Part shown: positions 1-64,000 of the stretch, one piece after another
Numbering within the stretch: the stretch's first letter is position 1
How the letters are laid out: each line of letters starts with the position of its first letter
From: Phycisphaerales bacterium
GTDB taxonomy: Bacteria; Planctomycetota; Phycisphaerae; Phycisphaerales; UBA1924
NCBI GenBank assembly: GCA_007693785.1
Contig: RECY01000021.1
Location: 62,001-126,000, forward strand
Length of the DNA: 64,000 nucleotides
Direction: 5' to 3'
Translations under genes and position numbers: made by a program
The notes under the pieces: model-generated
The model's database searches: none
What the model saw: only the letters and a program-made list of their open reading frames with translations
What the model was told of the DNA's origin: nothing

Positions 1-74
1 ATCGCTCGGTCATCGGCTGCACGGGACACGCCGAGTTCGATCATGTCAAGTGGGTTATTCCCAACGACAAGTGA
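1..74 (+). CDS. C-terminal end of an unidentified protein (possibly pilin-like), cut by window edge
   Basis: The frame starting at base 3 stays open from the window edge and ends in TGA at 72-74. It gives about 23 residues that finish GHAEFDHVKWVIPNDK. A GHAEF..VKW ending resembles the C-terminus of the prepilin-like (type II secretion, N-terminal methylation) proteins common in planctomycetes, but this is only a resemblance and the rest of the gene lies outside the window. About 230 bases follow without a gene before the converging glycosyltransferase stop at 302. Confidence 0.4.
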   Translation, partial: RSVIGCTGHAEFDHVKWVIPNDK

Positions 75-301
75 GCGATCGTGTGGGATCACCCCGTAAA
101 AAACCGGCACGAAGCCCAGCCTGTCCGTCCACGCGTCGAGTTCGGCGCCGTCCCACGACCAGCCGGCAGGTGATGGATCTGGCTTTTGAGGGCCCTTGGG
201 GTGAAGCCCAAAGCGAGCCGAGAGAGGGCCGCTTGTCTCGAAGCCGTTCAGTGTTGGCGTGATCTTGAGGCTCGTGCCGTACATCGATCTCTCCGGGCTG
301 A

Positions 302-1492
302 TCAGGCGGTGCGGATCGAGGCCTGTGCCGGTGCGGATCGGCTTTTGAGTGCTTCAAAGAGCTGTTCATGCGCACAGAGCACGGCGTTTGCCGAGAATTT
401 TGCTTCGACCCGCGCGCGGGAGGCCTGGCCGTGCATGTCTCTCGCTGAGGCGTTCGACAGATAGCCAACACAAGCCCCCGCGGCTTGCTCTTCGCTCGGT
501 TCGATCAGGACGCCGGTCTGCCCGTCGATCACAAGATCTGTGGTGCCGGAGATTCTCGTGCCGACGATCGGCAGCCCGCACGCCATCGCCTCGAGCACCG
601 CGTTGGGCATGCCTTCGCTTTCCGAGGGGAGCGCGAAGACGTCGGCGGCGTGGTACGCGGGCGTTGGGTCGGCCAGAAACGGTGTGTGTACCAGGCGATC
701 GGCCACGCCGCGACGTGTCGCTTCTTCACGCAGCGATTGCAGATACGCATCGTTCGGCGGCCCGACCAGCGCGAGCTGGGCATCGATACCCTGCTCGCCG
801 GCGAGTTGCAGGGCTGCGAGCAAGAGGTGCTGACGCTTTCTGGGTGTGACGCCGCCGACGCAGAGAATGGTCGGTCGGTCGGCCCATCCGAGCATCCCGC
901 GTGCGTCTGATCGGGCGGCGTGGTCGGCGACAGGTCGGAAGCGATCCGTGTTCACGCCGTTGGGGATCCGGGCGATCTTGTCCGGATCGAAGCCGTAGGA
1001 CAGGAGTTCCTGCTCGATCTGGCTGCTGATCGCGATAACGGCGGAGAGGCGTTTGAGACGCTCCCTCCGGCGCTGCGCGATACGGAGTGTGCCGCGCCAA
1101 CCGCTTTTGTCGGCGATGTCGGCGTCGTGAGCCGCGATCTTGACGGCACACGGCGTCCCGCGGCGCTCCGCCTCCACGCAGGGTGTCACCGTGAACTCAA
1201 AGCCCTGCAACGCGTGGATCGCGTCGTACCGCTCGGCGTGCTCGCGCATCCATCGAACACCTGCGCGGATGTAGGCGATCTGGCCGAGCGTCGTGCCGAC
1301 AAACGGGCGCACCAGGTGCTGGGCTTCGAAGACCGGCTCGGGCTCGTGATCCGGGCGTCCGTGGGCGAGTTCGAGGTGAAAGCGCCCGGGGTCGGTGTTG
1401 TAGAGGCGGAGCGCGGAGGTGCCAGGGCCGCCGTAGTGCGGGCCGGCGCCCTTGATCGACCACAGCAAGACTCGCAAACGCCCGTCGGTCAC
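302..1492 (-). CDS. Glycosyltransferase family 4 (GT-B fold)
   Basis: A 396-residue protein expected to transfer a sugar from an activated donor to a glycan or lipid acceptor on the cytoplasmic face of the membrane. The C-terminal half carries the usual GT4 signs: IPNGVNTDRF, a VGGVTPRKR strand-turn, and the donor-binding segment ALPSESEGMPNAVLEAMACG with the E-x7-E spacing. The start is the GTG at 1492, because it overlaps the TGA of the upstream epimerase gene by four bases (GTGA), which indicates translational coupling. The open frame runs further upstream inside the epimerase gene, but that part is out-of-frame shadow. With the epimerase it looks like a two-gene unit for surface polysaccharide. 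The acceptor sugar cannot be predicted. Confidence 0.88.
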   Translation of the reverse strand: MTDGRLRVLLWSIKGAGPHYGGPGTSALRLYNTDPGRFHLELAHGRPDHEPEPVFEAQHLVRPFVGTTLGQIAYIRAGVRWMREHAERYDAIHALQGFEFTVTPCVEAERRGTPCAVKIAAHDADIADKSGWRGTLRIAQRRRERLKRLSAVIAISSQIEQELLSYGFDPDKIARIPNGVNTDRFRPVADHAARSDARGMLGWADRPTILCVGGVTPRKRQHLLLAALQLAGEQGIDAQLALVGPPNDAYLQSLREEATRRGVADRLVHTPFLADPTPAYHAADVFALPSESEGMPNAVLEAMACGLPIVGTRISGTTDLVIDGQTGVLIEPSEEQAAGACVGYLSNASARDMHGQASRARVEAKFSANAVLCAHEQLFEALKSRSAPAQASIRTA

Positions 1493-2481
1493 GCGATCCC
1501 CTCCGCCGACAGCCACGCCCACTGCTGCGCCAGTCCCTCGGCGAGCGTGTTCTTCGGCTCGTACCCGATCTCCGCTCGGCTCCGCGAGATGTCCGCGAAC
1601 GTGCGCTCCACGTCGCCCGGCTGCATCGCCTTGCGCTCGATCACCGCCTTCTTTCCCACGGCCCGCTCGATCGCCGCGATCAGTTCGGCGAGCGTCACCG
1701 GGCTGGAGCCGCCGAGGTTCCAGACGCGGTAGCGGTGCTCGGTCCCGATCGCGTCCAGCGCCTGCGTGATGCCGGTGACGATGTCGTCGATGTAGGTATA
1801 GTCGCGGCTCGTGGAGCCGTCGCCGAAGACGGGGATCGGCTCGCCCGCGTCGATCATGCGCATGAACTTGCTGATCGCCAGGTCCGGGCGCTGGCGCGGG
1901 CCGAAGACGGTGAAGAAACGCAGGCACGCGATCGGCAGCGCGTGCAGGTGGGCGTAGGCGTGGCAGTACAGCTCGCCGGCCTTCTTCGTCGCGGCGTACG
2001 GGCTGATCGGGTGATCGACCGCGTCCGTCTCCGCAAAAGGCACCTTCGGGTTGTTCCCGTACACCGACGAGGACGACGCGAAGGCGAGCTTCTGGACACC
2101 GGCTTCGACCGCCGCGTCGAGGACGTTGACGGTGCCGTCGAGGTTGACCTCGGTGTAGAGCTTCGGGTTCTCGATCGAGGGTCGGACGCCGGCCATCGCG
2201 GCGATGTGGACCACCCGATCAGGGCGGGCGGCTCGGAAGAGGTCGAACACCGCTTCTCGGTCGCGGATGTCGGCTTCGCGGATGTCACCCAAGGCCCACC
2301 CGTGCCGGTCGGCGAGTTCGCGGAGGTGCCGGACGCGGCCGTGCTTGACGCGGGGGTCGTAGAAGTCGCAGTAGTTATCGATGCCGACGACGCGGTGCCC
2401 GTCGGCGAGGAGGCGCTCGGCGAGGTGGGAGCCGATGAACCCGGCGATGCCGGTGATGCAGGTCGTGGGCTGGTCGGGCAT
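1489..2481 (-). CDS. NAD-dependent epimerase, UDP-glucuronate 4-epimerase-like
   Basis: A 330-residue short-chain dehydrogenase/reductase-type epimerase. The N-terminus has the Rossmann motif TGIAGFIGSHLAERL (a G-x2-G-x2-G type NAD site), an FASSSSVYG strand with the catalytic Ser region, and the YAATKK (Y-x3-K) catalytic pair. SIENPKLYTEVNLDGT and VFGPRQRPDLAI match the family that includes UDP-glucuronate 4-epimerases (CapI/LspL type), and the length fits. UDP-galacturonate production is the best guess, but UDP-GlcNAc or UDP-Glc epimerases are close relatives. It starts with ATG and overlaps the following glycosyltransferase by four bases. A UDP-sugar 6-dehydrogenase is transcribed divergently from 2694 and would supply uronic acid substrates for the same pathway. 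Confidence 0.85.
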   Translation of the reverse strand: MPDQPTTCITGIAGFIGSHLAERLLADGHRVVGIDNYCDFYDPRVKHGRVRHLRELADRHGWALGDIREADIRDREAVFDLFRAARPDRVVHIAAMAGVRPSIENPKLYTEVNLDGTVNVLDAAVEAGVQKLAFASSSSVYGNNPKVPFAETDAVDHPISPYAATKKAGELYCHAYAHLHALPIACLRFFTVFGPRQRPDLAISKFMRMIDAGEPIPVFGDGSTSRDYTYIDDIVTGITQALDAIGTEHRYRVWNLGGSSPVTLAELIAAIERAVGKKAVIERKAMQPGDVERTFADISRSRAEIGYEPKNTLAEGLAQQWAWLSAEGIA

Positions 2482-2693
2482 GGCCGGGCATCCTAAGCGT
2501 GGGGGCGGGCTCCGGAGGTGTGGTCGGGCGTGTGGGGGTTGGGATTGAGCGCGTCGTTGACAGAGAAGGTGGAAGTGGGCGAACCCGGGGGGTTGCCGGG
2601 CCGATACAGTTTCCGCCGCTCTGGCCCGGGGCCGGGGTGGGTTGTGTTCGAGGGATTGCCGAGAGATCGCCCACGCAGGGGAGACCGACCGCG

Positions 2694-4016
2694 ATGAGCC
2701 AGGCCGACACCTTTCGTAGCAAGATCCGTGACCGTTCGCTCGTGGTCGGGATTATCGGGCTTGGGTACGTGGGCCTCCCGCTCGCCCGGGCGTTCTTCCA
2801 GGCCGGCTACCGCGTGGTCGGCTTCGACGTCGACCCGGTCAAGATCGACGACCTGCACGCCGGGCGGAACTATCTCAAGCACCTCGGCCCGGACTACGTC
2901 AAGGAGATGGCCGGGAGCGACCGCTTCGAGGCGACGACCGATTTCAACCGCCTCGGCGAGCCGGACGCCGTCATCAGCTGCGTCCCCACCCCGCTCGGCC
3001 CGCACCTCGAGCCCGACCTCAGCTACGTCGAACGCACCACCGAGGACGTCGCCCGGACCCTCCGCCCCGGGCAGCTGGTCAGCCTCGAATCGACCACCTA
3101 CCCCCGCACGACGCGGGACGTCATGCTCCCGCGCCTCGCCGCGAGCGGGCTGAACGTCGGCGAGGACTACTTCCTCGCCTACAGCCCCGAGCGCGAGGAC
3201 CCGGGTCGCAAGGACCACAACACCCAGTCGATCCCGAAGCTCGTCGGCGGGATCGACGACGTCTCGGGCGACCTGGCGTACGAGCTGTATTCGCAGGCGA
3301 TCGCGTCGGTCATCCGCGTCTCGAGTGCCGAGGTCGCCGAGAGCGCCAAGCTGCTGGAGAACATCTTCCGGGCGGTCAACATCGCGCTGGTCAACGAGAT
3401 GAAGACGGTCATGACCGCGATGGACATCAACGTGTGGGAGGTCATCGAGGCGGCCGCGACCAAGCCGTTCGGGTTCATGCCCTTCTACCCCGGGCCGGGC
3501 CTCGGCGGGCACTGCATCCCGATCGATCCGTTCTACTTGACGTGGAAGGCCCGCGAGGTCGGGCTGAGCACGCGGTTCATCGAGTTGGCGGGCGAGGTCA
3601 ACCGGCACATGCCGCACTACGTGATCGACCGCCTCGTGCGCGCGCTCAACGACCGGGGCAAGGCTGTGAGCACGAGCCGCGTGCTGGTGCTGGGGCTCGC
3701 GTACAAGCCGGACGTGGACGACCTGCGCGAGAGCCCGAGCTTCGAGCTGATCGAGCTGCTCAAGGACCTGGGCGCGCACGTGGACTACAACGACCCGCAC
3801 ATCCCCAAGGCCCCGAAGGTCCGCCGCCACAACATCCAGCTCGAGAGCGTCCCGCTCAACGCCGACACGCTGGCGGGCTACGACGCGGTGCTGATCTCGA
3901 CCAACCACTCGGCCTACGACTGGCAGCTCGTCGCCGACCACGCCCAGCTCATCGTCGACACCCGCAACGCGATGAAGACCGTCACCGGCCCGCGCGAGCA
4001 CATCGTCGGGGCGTGA
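2694..4016 (+). CDS. UDP-sugar 6-dehydrogenase (UDP-GlcNAc dehydrogenase, WbpA/TviB type)
   Basis: A 440-residue nucleotide-sugar dehydrogenase that oxidises C6 of a UDP-sugar to the uronate with two NAD+. The N-terminal Rossmann motif is GIIGLGYVGLPLA near residue 20. The catalytic Cys lies in GPGLGGHCIPIDPFYL, and the C-terminal domain has LGLAYKPDVDDLRESPS, as in the UDP-GlcNAc/ManNAc branch rather than the plain UDP-glucose branch. The ATG at 2694 is preceded by a purine-rich GGGGAGA. The upstream intergenic region of about 210 bp is shared with the divergent epimerase and probably holds both promoters. It feeds extracellular polysaccharide or glycoprotein sugars. Confidence 0.9.
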   Translation: MSQADTFRSKIRDRSLVVGIIGLGYVGLPLARAFFQAGYRVVGFDVDPVKIDDLHAGRNYLKHLGPDYVKEMAGSDRFEATTDFNRLGEPDAVISCVPTPLGPHLEPDLSYVERTTEDVARTLRPGQLVSLESTTYPRTTRDVMLPRLAASGLNVGEDYFLAYSPEREDPGRKDHNTQSIPKLVGGIDDVSGDLAYELYSQAIASVIRVSSAEVAESAKLLENIFRAVNIALVNEMKTVMTAMDINVWEVIEAAATKPFGFMPFYPGPGLGGHCIPIDPFYLTWKAREVGLSTRFIELAGEVNRHMPHYVIDRLVRALNDRGKAVSTSRVLVLGLAYKPDVDDLRESPSFELIELLKDLGAHVDYNDPHIPKAPKVRRHNIQLESVPLNADTLAGYDAVLISTNHSAYDWQLVADHAQLIVDTRNAMKTVTGPREHIVGA

Positions 4017-4027
4017 GCACCCCCGTG

Positions 4028-4048
4028 GCACGGGCGTCCCGCCCGTGC
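4028..4048. repeat. Family C GC-rich hairpin repeat, copy 1
   Basis: A perfect 9-bp stem GCACGGGCG / CGCCCGTGC with a 3-base TCC loop, 11 nt past the dehydrogenase stop. The same core with flanking CGTG recurs at 30178-30198, in reverse orientation at 6278-6298, and as a variant at 53653. It may act as a transcript-end structure, although no T-tract follows. Confidence 0.7.
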
Positions 4049-4060
4049 ATCCGCAGACAT

Positions 4061-4196
4061 GGTGCCATGGAAACGCGGAGCCGACCGTCCGCGGTCGGCG
4101 CACCTTTTCCATGCCGGGCGTAAACAGCATCACGAGCGTGGAAGTCCCGAAACCCGGAAAAGCTCCGCCGCGGCGGCTCCGCGTTACCGGGGCACC
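4061..4196. repeat. Family A two-hairpin intergenic repeat, copy 1 (complete)
   Basis: Bounded by GGTGCC and GGCACC. Hairpin 1 has stem CATGGAAA / TTTTCCATG with an apical GCCGACCG-TCCG-CGGTCGGC helix. Hairpin 2 has CCCGG / CCGGG with a GCCGCCGCGGCGG-like apex. It lies 44 nt past a stop codon and before the next gene. Its reverse complement has the same layout as the copies at 27888-28059 and 51073-51219. Stem bases differ between copies in compensating pairs. Confidence 0.8.
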
Positions 4197-4243
4197 GGAC
4201 GTCAAGCCGTGGCACGGGAGCCTCGCCGCGCAATGATCCTGTC

Positions 4244-5260
4244 ATGACCGATGCCGCGCCCATCGACTGGTCCGACGCCCGCGTTCTCGTCACCGGCGCC
4301 TCCGGCTTCCTCGGGCGGCACGTCGTGCGCACGCTGCTCGCCCGTGGCGTTCGTGAGGACCGCCTCTGTGCGCCCCGCTCGCGCGACTACGACCTCCGCG
4401 ACCCCGCGGCGTGCGCACGCCTCTTCGGCGACTTTCCGGACGCCGACGCGGTGATCCACCTCGCGGGGCGCGTCGGGGGGATCCAGGCGAACCGGGCCCA
4501 CCCGGCGGGGTTTCTCTACGACAACGCCGCGATGGCTTTGCACGTCATCGAGGCCGCTCGGCGAGGCGGTCTGGCGGATCGCGCCGGGGCGGTGGTCATG
4601 GTGGGGAGCATGACGAGCTACCCGGAGTCGACGCCGGTGCCGTTCCGGGAGGGGGCGTTGTTCGCGGGCCCGCTGGCCGAGCAGACGCGGGGGTACGCCT
4701 TCGGCAAGCTGGTCGGGCTCGAGACGCTGATCGCCTACGGGCAGGAGTTCGGGCTCGCGTCGAGCTACCTGATCCCGGTGAACCTGTACGGGCCGGGGGA
4801 CAACTTCGACCCCGCGACGAGCCACTTCGTCGGGGCGCTGGTCCGGCGGTGCTTGGAGGCGGTGCGCGAGGGGCGGGAGGAGCTTGTCTGCTGGGGCACG
4901 GGCGAGCCAACACGAGACTTTCTATACATCGAGGACGCGGCAGCGGGCGTCGTCCTGGCGGCCGAGCGCCTCCTCGCGGCCCGCGCCACGGGCCAGCCCG
5001 CCCCCTGCGACACACGCCACGGGGCGATCAACCTCAGCCCCGGGAACGAGCACTCGATCCGCGAGGCGGTCGAGATCATCTGCCGCGTCATCGGCTTCCG
5101 CGGGCGGGTCGTCTGGGACACCAGCAAGCCCGAGGGCCAGGCCCGGCGCTCGCTCGACCCCAGCCGGGCCCGGGAACGCCTCGGCTTCGAGGCCCGGGTG
5201 AGCTTCGAGGAGGGCGTCCGGCGCACGGCCGAGTGGATCGAGCGCGAGCGCCCGTTTTAG
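4244..5260 (+). CDS. NAD-dependent epimerase, GDP-L-fucose synthase-like
   Basis: A 338-residue SDR-fold enzyme. Besides the Rossmann motif TGASGFLGRHV and the Y-x3-K pair in GYAFGK, it has segments characteristic of GDP-L-fucose synthase: AGRVGGIQANRAHP with a following FLYDN, NLYGPGDNFDP, and VVWDTSKPEGQARRSLD. GDP-fucose synthase epimerises and reduces GDP-4-keto-6-deoxymannose. No GDP-mannose 4,6-dehydratase lies in the window, so the exact substrate is inferred. Relatives in planctomycetes act on other keto-sugars. It starts with ATG at 4244, just beyond a family A repeat, and belongs with the surface-sugar genes on both sides. Confidence 0.82.
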   Translation: MTDAAPIDWSDARVLVTGASGFLGRHVVRTLLARGVREDRLCAPRSRDYDLRDPAACARLFGDFPDADAVIHLAGRVGGIQANRAHPAGFLYDNAAMALHVIEAARRGGLADRAGAVVMVGSMTSYPESTPVPFREGALFAGPLAEQTRGYAFGKLVGLETLIAYGQEFGLASSYLIPVNLYGPGDNFDPATSHFVGALVRRCLEAVREGREELVCWGTGEPTRDFLYIEDAAAGVVLAAERLLAARATGQPAPCDTRHGAINLSPGNEHSIREAVEIICRVIGFRGRVVWDTSKPEGQARRSLDPSRARERLGFEARVSFEEGVRRTAEWIERERPF

Positions 5261-5346
5261 TTCCCCACGTTTGCCCCGTTCGGCTTCAGTCGGGCTCCGG
5301 GTCGTCCGATCATGGCATCGGTGGACCCGCACGGAGGCGGCTGGCG

Positions 5347-6222
5347 ATGTCGATCCTGTTCAATCTTCCGGAAGTGATCGCGCAGCGGGGCGTGCGGACC
5401 GCGCAGGCGTGGTCGTTCCAAGCGACCGAACGCCTCGCGACCGGCAAGCAGATCAACCGCGGGGCCGACGACCCGTCGGGCGTGATCGCGGTCGGCAAGC
5501 TCGATCAGCAGATCGTGATCGCGCAGAAGAAGATCGAAGGGCTCGAGCGCTCCAACCTCTACCTCGCGGCCCGCGAGGGCGGGTTGTCGGCCTTCAGCGA
5601 CATGCTCCTCCGCCTGCAAGAAATCGCGACGACCGGGGCCAACACCGCCGGGCTGAGCGATGCCGAGATGGAGGGCCTGCGCGTCGAGGCCGAAGAAATT
5701 ATCAGAGCGATCGACTTCACCGCCAACACGTACACGTTTCAAGGTCAGCAGATCCTGCAGGGCTTCGGCTCGAGCCAACTCGGGAGCACGATGATCCACC
5801 CGCCGACGCGGGACGAGGCTTCGGGCGATGACGATGACGCACGCCCGACACGCCCCGAGCGCCCGGAAGCGGTGCGCGTGGGGCTGAACGGGCTTGTGGT
5901 GGGGGCGTTCAGCGGGGAGCTGTCGTTCGAGGAGCTGGCGCGGGGCGTGGAGAGCGCGGTGAACCAGGTCGCCGGAGCGCGCGGGGCGATCGGCACCCAG
6001 ATGCGCGACAACGAGAGCCAGATCCGCACGCTGATGAGCGAGTTCGAGAACACCTCAGCCGCCCGCTCGCTGATCGAGGACGCCGACTACGCGAAGGAAG
6101 TCTCTGAACGCGTGCGGGCGCAGATCCTGGAGCAGGCGTCGATCTCCGCGATCGACATCGCACGCCAGCAGCAGACGAGCGTGCTGAGCCTGATCCAGAA
6201 CGCGACCGACACCGGTCGATAG
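5347..6222 (+). CDS. fliC: Flagellin
   Basis: A 291-residue flagellin, shorter than the roughly 500 residues of enterobacterial FliC, so the D2/D3 outer domains are nearly absent. The N-terminal helical domain has ATERLATGKQINRGADDPSG, the hallmark of the flagellin D0/D1 region. The C-terminal domain has SAARSLIEDADYAKEVSE followed by the coiled ILEQASISAIDIARQQQTSVLSLI end. A short acidic/proline linker (about residues 155-175) replaces the variable domain. The product is exported by the flagellar type III system and polymerises into the filament. No other flagellar gene is nearby. It directly follows sugar-nucleotide genes, so filament glycosylation is possible but unproven. Confidence 0.88.
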   Translation: MSILFNLPEVIAQRGVRTAQAWSFQATERLATGKQINRGADDPSGVIAVGKLDQQIVIAQKKIEGLERSNLYLAAREGGLSAFSDMLLRLQEIATTGANTAGLSDAEMEGLRVEAEEIIRAIDFTANTYTFQGQQILQGFGSSQLGSTMIHPPTRDEASGDDDDARPTRPERPEAVRVGLNGLVVGAFSGELSFEELARGVESAVNQVAGARGAIGTQMRDNESQIRTLMSEFENTSAARSLIEDADYAKEVSERVRAQILEQASISAIDIARQQQTSVLSLIQNATDTGR

Positions 6223-6238
6223 TTCGCGAGTTGAGGCC

Positions 6239-6264
6239 GCAAAAGCTGCGCGCTTCCGGGGCAA
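6239..6264. repeat. Degenerate half copy of family A repeat
   Basis: The segment GCAAAAGCTGCGCGCTTCCGGGGC resembles the 3' hairpin arm of family A (AAAGCT...CGTTTCCGGGGCACC) but has lost part of the stem. It starts 17 nt past the flagellin stop. Confidence 0.5.
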
Positions 6265-6277
6265 CTGAGTCGTTCTT

Positions 6278-6298
6278 GCACGGGCGTGGCGCCCGTGC
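6278..6298. repeat. Family C GC-rich hairpin repeat, copy 2
   Basis: Stem GCACGGGCG / CGCCCGTGC with a TGG loop and flanking CCACGGG. It is the reverse-oriented form of the hairpin at 4028. It lies between the convergent flagellin and cysN genes, 16 nt from the cysN stop, so it could end transcripts from either side. Confidence 0.65.
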
Positions 6299-6314
6299 CA
6301 CGGGGGAGCGTTGC

Positions 6315-7649
6315 TCAGCTGGCGGGGCCGAGGATCATGCCGGCGCCGACGGTGCGGTTGGTCGCTTCGTCGATGAGGATGAAGCAGCCGGTCTGTCGCG
6401 TCTGGCGGTAGGGGTCGAACATCAGCGGCGCGGTGGTGCGAAGGCTGACGCGCCCGATCTCGTTGAGCGTCAGCCCCTCGGCCTCCGGCTCCTTGTGCAG
6501 CGTCTCGATGTTCAAACGGTACTTGAGGGCCGTCACCATGCAGCGGGCGAGGCGGCTCGTGTGCTTGATCGCGTACTTCTTCCGCGGGTGCATGGGCTCG
6601 TCGGCCATCCAGACCAGCATCGCCTCGACGTCCTGCCCGACGTGCGGGCGATTGTCCGGCTTGCAAATGCAATCGCCGCGGCTCACGTCGATATCGTCCT
6701 CCAGCGTGATCGTCACGCTCATCGGCGCGAACGCCTGCTCGACCGGTTCGCCCCCGACCTCGACCGTCGCGATCGCGCTCTCGAACCCGCCGGGGAGCGC
6801 CACGACGCGATCGCCCGGGCGGAACACGCCGCTGGCGACCTGCCCGGCGTACCCGCGGTAGTCGTGGTGCTCGTCGGACTGCGGACGCACGACCCACTGC
6901 ACCGGGAACCGCGCGTTGATCAGGTCGCGGTCGCTGGCGATGTGGACGTGCTCGAGGTGGTGCATCAGGCTCGGGCCCTGGTACCACGCCATGTGCTCGG
7001 AGCGGGTCACGACGTTGTCGCCGAGCAGGGCGCTCATGGGGATGAACGTGACGTCGGCGATCTCCAGCTTCGCGGCGAAGTCCTCGTAATCGGCGCGGAT
7101 CTTCTCGAAAACACCCTCGTCCCAGTTCACCAGGTCCATCTTGTTGATGCAGACGACCACGTGCGGGATGCGGAGGAGGCTGGCGATGAAGCTGTGGCGT
7201 CGCGTCTGCTCGACGACGCCCTGTCGCGCGTCGATGAGGACGACCGCGAGGTTCGCCGTGCTCGCGCCCGTGACCATGTTGCGCGTGTACTGCACGTGCC
7301 CGGGGCAGTCGGCGATGATGAACTTGCGCCGCGGCGTGGCGAAGTAGCGGTAGGCGACGTCGATCGTGATGCCCTGCTCGCGCTCGGCCCGGAGCCCGTC
7401 GGTGAGTAGGGCGAGGTTGACGCGCTCGTCGCCGCGGCTCTTGCTGGCGGTCTCGGCAGCCGCGAGTTGGTCCTCGAAGATCGACTTGGAGTCGTAGAGC
7501 AGGCGACCGATCAGCGTGCTCTTGCCGTCGTCCACGCTGCCGCAGGTGAGCAGTCGGAGCAGGTCCATGTGCAGGTAGCGCTCGCGATCAAACGCGGGGC
7601 GGCCGGCGGCGTCGGAAGGGGCGCTGTCATAACTGAGGTCCGTTGTCAT
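6315..7649 (-). CDS. cysN: Sulfate adenylyltransferase subunit 1 (GTPase)
   Basis: A 444-residue GTPase subunit of ATP sulfurylase. With CysD it converts sulfate and ATP to adenosine 5'-phosphosulfate, driven by GTP hydrolysis in the cytoplasm. The EF-Tu-like G domain shows the P-loop GSVDDGKST (37-45), DCPGH (114-118) and NKMD (169-172), followed by beta-barrel domains. It ends at the usual length for CysN without a fused CysC kinase, and a separate cysC is present at 9068. Its ATG overlaps the TGA of the preceding small gene by four bases. The operon order is cysD, small gene, cysN. Confidence 0.95.
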   Translation of the reverse strand: MTTDLSYDSAPSDAAGRPAFDRERYLHMDLLRLLTCGSVDDGKSTLIGRLLYDSKSIFEDQLAAAETASKSRGDERVNLALLTDGLRAEREQGITIDVAYRYFATPRRKFIIADCPGHVQYTRNMVTGASTANLAVVLIDARQGVVEQTRRHSFIASLLRIPHVVVCINKMDLVNWDEGVFEKIRADYEDFAAKLEIADVTFIPMSALLGDNVVTRSEHMAWYQGPSLMHHLEHVHIASDRDLINARFPVQWVVRPQSDEHHDYRGYAGQVASGVFRPGDRVVALPGGFESAIATVEVGGEPVEQAFAPMSVTITLEDDIDVSRGDCICKPDNRPHVGQDVEAMLVWMADEPMHPRKKYAIKHTSRLARCMVTALKYRLNIETLHKEPEAEGLTLNEIGRVSLRTTAPLMFDPYRQTRQTGCFILIDEATNRTVGAGMILGPAS

Positions 7650-8005
7650 CGATTTGATTCCGACTCTTTTGCGTTCTCAGCGTGCCATTGGTCAGACGCC
7701 TTTTGGTAATCGGGGTGACTATCGCCTAAGCCGAGATAAAAGTGCCAATGACGTGATCCATCTGTGTATCTCTCGGGATCAACAGCCGCGAGTGGCCGTT
7801 TGCCCTGAGTTCGTCGCTCTTGATCCCGCAGAAGCCGCTTTTCATATCCTGGGCGATCGACTTCATACGCCGTCAGAAGTCCAGTCAGCTTGTGCTTGGC
7901 GATCCATGCCTCAGCGATTTCGAGCGATGAAAATATCGCGTTGGCGTAGGCGGAGGATGCGCCGTGAAGCACGTACACAACCTGAGCATCACCGCTGCCG
8001 CCCAT
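7646..8005 (-). CDS. Small protein of unknown function inserted between cysD and cysN
   Basis: A 119-residue protein with no membrane segment or signal peptide. It begins [19 protein letters not shown] and continues [22 protein letters not shown]. This looks like a small uncharacterised domain family that I recall as DUF7710-like, where a short beta-strand, an A-x-F-S-S turn and an EAW helix precede SG-L-T-Y-VD. That assignment is from memory. The gene starts directly after the cysD stop and overlaps the cysN start by four bases, so it should be co-translated with the sulfurylase genes. G+C over 7681-7980 is about 55% by my count, clearly below the neighbours, and it is rich in codons that they avoid. 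This suggests recent acquisition. No role in sulfate activation can be claimed. Confidence 0.75.
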
Positions 8006-8914
8006 TTAGAAGTACCCCTCCTTCTTCCGGTCTTCCATCGCGGCCTCGCTGGTCCGGTCGTCCATCCGCGCCCCGCGCTCGCTCGCCCGGGCGGCGGCGA
8101 CTTCGGCGATGATGTCCTCCAGGCTCGCCGCGGGGCTCGCCGTCGCGGCCGTGCAGGACATGTCGCCGACCGTGCGGAACCGGATGGTCCGGTTGAAGAC
8201 CTCCTCGCCCTCCTCCGCCGGCAGGATCTCGCTGATCGGCATGATCTGACCTTGGCGGACGACCACGTCCCGCTGGTGGCTGAAGTACAGGCTCGGCACC
8301 GCGATCCCCTCCAGCGCGATGTACTGCCAAACGTCCATCTCGGTCCAGTTGCTCAGGGGGAACGCGCGGATGTGCTCGCCCTTGCGGATGCGCCCGTTGT
8401 AGAGGTTCCAGAGCTCGGGGCGCTGGTTCTTCGGGTCCCACTGCCCGAAGTCGTCGCGGAAGCTGAAGATGCGCTCTTTGGCGCGGGCCTTTTCCTCGTC
8501 GCGCCGGGCGCCGCCGAAGAGGGCGTCGAACTGGTGGTCCTCGATCGCCTTGAGCAGGGTCGGGATCTGGGCCCGGTTGCGGGATGGGTACCGCCCGGGG
8601 TCCTCGACCGCGAGCCCGCTCTCGATCGCCTCCTGCACGCTGGCGACGACCAGCCGCTCGCCGAGGCGCTCAACGAGCTCATCGCGGAAGGTGATCGCCT
8701 CGGGGAAGTTGTGCCCGGTGTCGACATGGAGGAGCGGGAAGGGGAATTTCGCCGGGCGGAAGGCCTTCTCCGCGAGGCGGACCATGACGATGGAGTCTTT
8801 GCCGCCGCTGAACATGAGGGCGGGTCGCTCGCACTGGGCGGCCACCTCGCGCATGATGTGGATCGCCTCGGCCTCGAGGACGCGCAGGTGGTTGATGTTG
8901 AGCCCGGTCGGCAT
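8006..8914 (-). CDS. cysD: Sulfate adenylyltransferase subunit 2
   Basis: A 302-residue catalytic subunit of ATP sulfurylase from the PAPS-reductase/adenylyl-transferase family. The N-terminal PP-loop is [14 protein letters not shown], followed by [30 protein letters not shown] (a CysD signature) and [15 protein letters not shown]. The C-terminus ends in [17 protein letters not shown], typical of CysD. The ATG at 8914 was chosen because the family begins directly before the helix leading to the PP-loop; longer in-frame extensions are non-homologous. It is first in the cysD-small gene-cysN operon and is divergent from cysC with about 150 bp between them, which probably holds both promoters. 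Confidence 0.95.
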
Positions 8915-9067
8915 CGTCTCGTCCGCTCCCCCCGGGGCAGGCGAGCCCCTGTCTGTGTCGCCGAATCGGGCGTGGACGCTATCGTAGACCGCCCGATTTC
9001 GCGGGTGCCGGGGCGTGATCGCTGCCGATCGGGGCCCGTTTCGTGCGCACCACGCAGGAGCCGACCG

Positions 9068-9667
9068 ATGCCCGACGCCCCCAGCCCCGAGAACATCGTC
9101 TGGCACGAGGGCCTGGTCACGCGTCAGACGCGCCTCGAGAAGCTCGGCGCCCGCGGGTGCACGCTCTGGTTCACCGGGCTGAGCGGGAGCGGGAAGTCCA
9201 CCATCGCCAGCGCCCTGGAGGCGGAACTGGTGAACCGGGGCGTCTTCGCCTACCGCCTCGACGGCGACAACGTCCGCCACGGGCTGAACGCCGGGCTCGG
9301 CTTCGGGCCCGAGGACCGCGCGGAGAACATCCGCCGGATCGCGGAGGTCGCCAAGCTGTTCAACGACGCGGGCGCGGTCGCGATCACGAGCTTCATCAGC
9401 CCCTACCGAGCCGACCGGGCCCGGGCCCGGGCCCTGCACGAGGCGGCCGGGCTGCCCTTTGTGGAAGTTTTCGTGGACACCCCGCTGGAGGTCTGCGAGG
9501 CCCGCGACCCCAAGGGGCTTTATAAAAAAGCCCGCGCAGGAGAGATCACGGGATTCACAGGAATCGACGACCCGTACGAGCCGCCGGAGCGGGCGGAGAT
9601 CGTGCTGAAGACGGCCGAGATGACGGTGGCGGAGGCGGTCGCGTGCTGTGTTGGCGAGATCTTGTAA
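9068..9667 (+). CDS. cysC: Adenylyl-sulfate kinase (APS kinase)
   Basis: A 199-residue kinase that phosphorylates adenosine 5'-phosphosulfate to PAPS, the donor for sulfate reduction and for sulfotransferases. The P-loop is GLSGSGKST (37-45), followed by [12 protein letters not shown], the APS-contact motif [23 protein letters not shown] and the lid region [14 protein letters not shown]. The length is normal for stand-alone CysC. It is divergent from cysDN. No PAPS or sulfite reductase gene lies nearby, so PAPS may serve either assimilation or sulfation of cell-surface glycans. It ends shortly before a strong intrinsic terminator. Confidence 0.96.
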
Positions 9668-9764
9668 CGCGCCCTCCCGTGCCTCGGCCCGACCCTGTCG
9701 GCTCCGTCTGTTGGCGTCCATCAGCCGGCGCCGGGATGCGAACGCCACCGAACGTATGGAACGA

Positions 9765-9802
9765 CCAACGCCCGCGCCGTGTGGCGCGGGCGTTGGTTTT
9801 TT
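9765..9802 (+). terminator. Intrinsic terminator of cysC
   Basis: A perfect 14-bp GC-rich stem, CCAACGCCCGCGCC with loop GTGT and its complement, followed directly by six T residues. It lies about 100 nt past the cysC stop on the same strand. Confidence 0.92.
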
Positions 9803-10140
9803 CGGCGCGGGGTGGTTCCCGGGAAGGCGAGTGGTATGGGCCCCGTGCCGTTGGGTGGGCGGGATGGTGGGGCGGCCTCGCCCCGCGGGTGGCGAATCTC
9901 CGGCGGCCGCTCGCGCGACCGCCCGGAGGTGGTTTCTTCCCGCGTTCCCTCCTTGGTTACGCGGGCCGAAAAAGGTGGGCCGTCCTTGGCCCATCGAACA
10001 TCAGGAGGCTTCCTGCTCCACTCGTCCGAAGCGTCGGCGACGACCGTCCTTGGCCCGCCGACTCTCGATCTGACGCCCGTCGTGGGCGTGGTGTCCTGCC
10101 GCCGAGCGCCCCGCCGGCGCCCGTCCCGCGTGTCCGCGGC
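9803..10140. other. Gene-free region between cysC terminator and mraZ
   Basis: About 340 bp of G-rich sequence with no convincing reading frame. A weak hairpin GGGCCGTCCTTGGCCC lies near 9976. Otherwise I see nothing. The two flanking genes converge here. Confidence 0.5.
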
Positions 10141-10629
10141 TCAGCGCTCGCGCGCCTGGTTCGACTCCCGCTTGGCGACCAGCTCCGGCAGCGACCGGAA
10201 CTTCCGCTCGATTTCCCCGGCCCACGTCGCCCGGTCCCGAACCTCGAGACGATTCCGCACCCCGACCACGACCACCTCGCTCGGCAACCCGACCATCCGG
10301 ACCTGGGCCTTGGGCAGCACGACCCGCCCCGCCTTGTCCGGCTCCACGTGCTCCGCGAGCCCGTACAGCGTCTCCTCCAGCTCCGCCTCGTCCGAACCCG
10401 GGGTCAGGCTCTCCGACGTGCTCGACGCCAGACGCTCGAACGTCGCCTCCGGGTACAGACGGATCAGCCCGGTCGGCCAGGGCACCGCGACCCACCGCGG
10501 CGCGGGGCCCTCCTCCGACCCCGAACCCTCGTTCCGCACGCCGTCCCGGAGCTGTGACCGATACTTCGAAGGGATCGCCAAGCGCCCCTTCGCGTCGATC
10601 GTCAGCTCGGCATGGCCCATGAACAGCAC
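10141..10629 (-). CDS. mraZ: MraZ family transcriptional regulator, not adjacent to a dcw cluster
   Basis: A 162-residue AbrB-fold protein, slightly longer than the usual 143-152 because of a Gly/Ser/Glu-rich loop (residues 33-43). The two SpoVT/AbrB-like halves each carry the DNA-contact motif: IDAKGRLAIPSKYR (11-24) and DKAGRVVLP (98-106). The GTG at 10629 was chosen because a GGAGG at 10639-10643 is correctly spaced; the next ATG, at 10620, would be too far from it. MraZ normally heads the division and cell-wall cluster and represses it by binding TGGG repeats. Here no rsmH, ftsL, ftsI or mur gene follows, so the regulator stands alone. Its own leader keeps a two-repeat operator, which suggests autoregulation and action at a distant dcw operon. 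Confidence 0.88.
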   Translation of the reverse strand: MLFMGHAELTIDAKGRLAIPSKYRSQLRDGVRNEGSGSEEGPAPRWVAVPWPTGLIRLYPEATFERLASSTSESLTPGSDEAELEETLYGLAEHVEPDKAGRVVLPKAQVRMVGLPSEVVVVGVRNRLEVRDRATWAGEIERKFRSLPELVAKRESNQARER

Positions 10630-10661
10630 GATGGAGTTCCTCCGTTGGCATCGACTGGGAT

Positions 10662-10681
10662 TGTCCCCCACTTTGCCCCAC
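10662..10681 (-). promoter_or_regulatory. Candidate MraZ operator (GTGGGG direct repeats)
   Basis: On the minus strand the mraZ leader reads GTGGGGCAAAGTGGGG: two GTGGGG units with a 10-nt period, about 35-50 nt upstream of the start codon. MraZ is known to bind two to four TGGGN repeats separated by five bases. A reversed TCCCA follows at the next half-turn. The match in spacing and position supports autorepression. Confidence 0.72.
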
Positions 10682-10778
10682 ATTGCAACACATTGCGCCG
10701 CTTTCTGGGCAGTTTTTTGTGCTGACGCGCAAGTCGTGCGGGATCCAGCACATGCGATCGTCCGCCGTGTGCGTGATG

Positions 10779-10787
10779 TGTGGATAA
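10779..10787. promoter_or_regulatory. Single consensus DnaA box
   Basis: TGTGGATAA is the exact complement of the DnaA box TTATCCACA. It lies about 150 bp upstream of mraZ in the gene-poor region 10630-11038. Only one copy was seen and there is no AT-rich segment, so it is not an origin. It could be chance or a DnaA regulatory site. Confidence 0.35.
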
Positions 10788-11038
10788 CTCAAAATGGACC
10801 CGGGAGCGAGCCCGGAATCTGCACCCTCGGCGTCGGTGAGGCGTGACAACCGGGGTCAGAGGTGGACCGAGGTGGGGGCGTGGGGTTCGTCGGCGGTGCG
10901 GGGTTTGGTGCAGGGGATGCGTGTGTTCGCTAGTCTGGGCCGGAACTTCGGCGTGGGCCGGGGAAGAGCGACGGCCGGCGTTCGATCGGCTGCGCACCAG
11001 GGCCCCGACTCGCCGGGCCTCGATGTTCCGGGTGCCGC

Positions 11039-11530
11039 ATGGATCCGATCCAGCAACACGAGATCGCGCACGGGCTGAGCCTGCTCCCGGCCGGTTGTTT
11101 TCTGATGACCAGCGCGTTCGAAGACGAGCGTCGCGGCGTGCTCGTGCACTCGGTCCAGGCGTGCGGGACCGAGCCGCAGCTCGTCGCGGTCGCGGTGCGC
11201 AAAGGGCACGCGATCGAGCCGGTGCTCCGCGACGCCCGCGCCTTCGCCCTGCACGCGGTGGACCCGGGCGAGAAGCTGCTGATCCGCAAGTTTTCCGAGC
11301 ACCTCGTCCCGGATACTGACCTCGATACCGACCCGTTCGACGCCTTCCCGGTGGGCACGATCGCGACCGGCTCGCCTGTGCTGCGACGCCCGGGCCTGGT
11401 CTTCGACTGCGAGCTGGCGCGTCACTTTGATCTGGAGTCGGACTTCGAGATCTACGTCGGCCTCATCCGGGCCGTGCGGCTCCCGCCCAAGCCCAAGCCC
11501 ACCGCGAACGCCGACGCACAGGCCGGTTGA
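11039..11530 (+). CDS. Flavin reductase-like FMN-binding split-barrel protein
   Basis: A 163-residue protein of the flavin reductase-like domain family. After a short N-terminal helix, the sequence LPAGCFLMTSAFEDERRG then VLVHSVQACGTEPQLVAVAV and RKGHAIEPVLRDARAFALHAV follows the split-barrel FMN site pattern (T/S at the first strand end, a Q-x-C-G-x-x-P-x-L-V-x-V strand, then KG-H). Members reduce free flavin with NAD(P)H or serve as flavoenzyme partners. The substrate is unknown. The start ATG at 11039 has only a weak upstream GGG and could be slightly different. It is convergent with the glycosyltransferase at 11556, with no obvious functional partner nearby. Confidence 0.78.
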   Translation: MDPIQQHEIAHGLSLLPAGCFLMTSAFEDERRGVLVHSVQACGTEPQLVAVAVRKGHAIEPVLRDARAFALHAVDPGEKLLIRKFSEHLVPDTDLDTDPFDAFPVGTIATGSPVLRRPGLVFDCELARHFDLESDFEIYVGLIRAVRLPPKPKPTANADAQAG

Positions 11531-11555
11531 ACGCCCGGCAAGGCGTGCCCGCCGA

Positions 11556-12794
11556 TCAGGCCCCGCCGAGCGCACCGGCCAGGATCGTGCGCATCTGCTG
11601 GTCGAAGGCCTCGGGCGTGAACCGCTCGGCGTGGCGCCGGCAGGCGGACGGATCGCACCCCGCCGCCCGCGCACCCGCGAGGGCAATCGCCTCGGGAGCC
11701 GTCGCGTCCGGCGTGTCATCAAAGAACGCCCCGGTCTCGTGCTCGATCACCGAATCGAGCGCCCCGCCCTTGCGCCGGGCGACGACGGGGCACCCGCAGG
11801 CCTGGGCCTCGACGGCCGCGATGCCGAAGTCCTCCACCTGCGGGAACAGGTAGGCCTCGGCCTTGCGGAACAGCTCGCGCAGCGCCAGGTCGCCCACCTT
11901 GCCGAGAAACGCCACGCCCTCGCACCCCGCGTAACGCTTCCGCAGCGCGGGGAGCTCGGAGCCTTGCCCGAAAACACGGACTGGCTTGCCGGCGCGCAGG
12001 GCGGCCTCGATCGCAAGACCTGTCTTCTTATACGGCTCCAGCGCCCCGCCCACGAGCCAGAACCCATCGCGAGGCGCGCCGGGGTCCGGGGTGAAGAACG
12101 ACGTCCGCGCCGGCGGGTGGACGACGTCGCTCTCACGCCCGTACTCGCGCCGGATCTCGCCCGCGATGTACCGCGAATTGGCGACAAAACGGGTGACGCG
12201 GCGCGAGCCGCGCCGGTCGAGCGGACGCAGCAGCCCCCCGGCGAGCGTGAGGGCGAGACGCATCGCGGGGTTGGTCGCGTAGTCGTCCTTTCGCGAGCCG
12301 ATGTAGCGCATCGGGGCGTGGCAATAGCACACGTGCGGCACGCCCGCGGGCGCGCGCACGTTCTTGACCCACGCGCTGCTCGAGGAGACAACCAAGTCCA
12401 GCGGCTCGCGCGCGTGCGCGAGCGCGAGCCGTCGGCTCAGGTCAGCGCACGCGCCGGGATAAAGCGGGAGCAAGGGCTTGCGCAGTCGTCCGCTCGCGAG
12501 GGGCAGTCGCCCGAGCGTGCTCACGACGTGAGGGTGGGCGTCGACGATCGGCGCGCGGGGCGTCCCGTCGTCGAACGCGCCCATGCCCCGCCCGTCGTCG
12601 AACATGGTGTAGACGCCGACGAGCTCGCCCGCGAGGTGCTCGGGCGCGGCGCAGACGTGGGCGAGGCGTTCGAGCACGGCCTCCCCGCCTCGGTGCCCGC
12701 AGAGCCAGTCGTGGACCAGCGCGATCCGCGGGCGGGCGGGCCCCGGGTGCCCGTGGTTCGCGGCTTCGGTGGCGGGGCGGTCGGGGTCTACCAT
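11556..12794 (-). CDS. Glycosyltransferase family 4
   Basis: A 412-residue GT-B glycosyltransferase. The N-terminal domain begins RIALVHDWLCGHRGGEAVLE, where the D-W-L/G-G-x-E pattern is typical of mannosyl- and galactosyl-transferases of capsule and LPS pathways, and has CYCHAPMRYI. The C-terminal domain has FWLVGGALEPYKKTGLAIEA, a nucleotide-sugar contact strand, and FPQVEDFGIAAVEAQACGCPVV with the E-x7-E type motif. It is probably cytoplasmic and membrane-associated. It starts with ATG at 12794, nearly back to back with the divergent amidohydrolase, so the two share a promoter region. The acceptor is unknown. Confidence 0.87.
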   Translation of the reverse strand: MVDPDRPATEAANHGHPGPARPRIALVHDWLCGHRGGEAVLERLAHVCAAPEHLAGELVGVYTMFDDGRGMGAFDDGTPRAPIVDAHPHVVSTLGRLPLASGRLRKPLLPLYPGACADLSRRLALAHAREPLDLVVSSSSAWVKNVRAPAGVPHVCYCHAPMRYIGSRKDDYATNPAMRLALTLAGGLLRPLDRRGSRRVTRFVANSRYIAGEIRREYGRESDVVHPPARTSFFTPDPGAPRDGFWLVGGALEPYKKTGLAIEAALRAGKPVRVFGQGSELPALRKRYAGCEGVAFLGKVGDLALRELFRKAEAYLFPQVEDFGIAAVEAQACGCPVVARRKGGALDSVIEHETGAFFDDTPDATAPEAIALAGARAAGCDPSACRRHAERFTPEAFDQQMRTILAGALGGA

Positions 12795-12865
12795 CGGTGC
12801 CGTGCTCGGAGGCGTGGCGCATCGGGATTGGCGCCGTGGGATCGCGACGGAAAGGGTGGTCGGAC

Positions 12866-13981
12866 GTGCCCGAGGATAGTCGACGCTGGGCGGAGAATCG
12901 GCTGGGTCTGGATTATCGCGCCGAGGCGTCGCGTTTCGCGACGATCCCGGGGGGGATCATCGACGCCCACACGCACGTGAACGGCGGGGAGGCGGCGAAG
13001 GTCTGGCTGGAGGCCGCGAGCCTCTACGGCGTGGTCCGGACCTACACGCAGACGCGTTGGGATGAAGCCGCGAGCGTGCGCGAGGCGCTCGGCGACCGCG
13101 CCCGCTTCATCGCGATCCCGGACTACCACCTCCCGGACCGCGCGCACGCGATGGGCGAGGCGTTCCTGGCTCGGATCCCGCAGTGGGCGGAGGTCTACGG
13201 GGCGCGGATGGTCAAGTTCTGGGTCGCCCCGCGTCTGCGCGAGTTCTTGCGGGGCTCGGGGCACGAGGGCCTGGCGCTGCTGGATTCGCCGGTGCGTCGG
13301 CAGCAGGCGGACGCCGCGACCGAGTGCGGGATGATGCTCATGGCCCACGTCGCGGACCCGGACACGTGGTTCCGGGGCAAGTACACCGACGGGTCGTTCT
13401 TCGGGAGTAAGCGGGACCAGTACACGCCGCTGCAGCGGATGCTGGAGTCGTACACCCAGCCTTGGATGCTGGCGCACATGGGCGGGTGGCCGGAGGACTT
13501 GGACTTTCTGGACACGCTGCTGGAGCGGTACCCGCACGCGCACCTGGACACGTCGGCGACGAAGTGGATGGTGCGGGAGCTGAGCCGGCACGAGTCCGGG
13601 CGTGTGCGCACGTTCTTTGATCGTTGGCGCGGGCGTGTGTTCTTCGGGACCGACGTGGTGACGAGCGACGACCACCTGGTGCCGACGAGCTCGGCCGATC
13701 CGTCGATGAAGTCCGAGCAGGCGAGCAGCGCGGGCGAGGCGTTCGAGCTGTACGCCTCGCGGTACTGGGCGATGCGGACGCTGCTGGAGGGCTCGGGCGA
13801 GCGGGAGAGCCCGATCGCGGACACGGACCTGATGATGCTCGAGCCCGACCGGTACGACGCGATGAGCGCCCCGATGCTGCGCGGGCACGGGCTGAGCGAG
13901 CCGACCTTGCGATCGCTCTACCGCGACGCGCCGGCGGGCGTGCTCGACGCGTGGTACGACGGGACGTCCCGCGCCGGGTGA
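12866..13981 (+). CDS. Amidohydrolase-family (TIM-barrel) metal-dependent hydrolase
   Basis: A 371-residue protein of the amidohydrolase 2 type. Metal-site signs are IDAHTHVNG (H-x-H at the first barrel strand), LMAHVADPDTW, MLAHMGGWPEDLDFLDTLLER (the third His, followed by the helix typical of this family) and FFGTDVVTSDD (the terminal Asp). These proteins hydrolyse or decarboxylate small cyclic substrates; the specific substrate is not evident. The GTG at 12866 was chosen, with AAAGGG upstream. An ATG at 12797 would add 23 residues that overlap the presumed promoter of the divergent glycosyltransferase. No pathway partner is adjacent. Confidence 0.8.
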   Translation: MPEDSRRWAENRLGLDYRAEASRFATIPGGIIDAHTHVNGGEAAKVWLEAASLYGVVRTYTQTRWDEAASVREALGDRARFIAIPDYHLPDRAHAMGEAFLARIPQWAEVYGARMVKFWVAPRLREFLRGSGHEGLALLDSPVRRQQADAATECGMMLMAHVADPDTWFRGKYTDGSFFGSKRDQYTPLQRMLESYTQPWMLAHMGGWPEDLDFLDTLLERYPHAHLDTSATKWMVRELSRHESGRVRTFFDRWRGRVFFGTDVVTSDDHLVPTSSADPSMKSEQASSAGEAFELYASRYWAMRTLLEGSGERESPIADTDLMMLEPDRYDAMSAPMLRGHGLSEPTLRSLYRDAPAGVLDAWYDGTSRAG

Positions 13982-14011
13982 GCGTCCGCCCGCTCGCGCG
14001 AGTGTGGTAGG

Positions 14012-14641
14012 TTACTCGTCCGGTTGTTCCGCCTCGTTTTCGCTGGCGCGGAGGCTCGGGAGGCGTTGCGCTTCGCGTTCGAATCTCCGGGCGATCAGGC
14101 GGGCGAGGGCGGGGTCTTCGGTCGCGCGGATGCTCGCGTCGAACGTGACGGCCCCGAGCGGGTCGGTGAACCCCGGGTCGCGGCGCATGAGCCGGAGCGA
14201 CGCGTCGCGGATCCGCGCGTGGAAGGTGTCCGCGCTCGCGCTCAAGCGCGGGAGAACGAACCCCGCGCCCTCGTACACGCCCACCGCGCCCCGCGCGACG
14301 ATCATGTGCCGGATCGTCGCGTTGGTCGCGGCCGAGTCGATCGGCGTCCGCCCCGCGCTCGGGTGCAGGAACATGTGGATATGCACGATGTGCCCGCTCA
14401 CCAGCGAGAGGTCCGCCAGCGGGTCCAGGTCGCGACGGGAGAGGTCGGTCAGATAGATGTCGGCCGAGCGGGTGTCCCGCCGAACAACCACGGCCGTCGG
14501 GAGCGGGGGGCTCAGCACCCGCCCCGGATCGGTCACCGAACGCAGGCGCATGTCCCCGCCCGCGACGCATCCCGGCAATAGGGCCGCGAACAACGCCACG
14601 ATCCAACACACCAACAGGATTCGCGAGAGGCGGCTCGGCAT
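14012..14641 (-). CDS. Predicted lipoprotein of unknown function
   Basis: A 209-residue protein with an N-terminal export signal: a basic start MPSRLSRI, a hydrophobic core LLVCWIVALFAAL, then the lipobox LPGC, so Cys should be lipidated. The mature part contains LVSGHIVHIHMFLHPSAGRTPIDSAA and ATIRHMIVARGAVGVYEGAGF but matches no family that I recognise. His-x-His segments might bind a ligand or metal. The ATG at 14641 gives a normal signal peptide; longer in-frame extensions would bury it. Its stop lies about 30 nt from the converging amidohydrolase stop. Confidence 0.75.
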   Translation of the reverse strand: MPSRLSRILLVCWIVALFAALLPGCVAGGDMRLRSVTDPGRVLSPPLPTAVVVRRDTRSADIYLTDLSRRDLDPLADLSLVSGHIVHIHMFLHPSAGRTPIDSAATNATIRHMIVARGAVGVYEGAGFVLPRLSASADTFHARIRDASLRLMRRDPGFTDPLGAVTFDASIRATEDPALARLIARRFEREAQRLPSLRASENEAEQPDE

Positions 14642-14889
14642 CAGGGGCAAGGTTAGGAAGCCCGGGCGGGGCGGGCGGCCCGCTTTAAACGAGGGTGTTT
14701 TCCCTTGATTCAGGAAGCTTGGGTGCATGGGCCGGGCGATGCGGGCCCCTTCGGGGTGCATAGGGAACCGGTGCGGGGGTCGGGGGTTGAACCTTATTGT
14801 GAGGCGGGCCCAGGAATCGGTCCGTATCAAAGTATGTTGGTGGCACGAGCACGCCCGCAACGCGGCGTTGAGGGTTTGGAGGGATCGGC

Positions 14890-16140
14890 ATGAGCATCGA
14901 CACGGCACGGGGTTCGATGAACGGGCGGACGCGCCTCCGCGCGGGGCTGATCGTCGCCGGCGTCGGGCTGGCGATGTGTGTGGGCCTGCCGGGCGTGGCT
15001 GGGGCGCAGTCGCGGACGGCGCCAGCCGAAAGCGCGGCGTCTTCGGGCAACGTCGGCGGGACGACGCCCCGGGTGGCCGGGCGGCCCAGCATCCCGACGC
15101 GACCGCCCGTGATCGTGCGCCCCGGTCAACGTCACCAGATCGTGGGCCCGGGTTCGAAGCCGAGGCTTCTCCCCGCGATGCGCCCGGACCAGATGCGTGG
15201 CGTGCGTCCGAGGCTCCCGGGCTTCAACAGCTCGCCGGATCGCGGGACGGCGGAGCGGCTGGCCGGGGCGGCCGCGGAGCGGGACGCGATGCTCCAGCGC
15301 GGGTTGACGGTGCAGGAGGCTGAGCGACGGCGTGTGACGGGCGCGACCAGCCCGGGTTTCAACGCGGCCGACTATCGCGACGACCCGGCGGGGTTTCGTG
15401 ACGCGGTGATCCGACGTGCGACGGAGGTTTCAACCCCCGTCATTTCAACACTTGGCCCGCCACTCAGAGCGCCGCAGCGAGGGCTGACGCCCCGTCGCAG
15501 CGGTGGCGAGTGGTGGTGTGAGCCCCGCTTGCGGGCTCTGGACGGGGTGTACATGCCCGCGCAGGCGGACGACGAGTTCGTACGGGATCAGTATGAGGCG
15601 GCGATGGGCCGGGAGATGGCGTCGGCACCCCCGGAGGCCGCCCAGCCGACGCCGCGGACGCCGGTGGAGCTGGCGCACGAGGCGATGCGTGCGGGGGACA
15701 TGGAGTCGGCGGTGCGTCTACTGGAGGCGCACATGCAGGACGCGTCCGAGGACTGGGCCTCGGCTCGCCTGCTGGGCGTGGCGTTGATCGAGGCCGGTCG
15801 GGCGAGCGACGGGGCGACGCTGATGCGGTTCGCCTATGTGCAGCGTCCGGAGCTGGCAAGCGAGGCGCTGGACATGGGGCTTTGGCCGGCCGAGCGTCGC
15901 GCCGGGGTGAACCGCCGGTTCCGCGAGGTGCTGCGTGAGGCGGTGCGTCACGCGAGCCGAGCGGACTCGGCGTCGAGTTGGGTGGCGGTGACGGCGTTGC
16001 TGCAGGCGGAGGGTCGGCACCGCCCGGCCGCGGTGAATCTGGCGAAAGCGGTGGCGGCGGGGCTGGAGGAGCCGGTCGCCGAGGCGTTCCGCGAGGCGCT
16101 GGGGCTTGATGAGGACGGGTCGGCCCTGGCGAGGCGGTGA
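14890..16140 (+). CDS. Exported protein of unknown function with helical (TPR-like) C-terminal half
   Basis: A 416-residue protein with a signal-peptide-like segment (RLRAGLIVAGVGLAMCVGLPGVAGA) after a short basic N-terminus. Residues 40-180 are Pro/Arg-rich and low in complexity. The C-terminal 170 residues are alpha-helical with TPR-like spacing: PVELAHEAMRAGDMESAVRL, then LLGVALIEAGRASDGATLMR and ALLQAEGRHRPAAVNLAKAV. It probably functions in the envelope or periplasm. Residues about 184-218 coincide with a hairpin-rich DNA stretch that reads through in frame and looks inserted. The gene lies upstream of rplK, separated by about 300 bp containing repeats, so it is not part of the ribosomal operon. 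Confidence 0.7.
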   Translation: MSIDTARGSMNGRTRLRAGLIVAGVGLAMCVGLPGVAGAQSRTAPAESAASSGNVGGTTPRVAGRPSIPTRPPVIVRPGQRHQIVGPGSKPRLLPAMRPDQMRGVRPRLPGFNSSPDRGTAERLAGAAAERDAMLQRGLTVQEAERRRVTGATSPGFNAADYRDDPAGFRDAVIRRATEVSTPVISTLGPPLRAPQRGLTPRRSGGEWWCEPRLRALDGVYMPAQADDEFVRDQYEAAMGREMASAPPEAAQPTPRTPVELAHEAMRAGDMESAVRLLEAHMQDASEDWASARLLGVALIEAGRASDGATLMRFAYVQRPELASEALDMGLWPAERRAGVNRRFREVLREAVRHASRADSASSWVAVTALLQAEGRHRPAAVNLAKAVAAGLEEPVAEAFREALGLDEDGSALARR

Positions 16141-16149
16141 GCGTCCCGA

Positions 16150-16195
16150 CCCGAAAAAGCTCCGCCCGCGGCGGGCTGCGCGTTTCCGGGGCACC
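16150..16195. repeat. Family A single-hairpin repeat
   Basis: CCCGAAAAAGCTCCGCC...GGCGG...CGTTTCCGGGGCACC, 9 nt past the stop of the exported protein. It is one hairpin of the two-hairpin element and ends with the conserved GGCACC. Confidence 0.7.
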
Positions 16196-16220
16196 GGCTC
16201 CCCTCCCTCTCGCCCCTCCG

Positions 16221-16252
16221 CCCTAGTGCCTAATGCCCAATGCCTAGTGCCT
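16221..16252. repeat. Heptamer tandem repeat (CCTA[AG]TG)n
   Basis: Four near-identical 7-base units (CCTAGTG, CCTAATG, CCCAATG, CCTAGTG) in tandem. The complementary form GGCATTA-GGCACTA-GGCACTA occurs at 55114-55138. The class resembles short tandemly repeated repetitive sequences known from cyanobacteria. Confidence 0.7.
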
Positions 16253-16442
16253 CCCCGCCCCCCCTTGCCTGCGGTGGGAAGGGCGCTACGCTTCTAGGCT
16301 CGTGTCCGGGCTGCTTGTGCGGCTCGGGTTATGCGCGGGGCGACAACCCAGAACCGGTAGCACCACCGAGCCGCCCGTGATCCCGATGGCCGGGAGCGGG
16401 CGTGCCGAGCGAAAGCTCGGGGCCGGTGGGAGGTGGAGCGCG

Positions 16443-16868
16443 ATGGCCAAGAAGGAAGTTACTGCCAAGTTTAAGATCATGGCCAAGGGTGGCGCCGCCA
16501 CTCCGGCGCCGCCGCTCGGGCCCGTGCTGGGCGCGAACGGTGTCAACCCGGGCCAGTTCATCCAGCAGTTCAACGCGGCGACCGCGGACAAGGGCGGGAA
16601 GCTGGTCGGCTGCATCGTGACGGTGTACAACGACCGCTCGTTCGAGTTCGAGGTCAAGTCGAGCCCGGCGAGCGTGCTGATCAAGGACGCGGCCGGTGTG
16701 GAGAAGGGCTCCGGCGAGCCGCAGAAGATCGTGGGAAGCATCACCCGCGCTCAGGCGGAGAAGATCGCTGAGGAGAAGATGTCGGACTTGAACGCCGCCT
16801 CGATGGACGCGGCCGTGCGCATTGTCGCCGGCACCGCGCGGTCCATGGGCATCACGGTGGAGGGCTGA
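16443..16868 (+). CDS. rplK: 50S ribosomal protein L11
   Basis: A 141-residue L11, the usual length, which forms the GTPase-associated centre with 23S rRNA. The conserved segments are PAPPLGPVLGANGVNPGQFI, FEFEVKSSPASVLI and the C-terminal RNA-binding helix AASMDAAVRIVAGTARSMGI. The ATG at 16443 follows a GGAGG. It starts a compact group, rplK-rplA-rplJ-rplL. The usual upstream secE and nusG genes are not here. Confidence 0.97.
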   Translation: MAKKEVTAKFKIMAKGGAATPAPPLGPVLGANGVNPGQFIQQFNAATADKGGKLVGCIVTVYNDRSFEFEVKSSPASVLIKDAAGVEKGSGEPQKIVGSITRAQAEKIAEEKMSDLNAASMDAAVRIVAGTARSMGITVEG

Positions 16869-16873
16869 TCGCG

Positions 16874-17566
16874 ATGGCCAAGCTGAGCAAGCGTGCCCGG
16901 AGCAACGAGGCGATCCTGCCGACGGTCGCGATGGACCCGTCGCAGGCGTTCTCGCACCTGAAGAAGTTCAAGGCCCCGCGTTTCGACCAGGCGGTCGAGG
17001 TGGCGATGCACCTGGGCGTCGACGTGAAGCAGGCGGACCAGATGATCCGCGGCTCGGTGAGCCTGCCCAAGGGGATCGGCAAGGCGAAGCGTGTCATCGC
17101 GTTCTGCGCGTCGGACGTGGCGCCGAAGGCGATGGAGGCGGGCGCGATCAAGGCGGGCGGCGAGGACCTGATGGCGGAGGTCGAGGGCGGCTTCTTCGAC
17201 TTCGACGTCGCGATCGCGAGCCCGGACATGATGCGTGTGATCTCGAAGCTGGGTCGGGTGCTGGGACCGAAGGGCCTGATGCCGAGCCCGAAGAACGGGA
17301 CCGTGACGCCGAACGTGGTGGACGCGGTCGCGGAGTTCGCGGCCGGCAAGGTGGAGTACCGCACGGACAAGGGCGGGAACATCCACGCGGTGATCGGGAA
17401 GATGAGCTTCCCGGAAGCCGACCTGGAAGAGAACTTCGCGCACTTCCTGGCGACGATCGAGAAGGCGCGCCCGAGCTCCGCGAAGGGCGATTACATCAAG
17501 AAGATCACCGTCTCCGGGACCATGACCCCCGGTGTCCAGATCCGGTACCAGTCGGCGAACGCCTGA
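16874..17566 (+). CDS. rplA: 50S ribosomal protein L1
   Basis: A 230-residue L1, the protein of the mobile L1 stalk and a classical translational autoregulator of the L11 operon. The signature LGRVLGPKGLMPSPKNGTVT is intact, as are SFPEADLEENFAHFL and the C-terminal KKITVSGTMTPGVQI. The ATG is 5 nt past the rplK stop, so the two are translationally linked. Confidence 0.97.
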   Translation: MAKLSKRARSNEAILPTVAMDPSQAFSHLKKFKAPRFDQAVEVAMHLGVDVKQADQMIRGSVSLPKGIGKAKRVIAFCASDVAPKAMEAGAIKAGGEDLMAEVEGGFFDFDVAIASPDMMRVISKLGRVLGPKGLMPSPKNGTVTPNVVDAVAEFAAGKVEYRTDKGGNIHAVIGKMSFPEADLEENFAHFLATIEKARPSSAKGDYIKKITVSGTMTPGVQIRYQSANA

Positions 17567-17614
17567 CCGGCAAAGACCCGACTGGCGTCCTGAGAGACGT
17601 GAAAGGACCGAGCC

Positions 17615-18160
17615 ATGAGCAAGGCTGTCAAGAACATCGTGATGCGCGACTACAAAGAGCGCATCGGCGAGCATGAGGACGCGATGCTGATCTCCATCCG
17701 CGGGATCAGCAGCAACGACACGAACGAGATCCGCAAGACGCTTCGGACCAAGGACATCCGGGTCACGATGGTCCGGAACGCCCTGTTCCGCAAGACCTTC
17801 GAGGGCACGGGCCTCGAGTCGCTCGGCGGGATCATGACCGGATCGAACGTCCTGGCGTACGGCTCGGAGAGCGTGGTCGAGGTCGCGCGGGAGATCGTCG
17901 CGCTGATGAAGACCTACCCGGGCATCGAGCTCCGCGGCGCGGTGCTCGACGGTCAGGTCTTCGAGGGCGAGGCCGGCGTGAAGGCGCTGAGCAAGTACCC
18001 GACCCGCGACGAGGCGATCGCGCAGGACGTCACGCTGATCCTGAGCCCGGGGCGCAACCTGCTCGCCTCGGTCAAGGGCCCGGGCGCGAAGCTCGGCGGG
18101 ATCCTCAAGGCGATCGAGAAGAAGCTGGAAGACGGCGAGACGATTTCGAAAGTCGGCTGA
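17615..18160 (+). CDS. rplJ: 50S ribosomal protein L10
   Basis: A 181-residue L10, the stalk base that anchors L7/L12 dimers. The N-terminal region has the L10 pattern MSKAVKNIVMRDYKERIGEHEDAMLI... then TMVRNALFRKTFEGTG. The C-terminal helix that binds L12 is present. The gap to rplA is only 48 nt with AAAGGA before the ATG, so there is little room for a classic L10 leader. The gap to rplL is 165 nt and contains a short GGAGAGC/GCTCTCT hairpin near 18210 that could modulate readthrough. Confidence 0.94.
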   Translation: MSKAVKNIVMRDYKERIGEHEDAMLISIRGISSNDTNEIRKTLRTKDIRVTMVRNALFRKTFEGTGLESLGGIMTGSNVLAYGSESVVEVAREIVALMKTYPGIELRGAVLDGQVFEGEAGVKALSKYPTRDEAIAQDVTLILSPGRNLLASVKGPGAKLGGILKAIEKKLEDGETISKVG

Positions 18161-18325
18161 CACGCCGACGGCAACCACGCAGACACCTGCGCCCGACTGG
18201 CCCCGTTTTTCGGAGAGCTTGCTCTCTGGGGTTAAAGCGCCGAACGGTTCGGCCTCTCTCGGTCGCGTGTTGAAGCCGCCGCTCTTCGGGGCATCGGCGA
18301 GTTTGAAACGGAAACGAGAAGCACC

Positions 18326-18733
18326 ATGAGCGACGAAGGCACCACCAAAACGTTCGAGCAGAAGATCAAGGACCTGGGCGATCAGCTCGCCGGGCTGACG
18401 CTGAAGGAAGCGGTCGACCTGGGCGACTACATGAAGGAAACCTACGGCATCGAGGCCGCCGCGGGCGGCGGCGTCATGATGGCGGCCCCCGCCGAGGGCG
18501 GCGCCGCGGCTGCCGAGGAGAAGACCTCGTTCGACGTCGTCCTCAAGAGCGACGGCGGGAACAAGATCAAGGTCATCAAGGTCGTCCGCGAGGCGACGGG
18601 CCTGGGCCTCAAGGAGGCGAAGGACCTGGTCGACAAGCTCCCGAACAAGGTCAAGGAAGGCCTCTCCAAGGAGGACGCCGAGGCCCTGGCCGAGAAGCTC
18701 AAGGAGCAGGGCGCCGAGGTCGAGCTCGCCTGA
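18326..18733 (+). CDS. rplL: 50S ribosomal protein L7/L12
   Basis: A 135-residue L7/L12. The N-terminal dimerisation helices ([19 protein letters not shown]) are followed by an Ala/Glu-rich hinge and the conserved C-terminal domain [20 protein letters not shown] with [18 protein letters not shown]. This domain binds elongation factors. It is the last gene of the group. rpoB and rpoC, which usually follow, are absent; a strong hairpin and a convergent gene come next. Confidence 0.97.
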
Positions 18734-18794
18734 GTTCGCCCCCGCGCGATCGCTGGCGCAAGACCGGGCCCGTCCCGGTCCTGCGAAAGACTTA

Positions 18795-18837
18795 ACGCAA
18801 CAGGCCCGCCGCGATGCTCGCGGCGGGCCTGTTGCGT
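18795..18837 (+). terminator. Strong hairpin terminator after rplL
   Basis: A perfect 19-bp stem (ACGCAACAGGCCCGCCGCG and its complement) with a 5-base loop ATGCT. The 3' side is followed by GTGTGCC rather than a T run. It lies between convergent genes and may serve both strands. Confidence 0.8.
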
Positions 18838-18881
18838 TGTGTGCCGGTGTGACGCACGCCCGTGCGCGGGCGTTGGTCGGT

Positions 18882-19526
18882 TCAGTTGCAAGGCCCCTGC
18901 GAAACAACCCAGATCGAGATGTAGTAGTTGAGGTCGTGGATGCTGACTCGCCCGTCGGGCGAGGGGCCGGCGGGGCCGGCGTAGTCGCACGTGAGCGGCC
19001 CGGTGTAGCCCGGGGCGCTCTCGATGGCGTACGACTCGAGGAAATCGTTGAGATCGGCGATGTTGACGTACCCGTCGGGATAGCCAGCGGGCCCGGTGCG
19101 GTCGGCGGGGCAGAACACCCGGTTTGGGAGGGTGAGGGAGAAGGCGGCGGTGATGGTCTGGGCGCTGGTGACGCGCCAGCCGGTGCCGACGATCTGCCCG
19201 GTGTTGTTGATGGCTTCGGCGCTGCGGAGCGTCCACTGCGAGGCGTCGGAGCCGGAGAGGTAGTTGTTGAGGTCGATGATGCCGGTGCCGGCATCCCAGA
19301 AGAAGGCTCTTCGTCGCCCGTGGGCGTCGAAGCTGAAGCCGACGATCTGCCCGGCGTCGTTGACCCCGCGGGCTTCGGTGTAACTCCCGCCGAGCGAGCC
19401 CAGGAGTTGGATGTCGGCGAAATGGGCCAGCGGGGGGTGCCCGTCCCGGGTGGGGGCCGGGGATTCGCCGGGGGCGGCGGGAACGAGGAGCGTGAGCGCA
19501 GCCAAGGCTGCGGATACATCCGGCAT
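18882..19526 (-). CDS. Secreted HAF-repeat protein with C-terminal dockerin-like pair (GC-type)
   Basis: A 214-residue protein with a hydrophobic N-terminus (ALAALTLLVPAAPG). Two HAF-type beta-propeller-like repeats are visible: LGSLGGSYTEARGVNDAGQI with VGFS and AFFWD, then AEAINNTGQIVGTG. The C-terminus holds two calcium-loop repeats, DGYVNIADLNDFL (151-163) and DGRVSIHDLNYYI (191-203), each preceded by a Pro/Gly segment, and ends GPCN. This pair matches the short dockerin-like anchor with a terminal Cys that I associate with Phycisphaerales. No cohesin was found here. The start ATG has GGAGG seven bases upstream. It is probably cell-surface or extracellular; the function is unknown. Confidence 0.78.
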   Translation of the reverse strand: MPDVSAALAALTLLVPAAPGESPAPTRDGHPPLAHFADIQLLGSLGGSYTEARGVNDAGQIVGFSFDAHGRRRAFFWDAGTGIIDLNNYLSGSDASQWTLRSAEAINNTGQIVGTGWRVTSAQTITAAFSLTLPNRVFCPADRTGPAGYPDGYVNIADLNDFLESYAIESAPGYTGPLTCDYAGPAGPSPDGRVSIHDLNYYISIWVVSQGPCN

Positions 19527-19749
19527 AGTTCGGCCTCCTTGCTCGAGCCCGGAACAAAGCGGGGTCGAAACACATTGGTTGTGCGGCGTGCCGCTGCGTG
19601 GTCCGCGGGCCGTCGCGGCCCCCCCGGTCCTTTCGCATCCCACGGCCGTGCGGGCACGGGTGCGATGCGAAAAACAAAGCAGCGTGGTTCTGTGCGCACC
19701 TTCGGGCGACAGTGTTGCGGGTGTACGCCATCAACCCGCGCCGCCTAAG

Positions 19750-20025
19750 GCATGTCGCGGACTATATCGGCTGACGACGCAAGCCGCAACGAGCAAAACA
19801 GGTCTGTGCCGGGCAAACCCCTCATGTCTGGCATGTGCGCGCATGACTTATGGTGGGCGTGCACCCCGGCCCGATGCGTGCGCACTGCACGGCTTGTGCG
19901 CACGGGCCGTGGTGCGTTTCGAGCTTGATTTCTCGGTGTTTCTGCGCGCGAGAGCGGTCGCGAGCACGGGTTTCGGGCGCGCGTGCGGGCACGGGTGCAG
20001 GTGCGAACACCTGTTTTTTATTTTT
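19750..20025 (+). ncRNA. Candidate plus-strand small RNA
   Basis: The 500-bp gap between two minus-strand genes has no credible reading frame but ends in a classic plus-strand intrinsic terminator (19998-20025), so a plus-strand transcript should exist. Inside it is a perfect 9-bp stem CGTGCGCAC / GTGCGCACG (19877-19904) with a 10-base loop. A TATATC element near 19763 could be a -10 box, but no good -35 is seen, so the 5' end is a guess. No known RNA family was recognised. Confidence 0.45.
19998..20025 (+). terminator. Intrinsic terminator with no plus-strand gene upstream
   Basis: Stem CAGGTG, loop CGAA, stem CACCTG, then TTTTTTATTTTT. The T tract exists only on the plus strand, whereas both neighbouring genes are on the minus strand. 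Confidence 0.85.
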
Positions 20026-20028
20026 GCC

Positions 20029-20997
20029 TCACCAGCCGAGGACGTAGGCGAAGATCAGCGGCGCGACGATGCTGGCGTCGCTCTCGACGATGTACTTGGG
20101 CGTCTCGGGCCCGAGCTTGCCCCAGGTGATTTTTTCGTTGGGCTCGGCGCCGGAGTAGGAGCCGTAGCTGGTGGTGGAGTCGGAGATCTGGCAGAAGTAG
20201 CTCCAGACGGGGGTGTCTTCCTCGAGGTCGTAGCGGAGCATGGGGACGACGCAGATGGGGAAATCGCCGGCGATGCCGCCGCCGATCTGGAAGAAGCCGG
20301 GCGTGCGGGCGTCGGTTTTGCGTTCGCGGTACCACTTCGCGACCGAGAGCATGATCTCCGGGCCGACCTTGACGGGCATGGTGGAGCTCAGCGTGGCGTC
20401 GAGAACGCGTGCGGCGAAGATGTTGCCGAGCGTGGAGTCTTCCCAGCCCGGGGTGAAGATCGGGAGGTTCTTCTCGCAGGCCGCCACGAGCCAACTGTTT
20501 TTGATGTCGGCCTCGGGGCTGACCTCGAGGGCGTTGTCGCGGATGAGGCGGTAGAAGTATTCGTGGGGGAAGTGGCGTTCGCCGGCCTGGTCGGCGGCCT
20601 TCCAGAGGGGCAGGATCGCCTTTTCCAGCACGCGGATCGCGTCGCCCTCGGGGATGCACGTGTCGGTGACGCGAGCCAGGCCCTCCTCGAGCAGGGCGGC
20701 CTCGTCGTCGGGGGTCAGGTCGCGGTAGTGCGGGACGCGCCGGTAGAGGTGGTGGGCGACGAGGTTGAAGAGGTCCTCCTCGAGGTTCGCGCCGGTGCAG
20801 CAGATGGCGTGGACCTTGCCCTGGCGGATCATCTCCGCGAGGGAGCGCCCGAGCTCGCCGGTGCTCATCGCGCCGGCGAGGGTGACGAGCATGTGCGCGC
20901 CGGAGTCGAGGCACTCGCGATAGGCGCGGGCGGCGTCGCGCAGGGCGGCGGCGTTGAAGTGGCGGTAATGCTCGTCGATGAAGGCGGTGATGGTCAT
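20029..20997 (-). CDS. Deoxyhypusine synthase-like protein lacking the usual active-site Lys
   Basis: A 322-residue protein of the deoxyhypusine/homospermidine synthase-like family. Family signs include AGAMSTGELGRSLAEMI, CCTGANLEEDLFNLVAHH, CEKNLPIFTPGWEDSTLGN, and near the end QISDSTTSYGSYSGAEPNEKITWGKL, a version of the S-D-S-G-x-x-P-x-E-x-x-S-W-G-K segment. Eukaryotic DHS forms an imine with a Lys in GGGxxK. Here the same place reads GGGIAGDFP (239-247), with Gly at the Lys position. Bacteria lack eIF5A, so the role is probably in polyamine chemistry or something else. The start ATG at 20997 begins the conserved region. The downstream neighbour is the rimB-rimK-astE cluster, divergent. 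Confidence 0.82.
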   Translation of the reverse strand: MTITAFIDEHYRHFNAAALRDAARAYRECLDSGAHMLVTLAGAMSTGELGRSLAEMIRQGKVHAICCTGANLEEDLFNLVAHHLYRRVPHYRDLTPDDEAALLEEGLARVTDTCIPEGDAIRVLEKAILPLWKAADQAGERHFPHEYFYRLIRDNALEVSPEADIKNSWLVAACEKNLPIFTPGWEDSTLGNIFAARVLDATLSSTMPVKVGPEIMLSVAKWYRERKTDARTPGFFQIGGGIAGDFPICVVPMLRYDLEEDTPVWSYFCQISDSTTSYGSYSGAEPNEKITWGKLGPETPKYIVESDASIVAPLIFAYVLGW

Positions 20998-21132
20998 CTC
21001 GGCTCGGGCTCCGGTCGGGGTTTGTCGTGCGGCTCGTGCGGTCCACATCGGCTGCGCTGCGTCGTGAGGGATCGTATGGTGTTGGCACGGGCCCGGGCGG
21101 GCCCGAGGGATGTTCGGCGTGGAGGTTCGGCG

Positions 21133-21630
21133 TTGAGCGAACGAGCGGGCGGGCTCTGGGTCGCGGGGTGGCGGGAGCGGGTGACGCTCCCTGGCTGGGG
21201 GGTCGCGCGCGTCCGCGCCAAGCTGGACACCGGGGCGCGGACGAGCGCGATCCACGTCGCCCACATGGATCGGCTGGCGAACGGGCGGGTGCGGTTCGAG
21301 GTGGTCTTCCGGGAGCGTCCGGAGCGTCGGACGGCGTGGGTCGAGAGCGAGGTCGTGCGCGAGTCGGTGGTCAAGCCGAGCAGCGGGGTGCGACAGGTGC
21401 GCCCGGTCTGCCGGGTGCTGATGCGCCTGGGCCCGGTGGAGCGTGAGATCGAGCTGGGGCTGGTGGCCCGGGAGGGGATGCTCTGCCGGATGCTGGTGGG
21501 GCGGTCGGCGCTGGCGGGGGTCTGCGTGGACCCGTCGCGGAAGTACGTCCTGACCCCGGCGTGGGTGCAGGGTGGTGGTGAGGGCGGTGGTGGTTCGGGA
21601 GGGGGCGTGGATGGGGAGGGTGTGTCTTGA
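21133..21630 (+). CDS. RimK-associated zinc-protease-like protein (RimB type)
   Basis: A 165-residue retropepsin-like (aspartic-protease-fold) protein of the family often annotated as ATP-dependent zinc protease. The characteristic segment is WGVARVRAKLDTGARTSAIH, with D-T-G-A at the active site, then a VVKPSSGVRQVRPVCRV strand and MLCRMLVGRSAL (the second signature). The family acts on the polyglutamate tail that RimK adds. The start is TTG at 21133, preceded by GGAGG seven bases upstream; a possible ATG at 21075 has no such site. It ends in a Gly-rich tail and overlaps rimK by four bases (TTGA), which shows tight coupling. Confidence 0.85.
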   Translation: MSERAGGLWVAGWRERVTLPGWGVARVRAKLDTGARTSAIHVAHMDRLANGRVRFEVVFRERPERRTAWVESEVVRESVVKPSSGVRQVRPVCRVLMRLGPVEREIELGLVAREGMLCRMLVGRSALAGVCVDPSRKYVLTPAWVQGGGEGGGGSGGGVDGEGVS

Positions 21631-22844
21631 AGCTGGCGATTCTGAGTCGTGCGGCCCGTTGTTACAGCACGCGCCGCCTGCGTCAGGCGGCGACGGAGCG
21701 CGGGCACGCGGTGAAGGTGCTGAACACGCTGCGGTTCGCGATCGACCTGGAGCACGGCGAGCCGGACTTGTTTTATCGCGGCAAGCGGCTGAGCCATTAC
21801 GACGCGGTGCTGCCGCGTGTGGGCGCGAGCGTGACGTACTTCGGGACGGCGGTGGTGCGTCAGTTCGAGCAGATGGACGTGTACACGCCGAACACGAGCA
21901 ACGGGATCGCGAACAGCCGCGACAAGCTGCGGAGCATGCAGATCCTGAGCCGGCATGATCTCGGGATCCCGCACACGACGTTCGTGCGGGACCGCTCGGA
22001 CGTGCTGCCGGCGATTGCGCGTCTGGGCGGGGCGCCGGTGGTGATCAAGATTCTGGAGGGGACGCAGGGTGTGGGGGTGATTCTGGCGGAGTCGACGAAG
22101 GTGGCCGAGGCGATCATCGAGACGCTGCAGAGCGCGCGCCAGAACGTGCTGGTGCAGAAGTTCGTGGCCGAGAGCCGGGGGCAGGACGTGCGGGCGTTCG
22201 TGGTGGGGGACCGGGTGGTGGCGGCGATGCGTCGGACGGCGCAGGGGGACGAGTTCCGGAGCAACGTGCACCGGGGCGGGTCGGTCGAGCGGATCGAGCT
22301 GGACGAGCGGGCGCAGGAGACGGCCGTGCGGGCGGCGCAGATCATGGGGCTGCGCATCGCGGGTGTGGATCTTCTGGAGAGCGACGCGGGCCCCTTGGTG
22401 ATGGAGGTGAACTCGAGCCCGGGGCTGGAGGGGATCGAGTCGGCGACGGGGCTGGACGTGGCGGGGGCGATCGTGGACTACATCGCGAACCAGGTCGCAT
22501 TCCCGGAGTTGGACGTGCGCCAGCGGCTCTCGGTGAGCAAGGGGTTCGGCGTGGCGGAGCTGCACATCCCCGAGGGCTCGCCGGTGGTGGGGCGGACGAT
22601 CGCGGCGTCGGTGCTCAGCGAGCGGGAGATCGCGGTGCTGACGCTGCACCGCGGGACGAGCGTGATCAGCAACCCGCGCCACACGCGGGAGATCGAGGCG
22701 GGGGACCGGCTGCTCTGCTACGGGAAGCTGGAGGCGATGCGGGATCTCGTGCCCGAACGGCGTCAACGCCGAAAGAAGATGCGGGTGCGGAAGCTGGACC
22801 CGAAGCTGATCAAGGCGTTGGAGGCGGACGATGAGCGGAGCTGA
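21627..22844 (+). CDS. rimK: RimK-type ATP-grasp glutamate ligase fused to a TrkA-C/RCK-C domain
   Basis: A 405-residue protein. Residues 1-290 are a full RimK ligase: N-terminal MKLAILSRAA, TPNTSNGIANSRDKLRSMQI, ATP-grasp signature KILEGTQGVGVIL, EFRSNVHRGG, and MEVNSSPGLEGIE. RimK adds glutamates to the C-terminus of ribosomal protein S6. Here rpsF at 55269 ends in an acidic Glu/Asp tail, as expected for a substrate. Residues about 302-375 form a TrkA-C-like domain (HIPEGSPVVGRTIAA, VLTLHRGTSVISNPR, IEAGDRLLCYGKLEAM), which senses a small ligand in other proteins, so activity may be ligand-gated. The start is TTG, within the stop of the upstream gene. Confidence 0.87.
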   Translation: MKLAILSRAARCYSTRRLRQAATERGHAVKVLNTLRFAIDLEHGEPDLFYRGKRLSHYDAVLPRVGASVTYFGTAVVRQFEQMDVYTPNTSNGIANSRDKLRSMQILSRHDLGIPHTTFVRDRSDVLPAIARLGGAPVVIKILEGTQGVGVILAESTKVAEAIIETLQSARQNVLVQKFVAESRGQDVRAFVVGDRVVAAMRRTAQGDEFRSNVHRGGSVERIELDERAQETAVRAAQIMGLRIAGVDLLESDAGPLVMEVNSSPGLEGIESATGLDVAGAIVDYIANQVAFPELDVRQRLSVSKGFGVAELHIPEGSPVVGRTIAASVLSEREIAVLTLHRGTSVISNPRHTREIEAGDRLLCYGKLEAMRDLVPERRQRRKKMRVRKLDPKLIKALEADDERS

Positions 22845-23946
22845 CGGTGTCGATGCGGAGGCCCCGGCGTCTCGCCCGGACCCCGGGGAGTGGGGCGAGG
22901 TTTCGATCGGCGCGGGGGAGCGGCGCGCGGTCTCGATCACGGTGAGCGAGAGCTATTCGGGGGCGACGATCCGGACGCCGGTGTACGTGTGGCGGGGGAT
23001 GGCGGATGGCCCGACGGTGTTCGTCTCGGCGGCGGTGCACGGCGACGAGATCAACGGGACGGGGGCGATCCGGGAGCTGATCACGGGCGAGCCGTTCGAG
23101 TTGATCCGCGGGACGCTGCTGATGCTGCCGGTGGTGAATATGCTGGGGTTCGAGCGGCACAGCCGGTACATGCCGGACCGTCGCGACCTGAACCGGTGCT
23201 TCCCGGGGACGGAGCACGGGAGCCTCTCGAGCCGTCTGGCGCGGGCGTTTTTCGATCAGGTGGTGCGCCGGTGCGACTACGGGATCGACCTGCACACGGC
23301 CGCGGTGCGCCGGACCAACTTCCCGAACGTGCGCGCGGACATGGACGATGCGAGCGTGGCCGAGTGGGCGCGTGCGTTCGGGGCGGAGATCCTCGTCGCG
23401 GGCAAGGGCCCGCGCGGGAGCCTGCGCCGGAGCGCGTGCAAGGCGGGCGTCCCGACGTTTATTTTGGAAGCGGGGGAAGTCTGGCGTGTGGAGCCGGCGG
23501 TGGTGGAGTACGCGGTGGAGGGCGTGCGGAGCTGCCTGGCGCACCTGGGGATGATCGCGGGGGAGTCGCGCAGGCCCGCGTACCGCGTGGAGATGGACAC
23601 GACGCGCTGGGTGCGTGCGATGCACGGCGGTTTTTTGCAGTTTCACACCTCGCCGGGGGAGCTGGTGGAGAAGGGTCAGCCGATCGCGACGAGCGCGAGC
23701 CTGACGGGTCAGGAGCACGACGTGATCGTGGCGCCGCGGGACGGGATCGTGCTGGGGATGACAACGATGCCGTCGGTCGCGCCGGGGGACCCGGTCTGCC
23801 ACCTGGCGTTCCCGAAGCGGGGCGTGCTTCGGCGTGTGGGCGAGGTCGTGGAGGCGATGGCCGACGACAGCCTGCACGAGCGGCTGAAGGAGGACCTCTC
23901 ACGCGGGATCCTCGTCAGCGAGCCGAACGGGGAGAGCGAGGGCTGA
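22831..23946 (+). CDS. Succinylglutamate desuccinylase/aspartoacylase family carboxypeptidase (AstE-like)
   Basis: A 371-residue M14-type zinc hydrolase. Zinc and catalytic motifs are HGDEINGTGAIRELI (H-x2-E at 70-73), DRRDLNRCFPG (116-126, the substrate Arg/Asn/Arg cluster) and DLHTAAVRR (third zinc His, 155). The C-terminal part contains GGFLQFHTSPGELVEKGQPI, a biotinyl-like beta-barrel, as in the long AstE-like branch. The gene overlaps rimK by 14 bases and completes a rimB-rimK-astE-like trio. This suggests removal or trimming of glutamyl or related N-acyl/peptide bonds rather than arginine catabolism. Confidence 0.86.
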   Translation: MSGADGVDAEAPASRPDPGEWGEVSIGAGERRAVSITVSESYSGATIRTPVYVWRGMADGPTVFVSAAVHGDEINGTGAIRELITGEPFELIRGTLLMLPVVNMLGFERHSRYMPDRRDLNRCFPGTEHGSLSSRLARAFFDQVVRRCDYGIDLHTAAVRRTNFPNVRADMDDASVAEWARAFGAEILVAGKGPRGSLRRSACKAGVPTFILEAGEVWRVEPAVVEYAVEGVRSCLAHLGMIAGESRRPAYRVEMDTTRWVRAMHGGFLQFHTSPGELVEKGQPIATSASLTGQEHDVIVAPRDGIVLGMTTMPSVAPGDPVCHLAFPKRGVLRRVGEVVEAMADDSLHERLKEDLSRGILVSEPNGESEG

Positions 23947-24008
23947 GCGAACAACCGCACCGATCCGCAGACCTAGCCTTCCGGTGACTCAGAACCTGGA
24001 GACTTGGC

Positions 24009-24629
24009 ATGAAGATCGTCGGCTGGATGGTGGGTTACGCGGCGGCGTTGGTGGCGGGGGGCGTGCTCGCGGTGCTGCTCGCGCCGGACCCGGGCCGGGC
24101 GACCAGCGCGCTCTACGCGACCGGGGCGGCGGCGGTGCTTGTGCTGATCGCGGCCGGGCTCTCGGCGATGCTCCCAAAGAGCAAGCCGCTGGGCATGATC
24201 GGGATCCATGTGGGCTTGCTCCTCCCGCTCCTGTTCGCGGGCGTGTTCACGATGCGGGCGGTCGCGGTGCGCGGCGACGTCGCGGATTACCGCGAGCAGC
24301 GCGATCGCTTCGCGGAGCTGGTCCGGAGCGATATCGAGCCCGACACCGACGAGGCGTTCACCGACTGGCTCGTGCGCGAGGCGTACCGGGACGCGTACCA
24401 GTCGGGCGAGATCGACGTGGAGTTTGTCGGGCTCGACGCCTTCCGCACCGCGCCGGAGTTCCGGCGACTGCGGCGCGTGAACGACCACGACAAGACGTAC
24501 CTGGTCGTGGTGCTGGGGGGATTGGCCGTGATCAGTGCGGCGGCCTTCGTCGTCATGCTCCGCCAACGCCCGAAGCCGGAGAACCGCGGGAAGCCCGAGG
24601 CCGGAGTGGGCGACACGCCTTCGGCCTGA
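24009..24629 (+). CDS. Membrane protein of unknown function
   Basis: A 206-residue protein with three N-terminal transmembrane helices (about residues 5-25, 38-55 and 63-82), a hydrophilic acidic domain of about 80 residues (REQRDRFAELVRSDIEPDTDEAF...), and one C-terminal helix (VVVLGGLAVISAAAFVVML) followed by a basic tail. No family was recognised. It begins with ATG 62 nt past the AstE-like gene and may be co-transcribed with it. A family A repeat hairpin follows 11 nt past its stop. Confidence 0.65.
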   Translation: MKIVGWMVGYAAALVAGGVLAVLLAPDPGRATSALYATGAAAVLVLIAAGLSAMLPKSKPLGMIGIHVGLLLPLLFAGVFTMRAVAVRGDVADYREQRDRFAELVRSDIEPDTDEAFTDWLVREAYRDAYQSGEIDVEFVGLDAFRTAPEFRRLRRVNDHDKTYLVVVLGGLAVISAAAFVVMLRQRPKPENRGKPEAGVGDTPSA

Positions 24630-24640
24630 GCGGGGAGAGA

Positions 24641-24684
24641 CCCGGAAAAGCTCCGCCGCGGCGGCTCCGCGTTTCCGGGGCACC
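24641..24684. repeat. Family A single-hairpin repeat
   Basis: CCCGGAAAAGCTCCGCCGC...CGTTTCCGGGGCACC, 11 nt past a stop codon and before a convergent gene. The hairpin is nearly perfect. Confidence 0.75.
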
Positions 24685-24706
24685 GGGGCGGTGGTGAGTT
24701 GCAGAG

Positions 24707-26293
24707 TCACGCAGGACGGATGCCGCGGTGGAGTTGCTGCACGCGGTCGGCCTGCTCTTTGCGCACGTGCTCGAGGACGAGGCGCGGCACCTGCCACTGG
24801 CCCTCCTCGGCCGTCACGTTCGAGCAGTGCTCCACCAGGCACTGGTACAGGAACTTGAACGCGTCCCGCGGCTGGTGCATCTGGTTCAACGCGTCCACAA
24901 TGTCCTGACGCGCCACGTCCTCGGTGAACAGGTCGCGCAGCGTGATCGGCTCAGCCCCCGGGCTGCGGCACGCCTGCAGGCGCGCGTCGCACAGGTCGTA
25001 GAGCATCGCCCCCGTCCAGGTCAGGCGCTCGATCAGGTTCTGCTTGTCGAGGCGGGCTTCCTGGAAGAACGAGGCCGACTCCTTGAAGAGCGCGTGGCGC
25101 AGCTCGATCGGGAGCAGCATCTTCACGCCGAAGCGGTCCTGCTGGAGGAACTTGTTGTTGAACAAGGGCCAGACGAGCGCCCGCATCCGCTCGGCGTCGC
25201 CGGCGACCAGCGTCGGCTCGTCCACCCGGTCCACCACGACCAGGATCCCGGTGAACCCCAGCTCCCGCAGGACGCGACGGAGCGCGTCGAACAGCTCGTA
25301 CCGCTGCTCCTCCGAGTCCTGCACCGGGAGCACGCTGGGCTGACGCAGCATCGTGTCCAGGTATTCCAGGCTCTCGGCGAGCGAGGGCTCCGGGCGGTCG
25401 AGCATCCGGAGCTGGCGGCTCAGGCGGCGCGCGATCCCCGCACGAACCAGGCGGTCCCAGAACAGTCGCTTGAGCAGGAAGACGCCCCAGGCCGCGACCG
25501 CCCCGCTGAAGACGCCGATCCAGAAGTTGTTGCTCTCGCCGCCGCCGATCGTGAAGAACGCCGCCAGCACCGCGACCGGCAGCACCCAGCCGCCGTAGGC
25601 GAGCAGGCGCGACCAGACCTCGCGCGGCGGGGTGGGCAGGCGCAGCAGGCGTCGGACGGCGTCGGTCCGCTCGTGCGCGAGCGGGTGGCGGTCGTAGATC
25701 GCCTGGAGCAGCAGCAGCTCGCGCCGGGCGCGCTTGCGCATGGTCCTGCCGAGGCGTGCGGTGTCGATCGTGCGGAGGTCCTCGCCCGCGTCGTCCTCGC
25801 GGAGCAGGGCGTCCACGAGGCGCGTGACCCCGACCGAGAGCATCGCGTCCATGTGGTCGGCGAGGCGCACGCCCTTGATGGATTCGAGCGGGTCGCGGTG
25901 CCCGCTCCCGGCGTGCAGATGGTCGAGCTCGGCGTTGAGGTCGTCGTAGGGAACGAGGAAGACGCGGGCGTCGGGGTGACGCGCGTTGTGGCGGGCGAGC
26001 TCGTCGGCGATCTGCATGCGGATCGCGGTCTTGCCGCTGCCTTTTTCGCCGAAGACAACGGCCGTCGCGGGCGCCGCCAGCTCGCCGATGATCTTCTCAA
26101 AGTCCGAGTGGTACGCGCTGACGTCGCCGCGACGGGCGGCAGGCGTGGAGGGCGTCGCCGGGTCCGCGTTCTCCTTGCGTGCGGCGGCCTTGCGCATCGC
26201 CATGCGGGCGAAGACCGCGTCGTGGCGGGCTTCCTCGCCTCGGAACGGGTTCTCCTGGATCTGCCAGTGCTCGAAGAACTGCGAAAGGTTCAT
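24707..26293 (-). CDS. KAP-like P-loop NTPase with two transmembrane helices between Walker A and B
   Basis: A 528-residue protein. Walker A is GEKGSGKT (82-89) after a start resembling AAA-type ExeA proteins (HWQIQENPFRGEEARHD). Two hydrophobic helices (about 231-249 and 256-275) interrupt the domain before a Walker B-like GILVVVDRVDE (349-359). P-loop NTPases with membrane helices inserted between the Walker motifs define the KAP family (Kidins220/ARMS, PifA). The family assignment is by this architecture, not by closely matching sequence. A clear AAGGAGG precedes the ATG. It follows the phosphomannomutase gene by 44 bp. Signalling, defence and membrane organisation are all possible roles. 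Confidence 0.72.
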   Translation of the reverse strand: MNLSQFFEHWQIQENPFRGEEARHDAVFARMAMRKAAARKENADPATPSTPAARRGDVSAYHSDFEKIIGELAAPATAVVFGEKGSGKTAIRMQIADELARHNARHPDARVFLVPYDDLNAELDHLHAGSGHRDPLESIKGVRLADHMDAMLSVGVTRLVDALLREDDAGEDLRTIDTARLGRTMRKRARRELLLLQAIYDRHPLAHERTDAVRRLLRLPTPPREVWSRLLAYGGWVLPVAVLAAFFTIGGGESNNFWIGVFSGAVAAWGVFLLKRLFWDRLVRAGIARRLSRQLRMLDRPEPSLAESLEYLDTMLRQPSVLPVQDSEEQRYELFDALRRVLRELGFTGILVVVDRVDEPTLVAGDAERMRALVWPLFNNKFLQQDRFGVKMLLPIELRHALFKESASFFQEARLDKQNLIERLTWTGAMLYDLCDARLQACRSPGAEPITLRDLFTEDVARQDIVDALNQMHQPRDAFKFLYQCLVEHCSNVTAEEGQWQVPRLVLEHVRKEQADRVQQLHRGIRPA

Positions 26294-26337
26294 CCTGCCT
26301 CCTTCGCCGCCCGCGCGGGCCCGTCATCGTAAGGCGA

Positions 26338-27759
26338 TCAGTGGTCGACGCGTTTGCCGAGCCTCGGCGCGATCTCGCCCATCATCTTTTGGAGCGTGGC
26401 GTCGTTCTTGGCTTCGAGGTTGAGCCGGAGCAGGGGCTCGGTGTTGCTCTTGCGGACGTTGCACCACCACCCGTGCTTGTCGAAGCAGTCGATGGTGACG
26501 CCGTCGAGCTCTTCGAGCGAGCCGTCGTAATCCGAGCCCGGGCCGAAGGTTTCCTTGAGCTCCGCGAGCGCCTCGTCCTTCTCCTCGATCTCGAAGTTGA
26601 CCTCGCCGGACTGGGCGTAGCGGGCGATGGGCTTGACCAGCTCGCTCATCGCCTTGCCCTCCTCGGCCAGCACGCTCAGCACGGTCGCCATCGCGATCAT
26701 GCCCGAGTCGGCGTTGAAGTTGTCCGCGAAATAGAAGTGCCCGCTGAGCTCCCCGCCGAAGCACCCGCGACGCTCGGCCAGCTCCGCCTTCATGAAGACG
26801 TGCCCGACGCGCCCCTTCACCGGCACGCCGCCCGCGTTCTTGATTTCCTCGGCGACCGCTTTGGTCGAGCGCAGGTCGTAGATCACCGCCGTGCCGGGGC
26901 GGGCCTTGAGGAAGTGCTTGCAGAGCACCGCGGTCAGGAGGTCGCACCCGACGATCTTGCCTTGTTCATCGACCACGACGCACCGGTCGGCGTCGCCGTC
27001 GAAGCAGATGCCCAGGTCCGCCTTCTCCGCGACGACCGCTTCCTGCAGCTGCGCGAGGTTGGACGCGACGAGCGGGTTGGGCTCGTGGACGAACTCGCCC
27101 TTGCTGTTGTCGAAGTTCATCTCGACGATCTCGAGCCCGGGCACGTCGGCGCCCTTCTTGCCGAAGACGCGGGGCACGGTCGTGCCGGCCATCCCGTTGC
27201 TGGCGTCGACGACGACCTTGACGGCCTTGCCGCCGAGGTCGAGGAACTGGCGGACGTGGGCGATGTACGCGTCCCAGAGGTCGCGGCTCTCGCTGCGCCC
27301 GATGACGGGCAGCGTGGTGTTGCGATCGACGATCGCGGCGTGCTTGCGGACCTCGGCCAGCCCGGTCGGCTCGCCGACGGGCTTCGCCTTGCGCTTGGAG
27401 ACCTTGAACCCGTTGTACTGCGGCGGGTTGTGGCTGGCGGTGACCATGACCCCGCCCGCGCAGTCGAGGTGGTTGATCGCGAAGTAGACGAAGGGGGTGT
27501 CCACGAGCCCGACGTCGATGACGTCCCCGCCGTGGGTGTTGATCCCGCGGATCAGCTCGCTGGCGAGCTTGGGGCTGCTGGTGCGCATGTCGCGCCCGAC
27601 GACGACGTTCTTCATCATCGGGGTGGATTCGCCGGCGGCCTCGGCGTCGGCGAGCAGGAACTTGCTCACCCCAAAGCCGATCTGCCACGCCATCTGATCC
27701 GTCAGAAGATCGGGGTAGGTCCCGCGAACGTCATACGCCTTGAACACCCGTCCGAGCAT
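26338..27759 (-). CDS. Phosphomannomutase/phosphoglucomutase
   Basis: A 473-residue alpha-D-phosphohexomutase that interconverts hexose 1- and 6-phosphates, supplying GDP-mannose and UDP-glucose pathways. The four domains carry the known motifs: catalytic phosphoserine in TASHNPP (107-113, Ser109), the metal site DGDADR (254-259), sugar-binding GGELSGHFYF, and phosphate-binding RKSNTEPLLRL. The length is normal for the AlgC/ManB branch. The ATG has GGAGA upstream. It probably supports the surface-sugar genes elsewhere in the window. Confidence 0.93.
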   Translation of the reverse strand: MLGRVFKAYDVRGTYPDLLTDQMAWQIGFGVSKFLLADAEAAGESTPMMKNVVVGRDMRTSSPKLASELIRGINTHGGDVIDVGLVDTPFVYFAINHLDCAGGVMVTASHNPPQYNGFKVSKRKAKPVGEPTGLAEVRKHAAIVDRNTTLPVIGRSESRDLWDAYIAHVRQFLDLGGKAVKVVVDASNGMAGTTVPRVFGKKGADVPGLEIVEMNFDNSKGEFVHEPNPLVASNLAQLQEAVVAEKADLGICFDGDADRCVVVDEQGKIVGCDLLTAVLCKHFLKARPGTAVIYDLRSTKAVAEEIKNAGGVPVKGRVGHVFMKAELAERRGCFGGELSGHFYFADNFNADSGMIAMATVLSVLAEEGKAMSELVKPIARYAQSGEVNFEIEEKDEALAELKETFGPGSDYDGSLEELDGVTIDCFDKHGWWCNVRKSNTEPLLRLNLEAKNDATLQKMMGEIAPRLGKRVDH

Positions 27760-27887
27760 CGAGTTCTCCGCTTGCGGTCTGGAAGTTGTCCGGTGCGAGC
27801 GATCGCCCGCCCCGGCTGAGCCGAAAGCCTAGCAGGCGCGCCCGTTCATGGCACACCTGATGGCACGGCGCTCCGAGTTGCGGGACC

Positions 27888-28059
27888 GGTGCCCCGGAAA
27901 CGCGGAGCCGCCGCGGCGGAGCTTTTCCGGGCTCCTCTTCCTCCCGGCCTCCCCCGGCCACGCACCTTTTCGAGAGATCAGTGTTTTAACACCGTCCGCG
28001 CCCGAGCATGGAAAAGCTGCGCCGCCCTCGGAAGGTCGGCTTCGCGTTTCCATGGCACC
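27888..28059. repeat. Family A two-hairpin intergenic repeat (complete, longest)
   Basis: 172 bp between GGTGCC and GGCACC. Hairpin 1 stem is CCGGAAA / TTTTCCGG with a GCCGCCGCGGCGG apex; hairpin 2 stem is CATGGAAA / TTTCCATG. The spacer starts GCTCCTCTTCCTCC. It also contains GAGAGATCAGTGTTTTAACAC, which recalls family B sequence. It ends 9 nt beyond the dinG stop on the minus strand. Confidence 0.85.
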
Positions 28060-28068
28060 AGTCAACGT

Positions 28069-30135
28069 TCACCGAAGCTCCCGCACCGGCACGCCCTCGG
28101 GCAGGGCTTTCAGGAAGAACCGCCCGTAGGGCTTGGTGACCAGTCTCGGATCGAGGACGACGACGCGACCCTTGTCGGTCGCCGAGCGGACGAGGCGTCC
28201 GAAGCCCTGTTTGAAGCGGATGACGGCCCGGGGGAGGCTGTCCTCGCGGAAGGGGTCGCCGCCGCGGGCGCGGATGCCCTCGGTGCGGGCCTCGGTGAGG
28301 GGTCGGTCCGGCGGGTCGAAGGGGAGGCGGGTGATGATGACGTTGCGGAGCCCGGCGCCGCGGACGTCGACGCCCTGCCAAAAGCTCGCGGCCCCGAACA
28401 GCACGCTCGCCGGCTCGGCGCGGAAGGCCTCGAGCATCGCCGTCCGCGAGCCGTCGAGCTCCTGGGCGAGTAGCGGGCACCCGAGCGCCTCCAGCGGGCA
28501 GCGGAGTTCCTCGGCCGCCTGACGCAGCGTCCGCAGGCTGGTGAACAGCACGAACGCGCCGCCCTTGGTCTCGGCGGCGTGGTCCATGATCCGTGCGCAC
28601 AACTCCGGCAGGTACCGCGCGTCGTTCGGGTCCGGCATCGTGCGGTCGACAAAGAGCTCGACCTGCTGCGCGTAATCGAACGGGCTGCCGAGTTGGAGCG
28701 TTTCCGCGCCCTCGCACCCGAGGCGGGTCATCGCGTGGGCGAAGGCCGTCTCGGCGTGCTCGAGCGCCTCGCCCGGGCCGACGGTCCGCGTCGCGAGCGT
28801 CGCGCTGGTCAGCACGACGCTGTGCCCTTTCTCAAACAAATGCTCTTTCAGCAGCGGCGCGACCTCGATCGGCGCGCACGACGCCGAGACGCGCACGCCC
28901 TGCCCCGCGCGGCTCGCGTGCTCGCGCCGGGTCACCTCGACCCAGTACGCGTACCCCGGCAGGGCCTGGGCGAGGATCACCTCGGCCGCGTCGGCGATCT
29001 CGCTCGCACGCTCGGCGTAGGCGTTCAGCTCGAACTTGTCGGCCTCGGACTTCGCGAGGTCCTTCATAGAGCGCAGGCGGACCGAGAGCGCGTTCATCGC
29101 GGGTGTCAACGCGTTCTCGACCATCTCCGGGCGGCGCATCCGACCGGTCGGCAGGTCGCCCCGCTCCACGAGGCGGGCGAGCTGCTCGAAGAAATCCCGC
29201 GTCGCCTCCTCGGCGTCCGCCACGAGCCCCACGGCCCGCTCGACGGGGCGGAGGTCGTCGTCGATCAGATTGAGCTGCGCGAGATAGCCCTTGCGCGTGC
29301 GCCGGTGGAAGAGCGTGCCGAGCAGGTGCATCGCCTTGCCCTCGCTGACGCTGAGCCCGAAGTGGTCGGCCGCGGTGTCCTCCGCGCCGTGCGCCTCGTC
29401 GAGGATGACGTGGTCGTAGCGGGGGAGGAACCCGACGCCGCGGGCGCGGAGGGCGAGGTCGCTGAAAAAGAGCGCGTGGTTGCAGATGAGCAGGTTCGCC
29501 CGCTCCATCTCGCGTCGCGCGGCCTGGTAGAAGCAGGCCTGATGGTTCGGGCACTTGCGCCCCATGCAGTTGCCCGAGTCCGACTGCACCTTGTCCCAGA
29601 TCCCCGGACGTTCGAGCGCGGGCAGCGTGCTGAGCGTGCCGTCGTCGGTCTGGTAGGCCCAGTCCTCGATGACGTGCAGCGAGCGCCGGGCGGCGGCGTC
29701 CGGAAAGAGCCGGTCCTGACGCTGGCTCGCGAGCTTCAAACGCCGGATCGAGAGATAGTTCCCGCGCCCTTTCACGAGCACCGGGCGGAGCGAGCCGCGC
29801 CAGGGGGCGTCCGAGGCCGCGTCGTCGGGCTCGGCGAGGGTCGATTGCAGCAGCGGCACGTCGCGCTGCACGATCTGCTCCTGCAGGGCGATCGTGTTGG
29901 TCGCGACGACGACCGTCTCCCCGTGCTCGACGGCTCGCAGCACCGCGGGCACGAGGTAGGCGTAGCTCTTGCCGACACCGGTGCCGGCCTCGACGAGCAG
30001 GTGGCTGCGGGACGCGAGGGTGCGCGCGACGGCCTCGGCCATGCGCAGCTGCTGCGGGCGGGCCTCGTAGTCGCCGCCCAGCGCTCGCGCGATCACGCCG
30101 CCGTTGCCGAGGATGTCGTCGATCACGCCGGGCAC
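28069..30135 (-). CDS. dinG: DinG-type ATP-dependent DNA helicase (Rad3/XPD family)
   Basis: A 688-residue superfamily 2 helicase for 5'-3' unwinding, probably at R-loops or stalled forks. Motif I is AGTGVGKS (50-57), the DEAH box is ILDEAHGAEDT (about 244-254), and the C-terminal motifs include GAASFWQGVDVRG and ITRLPFDPP. Three cysteines of the Fe-S region are present (CMGRKCPNHQAC, 190/195/201), but the expected first ligand after KGRGNY is followed by LS, so that Cys seems replaced (Ser128). The start codon is GTG at 30135. It sits in a run of minus-strand genes downstream of rsmG. Confidence 0.9.
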   Translation of the reverse strand: MPGVIDDILGNGGVIARALGGDYEARPQQLRMAEAVARTLASRSHLLVEAGTGVGKSYAYLVPAVLRAVEHGETVVVATNTIALQEQIVQRDVPLLQSTLAEPDDAASDAPWRGSLRPVLVKGRGNYLSIRRLKLASQRQDRLFPDAAARRSLHVIEDWAYQTDDGTLSTLPALERPGIWDKVQSDSGNCMGRKCPNHQACFYQAARREMERANLLICNHALFFSDLALRARGVGFLPRYDHVILDEAHGAEDTAADHFGLSVSEGKAMHLLGTLFHRRTRKGYLAQLNLIDDDLRPVERAVGLVADAEEATRDFFEQLARLVERGDLPTGRMRRPEMVENALTPAMNALSVRLRSMKDLAKSEADKFELNAYAERASEIADAAEVILAQALPGYAYWVEVTRREHASRAGQGVRVSASCAPIEVAPLLKEHLFEKGHSVVLTSATLATRTVGPGEALEHAETAFAHAMTRLGCEGAETLQLGSPFDYAQQVELFVDRTMPDPNDARYLPELCARIMDHAAETKGGAFVLFTSLRTLRQAAEELRCPLEALGCPLLAQELDGSRTAMLEAFRAEPASVLFGAASFWQGVDVRGAGLRNVIITRLPFDPPDRPLTEARTEGIRARGGDPFREDSLPRAVIRFKQGFGRLVRSATDKGRVVVLDPRLVTKPYGRFFLKALPEGVPVRELR

Positions 30136-30177
30136 AGGGCATTCTAGGGAGGCGCGGGGTGCGGCCCTAAAACCGTG

Positions 30178-30198
30178 GCACGGGCGTCCCGCCCGTGC
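30178..30198. repeat. Family C GC-rich hairpin repeat, copy 3
   Basis: Identical in core and loop to the copy at 4028 (GCACGGGCG-TCC-CGCCCGTGC, preceded by CGTG). It lies between dinG and rsmG and is followed 27 bp later by a family A hairpin. Confidence 0.7.
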
Positions 30199-30224
30199 GC
30201 TCGGGGCGAAGCGGTCGGGGCGAG

Positions 30225-30269
30225 TCCCGGAAAAACTCCGCCGCGGCGGCTGCGCGTTTCCGGGGCACC
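30225..30269. repeat. Family A single-hairpin repeat
   Basis: TCCCGGAAAAACTCCGCCG...CGTTTCCGGGGCACC, 26 nt past the rsmG stop (minus strand). It has the conserved terminal GGCACC. Confidence 0.75.
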
Positions 30270-30295
30270 TGGGAGCGTGTCCGTCCGGGCGTGCT

Positions 30296-31180
30296 TTACA
30301 GCGGCTTGCGCTTCGGCAGCCCGTCGATCCGCGGGTAGCCTTTGGGAGTGGCGCGGCGTTTCTCGATGATCACCAGCTTGCCCGTCGGCGTGTCCACCGT
30401 CCCCGCGTGCGAGGCGTGCAGGACGTAGAGCGCCTGCTTCGCCTCAACGAGCTCCTCCTCCGCCTTTTGTCCCTTCACGAAGACCGCCAGCCCCTCGGGC
30501 TTGACCAGCGGGAGGACGAGTTCGAGCGAGGTGCGCAGCGGCCCCAGGGCTCGGCACATGCCCAGGTCGTACGTGTCTCGGTGCCCCCCCACGCGTGTGC
30601 GCACGCCGGCGGCGTCGTGGTTCTCCCCACGATCCAGCCCGGCGGCCTCGGCGCGGAGGTTGTGGACGGTGACGTTGGCGCACCCCGCGTGGGCCGCGGC
30701 CTGGGCGAGGAAGGCCGCCTTCTTCCCCGTGCTCTCAAACAGGTGAAAGCGGAGGTGGGGGGAGACGATCGCGAGCGGGATCGCCGGCACCCCGCCGCCG
30801 GAGCCGACGTCGGCGACCGTCCCGCCCTCGGGCAGCTCGCTGAGCACCGGCAAGAGGGTGAGTGCGTCGAGGATGTGCTTCGTCCAGGCCTCTTCGGGCT
30901 CGCGAATCGCGGTCATGTTGGCGGATTCGTTGGCTTTGAGCAGCGCCGCGAGGTAGAGCCCGAGGCGTTCGACGTCGCCGGGCTCGAACTCGATGCCGAG
31001 GGCCGTCGCCCCCGCGGTGAACGACGCGGGCGCGGGGAGCGGGGCTGCGGGGAGGTCGAACACGATCGGGGCGCGGGGTGCGGGCGTGGGTTTTGAGCCC
31101 TTGGGTCTGGGTTTGGGTTTGGGTGCGGGCGCGGGCTTGGCGTTGGAGGCGGGCTTGGGGGTGCGTCGGGGTTCAGGCAT
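30296..31180 (-). CDS. rsmG: 16S rRNA (guanine527-N7)-methyltransferase
   Basis: A 294-residue methyltransferase that modifies G527 in 16S rRNA. The SAM-binding segment is TVADVGSGGGVPAIPLAI, preceded by NLTAIREPEE-like NMTAIREPEEAWTKHILDAL and followed by FESTGKKAAFL; RALGPL and VFVKGQKAEEELVEA are also typical. It has an unusual N-terminal extension of about 40 residues rich in Lys, Pro and Ala. The ATG at 31180 overlaps the rodA stop by 8 bases; a TTG 18 bases earlier is possible. It is placed third in a mrdA-rodA-rsmG unit. Confidence 0.92.
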   Translation of the reverse strand: MPEPRRTPKPASNAKPAPAPKPKPRPKGSKPTPAPRAPIVFDLPAAPLPAPASFTAGATALGIEFEPGDVERLGLYLAALLKANESANMTAIREPEEAWTKHILDALTLLPVLSELPEGGTVADVGSGGGVPAIPLAIVSPHLRFHLFESTGKKAAFLAQAAAHAGCANVTVHNLRAEAAGLDRGENHDAAGVRTRVGGHRDTYDLGMCRALGPLRTSLELVLPLVKPEGLAVFVKGQKAEEELVEAKQALYVLHASHAGTVDTPTGKLVIIEKRRATPKGYPRIDGLPKRKPL

Positions 31181-32402
31181 GGTCGTCAGCGTATTCAAAG
31201 GAGGAGCGGAAGGGCGGGCGGGGGCGGTGGAGCCCGACGTTGAAGATGAGCCCGGTGAGGACCCAGGTCGCGAGCATGCTGGACCCGCCGTAGCTGACGA
31301 ACGGGAGCGTGACGCCGGTGATCGGGAGCAGCCCGATGGTCATGCCGATGTTGACGATCATCTGCACGGCGATGAAGGCCGCGAGCCCGACGACCAGGAG
31401 CCTGCCGAACGGCTCCATGCACTGGGCGGCCGTCACGAGCGCGCTGCCCAGCCAGAGCAGGAAGAGCCCGATGACCACGAGCCCGCCGACCATGCCGAAG
31501 CGGGCGGCGATGACGGCGAAGACCATGTCGTTGTGCCCTTCGGGGAGTCGGTTGAAGGTGACGAGCGCGCGGGCGTGCCGGTCGTCGGTGCCGGTGAGGC
31601 CGCCGGAGCCGACGAGCGTCTGGGCGGTGAAGGACTGGTAATTGATGTCGTCGGCCGAGCTGCGGTCGCCCTGGATCTGCTGGATCATGCCGATGACGCG
31701 GACCTTCTGGTGGGGCTTGAGCACGGGCCACGTCGCGGGGGCGGCGAGCGCCGCGCAGGAGACGATGATCGCCATATGGCGCAGCCTCGCGCCCGCGGCG
31801 ATGAGCATCGCGAACAGGCTCCCGACGAAGAGCATCGCGGTGCCGAGGTCCGGCTGAACGGTGATCAGCGCGATCGGGGGGAGCGTGATCAGCCCCGGGA
31901 CGATCAGGCCCTTGAAACGACGGTGCGCCTTGCGAAAGCGGAGATAATGCGCGATCGCGAGGACATAGGCGATCTTCATCACCTCACCCGGCTGAAAGTC
32001 CGCGACGCCCAGGTTGATCCAGCGGCGAGAGCCGTTGCGCGGGGCGACGATCGATTCCGGCACGACCGGGATCAGCAGAAAGACGAGCATCGCGAGCACG
32101 CCCAGATACGCCGGCATCGCCAGCGCCCCGATGAACCGGTTGTGCGGGATCGCGACGATCAGGCACGCGATCAGGCCGACGCCCAGAAAGACGGCCTGTC
32201 GCAGCGCGCTGCCCGCGAGCCGCCCGCTTTCCGGATCGAGCCGCTCGGCGACGTCGATCGCGTGGATCCCGATCAGGCTGAGCCCGAGCGCCGCAAAGAC
32301 GCACCCCCACGCGGCGTTGATCGGGCGCAGGCTCTTTCGGAGCGTCTGGCGCGGGTCCCAGGTGCCCTTGACCAGCACCGCGAGCGACGGCGACGCGCTC
32401 AC
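31173..32402 (-). CDS. rodA: Peptidoglycan polymerase RodA (SEDS family)
   Basis: A 409-residue integral membrane protein with about ten hydrophobic helices that polymerises lipid II for side-wall growth with PBP2. Family signs are NGSRRWINLGVADFQPGEVMKI (the W-I-x-L and Q-P-S/G-E motif), TVQPDLGTAMLF, RLPEGHNDMVFAVIA with the catalytic Asp, and the C-terminal GITLPFVSYGGSS-like VTLPFVSYGGSSML. The start GTG overlaps the mrdA stop by four bases. A paired mrdA-rodA gene set indicates that a peptidoglycan elongation system is present, which is notable in planctomycetes. Confidence 0.93.
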   Translation of the reverse strand: MSASPSLAVLVKGTWDPRQTLRKSLRPINAAWGCVFAALGLSLIGIHAIDVAERLDPESGRLAGSALRQAVFLGVGLIACLIVAIPHNRFIGALAMPAYLGVLAMLVFLLIPVVPESIVAPRNGSRRWINLGVADFQPGEVMKIAYVLAIAHYLRFRKAHRRFKGLIVPGLITLPPIALITVQPDLGTAMLFVGSLFAMLIAAGARLRHMAIIVSCAALAAPATWPVLKPHQKVRVIGMIQQIQGDRSSADDINYQSFTAQTLVGSGGLTGTDDRHARALVTFNRLPEGHNDMVFAVIAARFGMVGGLVVIGLFLLWLGSALVTAAQCMEPFGRLLVVGLAAFIAVQMIVNIGMTIGLLPITGVTLPFVSYGGSSMLATWVLTGLIFNVGLHRPRPPFRSSFEYADDHA

Positions 32403-34774
32403 AGGTAGCCCTCGGCCCGCAGCGCGTGGATGATCTGGTTCGCGATCGGGCCCGAGACGCGCCCGCCGCTCCCGGCGTACTCCATCACGACCGCGATCGC
32501 GTACCGCGCCCGCCCGCCCTCGGGCCCGACCACCACGACGAACCAGCTGTGCTCGCCCGTGCGCACGACGCGGGATTCTCCGGTTGCTTCGTCGCGCACG
32601 ACCAGCGGCGAGGCCTGAGCCGTGCCCGTCTTGCCCCAGACCGTCACGCCCGGCGTGTTGAACAGGTTCTCGTAGCGACCGGCGAAGATCAGGTGGTTGC
32701 CGGTGCCGCGACGGTCGTTGACGGCCTTGTCGAGCCCGCGGATCGCGGCGTCCACCGACGCCGGGCGCCACCCGAGCTCCTCGATCTCGGGGAACGAGCC
32801 GTCGTCGATCACGCGCGGGCGCATCCGCACCCCGCCGCGCGCGAGTGTCGCGTACGCCTCGGCGGCGTGGACGGGCGTCCAGTCGATCGGCCCCTGTCCG
32901 ATGCCCAAGAAGATCGGGTCGCTCGGCTCCAGGGCGCGCGGGTCGCCCCCCGGCCCGACGCGTCCGGCGTGCTCATAGCCCACCCCGAGGCTCATCGGCG
33001 AGCCGACGCCGAGCGACTGGTACGCCCGCGTCACCCCGGCGCGGTTCAACCGCTGCCCGAGCGTGTAGTAGAAAATGTTGCAGGAGACCATCAGCGAATC
33101 GACCACGTCCAGCGGGCCGCCGAACCGCGCGTTGTGCGTCGTCAGCCCGAAACGCGGGCGGTAGATCCAGCACCGCATCACGTCCTGGCGGTTCGGCAGA
33201 AAGTGCCCCGTGCAGTCGATCCGCTCGTCCACGCGCACGTGCCCGTGCGTCACCGCGTCGGTGAACAGCAGCGGCTTGACGATCGACCCCGGTTGGTACG
33301 GCACCGCCACGGCGCGGTTGATGAACGGGCGGTTGATCTCGTCCTCGAACACCGACGACGGGTCCCGCTGCATCTGCTCGCGCGTGAACGTGGGCGTCGA
33401 GACCATCGCCAAAATCTCGCCCGTGTCGATATCCAGCACGACCGCCGCCCCCGGCAGCACGGTGCCGTCGGGGATCGTCTCGTTCTCCGACCCGTGCCAG
33501 TCCTGCTTGACCGCGAGCCCAAGCTCCGGGCTCATCGCCGCCTGCACGCGGGCCTGGAGCATCGCGTCGATCGTGAGCACGACGTCGCGCCCGGGCTCGG
33601 GGGGGAGCTCGGTCCGCTCGCCGGTCTCGAGGCGCTCGGTGCGGAGCCCGCGGAGCCCGCGGAGCTCGTGCTCGCCCGAGAACTCCACGCCCGCGCGCCC
33701 GGCGACGTCGCCGGCGCGGTAGGCCCCGCGATCGACGCCGCGCTCGGTCATCGCCCGGGCATGGAAGCTTGGGTCGCGATCGAGGGCCGCCGATCGTCGG
33801 GCGAGGACGTCTTCATCCCGGTTGGTCGTCGCGACCCAGCCGAGCACGTGGTTGAGCACGCCGGTGACGGTGACCGACTGATACCCCTCGCCGCGGAGGG
33901 GGCTGGGGAGCGTGCCGCGGTTGAGCTCGACGGTGACGGTTTCGAACGGGTACCGCCGGTCGCCGGCGCCGGCGACTTCCAGCCCGGGGATCGTCGGCAC
34001 GGTGACCATCACCTCGCTGATCCCGTCCACGAGCAGCTCGGTCAGGACGGTCCGCTGCTCGGCGAGACGTTGGAACTCGAAGCCGACCTCGTCGGGGACG
34101 CGGAAGGCGAGGGCGTGGGCCGAGCGTTGTTCGAGGATCGGTCGCGAAGCCCGTCGCTCGATCTCCTGCTGGGCCTGGGCGGTCAGCTCGCGCCCGCGGG
34201 CTAGGGCGGCCTCCAGCTCGTGGCGACGCCGAGCGTCCACGATCGCCCGGAACATCGACGACACCCGCCCGGAGACCCGGGCCTTTCGCGCCTCGAGTTC
34301 CTCACGCGGGATCCCCGCCGCGAGGGCGAAACGCTCCCACGCGAGCTCCGCGTGCGCCTCATAAATGGGGCGGTAGCGGGCGATCAACTCCGCCCGCTGC
34401 GCGGGCGCGAGCTTGGGCCACGCCTCCGCGTGACGCCGACGCGCGTACGCCCCGGCGTGACGCTCGGCCCACGCCCCGCTGATCGCGTCGAAGCTCACCT
34501 CCACGTCGTAACTCGGGCGGTCGTGCGCCAGCACACGCCCGTGACGGTCCAGCACCCGCCCGCGGACCGTCGGCGTCCACGACCGGCGCACCAGGCGGCT
34601 CTCGGCCTCGGCCCGGAGCTGCGCCCCCTCCAGCACCGTCAGGCGCGTCAGCTGCACCGCCATCGCCGAAGCCGGCACGAGCAACGCCGCCCCCAGCAGC
34701 ACCAGCCGCCGGTGGAACATGCTCGGGATCAGCTTCCGGAATCCTCGCACCGCGGTCGGCTCCGTCCGAACCAC
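32399..34774 (-). CDS. mrdA: Penicillin-binding protein 2 (transpeptidase)
   Basis: A class B PBP of 791 residues. It has one N-terminal membrane helix (about 22-42), then a PBP dimerisation domain with an added charged helical insert (about 100-215), and a transpeptidase domain. Active-site motifs are S-x-x-K in PGSIVKPLL (Ser497), SCN (564-566) and KTGTA (715-719). It cross-links peptidoglycan during elongation together with RodA. The start is uncertain: GTG at 34774 gives this length, while an ATG at 34720 (MFHRRLV) would place the helix at the very N-terminus. The insert makes it longer than the roughly 630 residues of E. coli PBP2. Confidence 0.92.
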   Translation of the reverse strand: MVRTEPTAVRGFRKLIPSMFHRRLVLLGAALLVPASAMAVQLTRLTVLEGAQLRAEAESRLVRRSWTPTVRGRVLDRHGRVLAHDRPSYDVEVSFDAISGAWAERHAGAYARRRHAEAWPKLAPAQRAELIARYRPIYEAHAELAWERFALAAGIPREELEARKARVSGRVSSMFRAIVDARRRHELEAALARGRELTAQAQQEIERRASRPILEQRSAHALAFRVPDEVGFEFQRLAEQRTVLTELLVDGISEVMVTVPTIPGLEVAGAGDRRYPFETVTVELNRGTLPSPLRGEGYQSVTVTGVLNHVLGWVATTNRDEDVLARRSAALDRDPSFHARAMTERGVDRGAYRAGDVAGRAGVEFSGEHELRGLRGLRTERLETGERTELPPEPGRDVVLTIDAMLQARVQAAMSPELGLAVKQDWHGSENETIPDGTVLPGAAVVLDIDTGEILAMVSTPTFTREQMQRDPSSVFEDEINRPFINRAVAVPYQPGSIVKPLLFTDAVTHGHVRVDERIDCTGHFLPNRQDVMRCWIYRPRFGLTTHNARFGGPLDVVDSLMVSCNIFYYTLGQRLNRAGVTRAYQSLGVGSPMSLGVGYEHAGRVGPGGDPRALEPSDPIFLGIGQGPIDWTPVHAAEAYATLARGGVRMRPRVIDDGSFPEIEELGWRPASVDAAIRGLDKAVNDRRGTGNHLIFAGRYENLFNTPGVTVWGKTGTAQASPLVVRDEATGESRVVRTGEHSWFVVVVGPEGGRARYAIAVVMEYAGSGGRVSGPIANQIIHALRAEGYL

Positions 34775-35005
34775 ATCTGTCGGATCTACTTCTGTCGGCT
34801 ATTCAAGGCGGGGGGTCTTGAACCCGGCGGGCGCGGGCCCGCGTGGCACCCGGACGATACGCCGCCACTCAGCCTACATCGGCTCCCAACACCCCCGCCG
34901 ACCAGACCCGGCGCACAACCGGCGTCAAAACGCACAGGAGCCGCCCATGACGGTCGCGGCTCCCGGCTCGATTGGAGGATGTCTCGCCCGCGGGCGGGCC
35001 CCGGC

Positions 35006-35833
35006 TCAGCGCTCGCGCTTATCGCGCGTGATCTGGGCGTAGGCGTTGTGGCTGTGGATCGACTCGAAGTTCTCGCTGTTGATCGCGTACCACTCGATGC
35101 GGTCTTCGCCCTCCATCGCGACCGCGAGATCGCGGACGATGTCCTCGACGAACTTCGGGTTCTCGTACGCACGCTCGGTGACGAACTTCTCGTCCGGACG
35201 CTTCAGCACCGCGAAGACCGGGTTGCTCGCGGCCGCCTCCAGCAGCTCGACCAGGTCCTCGATCCAGAGCGTCCCGTTGAAGCGGACCTTCGCCTCGATG
35301 CGGCAGCGCTGGTTGTGCGCGCCGTACTCGCTGATCTCCTTCGAGCACGGGCAGAGACTCGTCGCCGGGGCGCTCACGCTCAGCAGCAGGTCGTCGTCCC
35401 CGTTGCTCGTGCACTCGAACCGCACGCGGTAGTCCATCAGCCCGGGCATCTTCGTCACCGGGGCGAGCTTGCGGATGAAATACGTGAACTCGGCCTCGAA
35501 GTGGGCCTCTTCCGCCTCCAGCCGGTCGCGGATCGCACGCGTCAGGGCCGGGATGCCCTCGGGCTTGACCGGCTCGCCCGAGTGCTCGTTGAGCACCTCG
35601 AGAAAGCGGCTCATGTGCGTCCCCTTCTGGTGATGGGGGAGCGAGACGTACATGTTGATGTTCGCGACGGTCGTTTGTTCGCCCCCGTCACGCGTCCGCA
35701 GACGCATGGGGTAGACAACTTCCTTCACGCCGACGCGGTCGATCGCGATCTTGCGAGCATCGGCGGCGGCTTGAACGTCGGGGATCGCAGACGGGGCTGC
35801 ACCGGAGTTGGTCTCAGGCATGGTCACACTCAT
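35006..35833 (-). CDS. folE2: GTP cyclohydrolase FolE2 (type IB)
   Basis: A 275-residue type IB GTP cyclohydrolase, which converts GTP to dihydroneopterin triphosphate for folate synthesis. Its signature parts are SLPHHQKGTHMSRFLEVL, the metal-binding Cys region APATSLCPCSKEISEYGAHNQRC, and C-terminal NSENFESIHSHNAYAQI. The type IB enzyme uses different metals from FolE, and it is often zinc-regulated in other bacteria; no zinc-regulator site was recognised here. Start ATG at 35833; the ATG at 35821 is also possible. No other folate genes lie nearby. Confidence 0.92.
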   Translation of the reverse strand: MSVTMPETNSGAAPSAIPDVQAAADARKIAIDRVGVKEVVYPMRLRTRDGGEQTTVANINMYVSLPHHQKGTHMSRFLEVLNEHSGEPVKPEGIPALTRAIRDRLEAEEAHFEAEFTYFIRKLAPVTKMPGLMDYRVRFECTSNGDDDLLLSVSAPATSLCPCSKEISEYGAHNQRCRIEAKVRFNGTLWIEDLVELLEAAASNPVFAVLKRPDEKFVTERAYENPKFVEDIVRDLAVAMEGEDRIEWYAINSENFESIHSHNAYAQITRDKRER

Positions 35834-36010
35834 GTTAGGAAGCCCGAGCGCACGAGACGACCCGAACGGCACAACCGCCCACGCCGACACACGCGCATGG
35901 CTTGGAAATCCCGAGCGTTTTCGAGCCTCCGAGCCGCCCGGATGCACTGCGCACACCCGGCGATCCGTCATCGGCACAACGCTCGCGCCGGTGCGGGCGG
36001 TGCGCCGGGC

Positions 36011-36895
36011 TCAGGCTCGAGCGGCGGCCTCGGCGGCTTGCTTCTCGATCCGCCCCGACGCCCACCGCACACCGATCGGCACCCCGAGCAGCCCCGCAGC
36101 CGCCCAGTCGAGCGGCTGCGTCCACGCGAACCCCGGCAGCTCGCCGGTGATCGCCGACGACTGCACGTCGCGGGTCATGACCATCGCGACGATCGGTCCG
36201 AGCGCGCCCGCGAACGCCGCACCGGTGATCAGCGGCGCGACCGACGGTCGTCGCCCGCTCACCGCCGACGTCGCGAGCCCGCCGACGGCCCCGCCCACGA
36301 TCGCCCCGATCACCGCCCCCAGGACCGCCTGCCCGCGCATGTCGCTCCGCACCAGCAGATACGCCATCACCAGGCAGACCGCCGCCGTCACCCCGAGCCC
36401 GACCAACGCCGACGGATCCTTCCAGATCGCCGCGGCCCGCGCCGCGGGCGAGCCCGCCTCGGCTTCGGGGTGGACGACGCGGTCGGCCGGCAGGCTCCGC
36501 TCCCGCCCCACGACCCCCAGCGCCGTCGCGACCCCCGCGACCAGCCCGACGACCAGCACGCCCTCGACCACGAGCAGGATCAGCCCCCCCGGCTCGAGCG
36601 CGAGCACACGACCCATCGCCCCCGCCCGATACGCCGCCCACGCGAGCACCAGCCCCGCGCTGACCAGTCCCGTCCGTCGATCCGCGAGGACGGCCCCGCA
36701 CACCCCGGCCCCGAGGGTCAGGACGCCGACGCCGAACCACGCAAAAAGCCCTCCCAGCACGCCCGAGGAGAGCAGCAGCGTGACCTCCCCGCTCCCGTCC
36801 TTCGCGCGGAGGCTCCCGACGAGCGCGCCGCCCATCGGGCCGAGCACGAACAGCGCAAAGATCGGGATTACCCACCGGAGCGTGGTCATTCGCAT
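36011..36895 (-). CDS. Multi-pass membrane protein of unknown function
   Basis: A 294-residue protein made mostly of hydrophobic segments, about eight, including VIPIFALFVLGPMGGALVG, VLGGLFAWFGVGVLTLGAG, GGLILLVVEGVLVVGLVAG and VGLGVTAAVCLVMAYLLV. Short charged loops include a GRERSLPADRVVHPEAEAG stretch. It ends SGRIEKQAAEAAARA. No family or catalytic motif was recognised. It is divergent from the next membrane protein gene at 37070. Confidence 0.65.
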   Translation of the reverse strand: MRMTTLRWVIPIFALFVLGPMGGALVGSLRAKDGSGEVTLLLSSGVLGGLFAWFGVGVLTLGAGVCGAVLADRRTGLVSAGLVLAWAAYRAGAMGRVLALEPGGLILLVVEGVLVVGLVAGVATALGVVGRERSLPADRVVHPEAEAGSPAARAAAIWKDPSALVGLGVTAAVCLVMAYLLVRSDMRGQAVLGAVIGAIVGGAVGGLATSAVSGRRPSVAPLITGAAFAGALGPIVAMVMTRDVQSSAITGELPGFAWTQPLDWAAAGLLGVPIGVRWASGRIEKQAAEAAARA

Positions 36896-37069
36896 AGGGG
36901 GATCATCGCCCGCCCGCGCCCGGAGGGCAAACGGGCCGATCGACCGGGTGCCGCCTCGCGCCCGATCCCGCGGGCGGATTCCGCTAGCATGAGCGATCGG
37001 GGGGCCCGGGCGGACGACCGGGCGCACGCGGGCGCGAGGGCGCGCCCGGGTTTGCAGAGGGGATGCATC

Positions 37070-38215
37070 ATGACGCCGAACGACACCGCCGGGCCCGCGT
37101 CACCGCCGGACGCCGCCCGCCCTGCGCCGGAGCCCGCGCGTGTGCGCGAGGCCCCGACGCTGGGTTTTGAGGACCTGACTCGCGGCCTGCTCTGGCCGAT
37201 GATCTTCCGGGCCCCCGCGCTGGCGCTCCGTCCGGCGCGGGTGGGGTTTGCGTTAATCACGATCGTGCTGCTCGCGCTGGTGGGCTCGATCAGCCGCCTC
37301 TGGAGCGACACGAACTACGCCGATCGCCTCGCCGACGCGTTCGCCGGGCTCGTCGGCGAATGGCTCTCGATCCTTTTTCTGGGCGGGGGCGGGCGGTCCG
37401 GGCCCGGGCCGGTCGAGGTCGTATTCAGCCACCCGGTGAGCTCGATCGTCCTCGGGGTGCCGATGCTCGCGATCCTTGCCGTTGGGGCGGGGGCCATTTC
37501 CCGGTCGGCGGCCCGCGAGTTCGCCCTCAACGAGCGTGACCCCTGGCCGAGAAGCCTCGCCTTCGCCGCCGGGCGGGGCGTGAGCTTCTTCTTCACGCTC
37601 GCGATCCCGATCCTGTTCGTCCTGGCGATCTATCTCACGATCGCCGTCGCGGGGTTCCTGCTCCTCACGCTGCCCGGGGTGAGCATCGTCGGCGCGGTGT
37701 TGTTCGCCCTCGCCCTCGCCGCGGGGCTGCTGGCGGCGGTCGCCACCCTCGCCGGGCTGCTCGCGCTGCCGATTTTTCTGGCCGCGATGGCCTGTGAGGG
37801 CGCCGACGCGATCGACGCCGTTCAACGCGCCTACGCCTACGCGATCGCACGCCCGATCCGCTTGGTCGTCTACATCGCGATCGCCGAGTTGCTCGGGCTC
37901 GTCTTCATCGGCGTGGTCGCGCTGGTCACGAGCCTGGGCGTGAGCTTCTCGCTCGACGCCGCATCGGCCTTCGGCGGGCGACCGTTGCCGAACCCGGACG
38001 CCGGGGCGCTCTGGTCCGCCTCCGGCGCGATCGTCGAGTTCTGGATCAAGCTCGCCGTGCTGCTCGTCGGCGCGATCGCCCTGAGCTATCTCGCCTCGGC
38101 CGGCGTCATCGTCTACCTGCTCATCCGGCGCGTCGTCGACGGGCAGCACCACCAAGACCTCTGGTCCCCGCCCGCGCCGAGCGCCATCAAGGGCGACGGA
38201 GCGCCGAGTGCCTGA
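37070..38215 (+). CDS. Multi-pass membrane protein of unknown function
   Basis: A 381-residue protein with a Pro/Ala-rich N-terminus, then roughly six to seven hydrophobic helices: FALITIVLLALVGSI, SSIVLGVPMLAILAVGAGAI, ILFVLAIYLTIAVAGFLLL and others. The segment RSAAREFALNERDPWPRSLAFAAGR and AYAYAIARPIRLVVYIAIAELL resemble planctomycete membrane proteins with a DUF-like glycerophosphoryl/YciC shape, but I cannot name the family. The ATG at 37070 follows GAGGGG. It overlaps the next small gene by 8 bases, so the two are probably co-translated. Confidence 0.7.
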   Translation: MTPNDTAGPASPPDAARPAPEPARVREAPTLGFEDLTRGLLWPMIFRAPALALRPARVGFALITIVLLALVGSISRLWSDTNYADRLADAFAGLVGEWLSILFLGGGGRSGPGPVEVVFSHPVSSIVLGVPMLAILAVGAGAISRSAAREFALNERDPWPRSLAFAAGRGVSFFFTLAIPILFVLAIYLTIAVAGFLLLTLPGVSIVGAVLFALALAAGLLAAVATLAGLLALPIFLAAMACEGADAIDAVQRAYAYAIARPIRLVVYIAIAELLGLVFIGVVALVTSLGVSFSLDAASAFGGRPLPNPDAGALWSASGAIVEFWIKLAVLLVGAIALSYLASAGVIVYLLIRRVVDGQHHQDLWSPPAPSAIKGDGAPSA

Positions 38216-38543
38216 GCCCACGGACCAGCCCAGCCCCCGTCACCACGGGACACTCACCGCCGGCGACGAACCCGCCCGAGCCGTCCGCCTCGCGGGCGCG
38301 CTGGCCGAGCTCGCGGTGACCACGCTGACGCTGCACCGCCCGGACGCCCCGCCGCTGGAGTTGAGCGCCCGCGCGACGGACCTCCCGCGGGAACTGATGC
38401 GAGCTCTGGAACGCCGAACCTTCGAGCCGATCGTGCTGCTCGCGCCGCAGCGCGAGCTGGAAGTCCGCCTGGACGAGGCGGCCTGGCTCTGGGCGACCAA
38501 CGACGAAGAGGCCGCCGAGGCGATGCGACGGATCGAAACCTGA
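38208..38543 (+). CDS. Small protein of unknown function
   Basis: A 111-residue soluble protein starting with GTG within the stop region of the preceding membrane protein gene. The central part ALAELAVTTLTLHRPDAPPL and the C-terminal WATNDEEAAEAMRRIET suggest a small alpha/beta fold. No family was recognised. A family B repeat begins 16 nt past its stop. Confidence 0.6.
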   Translation: MPEPTDQPSPRHHGTLTAGDEPARAVRLAGALAELAVTTLTLHRPDAPPLELSARATDLPRELMRALERRTFEPIVLLAPQRELEVRLDEAAWLWATNDEEAAEAMRRIET

Positions 38544-38559
38544 TCTCGCCCCCGGCCCT

Positions 38560-38700
38560 GTGCCACTGACCTCTTCCGAGAGGTCAGTGCTCGCCCTCTG
38601 CTCACGCTCCCACACGTGGTTCTGCAAGAACGACCGGTTCGTGAGCGAAGATAGAGATCAGTAAGGGGAGCACTGACCTTGCAGACAAGATCAGTGGCAC
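38560..38700. repeat. Family B two-hairpin intergenic repeat, copy 1
   Basis: 141 bp bounded by GTGCC and GGCAC. Hairpin 1 is CACTGACCTCT-TCCG-AGAGGTCAGTG (11 bp, UNCG-class loop). Hairpin 2 is CACTGACCTTG-CAGA-CAAGATCAGTG (one mismatch). The segment between starts GCTC and ends GAGC, so a third arm can form. It sits between a small gene and the convergent pcrA. Confidence 0.88.
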
Positions 38701-38734
38701 AGGCGTTGCCCACCAAACACGGATCCGGCGCGGC

Positions 38735-41335
38735 TTACCGCAGCACTTCGAGGCGTGCGTACTCCAGCACGAGCGTCTTCTCGCCGAGATCATCAAAGAG
38801 GATCTTCGCCCGCGCGTAGCTCCCGCCGGCGACCTCGACGACGCGCCCGGGCCCGAACTGCGGGTGGCGCACGCGCGTGCCGACGGCGAAGGTCTCGCGG
38901 AGCTGCTTGCCCATCGCCGCGTCGGCCGCCCGTCGCTGCGGCTGCCCGAGCTGGGGCGGGGCCTTGTGTGGGCCCGGTCGCATCGCTTGCGACGGGCGTC
39001 GCGGGGTGAAGCCGCCGCTCCGGAACGACGACGCCGATCGCAGCGCGTGGCGGGGGGGCGTGGCGCCGCCGCTGGGGAACGCCTCGTCCTCCGCCCCCGG
39101 CTCGTCGGCCGCGTCGTCATAGGCGTCCTCCACGAACTCGTCGCCGAAGGGGTCGGTCTGGTCCGATCGCAGCACGTGCTCGCGCCCGAGTTCTTCAAGG
39201 AAGCGGCTCGCGATCGTGCGCTCGCTGACCCCGCGGACGGTCCGGTACATCGCGCTGGTGATCAGCAGGCGTCGCATCGCGCGCGTGATGCCGACGAAGC
39301 AGAGGCGGCGCTCCTCCTCCATCGCGTCGTCCGATTCGTGCGCGCGGGCGTGGGGGAGCAGGCCCTCTTCGAGCCCGATCATCGCGACGGCCGGGAACTC
39401 CAGCCCCTTCGCCGCGTGCAGCGTCATCAGCGTCACCGCGCCCTGCGCGGGATCCACCGCGTCCGCGTCGGCGACCAGCGCGACCGATTCCAGATACCCG
39501 CGCAGCAGCGCCAGCAGCTCCGGCACCTCCGCCTGCTGCCCCTCGCGATCGATCCGCGCCATGGCTTCGACGCCCGGGAACGCGGCCGGGTCGTTCTCCG
39601 GCGCGTAGCTCTGCTCGAACTCCGCCGCCGACGAGACCAGTTCGCCCAGGTTATCCAGGCGCTCTTCGTCGGCCTCGGTCTTGCCCGCCCGCGCCCGCTC
39701 GGCGTACATCGCCTCCAGCCCGCTCTCCCGCACCACACGCTCGACCAGCTCGCTCAGGCTCGTCGCGACCGTCGCCCCGAGGAACGAGCCGTGCCCCGTC
39801 CAGTCGTCGACCGTCTGCGCGAACTTCTGGCAGGCCGTGACGGCCCGCGCGTTCAGCCCCCCGGCCTCGTCGGCCCGGCGCAACGCCTCGAACATCGTGA
39901 TCCCCGCCGACGCGGCGAACGACTGCACACGCGTCAGCGTCGTCTTCCCGATGCCGCGCGTCGGCGTGTTCACGATCCGCGACAGGCTCACCCCGTCGGC
40001 CGGGTTCGCCACCACACGCAGGTACGCCAGCGCGGTCTTGACCTCTTCCCGCTCGTAGAACGCCGTGCCCCGCGCGATAACATACGGCACGCCCGCCCCG
40101 CGCAGCTCGTCCTCGATCACGCGGCTCAGCGCGTTCGTCCGGTAGAACACCGCCATGTCCCGCCACGCGATCGGCGTCTCGTCGTCCTCGTGCCGGTGCT
40201 TCAGCCAATCAACGACCAGCCTCGCCTCGTCATGCTCCTCGCGCACACGCGTCACCTCGACGGGCGCGCCGCCGCGGTCGATCGTGAACAAATCCTTGTG
40301 CTTGCGCCGCTGGTTCTGGCGGATCAGCGTGTCGGCCGCCTTCAGGATCGCCTCGCTGCTCCGAAAATTCTGCCCGAGCGGGATCGTCCGCGCGCCGGGG
40401 TACTGCGCCTCAAAATCCAGGATGTTCGCGATGTCCGCCCCGCGCCAGCCGTAGATCGCCTGGTCCGGGTCGCCCACGACGCACACGTTCGGCGGGACCA
40501 GTTCCGGCTCATCGTCCTCGTCCACGCCCGGCAGCCCGGCCGTGTCGCTGATCCCCGGGCGAGCCTCGCCCGCGAGCAGTGTGGCGAGCACGAACTGCGC
40601 GTTGTTCGTGTCCTGATACTCGTCGATCATCAGGTACCGCCACCGCTCGTTGCACTCGCGTCGGATCTCCGGGCGATCCCGCAGCATCTTCGCGGTCAGC
40701 ACCAGCAAATCGTCGAAATCCACAGCGTTCGCCTCGCGCAGCGCCTTCTCGTAACTCGTATAGAGCCGCGCCAGCGTCTTGCTGTAGTAGTCCCCGGCTT
40801 CACGCTCGAACGCCTCGGCGTCCTTCAACTCGTTTTTCGCCCCGCTGATCGCCGTCAGCACCGTCCGCGGCGGCCAGTTGCTCGTCGTCAGGTCCAGCGA
40901 CTGCACGATCCGCTTCACCACCGCGAGTTGATCGCTCGTGTCATAAATCGCGTAGTCCGGCTTCAACCCGGGGAGCTGCGCCGCCTCCGCGTAGCGGCGC
41001 AGCAGGCGCGCGCACAACGCATGGAACGTGCTCACCGTCAGCCCGCGCGTCGCCCGCGTGTTCTCGCCGAGGAGCTGCGCCACCCGCTCCCGCATCTCGC
41101 TTGCGGCCTTGTTCGTGAACGTCAACGCCAGGATCGACCACGGCGGCACGCCTTGGCGCACCAGGTACGCGATCCGGCGCGTGATCACCCGCGTCTTCCC
41201 GCTCCCCGCCGCCGCGAGGACCAGCAGCGGGCCCTCCGTGTGCATCACGGCCTCGCGCTGCGCGTCGGTCAGCCCCCCCAGCAGTGGGTCGCTCAAGGGG
41301 TGATCGGTCGGGTTCTCGGGCGTCGAAATGGGCAT
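38735..41335 (-). CDS. pcrA: UvrD/PcrA-family DNA helicase
   Basis: An 866-residue superfamily 1 3'-5' helicase for nucleotide excision repair and replication restart. Motifs in order: Q-motif LTDAQREAV, Walker A AAAGSGKTR (41-49), FTNKAASEMRERV, LMIDEYQDTNNAQ-type MIDEYQDTNNAQF, GDPDQAIYGWRGA, LGQNFRSSE, and the C-terminal TLMTLHAAKGLEFP with a final VAITRA-like GITRAMRRL. The C-terminal 50 residues (GTRVRHPQFGPGRVVEV...) form the Tudor-like domain typical of PcrA. The ATG at 41335 was chosen because upstream in-frame sequence is non-homologous. Its upstream region is shared with the kinase gene. Confidence 0.94.
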   Translation of the reverse strand: MPISTPENPTDHPLSDPLLGGLTDAQREAVMHTEGPLLVLAAAGSGKTRVITRRIAYLVRQGVPPWSILALTFTNKAASEMRERVAQLLGENTRATRGLTVSTFHALCARLLRRYAEAAQLPGLKPDYAIYDTSDQLAVVKRIVQSLDLTTSNWPPRTVLTAISGAKNELKDAEAFEREAGDYYSKTLARLYTSYEKALREANAVDFDDLLVLTAKMLRDRPEIRRECNERWRYLMIDEYQDTNNAQFVLATLLAGEARPGISDTAGLPGVDEDDEPELVPPNVCVVGDPDQAIYGWRGADIANILDFEAQYPGARTIPLGQNFRSSEAILKAADTLIRQNQRRKHKDLFTIDRGGAPVEVTRVREEHDEARLVVDWLKHRHEDDETPIAWRDMAVFYRTNALSRVIEDELRGAGVPYVIARGTAFYEREEVKTALAYLRVVANPADGVSLSRIVNTPTRGIGKTTLTRVQSFAASAGITMFEALRRADEAGGLNARAVTACQKFAQTVDDWTGHGSFLGATVATSLSELVERVVRESGLEAMYAERARAGKTEADEERLDNLGELVSSAAEFEQSYAPENDPAAFPGVEAMARIDREGQQAEVPELLALLRGYLESVALVADADAVDPAQGAVTLMTLHAAKGLEFPAVAMIGLEEGLLPHARAHESDDAMEEERRLCFVGITRAMRRLLITSAMYRTVRGVSERTIASRFLEELGREHVLRSDQTDPFGDEFVEDAYDDAADEPGAEDEAFPSGGATPPRHALRSASSFRSGGFTPRRPSQAMRPGPHKAPPQLGQPQRRAADAAMGKQLRETFAVGTRVRHPQFGPGRVVEVAGGSYARAKILFDDLGEKTLVLEYARLEVLR

Positions 41336-41525
41336 CCGGGGCAGCGTAGGGAGGCAGGGCTTGGGCGAGCGGCTGGAATGGGGCGTCCTGTCCAGGGGTT
41401 GGGCTCGCCGCGGGGCGAACCTTGTCGCTCGACGGGCGAAGGGATCTCCCGGGGCGGTCCGGCGTCTGTATAGTGGGCGTCTGCCCCGTGTCCAAGCCCG
41501 CCCGAGTTCAGGGAACCCGCGCCCG

Positions 41526-42929
41526 ATGCCCAACGAGCCCGACCCCAACCCGACCGCTTCCGAGGCGTCCCACGCCGACGCCTCCTCCGCCGGGAGCGAC
41601 CCGAGCAAGACGCGCCCCATCGGGCGCGGCGCCGAGCCCGCGCCCTCGGTCGAGTCGGCCGAGGAAGCCCTCCATCGCCTCGCCAAAGAAGGCACCAACA
41701 TCGACACGCTCGTCGGGCGTCTGGTCATCGACCAGGGCCTCGCAACGCCGGAGGAGGTCCAGCACGCGCTGGAGCGGATCCGGGCGACGCGGGAGGACGT
41801 CAGCGCTTTGTCATTGGCACAGGTGCTGGTGGATTCCGAGTACGTGACGCGCCGCCAGATCTCGCGCCTGCGTCAGATCATCGAGGCCGAGCGATCCGGG
41901 CAGAAGATCCCCGGCTACAAGATCCTCGGCAAGCTCGGCGCGGGGGCGATGGCGACGGTCTACAAGGCGCGCCAGCTCAGCCTGGACCGGGTGGTGGCGA
42001 TCAAGGTGCTCCCGCGGAAGTTCAGCCAGAACCCGCAGTTCATCGAGCGGTTCTACGCCGAGGGACGGGCGGCCGCCCAGCTCAACCACCCGAACATCGT
42101 GCAGGCGTTCGACGTGGGCAAGGCCGGCGAGTTCCACTATTTCGTGATGGAGTACGTGGAGGGGCGCACGGTCTACGACGACATCGTCGAGCACAAGCGG
42201 TACTCGGAGAAGGACGCGGTCGAGGTCACGATCCAGGTCGCCGAGGCGTTGCAGCACGCCCACGCGAAGGGGCTGATCCACCGGGACGTGAAGCCCAAGA
42301 ACATCATGCTGAACCGCGAGGGCGTGGCGAAGCTGGCGGACATGGGCCTGGCGCGTGCGGTGAGCGACAAGGAGGCCGCCGAGGCCGAGGCGGGCAAGGC
42401 CTTCGGTACGCCGTACTACATCTCCCCGGAGCAGATCCGCGGCTCGGCGGACGTCGGCCCGGCGTCGGACATCTACTCGCTGGGCGCGACGCTCTACCAC
42501 ATGGTGACCGGGAGCGTGCCGTTCGAGGGCAAGAACCCCTCGGCCGTCATGCACAAGCACCTCAAGGCCGAGCTCGTCGCCCCGGACCACGTTAACCCAC
42601 GCCTCGGGAGCGGGATCAGCGAGGTCATCGAGATGATGATGGCCAAGCGCCCCGCCGACCGCTATCGCAACTGCAAGGACCTGCTGATCGACCTGCGGGC
42701 CCTGGCCGCCGGGCAGACGCCGGTGATTGCGCACAAGGACGAGCTGCCCGTCGCGGACCTCTCAACGATCGCCGCCGCCGAGGCCGCGGCCGCCCCCGCG
42801 GAGATCCCCGTCGACACCAGCGGGGCCGGGGCGAACGAGTCGACCACCTTCAAAATCCTGTTCTGGGTCATGCTCGCCCTGCTTCCGATCAGTGTCATCC
42901 TGAACATTTTCCTGCTCGCCAGCCGCTGA
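41526..42929 (+). CDS. Membrane-anchored Ser/Thr protein kinase with N-terminal MshEN-like domain
   Basis: A 467-residue Hanks-type kinase. The kinase domain has the Gly loop LGAGAMATVYKA, Lys160 in VVAIKVL, catalytic HRDVKPKNI (252-260) and DMG in place of DFG (272-274), then FGTPYYISPEQIRG. A C-terminal membrane helix (about 443-463) anchors it with the kinase in the cytoplasm. Residues about 58-122 have two helical repeats (GRLVIDQGLATPEEVQHALE and AQVLVDSEYVTRRQISRLR) that look like the MshEN domain of PilB-type proteins, an unusual fusion that might bind a nucleotide second messenger. Start ATG at 41526. infC follows after a 510-bp leader. Confidence 0.88.
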   Translation: MPNEPDPNPTASEASHADASSAGSDPSKTRPIGRGAEPAPSVESAEEALHRLAKEGTNIDTLVGRLVIDQGLATPEEVQHALERIRATREDVSALSLAQVLVDSEYVTRRQISRLRQIIEAERSGQKIPGYKILGKLGAGAMATVYKARQLSLDRVVAIKVLPRKFSQNPQFIERFYAEGRAAAQLNHPNIVQAFDVGKAGEFHYFVMEYVEGRTVYDDIVEHKRYSEKDAVEVTIQVAEALQHAHAKGLIHRDVKPKNIMLNREGVAKLADMGLARAVSDKEAAEAEAGKAFGTPYYISPEQIRGSADVGPASDIYSLGATLYHMVTGSVPFEGKNPSAVMHKHLKAELVAPDHVNPRLGSGISEVIEMMMAKRPADRYRNCKDLLIDLRALAAGQTPVIAHKDELPVADLSTIAAAEAAAAPAEIPVDTSGAGANESTTFKILFWVMLALLPISVILNIFLLASR

Positions 42930-43440
42930 GCCGCCGCCCCGCCGGGCCCTCTTACCCCTTGGGGCCCGGTCTGGCCTGGTCCGGCGGGTGGAAGCGGCCC
43001 GGTTTGCCCGGATTTTGCTTGTCCCGGCCCTCCGGCGGCGTTAGGCTTGGCCGTGAGGCGTTGGGGCGGTCCCGATGCCGATCGCGAGGATGGTGGGCCA
43101 CGCCAACCGAATCTCTTCGGTTCGGCGTCAGCCGCTGGGGCCTTCTGACGGTGCCGAGACGATTGGCTACGGAACGGTTTGCCCCTGCTGCACGGCCTCG
43201 CCCCGTGTCGGCCGCCTCGTGAAGGCGGCACGAAACCATCACGCTCCCGTCATCCGCCGCGCCCCGGGGCACCCGGGCGTGCTGTTTTCGCGTGCTCCGC
43301 GCCCGGGCCGACGGTCGGCCCGAGGCTTTGTGTTCGCAGACGTTTTTTGAGTTCGCCACGAGCCCCGGGCCCCACGAGCCCCGGCCGCTCCCAGGAGAAG
43401 GCACATCGCACACCGAAGGTTCTTCCGAGAGGCTGGCCCC
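42930..43440 (+). other. Long gene-free leader upstream of infC
   Basis: About 510 bp with no gene. Near its 3' end is a 19-base hairpin CGGGCCGACGGTCGGCCCG (43308-43326), and 20 bases later a run of six T (near 43345). The pattern could be an attenuator-like leader for infC, whose expression is autoregulated in other bacteria, but the T run is too far from the stem for a standard terminator. Confidence 0.4.
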
Positions 43441-44187
<747 letters not shown>

Positions 44188-44224
44188 TCCCCGCCGACCC
44201 CTCGCACAACACAGCGCAACCCCC

Positions 44225-44253
44225 AGCGGGCCCGACGGGCCCGCTGTTTCTTT
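44225..44253 (+). terminator. Intrinsic terminator of infC
   Basis: A 9-bp stem AGCGGGCCC with loop GAC and its complement, followed by GTTTCTTT. It lies 38 nt past the infC stop. Confidence 0.85.
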
Positions 44254-44284
44254 GCCCCCCGCAACCTATTCGCACAGGGACGAC

Positions 44285-45613
44285 TCAATCGTGTCGCAGC
44301 GCCACGATCGGGTCCTGCTTCGCGGCCTGCATCGCGGGGTAGATCCCGAACACCAGACCGATCAGCGTCGCGACCCCGAACGAGAGCGCGATCGACCACG
44401 TCGTGATCGCCGTCGGCAGCGCCGCGTCCCGATCGAAGAACCGTCCGACCAGCGGCGCGTCCGGCAGCAGCGGCACCGTGAACTCGATCGCCACGCTCAG
44501 CCCGATCCCCAGCGCCACCCCGATCAGCCCCCCCAGCGCGCTCAGCACGCCCGTTTCGACGAGGAACTGAGCCGTGATGTTCCCCCGCGTCGCCCCGAGC
44601 GCTCGCCGGATGCCGATCTCCCGCGTCCGTTCGGTCACCGTCGCGAGCATGATGTTCATGATCCCGATCCCGCCGACCAGCAGGCTGATCCCCGCGATCG
44701 CACCGAGCACCAGGTTCCACGTCAGCGCGTCCCGGCGCGCCTTGTCCAGCAGCTCATACGGCACGATCACGCCCAGGTCGCTCATCCCCGCGCTGCGGAT
44801 CGCCATCAGGCGACGCAGACGCTGCGCGTCGACCAGGACCCGCTCCCGATCCGGGCTCGTGAGGTAGATCTCGGAGATCTCGACCTCGCTCGCCTCGAAG
44901 CTCCCCGCCGCCCGGCGCGCGATCAGGTCGCCGAACATCGCCAGCGCGGTCGTGATCGGCATGTGGACGTCCAGGTTCAGGTCCCGCCCGATCAGCGCCG
45001 CCCCGGAGCCCCCGCTCAGCCCGACCGGCGCGAGCACGCCGACGATCTCCAGCGCCTGCTCGTCGATCCGAAGCGTCTGCCCGATCGGGTCGTCAAAGGG
45101 AAACATCTCCTTCGCGACCTCGGACCCGATGACCAGCACCGCCGAGCGGTTTTCCATGTCCGCGTTGGTCAGATACCGCCCGCGCTCCACACGCACGCTG
45201 CTCACCAGCGGGAACTCCGGCGTCGTCCCGAACGCCTGGCTCACCTGGCGACGGTTCTCGCGCAGGATCTCCCCGCCGACCGCCTTCACCGGCACGATCC
45301 ATGTCGCATCGGGAAAGTTCGCCTCGATCACCGCCATGTCGTCCCGCGTGATCCCGAACCGTGTCAGCCAGCCGGACTGCTGCCCGCCCTGCTGCTGGCT
45401 CGACTCCGGCGGCTTCTGGCTCCGCAGAATCGTGTTCCGCGCCCCCAGACGCTCGATCGTCGCGAGCGCCTCCAGCTTCGAGCCCTCGCCGATCGAGACC
45501 ATCGTGATGACCGCCGCCACGCCCAGGATGATGCCCAGCGCCGTCAGCACGCTCCGCAAGAGGTGCAGGCGCAGGTCGTTCAGGCCGAGGCGGATGATCT
45601 CGAAGATGTACAT
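44285..45613 (-). CDS. MacB-type ABC transporter permease
   Basis: A 442-residue permease of the MacB/FtsX class. An N-terminal helix (LRSVLTALGIILGVAAVITM) is followed by a large periplasmic domain (about 50-270, MacB-PCD type) and three C-terminal helices. The segment LVGGIGIMNIMLATVTERTREIGIRRALGA is the classic coupling region of the family. These permeases transmit ATPase-driven movement to periplasmic partners, for example in lipoprotein, peptide or antibiotic export. No ABC ATPase or membrane-fusion gene lies next to it, so its partners must be elsewhere. Confidence 0.92.
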   Translation of the reverse strand: MYIFEIIRLGLNDLRLHLLRSVLTALGIILGVAAVITMVSIGEGSKLEALATIERLGARNTILRSQKPPESSQQQGGQQSGWLTRFGITRDDMAVIEANFPDATWIVPVKAVGGEILRENRRQVSQAFGTTPEFPLVSSVRVERGRYLTNADMENRSAVLVIGSEVAKEMFPFDDPIGQTLRIDEQALEIVGVLAPVGLSGGSGAALIGRDLNLDVHMPITTALAMFGDLIARRAAGSFEASEVEISEIYLTSPDRERVLVDAQRLRRLMAIRSAGMSDLGVIVPYELLDKARRDALTWNLVLGAIAGISLLVGGIGIMNIMLATVTERTREIGIRRALGATRGNITAQFLVETGVLSALGGLIGVALGIGLSVAIEFTVPLLPDAPLVGRFFDRDAALPTAITTWSIALSFGVATLIGLVFGIYPAMQAAKQDPIVALRHD

Positions 45614-45826
45614 CGGTTCAGGCGGCTCCGGGAGTGGGCTGCGGGATTGGTCTGCGAGGGTCAGACCGCGTGCCGTGGTGACGCTGGGTGGTGGTGGGGG
45701 GCCGACCGTCGCGCCCGCCGTGCTACGCTAGCGGTGTTATCTACCGCCCGCTCGGCGGAGGGTTTCCCGGACGGTGCGCTCGTCGCGGGCCCGGTCGGGC
45801 GACGCGGATGCACGGGAGCCGAGGGC

Positions 45827-46162
45827 ATGGCCCACGTCGAGGTCCAGCAGGAAACCGAAACCGCCCGCGGGTGGGTCTACGAGGTCCGCATCAGCGACGT
45901 CGCCCGCGACCCCAGCGGGCGACCCGACCGCGCCACCGTCACCCAGACCCGCCACGAGGTCCGCCTCGACTGGGCCGACCACGACCACTGGTCCGGCGGC
46001 ACCATCAGCCCGAGCCGCGTCGTCGAGGCCGTCCTCGCCTGCGTGCTCGAGCACAAGGCCGAAGCCGCCCTCCCCGAAGGCGAACTGCCCCACAAATTCG
46101 ACCTCGCCACCACCCGGCGCTGGCTCCCGACGATCGACGACTACATCGCCACGCGCCTGTGA
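45827..46162 (+). CDS. Small conserved-looking protein of unknown function
   Basis: A 111-residue soluble protein starting at an ATG preceded by a GAGGG. It reads as a beta-rich start (HVEVQQETETARGWVYEVRI) and then VRLDWADHDHWSGGTISPSR, VVEAVLACVLEHKAE and RRWLPTIDDYIATRL. The Trp-Ala-Asp-His-Asp-His-Trp cluster is distinctive, but I cannot name the family. Its coding character (clean GC3 pattern, no competing frame) supports it as real. The convergent gene on the minus strand begins 32 bases later. Confidence 0.65.
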   Translation: MAHVEVQQETETARGWVYEVRISDVARDPSGRPDRATVTQTRHEVRLDWADHDHWSGGTISPSRVVEAVLACVLEHKAEAALPEGELPHKFDLATTRRWLPTIDDYIATRL

Positions 46163-46194
46163 GCCCCGCCCACGGGCGGCACGCGGGGCGAGCG

Positions 46195-47724
46195 TCACTC
46201 CACTTCGCGCACCGGCTGCACCACCAGCCGCGACCGCACCACGCCGTCCGGCCCGCGCTCGGTGATCGGGTTCCGCGTATCTCCCACGAACTCGCCGTCC
46301 ACCATGAACCCGTACTGGTACGTCCCCGGCGGGAGCGCGATCGTGATCCGCCACGTCCCGTCCAACGCCTGCTCGCACACCATCTGCCCCGGCGTGAAGT
46401 CGTTGAACGAGCCGACCAGCGAGACCGACTCGGCCTCCTCAAAATCACGCAGCCAGAGGTGAACGTCCTGCAGGTCCGGGCGCTCGAACCCGTGCCACTC
46501 GCCCGCTCGCGCCACCGCGTGCGCCACTTCCCACAGCAGCGCCTCGCCCTCGAACTGGTTCGCCAGCACCACCACGCCCCCGTTCGACGACGGAGACAGC
46601 ACCACCAGCCCGCAGAACCCCGGCGTCTGCGCCCGGTGCACCAGGAACACCTCCGCATCCCCCGCCCCAGGGCGGCGCAGGATCGAGAACCCCTCGCCCC
46701 AGCCCACGAGCCAGTCGTCGGCGCTCGGACGCAGCGGATCGATCGGCGCAACGTCCCACGCCGCCGGCTCCAGCAGGCCCCGAGCCGTCGCCGGGTCCAG
46801 AAGCTCCCCCTCCGCCCCGTTCATCGCGCGCAGGAGCCCCGCCGCGAACGACGCGTACTCCCCGGCTGTGGACCACATCCCCATCGCCGCCGACGCCCGG
46901 TAGACGTGCGCGTCCCCCTCAAACCAGCTCACCCCCGCCAAGTCCCCGGCGTCCGGATCACGCATCACGTGCCCCTGGGCGGCCCCCGCTGGCAGCGTCC
47001 GCACAGGCCCGAGCCAGTGCGTCGTTCGCGACATCCCCGCCGGGTCCAGCACGCGGTCCCGCAGCACCCGCTCGTACGCCACGCCCGACGCGTCCCCGAT
47101 CGCGCGCTGCAAAGCCGCGTACCCGCCGCTCGAGAACGTCCACACGCCCGACGGGCGCACCTGACGCACCGGCGGGTTGTTCGCCGGCGGGCGACCCTCC
47201 AATTTGTCGATCAAACGCGGGACCAGCATCTCCCCCGACGCCCCGCTGAACCGCACACCCTCCAGGCCCGCGGTGTGGCTCAGCACCGACCGCAGCGTCA
47301 CATCGTCGGCCGATTCCCCGATCCCCGTCCGGATCCGCCACCCGCGGAACTGGCTGTTCGCGCCGCTGTCCAGGTCCAGAACGCCCGCCTCGTGCAGGTC
47401 CATCGCCAGCACGGCCGCCAGCGGCATGCTGAGGTGCCCCAGCTGGAACAGCGTCCCAGCCTCCGCCGCCCGCTCGCGATCCCGGTCCGCGAGCCCGTAC
47501 GCCCGCGTCCACGCGACCTGCCCGTTCTCGATCACCGCGACCTGCAGCCCCGCGACCCCGTGGTGCGACATCCGCTCCTGGATCGGCCAGCCCTCGAAGT
47601 TGGAAGCCGTCCAGCCCGCGCGTAGCCCGCCCTCGACCGCACGCGGCGTCGCCTGACCCAGGGCCGCCCCGTGCAGCCCCGCGAACGCGATCAACACCAC
47701 CCACCGACGCACCAGACCCACCAT
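46195..47724 (-). CDS. Exported class C beta-lactamase-like protein, active-site residues missing, with C-terminal glycogen-binding-like E-set domain
   Basis: A 509-residue protein with a signal peptide (MVGLVRRWVVLIAFAGLHGAALG). The body has the fold pattern of serine hydrolases: AGLQVAVIENGQVAWTRAYGLAD, LSHTAGL, WTFSSGGYAALQRAIGD, and STAGEYASFAAGLL. The catalytic S-x-x-K should be where GHLSMP is found (His97 and Met100 replace Ser and Lys). The Y-x-N motif reads FSS, and the HxG motif reads HRA. It is therefore probably not a hydrolase. Residues about 420-509 (VSLVGSFNDFT, LPPGTYQYGFMVDGEFVGD) match AMPK/CBM48-type carbohydrate-binding E-set domains. ATG at 47724 with GGGAGG upstream. Confidence 0.8.
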   Translation of the reverse strand: MVGLVRRWVVLIAFAGLHGAALGQATPRAVEGGLRAGWTASNFEGWPIQERMSHHGVAGLQVAVIENGQVAWTRAYGLADRDRERAAEAGTLFQLGHLSMPLAAVLAMDLHEAGVLDLDSGANSQFRGWRIRTGIGESADDVTLRSVLSHTAGLEGVRFSGASGEMLVPRLIDKLEGRPPANNPPVRQVRPSGVWTFSSGGYAALQRAIGDASGVAYERVLRDRVLDPAGMSRTTHWLGPVRTLPAGAAQGHVMRDPDAGDLAGVSWFEGDAHVYRASAAMGMWSTAGEYASFAAGLLRAMNGAEGELLDPATARGLLEPAAWDVAPIDPLRPSADDWLVGWGEGFSILRRPGAGDAEVFLVHRAQTPGFCGLVVLSPSSNGGVVVLANQFEGEALLWEVAHAVARAGEWHGFERPDLQDVHLWLRDFEEAESVSLVGSFNDFTPGQMVCEQALDGTWRITIALPPGTYQYGFMVDGEFVGDTRNPITERGPDGVVRSRLVVQPVREVE

Positions 47725-47778
47725 GCGCACCTCCCGACCACAACGCCTTGCCAACCAACCCGACGCCTCACCCGCCCA

Positions 47779-48906
47779 TTACTGCAGTGGCGACAGCTCC
47801 CCGTCCGGGTGGACCACGAACATCGTCGGCACCACATACGCCCGCGTCCGGTATGTCAGCACCCGACCCGAAAGCTCGATCGCCTGCGACTCCCCCCGGA
47901 GGGCCCCGAGATTCTCCAGACGCAGCAGCGCCAGCGAGGGCGTCAGCACCAGCGGCGCCTCGGTCCGCGTCCCGCTCGCGCCCGAGTCGGTCACAAACGC
48001 CCACTCCCCCCCGCCGAGGCGCGTCAGACGCCCGCGACGACGCAGCAGCGTCTCACCCTCGTTCCAGCCCAGCTCCGCCGCCAACGCCGCCCGACCGCGC
48101 TCCCCGAGCTGGCGGGCCTCGTCCTCGATCGCCTCCACGCTCAGCCCCCGGGCTGTCTCCCGACGCGCCTCCAGGTCGCGGATCAGATCCTGCACGTCCG
48201 GATCCGGCTCGGGTGACGGCGGCACCGCCTCGCCCTCCGCCGGCGGCGTCCCGGGCGCTCGGCCCGCCTCGCGACGCGCCCCGATCTCGCCCATCGCCTC
48301 CTCCAGCGGGCTCGTGCTGAACGCCGTCGGCAGCAGGTAGTTCCGTCCCCGGTACAGGAACACCTCACCGGAAACCGTGAAATACTCCAGACCCGCGTCG
48401 CCGGTCGCGTACCGCTCCATCCGCTCCAGCGTCGCGCACGGGATCATCACCATCGGGCGCAGCGGCACCGTCTGCCCCGGGCGGTCCTCCGGCGCATCCA
48501 GAAACACGAACACACGCTCCCCGCTCGGCGCCTTGAGCAGCGTCCCCTGACGACGGACCAGAAACGTCGCCTCCGGCATCAGACGACCCCGCGGCACGCC
48601 CAGCGTCTCCTCCAGACCCGGGATCTCCGAGAGATCCGGGCGGAGCACCGGACGCGGGGCCGCACCGGGCCTCGTCGTCGGCGCGACACGGTCGGCCGGC
48701 AGGCTCCGACGCTCCAACTCGATCCGGATCTCGTCCACCCGCTCCTCGCCGAGCACCGGGTCCAATGCCGGATCACCGGATTCGGGCGGGGGCGACGGCT
48801 CGTCATTCGCCCCCGCCGCTCCGGGCGAGGCGATCAGGGCCGCAACCAGCCCGATCGCCGCCAGACCCCGCCAGCCCGCGAGGGTGCCGTTCCGTTGATC
48901 GTCCAT
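47779..48906 (-). CDS. Exported protein of unknown function
   Basis: A 375-residue protein with a signal peptide (GWRGLAAIGLVAALIASPGAAGA) after a polar start. The mature part holds two similar segments, each with a strand pattern ending in YRGRNYLLPTAF or YRTRAYVVPTMF, with a related FLVRRQGTLLKAPSGERVF / LLRRRGRLTRLGGGEWAFV segment upstream of each. It is therefore an internal duplication of about 130 residues separated by a Pro/Glu-rich linker. No catalytic motif or known family was recognised. The start ATG has GGAGA upstream. It is upstream of, and on the same strand as, the beta-lactamase-like gene and may be co-transcribed with it. Confidence 0.68.
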   Translation of the reverse strand: MDDQRNGTLAGWRGLAAIGLVAALIASPGAAGANDEPSPPPESGDPALDPVLGEERVDEIRIELERRSLPADRVAPTTRPGAAPRPVLRPDLSEIPGLEETLGVPRGRLMPEATFLVRRQGTLLKAPSGERVFVFLDAPEDRPGQTVPLRPMVMIPCATLERMERYATGDAGLEYFTVSGEVFLYRGRNYLLPTAFSTSPLEEAMGEIGARREAGRAPGTPPAEGEAVPPSPEPDPDVQDLIRDLEARRETARGLSVEAIEDEARQLGERGRAALAAELGWNEGETLLRRRGRLTRLGGGEWAFVTDSGASGTRTEAPLVLTPSLALLRLENLGALRGESQAIELSGRVLTYRTRAYVVPTMFVVHPDGELSPLQ

Positions 48907-49038
48907 GGGCGCTCTCCGTGCGCGGCTTCCGGTTCCGGCAGGGCACGACACCCCGCCCCTATTGACGCCGACCCCTAAAGATCGTAGCGTCCGCATCCCC
49001 CGCGCCAGCGAAACCCGCCGGTGCCCGGGGACGAACCC

Positions 49039-49112
49039 GGCCGCGTACCCAAGTGGACTAAGGGAACGGATTGCAAATCCGTCATTCGTGGGTTCGAATC
49101 CCACCGCGGCCT
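49039..49112 (+). tRNA. tRNA-Cys (GCA)
   Basis: A complete cloverleaf of 74 nt: acceptor GGCCGCG / CGCGGCC with discriminator U, D stem CCC/GGG, anticodon stem ACGGA / TCCGT with loop TTGCAAA (anticodon GCA), and T arm GTGGG TTCGAAT CCCAC. U73 is the known identity base for Cys tRNA. The 3' CCA is not encoded. It lies 45 nt before moxR on the same strand. Confidence 0.96.
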
Positions 49113-49156
49113 TTCCACCCTCCCCGAGCCACGCCCACCCCCTTCCGAAGGACGCG

Positions 49157-50221
<1,065 letters not shown>

Positions 50222-50227
50222 TTCCCT

Positions 50228-50360
50228 GTGCCACTGACCTCTTCCGAGAGGTCAGTGCTCCCCCTTCTCCCCTCTCTCCCACTCTCTTCCCGGATCGAGC
50301 ATGAGAAGGAACAAAGAGGGCGGCCCGGAGCACTGACCTTGCAGACAAGGTCAGTGGCAC
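50228..50360. repeat. Family B two-hairpin intergenic repeat, copy 2
   Basis: 133 bp. Hairpin 1 CACTGACCTCT-TCCG-AGAGGTCAGTG and hairpin 2 CACTGACCTTG-CAGA-CAAGGTCAGTG are both perfect 11-bp stems. The spacer is pyrimidine-rich (CCCCTTCTCCCC), then purine-rich. It begins 6 nt past the moxR stop and is followed by ATTTTT, so on the plus strand it could end the transcript. Confidence 0.9.
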
Positions 50361-50401
50361 ATTTTTCCGCTCTCACATGCCCAGCACACGCGGAGCCACC
50401 C

Positions 50402-51061
50402 ATGCCCCACACCATCGACACCACCCCCGCCGGCGGCCCGCACGCCGGGCGGCCCGTCCTGCACGCGGGCCCGGAACTGGACCAGGCCGAGCGGGTCGCG
50501 GTGATGGTCCACGGGCGCGGCGGGCGAGCCGAGGACATGCTAAGCCTCCACCGCGCCCTCGACGTGCCCACCCTCGCCGCCCTCGCCCCGCAGGCCAGCG
50601 AAAACACCTGGTATCCCCAGTCCTTCATGGCCCCGGGCGAGGCGAACCGCGAGGGGATCGCCTCCGTCCACGCCGTGCTGGAGTCGATCATCGAGCAGCT
50701 CGACGCCCTGGGCGTGCCGAGCGAGCGGGTGGTGCTGATCGGCTTCAGCCAGGGCGCGTGCGTCGCGGCCGACCACCCCGCGAGGTTCCCGAGGCGCTAC
50801 GCCCTCGTCGCGGCCCTCACCGGCGGGCTCATCGGCCCCGAAAACACCGACTTCGACACCCTCCAGGGCGATCTCCAAGCCACCCCCGTTTTCCTGGGGG
50901 CCAACGACCCGGACCCGCACGTTCCCTGGTCCCGCGTGGAAACGTCGGCCGCCGTGTTGGAGCGGATGGGGGCGAAGGTGACGATCAAGCGATACCCCGG
51001 CGAGCCCCACGCCGTGAATCGGGATCAGGTGGAGACCGTCCGGGCGATGTTGGGTGGATAA
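50402..51061 (+). CDS. Phospholipase/carboxylesterase-family alpha/beta hydrolase
   Basis: A 219-residue serine esterase of the short-chain type (YpfH/phospholipase-carboxylesterase). The oxyanion-hole strand VAVMVHGRGGRAEDML precedes the nucleophile elbow LIGFSQGACVA. The charge relay is DPHVP (Asp) and EPHAVN (His), and the substrate-pocket strand is ALAPQASENTWYPQSF. It is cytoplasmic with no signal peptide. The ATG at 50402 has GGAG seven bases upstream. It is flanked on both sides by repeat elements (families B and A). Confidence 0.88.
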   Translation: MPHTIDTTPAGGPHAGRPVLHAGPELDQAERVAVMVHGRGGRAEDMLSLHRALDVPTLAALAPQASENTWYPQSFMAPGEANREGIASVHAVLESIIEQLDALGVPSERVVLIGFSQGACVAADHPARFPRRYALVAALTGGLIGPENTDFDTLQGDLQATPVFLGANDPDPHVPWSRVETSAAVLERMGAKVTIKRYPGEPHAVNRDQVETVRAMLGG

Positions 51062-51072
51062 CGGGCATATCT

Positions 51073-51219
51073 GGTGCCCCGGAAACGCGTAGCCGCCGCG
51101 GCGGAGCTTTTCCGGGCTCCCCTTTCTCCATTTCTCCCTCGCTCGCCCGACCCCGTCCGCTTCCGATCCTGGAAAAGCTACGCGATCCGCGGCGGATCGC
51201 TCCACGTTTCCAGGGCACC
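51073..51219. repeat. Family A two-hairpin intergenic repeat (complete)
   Basis: 147 bp from GGTGCC to GGCACC, 11 nt past the esterase stop. Hairpin 1 has CCGGAAA / TTTTCCGG. Hairpin 2 has CCTGGAAA / TTTCCAGG with apex GCGATCC-GCGGC-GGATCGC. Hairpin 2 differs from the copies at 4061 and 27888 at both members of its base pairs. The spacer begins GCTCCCCTTTCTCC. Confidence 0.88.
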
Positions 51220-51634
51220 GGAGGGGAAACATCGCGTGGCGTGCGGGCTATGCTTCCGGGCATCGAGTTGGGCCGTCCGCGACGGACGCCGGTGGGGCGA
51301 GAGCCTCCCCGGCCGAGGCGCGGCATGGGTCCTGCCTCCGAGCGGCGGAGGGGGGTCCAGCCCAGGCGGTCGTGCTTGCCTGTATGGGGCAAGGCGTTCG
51401 CTCAGCCGCGGCCTTCGCGTGCGGACCCGGGATCGTCCCGGGCGGCGTCGGACCGCGATTCTTCGGCATCGACGGTTCGGCCCCGTGCGGCTTCACACCC
51501 GCGCGGCCCACAGCACACGGAGGCAGCGCAACGATCGCCAGGCTCCACCGCCCCGGCATCGAACGATCCACGCGACGACTGACCACGCCGGCGTTCCGGG
51601 CTCACCAGCCCTCGACCGACCGGCCGCGGACCTC
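51220..51634. other. Gene-free, GC-rich region before tRNA-Gln
   Basis: About 415 bp without a credible gene. It has several short hairpins, for example GACCCGGGATCGTCCCGGG near 51424 and GGGTCC repeats near 51350. I compared it by eye with RNase P, SRP, 6S and tmRNA hallmarks and saw no match. It may contain the promoter of the tRNA-Gln. Confidence 0.4.
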
Positions 51635-51706
51635 GGCCCGATAGTGTAATGGCTAGCACACCAGTTTTTGGTACTGGGGGTCAGGGTTCGAATCCTTGTC
51701 GGGCTA
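51635..51706 (+). tRNA. tRNA-Gln (TTG)
   Basis: A 72-nt cloverleaf: acceptor GGCCCGA / TCGGGCT (one G-U pair) with discriminator A, D stem GTGT/GCAC with loop AATGGCTA, anticodon stem CCAGT / ACTGG with loop TTTTGGT (anticodon TTG), and T arm CAGGG TTCGAAT CCTTG. CCA is not encoded. It lies 113 nt before glmU on the same strand. Confidence 0.95.
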
Positions 51707-51819
51707 TTGCCCTCGCCCGCTGACGGGCGAGGCGCGCACGCCTGCTGAGTCCGCCTCACGCGTCGACGGATCGTTGGAACGCCGAGGGCCCGCCGCCCCG
51801 ATCGTTCGCGCACACGAGC

Positions 51820-52638
51820 ATGACGCCGACGCCCACCAACACCGGTTCCGCCCGCCCCCTCTCCGCGATCATCCTCGCGGCCGGCAAGGGCACGCGGATG
51901 CAGTCCGACCTGCCCAAGGTCTGCCACCCCGTGGGCGGTCGCCCGATGGTGTGCGCCGTGATCGACGCCTGCCTCGAGGCCGGGTGCGAGCGCGTCGTCG
52001 TCGTGGTGGGCTACAAGCAGGAGCTGGTCCGCGAGGCGTGCGCGAGTTACGCCGACCGGGTCGAGTTCGCGGTGCAGGACGAGCAGCTCGGCACCGGGCA
52101 CGCCGTGGTGTGCGCACGCGGGGCGTACGAGGCGGAGCTGGCGGCTGGCGGCGGGGGCGACGCCTTCGTCCTCTGCGGCGACGGCCCACTGATCCGGGCC
52201 GAAACCCTGCGGACGCTGCTCGACCTGCACAGGGGCACCAAGGCCGCGGGCACGCTCGCGACCGCGACGCTGGACAACCCGACCGGGTACGGGCGCGTGG
52301 TGCGCGGCGCGGACGGGCGCTTCGCGTGCATCGTCGAGCAGAAGAACGCGACGCCCGAAGAGCTGGCGATCCGCGAGGTGAACCCGAGCTACTACATCTT
52401 CGGCGTCGCGGGGCTGTTCAAGGCGCTCGAGCGCGTGACCAAGAACGAGACGACCGGCGAGTACTACGTGACCGACGTCCCGGCGATTCTGCTTGCTGAT
52501 GGCGGGCGTGTCGAGGTGATCGACGCGGTGCCGCCGGAGGATATTTTGAGCATCAACACGCTCGAGCAGCTCGCGGAGGTGGACCGGATCTATCGCGAGC
52601 GTCGCGGCGGTTCGTCGGGCACCGGGGGTGGCGCGTGA
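51820..52638 (+). CDS. glmU: GlmU-like uridylyltransferase, single domain (no acetyltransferase part)
   Basis: A 272-residue nucleotidyltransferase that matches the N-terminal pyrophosphorylase domain of GlmU. The signature LSAIILAAGKGTRMQSDLPK is at 14-33, followed by VGYKQELVRE, EQLGTGHAVVCA, LCGDGPLI, GYGRVVR, EQKNAT and EVNPSYYIF, which is the domain order of GlmU. A full-length GlmU has about 450 residues with a left-handed beta-helix acetyltransferase; here the gene stops after the first domain. Thus it should make UDP-GlcNAc only if another protein supplies GlcNAc-1-phosphate. It overlaps prs by four bases (GTGA). Confidence 0.88.
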   Translation: MTPTPTNTGSARPLSAIILAAGKGTRMQSDLPKVCHPVGGRPMVCAVIDACLEAGCERVVVVVGYKQELVREACASYADRVEFAVQDEQLGTGHAVVCARGAYEAELAAGGGGDAFVLCGDGPLIRAETLRTLLDLHRGTKAAGTLATATLDNPTGYGRVVRGADGRFACIVEQKNATPEELAIREVNPSYYIFGVAGLFKALERVTKNETTGEYYVTDVPAILLADGGRVEVIDAVPPEDILSINTLEQLAEVDRIYRERRGGSSGTGGGA

Positions 52639-53618
52639 GCCGCAGCGACGAGAACGACCTGAAGGTCTTCGCGGGGCGTCACGCCAAGCACCTGGCGCAC
52701 CGCGTGTGCGCACACCTGGACCTGCCCCTCGGCGCGGCGAAGACGATGGAGTTCCCGGACGGCGAGCTGTTCGTGAAGCTCGAAGAGGACGTGCGCGGGC
52801 GCGACTGCTTCGTGCTGATCTCGACGTGCGCGCCGGTGAACGACAACGTGATGGAGCTGTTGATCTTCTTGGACTGCCTGCGTCGCGCGAGCGCGCGCCG
52901 GGTGACGGTGGTGATGCCGTACTTCGGGTACGGGCGTCAGGACCGCAAGGACGAGGGGCGCGTGCCGATCACGGCCAAGCTGATCGCGAACATGATCACG
53001 GCCGCGCGTGCCGACCGCGTGCTGGCGATCGACCTGCACGCGGCGCAGATCCAGGGGTTCTTCGACATCCCGATGGACCACCTCTCGGCGACGCCGGTTT
53101 TCCTGAAGCACTTCCACGCGATCCGCGAGGAGCTGGGCGACCTCTGCCTGGTGAGCCCGGACGTGGGGAACGTGAAGGTCGCCGAGGGGATGGCGAATCT
53201 GCTCAGCGCGGACCTGGCGATCATCAACAAGCGCCGGATCACCGGGGACACGGTCGAGACGGGGAACCTGATCGGCGACGTCCGCGGCAAGACGGTGCTG
53301 ATGTTCGACGACATGATCTCGACGGCCGGCACCGTCTGCGAGGCGGCGCGCCTCGTGATGGACAAGGGCGCGACCGACGTCATCGCGGCCGCGACGCACC
53401 CGGTGCTCGTCGGCATGGCGATGCAGCGCCTCGCCGCGAGCCCGATCAGCCGCGTGGTGATCACCGACACCATCCCCGCGGGCGATCGGTACGAGCCGAT
53501 CCAGGACAAGATCGTCGAGCTGAGCGTGGGCGAGCTGCTGGGCGAGGCGATCCACCGGATCCACCACAACCAGTCGGTCAGCGCCCTGTTCCACGAGACG
53601 GCGGGGACGAAGCGGTAG
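52635..53618 (+). CDS. prs: Ribose-phosphate pyrophosphokinase
   Basis: A 327-residue PRPP synthetase, which makes PRPP from ribose 5-phosphate and ATP for nucleotides, His and Trp. Hallmarks are KVFAGRHAKHLAHRV-like start, FPDGELFVKLEEDVRGRD, ATP loop YFGYGRQDRKDEGRVPITAKL, the DLHAAQIQGFFDIPMDHL signature, and the PRPP loop MFDDMISTAGT. The length is normal. The start GTG overlaps the glmU stop. The glmU-prs order is widespread in bacteria. Confidence 0.96.
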   Translation: MSRSDENDLKVFAGRHAKHLAHRVCAHLDLPLGAAKTMEFPDGELFVKLEEDVRGRDCFVLISTCAPVNDNVMELLIFLDCLRRASARRVTVVMPYFGYGRQDRKDEGRVPITAKLIANMITAARADRVLAIDLHAAQIQGFFDIPMDHLSATPVFLKHFHAIREELGDLCLVSPDVGNVKVAEGMANLLSADLAIINKRRITGDTVETGNLIGDVRGKTVLMFDDMISTAGTVCEAARLVMDKGATDVIAAATHPVLVGMAMQRLAASPISRVVITDTIPAGDRYEPIQDKIVELSVGELLGEAIHRIHHNQSVSALFHETAGTKR

Positions 53619-53652
53619 CAAACGCGGGCGAAGCAAAGAGCATAGAGGGATC

Positions 53653-53676
53653 GGCGGGCGGGACGCCCGTCCCACC
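53653..53676. repeat. Family C-like GC hairpin variant
   Basis: GGCGGGCGGGACGCCCGTCCCACC, with hairpin GGGCG-GGA-CGCCC. It is related to the hairpins at 4028 and 30178 in reverse orientation. It lies 34 nt past the prs stop. Confidence 0.5.
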
Positions 53677-53767
53677 GGAGGGGTGGCCGAGAGACACGCA
53701 GTTGGATCGACCAGAAGCACCACCGCGCCAGCGAGCGTCGCCGGCGAGCTAGAGAAGGAAACGAACC

Positions 53768-54412
53768 ATGCAGCACGAGACCACGACCCTGATCGCCGAG
53801 CGCCGCGAGCGCCTCGGCTCGCGTTACGCCCAGCGCCTCCGCGCCGGCGGGCGGCTCCCCGCGATCGTCTACGGGCACGGCGAGACGCCGATCCCCGTCG
53901 CCGTTGATCGCAAGCTGGCCGTTCAGCACATCGAGCGCGGCGAGAAGGTCTTCAACATCGAGTTCGACGGTCGCACGGAAACCGTGCTCGTCAAGGACCT
54001 CCAGTTCGACCACCTCGGCACCGAGATCATCCACGCCGACCTGACGCTCGTGAACCTCAACGAGCGCGTCGAGACCAACGTCCACGTCCACCTCATCGGC
54101 ACGCCCAAGGGCCTCAAGACCGAGGGCGCGCTGCTCATGCACCCGACCACGCAGATCACGATCGAGTGCACCGTGACCAACATCCCCGAGGAGATCGACG
54201 TCGACGTCTCCGAACTCGACGCGCACGAATCGATCCACGCCTCGGAGATCAAGCTCCCGCTCGACACGATGAAGCTCGTGTCGGACGCGGACGCGATCGT
54301 GGCGCAGATCGTCGTCAAGAACGTTGAAAGCACGGGCGAGGAGGCGACCGTCGAAGGCCAGGCCGCACCGGAAGTCCTCACCGAGAAGAAGAAGGACGAG
54401 GAGAAGGACTGA
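53768..54412 (+). CDS. rplY: 50S ribosomal protein L25 (Ctc-type)
   Basis: A 214-residue long-form L25 that binds 5S rRNA. The N-terminal L25 domain has TTLIAERRERLGSRYAQRLRAGGRLPAIVYGHG and VLVKDLQFDHLGTEIIHADL. The C-terminal TL5-like beta domain has TVTNIPEEIDVDVSELDAHESIHASEI. A charged Glu/Lys tail follows (EKKKDEEKD). The ATG has GAAGGAAAC upstream. It stands between prs and pth, as in many bacteria. Confidence 0.94.
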   Translation: MQHETTTLIAERRERLGSRYAQRLRAGGRLPAIVYGHGETPIPVAVDRKLAVQHIERGEKVFNIEFDGRTETVLVKDLQFDHLGTEIIHADLTLVNLNERVETNVHVHLIGTPKGLKTEGALLMHPTTQITIECTVTNIPEEIDVDVSELDAHESIHASEIKLPLDTMKLVSDADAIVAQIVVKNVESTGEEATVEGQAAPEVLTEKKKDEEKD

Positions 54413-54463
54413 GCCTGTCGCCTCGCCCGTTTCATCAGCCTCAGCCTCGTTTCGTGAGCTCCT

Positions 54464-55102
54464 ATGCGACTCATCGTCGGCCTCGGCAACCCGGGACGCG
54501 AGTACCACGACACCCGCCACAACGCGGGTTTCATGGTCATCGATCGGCTGATCGCTCGGCACGCGCCGGGCGAGCCGCTCCGCTCGCGCTTCCACGCCGG
54601 CGTCGTCGAGGCCGCACTCCCGGGCGCGGGCCGGTGCCTGCTCGTCAAGCCCACGACCTACATGAACCTTTCGGGCAGGAGCGTCCTCGAGGCCTGCCAG
54701 TTCTACAAGATCGACCCGCAGACCCAGCTCCTGGTCGTCCTCGACGAGGTCGCGCTCCCCACGGGCGTGATCAAGCTCGGCGCCTCCGGCGGCACCGGCG
54801 GGCACAACGGGCTCCGCGACATCCAGCGCCTGCTGGGTTCGGAGCTCTACCCGAGGCTGCGGGTCGGGATCGGGGAGCCCCCGGCGCCGATCGCGCGGGC
54901 CGACTGGGTGCTGGGCAAGTTCACGGAGGCGGAACTGGGGGCGATGGGGCCCGCGCTCGACCGGGCGGCCGACGCGGCCGAGCGGTTCGCGAGCGAGGGC
55001 ATCGACGGCGCGATGAACGCCTTCAACGGGGCCGCCCAGTCGGGGCAGTCCTCGGGCTGGAACGCGAAGCCCGCGGATATCGATCCGGGGTGGGGGGCGT
55101 AG
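54464..55102 (+). CDS. pth: Peptidyl-tRNA hydrolase
   Basis: A 212-residue Pth, which releases peptides from peptidyl-tRNA. The N-terminal motif LIVGLGNPGREYHDTRHNAGF has the catalytic His-containing R-H-N. KPTTYMNLSGRSV, LDEVALPTGVIKLGASGGTGGHNGLRDI and RLRVGIGEP are the other conserved blocks. The length is slightly above the usual 190 because of a C-terminal Gly/Asn-rich extension. The start ATG at 54464 fits the family N-terminus; no strong Shine-Dalgarno is visible. Confidence 0.95.
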   Translation: MRLIVGLGNPGREYHDTRHNAGFMVIDRLIARHAPGEPLRSRFHAGVVEAALPGAGRCLLVKPTTYMNLSGRSVLEACQFYKIDPQTQLLVVLDEVALPTGVIKLGASGGTGGHNGLRDIQRLLGSELYPRLRVGIGEPPAPIARADWVLGKFTEAELGAMGPALDRAADAAERFASEGIDGAMNAFNGAAQSGQSSGWNAKPADIDPGWGA

Positions 55103-55113
55103 GTGGGGGGGAA

Positions 55114-55138
55114 GGCATTAGGCACTAGGCACTAGGGC
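55114..55138. repeat. Heptamer tandem repeat, second copy
   Basis: GGCATTA GGCACTA GGCACTA GGGC, complementary in sense to the tract at 16221-16252. It lies 11 nt past the pth stop and is followed by an alternating purine tract. Confidence 0.7.
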
Positions 55139-55268
55139 AGAGAGAGATAGAGAGCGCAGAGACAGGGAATTTGATTGCGGGCGCGTGTGCGCCGTGGATG
55201 GGTGCGATTTTTTGGACCAAACTTGCGGGCTTGTGGGCCCGTGTAGAGCGAAGCAGTAAGGGAAGACC

Positions 55269-55826
55269 ATGACGACGGAAGCTCCGGCCTCGACCAAGAC
55301 CGTGAATTACGAGGTGATGTTCCTGATCAGCCAGCAGGAGGCGACGGACCTCGCGGGGATCATCGAGCACATCGACACCATCTTCGAGCGCGCCGGGGCC
55401 GAGCGCCTCGCGATGCGCAAGTGGGACGAGCGCCGCCTCGCCTACGACATCGACAAGCAGAAGCGCGGCGTGTACATCCTCTGCTACATCTCGGCCGACC
55501 CGACCCGCGTGCAGTCGATCGACCGCGACGTGAACCTGTCCGAGCGGATCCTGCGGATCCTGCTCCTGCGTGCCGACCACCTGTCGATGGACCAGATGAA
55601 GGCCGCCGACGCGCGCCGGGAGCTGGAAGCCGAGGCGAAGATGCGTGCCGACCGCGCCGACCAGGTCGAGCAGACCCGCTCGACGGTCAGCCTGGGCGCC
55701 CCGGAGCCCGAGGCCGCCCCCGCCGCCACCGAAGGCGAGCAGGCCCCGGCCGAGGAGGGCGCCGGGCAGGGCGAGGACGCCGACACCGCCCCGAGCGCCG
55801 AGGGCGACGACGAGGCGAAGAACTGA
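55269..55826 (+). CDS. rpsF: 30S ribosomal protein S6 with acidic C-terminal tail
   Basis: A 185-residue S6; the core of about 95 residues is preceded by a short N-extension (MTTEAPASTKTV) and followed by a Glu/Ala-rich tail. The core has NYEVMFLISQQEA, YDIDKQKRGVYILCYISAD and ERILRILLLRADHLS, the standard S6 elements that bind S18. The tail contains repeated E/A/D runs and ends GDDEAKN. S6 tails are extended with glutamates by RimK; a rimK gene lies at 21627. ATG at 55269. Confidence 0.93.
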   Translation: MTTEAPASTKTVNYEVMFLISQQEATDLAGIIEHIDTIFERAGAERLAMRKWDERRLAYDIDKQKRGVYILCYISADPTRVQSIDRDVNLSERILRILLLRADHLSMDQMKAADARRELEAEAKMRADRADQVEQTRSTVSLGAPEPEAAPAATEGEQAPAEEGAGQGEDADTAPSAEGDDEAKN

Positions 55827-55911
55827 TCGAGGCCCCGGGTTCGCCCCGTGCCCGTCCGTGTAGACTCGGGCGGGCGACGGGGATCGTCGCACGGAGAAAG
55901 GGAGCACCGAC

Positions 55912-56397
55912 ATGGCCGGCAGCTACAACAAGGTCCTGCTGATGGGCAACCTGACGCGGGACGTCGAGGTCCGCCACACCAGCGGGAATCAGGCGGTGGC
56001 GAACCTGGGTCTGGCGGTCAACCGCCGGTACAAGACCGCCTCCGGCGAGAGCCGAGAAGAAGTCACGTTCGTGGATTGTGAGGCGTGGGGGCGCACGGCC
56101 GAGGTCATGGCCCAGTACCTCGCCAAGGGACGCCCCGTCTTCATCGAGGGACGCCTGAAGCTCGACCAGTGGGAGAGCAAGGACGGCACCAAGCAGTCCA
56201 AGCTCAAGGTCGTCGTCGACACCTTCCAGTTCGTCGATTCCGGCGGCGGGCAGGGCGGGGGCGGCGGCGGTCAGCGCGGCGGGAGCCGCGGTGGTGGCGG
56301 GGGCGGCGGTGGGGGACAGCGCTACGAGGAGGACGCCCCGGCCGGCGCCCGCAGCGCCCCGGCCGACGACTTCGCCGACGACGACATCCCGTTCTAA
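55912..56397 (+). CDS. ssb: Single-stranded DNA-binding protein
   Basis: A 161-residue SSB. The OB fold (about 1-110) has SYNKVLLMGNLTRDVEVRHT, VANLGLAVNRRY, VTFVDCEAWGRTAEV, KGRPVFIEGRLKLDQWESKDG and KLKVVVDTFQFVD. A Gly-rich disordered linker leads to the acidic tip DDIPF, which binds partner proteins. It is cytoplasmic. The ATG at 55912 follows GGGAGCACCGAC. rpsR, which often lies between ssb and rplI, is missing. Confidence 0.96.
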   Translation: MAGSYNKVLLMGNLTRDVEVRHTSGNQAVANLGLAVNRRYKTASGESREEVTFVDCEAWGRTAEVMAQYLAKGRPVFIEGRLKLDQWESKDGTKQSKLKVVVDTFQFVDSGGGQGGGGGGQRGGSRGGGGGGGGGQRYEEDAPAGARSAPADDFADDDIPF

Positions 56398-56422
56398 GCC
56401 AAACGCCGGATTCCTGAATGCT

Positions 56423-56556
56423 GTGCCACTGACCTCTTCCGAGAGGTCAGTGCTCCCAAGCTTCTCCCTCTTCCCATGCCCCTCCCGAGAGGAGCGTGCG
56501 AAGAGCCTGAGGAGGGCGGTCCGGAGCACTGACCTTGCGGACAAGGTCAGTGGCAC
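56423..56556. repeat. Family B two-hairpin intergenic repeat, copy 3
   Basis: 134 bp, 25 nt past the ssb stop. Hairpin 1 is identical to copies 1 and 2; hairpin 2 has loop CGGA instead of CAGA with the stem intact. The spacer begins GCTCCCAAGCTTCTCC and has its own small hairpin CTCCCGAGAGGAG. Confidence 0.9.
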
Positions 56557-56593
56557 ATGTTTCTTGCACCCCGTGCTTCCCTTCCTCATCTCT

Positions 56594-56645
56594 GGTGCCC
56601 CGGAAACGCGCAGCCGCCGCGGCGGAGCCTTTCCGGGCTCCCCCT
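56594..56645. repeat. Family A half element (hairpin 1 only)
   Basis: GGTGCCCCGGAAACGCGC then GCCGCCGCGGCGG and TTTCCGGGCTCCCC, 37 nt after family B copy 3. The second hairpin and terminal GGCACC are absent, so this is a half copy. It lies in the leader of rplI. Confidence 0.75.
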
Positions 56646-56777
56646 CTCCCTCACGCCGCCTATTGTCTGGACCCTCGTTGGGGCTCGGCCGGCACGCCGC
56701 GTGGTGTGCTTCGGCCCGGCTCCTCAACTTTCCCCGCCGACCACGGGCCACGCGCCCCGGCGAGAAAGGACAGCGAC

Positions 56778-57416
56778 GTGCGCAAAAACGTCAAGCTGCT
56801 GCTCACTGAGAACGTCGACAACCTCGGCATCGTCGGGGACGTGGTCAACGTGCGCCTCGGCTACGCCCGCAACTTCCTGCTCCCCCGCGGGATGGCGACC
56901 AAGCCGAGTGACGACCTGATCCAGAGCCTCGCCGCCAAGCGGGCCGAGGCCGAGAAGGAAGTCGCCGCCCTCCGCAAGAAGCGCGAAGAGGCGATCCGGA
57001 AGATCGACGGGCTCGACGTCACCATGCAGCGCGCCTGCAACGATCAGGGCATCCTCTACGGCGGCGTCACGCAGAACGACATCGCGGAGGCCCTCACCGA
57101 GCTCGGCTTCCCCGTCCGCCCGCGCGAGGTCCGCCTCCCCGGCAGCATCAAGCGGATCGATGTGTACGAGGTCTCGGTCAAGTTCGCGAGCGACCTCGAA
57201 GGCACCGTCAAGATCCACGTCGTCGCCGACCGCACCCTCCAGGAGGACGAGCGGGAGGAGATGGAGTTCGACAACGAGGGCAACCTCGTCGACAAGTCGC
57301 GCCGTCGCGGGCGCGACCGCGATCGTGACGCCGAGGGCGGCTCGAAGCTGGAGGCCGCGGCCGCCGGCGCCCAGCAGGCCCCCGCCGCCCGCAGCCGCCC
57401 GGAAGACGAGCTCTGA
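56778..57416 (+). CDS. rplI: 50S ribosomal protein L9
   Basis: A 212-residue L9. The N-domain has VKLLLTENVDNLGIVGDVVNVRLGYARNFLLPRGMA; the long helix and C-domain have LYGGVTQNDIAEALTELGF and VRLPGSIKRIDVYEVSVKF. About 55 extra residues at the C-terminus are rich in Arg, Asp and Ala. The start GTG at 56778 fits the AAAGGA spacing. It is the last gene of the glmU-prs-rplY-pth-rpsF-ssb-rplI run, with repeat elements between ssb and rplI. Confidence 0.95.
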   Translation: MRKNVKLLLTENVDNLGIVGDVVNVRLGYARNFLLPRGMATKPSDDLIQSLAAKRAEAEKEVAALRKKREEAIRKIDGLDVTMQRACNDQGILYGGVTQNDIAEALTELGFPVRPREVRLPGSIKRIDVYEVSVKFASDLEGTVKIHVVADRTLQEDEREEMEFDNEGNLVDKSRRRGRDRDRDAEGGSKLEAAAAGAQQAPAARSRPEDEL

Positions 57417-57477
57417 ACCCGACGCCTCTTCAGCGCTGAGGCGCTGCGAGAGGCGTCCGAAGACCGCCTTGCAAGCA

Positions 57478-57514
57478 CAACGGCCGGCCCCGCGGGGTCG
57501 GCCGTTGTTGTGTT
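57478..57514 (+). terminator. Intrinsic terminator after rplI
   Basis: Stem CAACGGCCGGCCCC / GGGGTCGGCCGTTG with loop GC (one G-U pair), followed by TTGTGTTG. It lies about 60 nt past the rplI stop and before a convergent gene. Confidence 0.8.
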
Positions 57515-57558
57515 GACAGTGCTCGGCGTGCCGGGATCGCCGGTTTCCAGTGTGGGGC

Positions 57559-59349
57559 TCAGCGCCGCCCGGAGGCGTCGATCGGCGGGTCGTACTCGGC
57601 GACCACGGTGTTGCCGATCACGAACCGCTCGACGTTCACGCCGAGGCTGACGCGGAACAGGAGCGTGAGTTCCTGGTTCGCCGACGAGCGGCTCAGCCCG
57701 ACGCCGTCGCTCTCGAGCTCGCTCAGCCCGCGGATCGGGCGGTCCGGCGTGTAGCGGAGGCGGATGATCGACTGGTCGCGGTAGACGTAACCGACCGCCT
57801 GATAGCGGATGCCGTTGCTGTCGACGAGCTCCGGCGGCACCACGCGCTCGGCCGCGGCGGCCGCCTGCCCGAGCAGGCTCTGGCGCGACCGCAGGCTCAC
57901 GTCGACCTGCACCAGCGTCGTGTCGGGCGTCGTGCGGAACTGGCGGATCTGGAGGTTCTGCGGGACCGCCGCGAGACGCCCGAACTCGCTCGGGTCGAAC
58001 GCCTGGGTCCCGCGGATGATCTCGTTCCCGTCGATCTCGAGGCTGCGGTGCGTGCCGCGTTGGATAACCAGTCGCCCGGGGAGCGCGCGCCCGACGGTGA
58101 CGCCGCTGTCCCGCGCCCCGCCCTGTCCCGGCCCGGTGCCGACGCGGGACGCCGACGACGCATCGAACTCGCCCGCCTCACCCACCCCCGCCAGCAGCGC
58201 GCCGGCCTCGATGGCGCGGTCCCGCTCCTGGTGGCTCGCAAACGCCAACGCTTCCAGCCCGCGCAACGGCACCCGCGTGTTCTTGATCGTCAGACCCACC
58301 GGCTCGTACCCGGGCTCCACCACGAACTCGAAGCCCATCAGCGTCTCGGCCGCGCCGCCCACGCTGGTCAGGTGGAAGTTCCCGTCGAACCGCCAGCGCC
58401 CGTAGATCGGCGGGTTGGTCTCCCCGGCCGCGGGGCTGACCGCCGCGATCGGGTGCACCGCCCTGCTCGACCCCGTCCGCGGGTTCCGGGTCACCAGGCG
58501 GATCTGCCCCTCGCTGACGACGACGTTCCCGCGCGTCTCACGAGCCTCGGGCCCGATGCGGAGCATGTACCCCACGATGTGGCTCTGCGGGTTGAAGGGC
58601 TCGCCGTCGAGCCGCTGCGGGTTCTGCACCGCCGGGCTCCACTTGTCACGCATCAGGTCGCGGAGGGTGGTCTGCGGATCGTCCTTGCCCAGCGTCCATG
58701 ACGAGATGACTCGGACGGCTTCCGGCGGGACGACGTTCCGACCCTTGCCGTCGCCGAGGCTCATGCGCAGGGCGGCCGGCGCGGTCGCGAAGTCCGGGTA
58801 CCACGTGCTCAGGGGCTGGCGGGTGCTCAGGATCCCGCTGGAGAGATACCCATACGTCGCGCCGGTGAGGCGATCGACGGGGAACCAGAGCGAGGCTTCC
58901 TGGGTGAGCCCGCTGGTGGTCGTCGCGAGCGGCTTGTAGCCGAACAGGTCCGACGCGACGCGGGTGTACCCGATGCCGGTGACGACCAGGCCCATGGTGA
59001 GCACCCCGGCGATGACGCCGCAGACCCCGCCGCCGACGTAGTTGACCGGCGGCGAGACTTTCACGTTGCCCGGCACCGCCGAATCGACCGCGAGGCGGAG
59101 GATCGCCGTCGCCGTCGCGAACGGGAGGATCAGGGCCGCCCCCCACGCCACGCCTTCGAGGAAGGCGAAGAACCCGCTCTCGGGCACGTTGTTCAGGATC
59201 AGGTACGCCAGCGGCTCCCACGCCGCCAGCGCGATCGCGCCGCCGATGACGACGCAGATCAGGTGCAGCAGCGCGCTGAAGAACCCGCGGGTCACCCACG
59301 TGTACCCGATGCCCAGCACGCCCGCGATCACGATCAGATTCAGGATCAT
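57559..59349 (-). CDS. CvpA-like membrane protein with large C-terminal domain
   Basis: A 596-residue protein. The N-terminal 180 residues hold four to five helices with the CvpA/colicin V production pattern (IAGVLGIGYTWVTRGFFSALLHL, ILPFATATAILRLAVDSAV, and NYVGGGVCGVIAGVLTMGLVVTG). The following roughly 400 residues are mostly beta-rich and polar (for example GNVVVSEGQIRLVTRNPRTGS and RLVIQRGTHRSLEIDGNEI), a combination I do not recognise as a named family. CvpA-like proteins are linked to cell-envelope and stress functions. It starts with ATG at 59349 and lies upstream of the convergent rplI. Confidence 0.72.
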   Translation of the reverse strand: MILNLIVIAGVLGIGYTWVTRGFFSALLHLICVVIGGAIALAAWEPLAYLILNNVPESGFFAFLEGVAWGAALILPFATATAILRLAVDSAVPGNVKVSPPVNYVGGGVCGVIAGVLTMGLVVTGIGYTRVASDLFGYKPLATTTSGLTQEASLWFPVDRLTGATYGYLSSGILSTRQPLSTWYPDFATAPAALRMSLGDGKGRNVVPPEAVRVISSWTLGKDDPQTTLRDLMRDKWSPAVQNPQRLDGEPFNPQSHIVGYMLRIGPEARETRGNVVVSEGQIRLVTRNPRTGSSRAVHPIAAVSPAAGETNPPIYGRWRFDGNFHLTSVGGAAETLMGFEFVVEPGYEPVGLTIKNTRVPLRGLEALAFASHQERDRAIEAGALLAGVGEAGEFDASSASRVGTGPGQGGARDSGVTVGRALPGRLVIQRGTHRSLEIDGNEIIRGTQAFDPSEFGRLAAVPQNLQIRQFRTTPDTTLVQVDVSLRSRQSLLGQAAAAAERVVPPELVDSNGIRYQAVGYVYRDQSIIRLRYTPDRPIRGLSELESDGVGLSRSSANQELTLLFRVSLGVNVERFVIGNTVVAEYDPPIDASGRR

Positions 59350-59487
59350 CGGTCCGTCTCCATCTGTCTCGGGCGAGAGGCCCGGCCCGCCGCGAGCGGG
59401 GGCCGTGCCCCGCCCGTCCCGTCGCCAACCCGATCTCCACCGCCCAGCCCTCGGCCACCCTATCCCCTGACCGCCCCCGTCGCCCGC

Positions 59488-61254
59488 TCAGCTCGCGGGG
59501 GCGGGTGACTTGGGCGGGGTCGGCTTCTTCGAGCTCGCCTTCGGCGGCGGCGGCGCGGTCGCGCGCCCCACTTCCTCCACGCTCGTCACGCCCTCCACCG
59601 CCAGACGCAACGCCGCCTGCTGGATCGTCGGGAGCTGACGCTTGCGAAGCTCCGCCTTCAGGCCCGCCAGGTCGCCCGCCTTGATCAGGCCCCGCTCGGT
59701 CTCGCCCAGCGGGAAGACCTCGAATGCACCCGACTGCCCGATGTACCCCACGCCGTTGCACACCGGGCAGAGCTCCGGCTTGTTCTTGATCATCACCTGC
59801 CCGCCCTTCTTGAAGAGCTGCTTCACGCGGTCCACGGGCAGGCCCAGCTTCTTCAGCATCTCCGGGCTCGGCTGATACGCCTGGCGGCAGTTCACGCACA
59901 GGCGGCGCACGAGGCGCTGCGCGATCACGCCCTTGAGGTGCTGGCTCGCTTTTTCCGCGTCGCCCACGCTCTTCACCCAGAGCTGCACCGCCGCCAGCGC
60001 CGAGTCGGCCCGGATCGCGACGTACACACGCGACCGCGCCAGGTCGCCCGAGGCGATCTCGCGGGCCGTCTCCGCGTCCGGCAGCGTCGCGACCGAGACC
60101 ACGTCCGGGTCGCGACGCAGGATCGAACGCACCGTCTTCGCGAAGTCCTGGTCCGGGTTCAACGGGTCGATCACGTTCTGGCGGACGCCCTCGAGCATCG
60201 ACTCGGTCCGCTCCGGCTCCACCGTCTGCACGTTCGACGTGTACGCGTCGTGCAGCTTCGTGATCGCGTAGGTCGTCGTCGTCGAGCCCTGATCGCTCCC
60301 CGCCGCCAGCAGCACCACGCCCCCGGGCTCCGACACCAGCTCGCGCACCGCGTCGAGCTGCGCCTCCAGCATCCCCAGCTCCTCGATCGGCTTGCGCACC
60401 GCCTTCGCTTGGTCGAACTGCATCGTCAGGCGCATCCCGCCCTGCGTCCCGCTGCTGCTCGCGTAGACGTCGGTCGAGTCCGTTTCCCGGCGCACCTTGA
60501 ACGACCCGCTCTGACGCTTGCGACGCTCCTGCGCGTCCATCCCCGCCACGCGCTTCCAGAAGTCCAGGATCGGCACCGCCTGCTGCGGCGGCATCGCCTC
60601 GCCGTTCTGACGAACGCCGTCGATCAGATAGCTCGGCACGTACGACCCGTCCTTCGCCGGCAGCACGTCCACCTGGCTCGCGCGAAGCTCCTTCGCACGC
60701 AGCACCAGCTTCTCCGCCGCCACGCGGAGCTCGAACTCCGGCGTCTCCCTCTCCGGCGGCGGCAGGCGCGTCTTGTCCGCGTCGGTGATCTCCAGCTCGC
60801 TCGTCTCGGCGTTTTTCTTGGTCGCCGCCGACTTGGCCCGACGCGCCGCGATCGCTTCCGCGAGGCTGAACTTCACGCGGTGCCGCTCCGGCACACGCTC
60901 GTCCTTGTTCGCCACCAGCGGGTAGCTGAAGATGCTCACGCTCAGGATCGCCAGCTGCGCCGCCAGCGCCACGATCACGCCCCACCACTCGGCGAGCGGG
61001 ATCAGCAGCGGCACCACGAACGCCGCCAGCCCCACGCACAGGTGCAGCGTGTTCCAGTGCTCGCGCGGCAGGTGGAAGCGGGCCGCGTGCTTGTCGTACA
61101 CCGACGACACCACGTACCCCCACACCAACAGCGGCAGTAGCAGGATCAGCGGCTTCCACCACGAGACCAGCATGTACCCCTCGGCCGCCAGCGTCGCGAA
61201 ACCGCCCGCGCCGGCGTCCGGCAACAACATCGATGCCACTGTCTGCTCGATCAC
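59488..61254 (-). CDS. Membrane-anchored GspE/PilB-family protein with catalytic motifs lost (pseudo-ATPase)
   Basis: A 588-residue protein. About residues 28-112 form several membrane helices, unlike the soluble PilB. The rest follows the GspE/PilB order, but the key residues are gone. The P-loop reads GSDQGSTTTTYA (319-330), with Ser324 in place of the Lys. The Walker B/catalytic Glu region reads DPDVVSVATLPD (382-393), with Ala-Thr in place of Gly-Glu. The His box reads VAIRADSA. The Cys pairs that bind zinc (CVNC 453-456 and CPVC 496-499) and the RLVRRLCVNC segment are conserved. The start is GTG at 61254; an ATG at 61230 is also possible. It lies downstream of pilT, 121 bp away, on the same strand. 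Confidence 0.85.
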   Translation of the reverse strand: MIEQTVASMLLPDAGAGGFATLAAEGYMLVSWWKPLILLLPLLVWGYVVSSVYDKHAARFHLPREHWNTLHLCVGLAAFVVPLLIPLAEWWGVIVALAAQLAILSVSIFSYPLVANKDERVPERHRVKFSLAEAIAARRAKSAATKKNAETSELEITDADKTRLPPPERETPEFELRVAAEKLVLRAKELRASQVDVLPAKDGSYVPSYLIDGVRQNGEAMPPQQAVPILDFWKRVAGMDAQERRKRQSGSFKVRRETDSTDVYASSSGTQGGMRLTMQFDQAKAVRKPIEELGMLEAQLDAVRELVSEPGGVVLLAAGSDQGSTTTTYAITKLHDAYTSNVQTVEPERTESMLEGVRQNVIDPLNPDQDFAKTVRSILRRDPDVVSVATLPDAETAREIASGDLARSRVYVAIRADSALAAVQLWVKSVGDAEKASQHLKGVIAQRLVRRLCVNCRQAYQPSPEMLKKLGLPVDRVKQLFKKGGQVMIKNKPELCPVCNGVGYIGQSGAFEVFPLGETERGLIKAGDLAGLKAELRKRQLPTIQQAALRLAVEGVTSVEEVGRATAPPPPKASSKKPTPPKSPAPAS

Positions 61255-61375
61255 GTTCTCGGCACCCCCAGCCCGCCCAGCCGGCGGCGGGCCTCTCGAG
61301 CCGGCGACCACCCGCATCGGCGACGCCGCCGATCGCAGCGGGACGCCGGGGCGAAGCGACGCCCGCCCGCGGTCA

Positions 61376-62533
61376 TCACTTCAGCTTCTTCAAACGCATC
61401 TGCAGGTCGTCCACGTTCGGAGACGCGTCCAGCGCCACACGCATGTGGATGAACTCCTGCTCCACAAGCTCCACCAGCGACTGGTTGAAATCCTTGTTCC
61501 CCGCCTGACGAGCCTCGATCGTGTTCAGATACTCACGGAGCTCGTTCTCGCGCTCCTCCAGCACAAACTTCGACACGATCGAGTTGTTGATCAGGATCTC
61601 CAACGCCGGGATCCGGTGGATGTTCTCGTGCAGCGTCGGCAGCAGCTTCTGATACACGAACGCCCGCATCTGATACGCCAGGATCCGGCGCACCTGCTCG
61701 ACCTCTTCCTGCTCGAACAACCCGTAGATGCGGCTGAACGTCTGTGTCGTGCTCGACGCGTGGATCGTCCCGTACACCAGGTGACCGGTCTCGGCCGCGT
61801 GCAACGCCGCCTCGAACGTCTCGTTATCCCGCATCTCGCCCACCAGCACGATGTCCGGGTTCTCACGCACCAACGCCCGCAGCGCGACCTTGAAGTCCAG
61901 GCAGTCGATCCCGATCTCACGCTGGTTGATCGTCGCCTTCTTGTCCGTGAACACGTACTCAATCGGGTCCTCGATCGTCACGATATGGACCGGCTTCCGC
62001 TCGTTCACGTAATCCAGCATCGACGCGATCGTCGTCGACTTGCCCGAGCCCGTCACCCCGCAGAGCAGCACGATGCCCTGCGGCTGCATCGCGATGTCGG
62101 CCATGATCGGCGGCAGGTGCAGCTTCTCGAACGGCATGATGTCCGCCGTGATCCGACGCGCCGCCACGCTCAGCTTCCCCTTCGCCATGAACAGGTTCAC
62201 GCGGAACCGGTTCACGTCGTCGTAGTCGTACGCGAAGTCCACCGACCCGAACTTGTGCAGGTCCTCGAACTGCTCGCGGCTCAGAATGTGGTCGGCGATC
62301 GAGCGGAACTCCTCGGCCGTCACCACCTCCGTGTCCAAAGGCTTCAGTGAACCCTTCAGACGAATTTTTGGCTTCTGATCGCTCTTGATGATCAGGTCCG
62401 ACGCCTCGAACTTGATCGTCGCCAGCAGGAACTTGCCCCACCGCGTGGAGTGCGGGTCGTGGTTCTTCTCACCCGGCAGGACGACGTGCCCCACGTGCGA
62501 GGCGTCGGTCTGGGTGTCGCTGCTCACGCTCAT
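61376..62533 (-). CDS. pilT: Type IV pilus retraction ATPase PilT-like
   Basis: A 385-residue PilT/PilU-type AAA ATPase, which powers pilus retraction at the inner membrane. Walker A is GVTGSGKST (159-167), the Asp box IVTIEDPIEY, Walker B DIVLVGEMRD (227-236), and the His box TGHLVYGTIHAS. The C-terminal PALEILINNSIVSKFVLEER resembles the PilT sequence that includes the AIRNLIRE region, in altered form. A soluble N-terminal PAS-like region is present. The ATG at 62533 has AGAGG at suitable spacing. It should be the active partner of the degenerate GspE-like protein that follows. Confidence 0.93.
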   Translation of the reverse strand: MSVSSDTQTDASHVGHVVLPGEKNHDPHSTRWGKFLLATIKFEASDLIIKSDQKPKIRLKGSLKPLDTEVVTAEEFRSIADHILSREQFEDLHKFGSVDFAYDYDDVNRFRVNLFMAKGKLSVAARRITADIMPFEKLHLPPIMADIAMQPQGIVLLCGVTGSGKSTTIASMLDYVNERKPVHIVTIEDPIEYVFTDKKATINQREIGIDCLDFKVALRALVRENPDIVLVGEMRDNETFEAALHAAETGHLVYGTIHASSTTQTFSRIYGLFEQEEVEQVRRILAYQMRAFVYQKLLPTLHENIHRIPALEILINNSIVSKFVLEERENELREYLNTIEARQAGNKDFNQSLVELVEQEFIHMRVALDASPNVDDLQMRLKKLK

Positions 62534-62714
62534 CGATCTGCACCTCTTTACGCGCCCGGCGCCGATCGCCGACACGCCTCTCCCAGCCCCCGCGTCGCAC
62601 CCCGGGGCGAGCCGCTAAGCCTAGCCGAACCGCGCTCCGGGCGTCGGCCCGCAACACCCCTCAGCCCACCTTCCGCCCGCCAGCACGGACAGTTCCCCCC
62701 GAACGCGCACGCCA

Positions 62715-62747
62715 CGAAAGAAAACGCCCCGGGCGAGGCCCGGGGCG
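62715..62747 (-). terminator. Intrinsic terminator of the Gly-rich gene
   Basis: On the minus strand, stem CGCCCCGGGC, loop CTC, and its complement, followed by TTTTCTTTCG. It lies about 65 nt past the stop of the Gly-rich gene. Confidence 0.85.
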
Positions 62748-62811
62748 GGGGTGTCATGAAGCGTGTGCGGTAATCAAGCGTGCGATAGGGAGAGACATTG
62801 GTGGGCACAAC

Positions 62812-64000
62812 TCATGGATTGCCTTGGGCCCCCGGGTTGCCGTTCGAGCCTCCACGGCCGCTGCCGGAGTTGCCCCCCTCGCCGCCGGAGCCGCCGCTGC
62901 CATTCCCGGCACCGTTACCCCCGCGACCACCGTTGCCACCACTGCCCCCGTTGCCCCGGTTGCCGGCGTTCCCCCCATCGCCGCCTTTGCCGCCATCGCC
63001 ACCTTTGCCGTTGGTATTCGAGTTGCCGCCGCTGCCGCCGTTGCCTCCATCGCCGCCGGTGCCGCGATTCGAACCGCCGGTGCCCCCTTTTCCGCCTTCG
63101 CCTCCATTACCGGCGTTTCGCGGGTTCCCTGTAGTATGACCGCCATCGCCTCCGGAAGCGCCTCGACCGCCCGAGCCCGAGCCACTGCCGTTGCCGCCGG
63201 CACCCCCTTCTCCGCCGTTGCCGCCGCGTTCAGAGTTCCCGTTCCCTCCGGGACCACCGCGCCCTCCATTACCGCCATTCCCGGTGTTTCCACCCCCGGA
63301 GCCACCTTCGCCACCCTTGCCGCCGGCACCGCTTGGTTGACTCACGAAACCTTCACCGCCCGCACCCGCGTCACCTCCGGAGCCACCGTTTCCGTAACTG
63401 TCGCCGCCTGCGCCGCCGTTGCCGCCATCTCCGCCGTTGCCGCCGGAACCGGCATTGCCTCCGGATCCCCCGTGCCCGCCACTCGCCGGGCCGTCGCCCT
63501 TGCCGCCGCTTCCGCCGTTGCCACCATCTTTTCCATTGCCGCCCGATCCGCCGGAGCCGCCTTTCCCTCCAGGACGTCCAGAACCCGGCACGGCATCACC
63601 GCCTTTACCCCCATCGCCGCCTTTACCAGGTGGCCATCCAAAACGGGTTTCACCGGAGCCGCCGTCGCCCCCGTTGCCACCGGGCCCCCCGTCGCCGCCG
63701 GGGCCGCCGTTGGGTGCGAACGGATTGTCGTCCGCACTCCCAGGCCAGCCTGGCGCGCCATTCGGGCGGTGCGGATTATTTGGATGATCGCCAGGGCATC
63801 CGTAGCAATGTGGGTTACAGCGTGGGTGATACTGCCCCGGCTTCCATGCATTCCATTCCTTACAGGTCTTGCACCCTTCGAGGTCATCCGCCGGATCACC
63901 GCCCGGTTGTGAAGCATCGGTCAGCGCGCCCAGCGTCTGTTGCGGCCCGACGCCCAGTGCTCCAACGATCGCCCACACCGTCCCGCACCCGTCATCGATC
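62812..64000 (-). CDS. Gly-rich repeat protein (PGRS-like), 5' end cut by window edge
   Basis: At least 395 residues, with the frame open to the window edge, so the N-terminus is missing. After a short Cys-rich head (CKTCKEWNAWKPGQYHPRC then CYGCPGDHPN) come about 300 residues of GGxGG-type repeats (GGDGGKGGDGGNGGSGG...). The repeats use varied Gly/Asp/Asn/Ser/Lys residues, as in mycobacterial PE_PGRS tails and collagen-like or calcium-binding repeat proteins. The visible Cys pairs could hold a metal. The product is probably secreted or surface-located, but no signal peptide is visible here. The repeat DNA is not a simple tandem repeat, because synonymous codons vary. A strong terminator follows. 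Confidence 0.8.
   Translation of the reverse strand, partial: IDDGCGTVWAIVGALGVGPQQTLGALTDASQPGGDPADDLEGCKTCKEWNAWKPGQYHPRCNPHCYGCPGDHPNNPHRPNGAPGWPGSADDNPFAPNGGPGGDGGPGGNGGDGGSGETRFGWPPGKGGDGGKGGDAVPGSGRPGGKGGSGGSGGNGKDGGNGGSGGKGDGPASGGHGGSGGNAGSGGNGGDGGNGGAGGDSYGNGGSGGDAGAGGEGFVSQPSGAGGKGGEGGSGGGNTGNGGNGGRGGPGGNGNSERGGNGGEGGAGGNGSGSGSGGRGASGGDGGHTTGNPRNAGNGGEGGKGGTGGSNRGTGGDGGNGGSGGNSNTNGKGGDGGKGGDGGNAGNRGNGGSGGNGGRGGNGAGNGSGGSGGEGGNSGSGRGGSNGNPGAQGNP

Follow-up and report, generated by a model that had tools for sequence, protein, structure and literature searches.

The short palindromic repeats of families A and B in the window (the whole stretch of 64,000 nucleotides that was analysed), together with two further stem families, C and D, are very probably non-autonomous REP/REPIN-type elements of a HuH/Y1 transposase (RAYT, TnpAREP). 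The reading rests on the excess of a shared tag, dispersed copies, covarying stems, constant doublets, nesting and the adjacency of a RAYT gene. Each unit consists of a tag, nearly always GTGC, with a hairpin directly after it, and two inverted units with their tags facing outwards form a doublet.

Three B doublets, three A doublets and three single A units were located in the window. B copy 2 and a complete A copy lie on either side of one esterase gene, as described in the first-pass annotation, and this gene is a neighbour of both elements and no part of either. The features are as follows:

4062-4198, + strand: family A doublet, left unit 4062-4117 of the CATGG type, right unit at about 4153-4198 with a stem mismatch
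24637-24683, - strand: family A single unit, from the unit scan
27889-28058, + strand: family A doublet, left unit of the CCCGG type, right unit of the CATGG type; predicted fold z -5.41
30222-30268, - strand: family A single unit, from the unit scan
38560-38700, + strand: family B doublet, copy 1; predicted fold z -4.90
50228-50360, + strand: family B doublet, copy 2, units 50228-50261 (+) and 50327-50360 (-), loop types 1 and 2
50402-51061, + strand: esterase-type gene, Abhydrolase_2 (PF02230, 60.6 bits), between B copy 2 and the A doublet
51073-51219, + strand: complete family A doublet, units 51074-51120 (+) and 51164-51218 (-); predicted fold z -4.60
56423-56556, + strand: family B doublet, copy 3; predicted fold z -7.00
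56595-56641, + strand: family A single unit, from the unit scan, which found no inverted partner for it

B copy 2 is laid out as GTGC-CACTGACCTCTTCCGAGAGGTCAGTG-CTCC, a pyrimidine-rich spacer and the inverted unit at 50327-50360, and the A doublet at 51073-51219 is made of long hairpins, each with an internal bulge.

Strong hairpins were listed regardless of tag in the window and in contig C13 of the same genome (448,582 bp together), giving 154 hairpins with 308 feet. Tetranucleotide frequency predicts 2.1 feet with GTGC and 1.6 with GGAG, the latter being the inner foot on the other strand; the list contained 42 and 33, respectively. A tag scan with loose stems had its largest raw counts for GC-rich tags such as CGCG and placed GTGC outside the top 15; the evidence used here is the strict hairpin list. 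A further search of the window and C13, which used the stem and allowed any tag, yielded 61 A and B units. The tag was GTGC in all 15 A units of the CCCGG type, in 9/14 of the CATGG type (GTGG in the other 5) and in 31 of the 32 B units (64 readings of a palindrome), that is, 55/61 GTGC and 5/61 GTGG overall, every GTGG belonging to the A CATGG type, with both doublets at the genome's own RAYT included; GTAG was not seen among these 61 listed units. The inner CTCC was present in 23/32 B units and 6/15 A CCCGG-type units, while the tails listed for the A CATGG type (14 units) did not include it, ATCG and CCGG being the commonest there. Since CTCC is variable and GTGC near-constant, the frame is constant in its outer tag rather than in the GCTCC arm.

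These counts bear out the earlier proposal that A and B form one class of elements with a common outer tag, and they redraw its anatomy. The shared ends, first given as GTGCC and GGCAC, are real as an outer tag, but this tag is GTGC at the foot of the stem, the fifth base (C) being the first base of the stem itself. The GCTCC-led arm exists in B and on one side of A but falls outside the constant frame, and the GCTC/GAGC central arm of B, once counted as part of that frame, differs between the B copies read. The hairpin sequences are unrelated between A and B, as had been stated, while the two hairpins of one doublet are inverted relatives of each other.

Further stems with the same frame occur in contig C13, namely C (CACGGCTTGG...) and D (CACGGTTTGGATTC...), and for the seven C and D units no inverted partner was found by eye in the next 110 nt. 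Units and doublets were counted over the window, contig C13 and loci L001-L061. The base 5' of the tag was G in 69/69 A units and in 8/8 C and D units, frequently with TCC ahead of that G, and T in 73/78 B units. Covariation was evident in the stems of both families. Among 57 distinct A units, the second pair was A-T in 27 and C-G in 30, and the third was T-A in 25, C-G in 31 and T-G in one; A units formed 7.96 of 9 pairs against at most 7.23 in 1000 shuffles, a comparison in which admission at ≥ 7 of 9 pairs and the choice of the end with maximal pairing both favour the stem. In B, pairs 10 and 11 alternate between C-G/T-A and T-A/G-C, and pair 4 is non-standard in 8 of the 31 distinct units.

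The single-stranded DNA folds predicted for three B and two A copies are in each case a single long hairpin, formed by pairing of one unit with the other, and all five were more stable than every one of 200 shuffles (z from -4.6 to -7.0; -34.9 kcal/mol and z -5.05 for B copy 2). The four-way junction, or cloverleaf, that was at first suggested is not supported as the main structure: a forced cloverleaf was 4 to 24 kcal/mol less stable than the long hairpin in 5/5 elements (-29.1 kcal/mol for B copy 2). This cloverleaf was pieced together from both local hairpins, the fold of the spacer and the four outermost pairs, each taken separately, so that a better one may exist. As an alternative form, the cloverleaf may occur. 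A search of positions 50000-51500 against Rfam 15 returned two matches, both under the gathering score, and thus no known structured RNA.

Complete A and B elements span 98-245 bp. All 25 complete A elements pair a CC-type unit with a different type (22 AT, 2 AC, 1 CT), and loop types 1 and 2 are joined in 23 of the 29 complete B elements, two others being 2+2 and four untyped. Free movement of single units would yield many like-with-like pairs, so that this constant composition suggests that the moving unit of A and B is probably the doublet. Copies are also nested in one another. On contig C19, a B element has a complete A element in its spacer, and the B elements at C13:20548-20736 and C13:267675-267852 each contain a C unit; these last two loci have similar upstream flanks and may not be independent. 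Directly 5' of several B elements (C13:267647, and also L004 and L022), a stretch of about 26 nt, CAAAGGGCCAAAGRGCCAGATCCGGA, was observed; this would be a second repeat, which may harbour some B copies or have travelled with them. In addition, D, B and A units form arrays of one orientation over short stretches at C13:226150-226540, 265490-265810 and 269490-269930.

The statement that no transposase is present holds inside the window, but the search for a RAYT gene, suggested at the outset, found one on contig C13 with family A on both flanks. The search covered the Y1 type in an assembly of 3.06 Mb (45 contigs, 95.5% complete), in which the only Y1 transposase over threshold is encoded at C13:27155-27610. 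This protein of 171 aa scores about 107.6 bits (cut-off 80) with model NF047646 for REP-associated tyrosine transposases, and has the HuH and Y residues of the RAYT/TnpAREP family; its HxH, W and Y columns are invariant in all 19 aligned RAYTs, its motifs are EHVH, WQ and YIHxNP, and the closest solved structure is the TnpArep 4er8 (E 6e-8). With the IS200 model NF033573 it reaches 22.7 bits, below the cut-off of 55, and tblastn of the RAYT against plasmid records gave only matches of < 60% identity, in 14 records. The A copies at C13:26942-27086 and 27653-27797 lie within about 50 bp of the gene, in direct orientation to each other and each internally inverted, and their CCCGG-type units carry GTGC while their CATGG-type units carry GTGG. 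The comparison with RAYT-associated REP elements proposed at the start was the right one. For family B, no RAYT with B flanks was found in this assembly.

Of 120 genomes from the same family, 30 (in 24 of 74 genera) carried B-type units, and the reversed pattern used as control had no match; a generic pattern search in ten genomes was left unused, its reversed control having given up to two matches per strand. In one genome of another genus (G138), the RAYT at locus L144 is bracketed by a B doublet upstream, made of a TC-type and a TTG-type unit, and by a B unit with the tag GTGG downstream. With A at the RAYT of the present genome and B at that of G138, each family is linked to a RAYT, in different genomes.

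RAYT neighbourhoods were also surveyed in a sample of named genomes (the best 80 of 499 matches), which are mostly Planctomycetota with some Fimbriimonad, Zixibacteria and Electryonea records and overlap the family-genome sets. Within 400 bp of the RAYT, there were 212 hairpins with feet GTGC (71), GGGT (29), GTGG (26) and GTAG (0), and beyond 700 bp 112 hairpins with GTGC (13), GTGG (3) and GTAG (2). GTGC thus made up 71/424 feet near the gene and 13/224 far from it among these best 80 matches; distant GTGC feet are as expected of dispersed repeats, and the contrast is no proof of linkage. The RAYT-tag association was counted on 144 loci, left from 157 once identical proteins and loci lacking an E 1e-5 match had been removed. 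A GTGC or GTGG hairpin lay within 400 bp of 79 of the 119 distinct RAYTs with the motif GGG[YF]D, as against 3 of the 25 other Y1 proteins (L194, a 99-residue fragment, L212 and L231). Of the former, 65 had GTGC and 23 GTGG, including nine with both (56 GTGC only, 14 GTGG only), among them the RAYT of the present genome; one had GTAG, and 40 had neither a GTGC nor a GTGG hairpin within this distance. The claim of exchangeable hairpins in one frame gains from these loci, since other palindromes with the same tag adjoin the RAYT genes of relatives. In a separate set, an exact GTGC foot was found at none of 14 non-GGG[YF]D loci, and L127 passed a looser test.

Two side observations concern these loci. 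Another Y1 type, with the motif WQ(D/R/Q)E(Y/S)(F/H/Y)DR and open frames of about 370 aa or more, occurs in relatives (L104, L108, L109, L150, L151, L161 and L163), with no GTGC or GTGG hairpin within 400 bp. The RAYTs at L139, L141, L154 and L178 lie beside other hairpins (GGCGCAGT..., CGAAGGCCACG...), with no GTGC foot listed; the first three are of the GGG[YF]D type, and L178 is provisionally grouped with them.

Other explanations of the repeats were weighed against these results. Chance hairpins are abundant in GC-rich genomes, and two unrelated palindromic families could have come to share their ends by coincidence, but GTGC and GGAG exceed their expected numbers among the 154 hairpins, the tag stays constant when units are found by the stem alone, and it adjoins RAYTs of other genera. 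The foot counts and the stem-only search rule out chance sharing of the ends, and we give this explanation practically no credence. It is very improbable that the repeats are classical MITEs moved by an unrelated DDE-type insertion sequence, with RAYTs as chance neighbours. The elements do resemble MITEs in being short, inverted-repeat and too short for a gene, and such a reading is helped by the incompleteness of the assembly (95.5%, 45 contigs) and by a transposase search that covered the Y1 type; it does not fit with the same tag and different palindromes adjoining one RAYT subtype in many genera, nor with element ends that are each a hairpin, and visual inspection of the sequences read showed no evident target-site duplication.

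Alternatively, the elements could be kept for a host function, their mobility being ancient; host roles such as transcription termination or mRNA stabilisation have been hypothesised for REPs in the text of PMC3733652. The window copies lie between ORFs, several of which have Pfam matches, and two terminator-like matches overlap the elements of B copy 2 and the A doublet where 0.5 were expected. On the other hand, a T-run next to the stem, on either strand, was present in only 1/70 A-D units of the window and C13 (3/70 were stemless by this test), which rejects terminators as the whole explanation; unrelated stems sharing one tag would be needless for a terminator, and nested copies point to insertion. 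We consider this account unlikely, and host-function and mobile-element readings are compatible with each other. The status of B is less clear-cut, and whether it is a remnant here, with its cognate RAYT lost and only A still served, is close to an even question that leans slightly to the negative. The single RAYT of the assembly is flanked by A, and among the RAYT loci read two-sided B flanking was limited to G138; against this, 82 exact-pattern B units persist in the whole genome with a mostly constant doublet composition, and B may still be served, either by a RAYT that the incomplete assembly lacks or by the one with A flanks acting in trans.

For the REPIN/RAYT reading, movement of A and B is suggested by nested copies, constant doublets and covariation, while no excision, insertion or empty site was seen, and the role of the RAYT is inferred from known TnpAREP biochemistry. 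According to the text of PMC8266576, TnpAREP of E. coli cuts single-stranded REP at CT and requires the tag. By analogy, when the DNA is single-stranded, e.g., on the lagging strand, the RAYT would bind the tagged hairpins, cut next to them and move the doublet to new intergenic sites, which are often pyrimidine-rich. The tag would take the guide role held by GT[AG]G in known REPs, the stem would be family-specific, and, as a guess, the site of cutting may be marked by what stands 5' of the tag, [AC]T in B and TCCG in A. Cutting, strand choice and movement by this particular RAYT, like the guide role of its tag, are thus putative.

Among known systems, the nearest are the REPIN and BIME doublets with RAYT of P. 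fluorescens SBW25 and E. coli. They share with the elements described here the tagged short palindromes, the inverted doublets in many dispersed copies and a RAYT gene bordered by repeat copies, as well as the predicted long single-strand hairpin of REPINs (text of PMC3116915) and the two different REP types per doublet, Y and Z2, of the E. coli BIME (text of PMC6006769); some units here even carry the known REP tag GTGG. They differ in that the usual tag is GTGC here and GT[AG]G there, and in the RAYT loop, which is WQxGGG[YF]DR here and one residue longer than in 4er8 and FWEH-type relatives. Under a strict GT[AG]G definition, most of the units are not REPs, the tag being GTGC in 55/61; under a broad one (guide, hairpin doublet, cognate RAYT), they are a REPIN system, as a foot tetranucleotide, dispersed inverted doublets and a RAYT flanked by the family (for B, in G138 only) were all found. 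REPINs, RAYTs and relatives without GTAG (class 3, subclass 2.6, TIRYTs) are already described in the texts of PMC3116915, PMC6006769 and PMC3733652, and searches of the main text of open-access papers found no description of a GTGC-tagged class.

Subclass 2.6 and class 3 of TnpAY1 likewise have RAYT-like genes and atypical hairpins without GT[AG]G in the account of PMC6006769. By the same text, the subclass 2.6 motifs NH[LIV]H, WQ and YIH[QN]NP are close to EHVH, WQ and YIHxNP here, but most of this subclass comes from Bacteroidetes; class 3 has some planctomycetal members, but also a W[TA] motif, a Y...EQ motif and the foot CnGA. In a comparison with the published TnpAY1 motif table (2.1-2.8 and class 3), the nearest row to the RAYT of this genome is 2.6, an inexact match, and the system here may be identical with 2.6. 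The TIRYT/TIRtron system, as presented in the text of PMC3733652, also has a RAYT-like gene, with non-GTAG repeats on its flanks that can occur as families, dimers and clusters; its TIR motif GGGGWSAS, judged from the text description, differs from the tag here, where the repeats that flank the RAYT are themselves tagged doublets (the two A copies) pointing in one direction. With IS200/IS605, the common traits are a HuH/Y1 enzyme, subterminal hairpins and a tetranucleotide guide (text of PMC6006769), but elements of 98-245 bp are too short for a gene, and the RAYT scores 22.7 against the 55 bits of the IS200 cut-off. The REP/REPIN literature is mainly on GT[AG]G-tagged elements, and a search for GT[AG]G only would miss most of the elements described here, which account for a conspicuous fraction of this genome's intergenic hairpins. 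The GTGC class, found in planctomycetes and a few other phyla, combines numerous palindromes with a RAYT subtype of its own and offers a natural experiment in the reading of guide and stem by HuH transposases.

We judge it an even question whether REPINs guided by GTGC or GTGG are driven by a RAYT subclass that has the loop WQxGGG[YF]DR. RAYTs of this kind are common in Planctomycetota and occur also in records of Fimbriimonad, Zixibacteria and Electryonea. Aligned with 4er8, the GGG loop falls on WQPR-FWEH and has one residue more. For E. coli TnpAREP, the text of PMC6006769 associates W94, Q95, E100, H101 and R104 with the GTAG guide, and it is plausible that a changed guide goes with a changed loop. 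On a quick FastTree tree, in which 48/127 inner branches are weakly supported, the GGG[YF]D group needs three changes and is thus clustered, though perhaps not a single clade, and guide switches within it number 11 at the fewest. Both guides even coexist in one element, GTGC on the CCCGG-type and GTGG on the CATGG-type unit at the RAYT of this genome. In a residue scan of 73 rows, from which the nine RAYTs with both tags were left out, residue 19 was R in 54/58 beside GTGC, and N in 7/15 and R in 5/15 beside GTGG. Its mutual information was 0.273 against a shuffled 95% maximum of 0.241, position 121 being equally high (0.275), and the tree offers five independent pairs on well-supported branches, too few for a sign test to reach 0.05. 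Residue 19 is therefore a statistically weak first candidate, a lead only, for what sets the guide. If the proposed subclass is real, it would be a natural series for finding which residues do so.

Several other repeats were observed in the window. Another palindrome family, GCACGGGCG...CGCCCGTGC with CCACGG adjoining, occurs at 4017-4049, at 6277-6309 and near 30222, and its stem is unrelated to those of A-D. Short GTGCCTAATGCC-like strings are present as inverted copies at 16216-16264 and 55094-55142, and GC-rich repeats with a 9-base spacing make up a long run within open frames at 62851-63707, perhaps encoding a repetitive protein.
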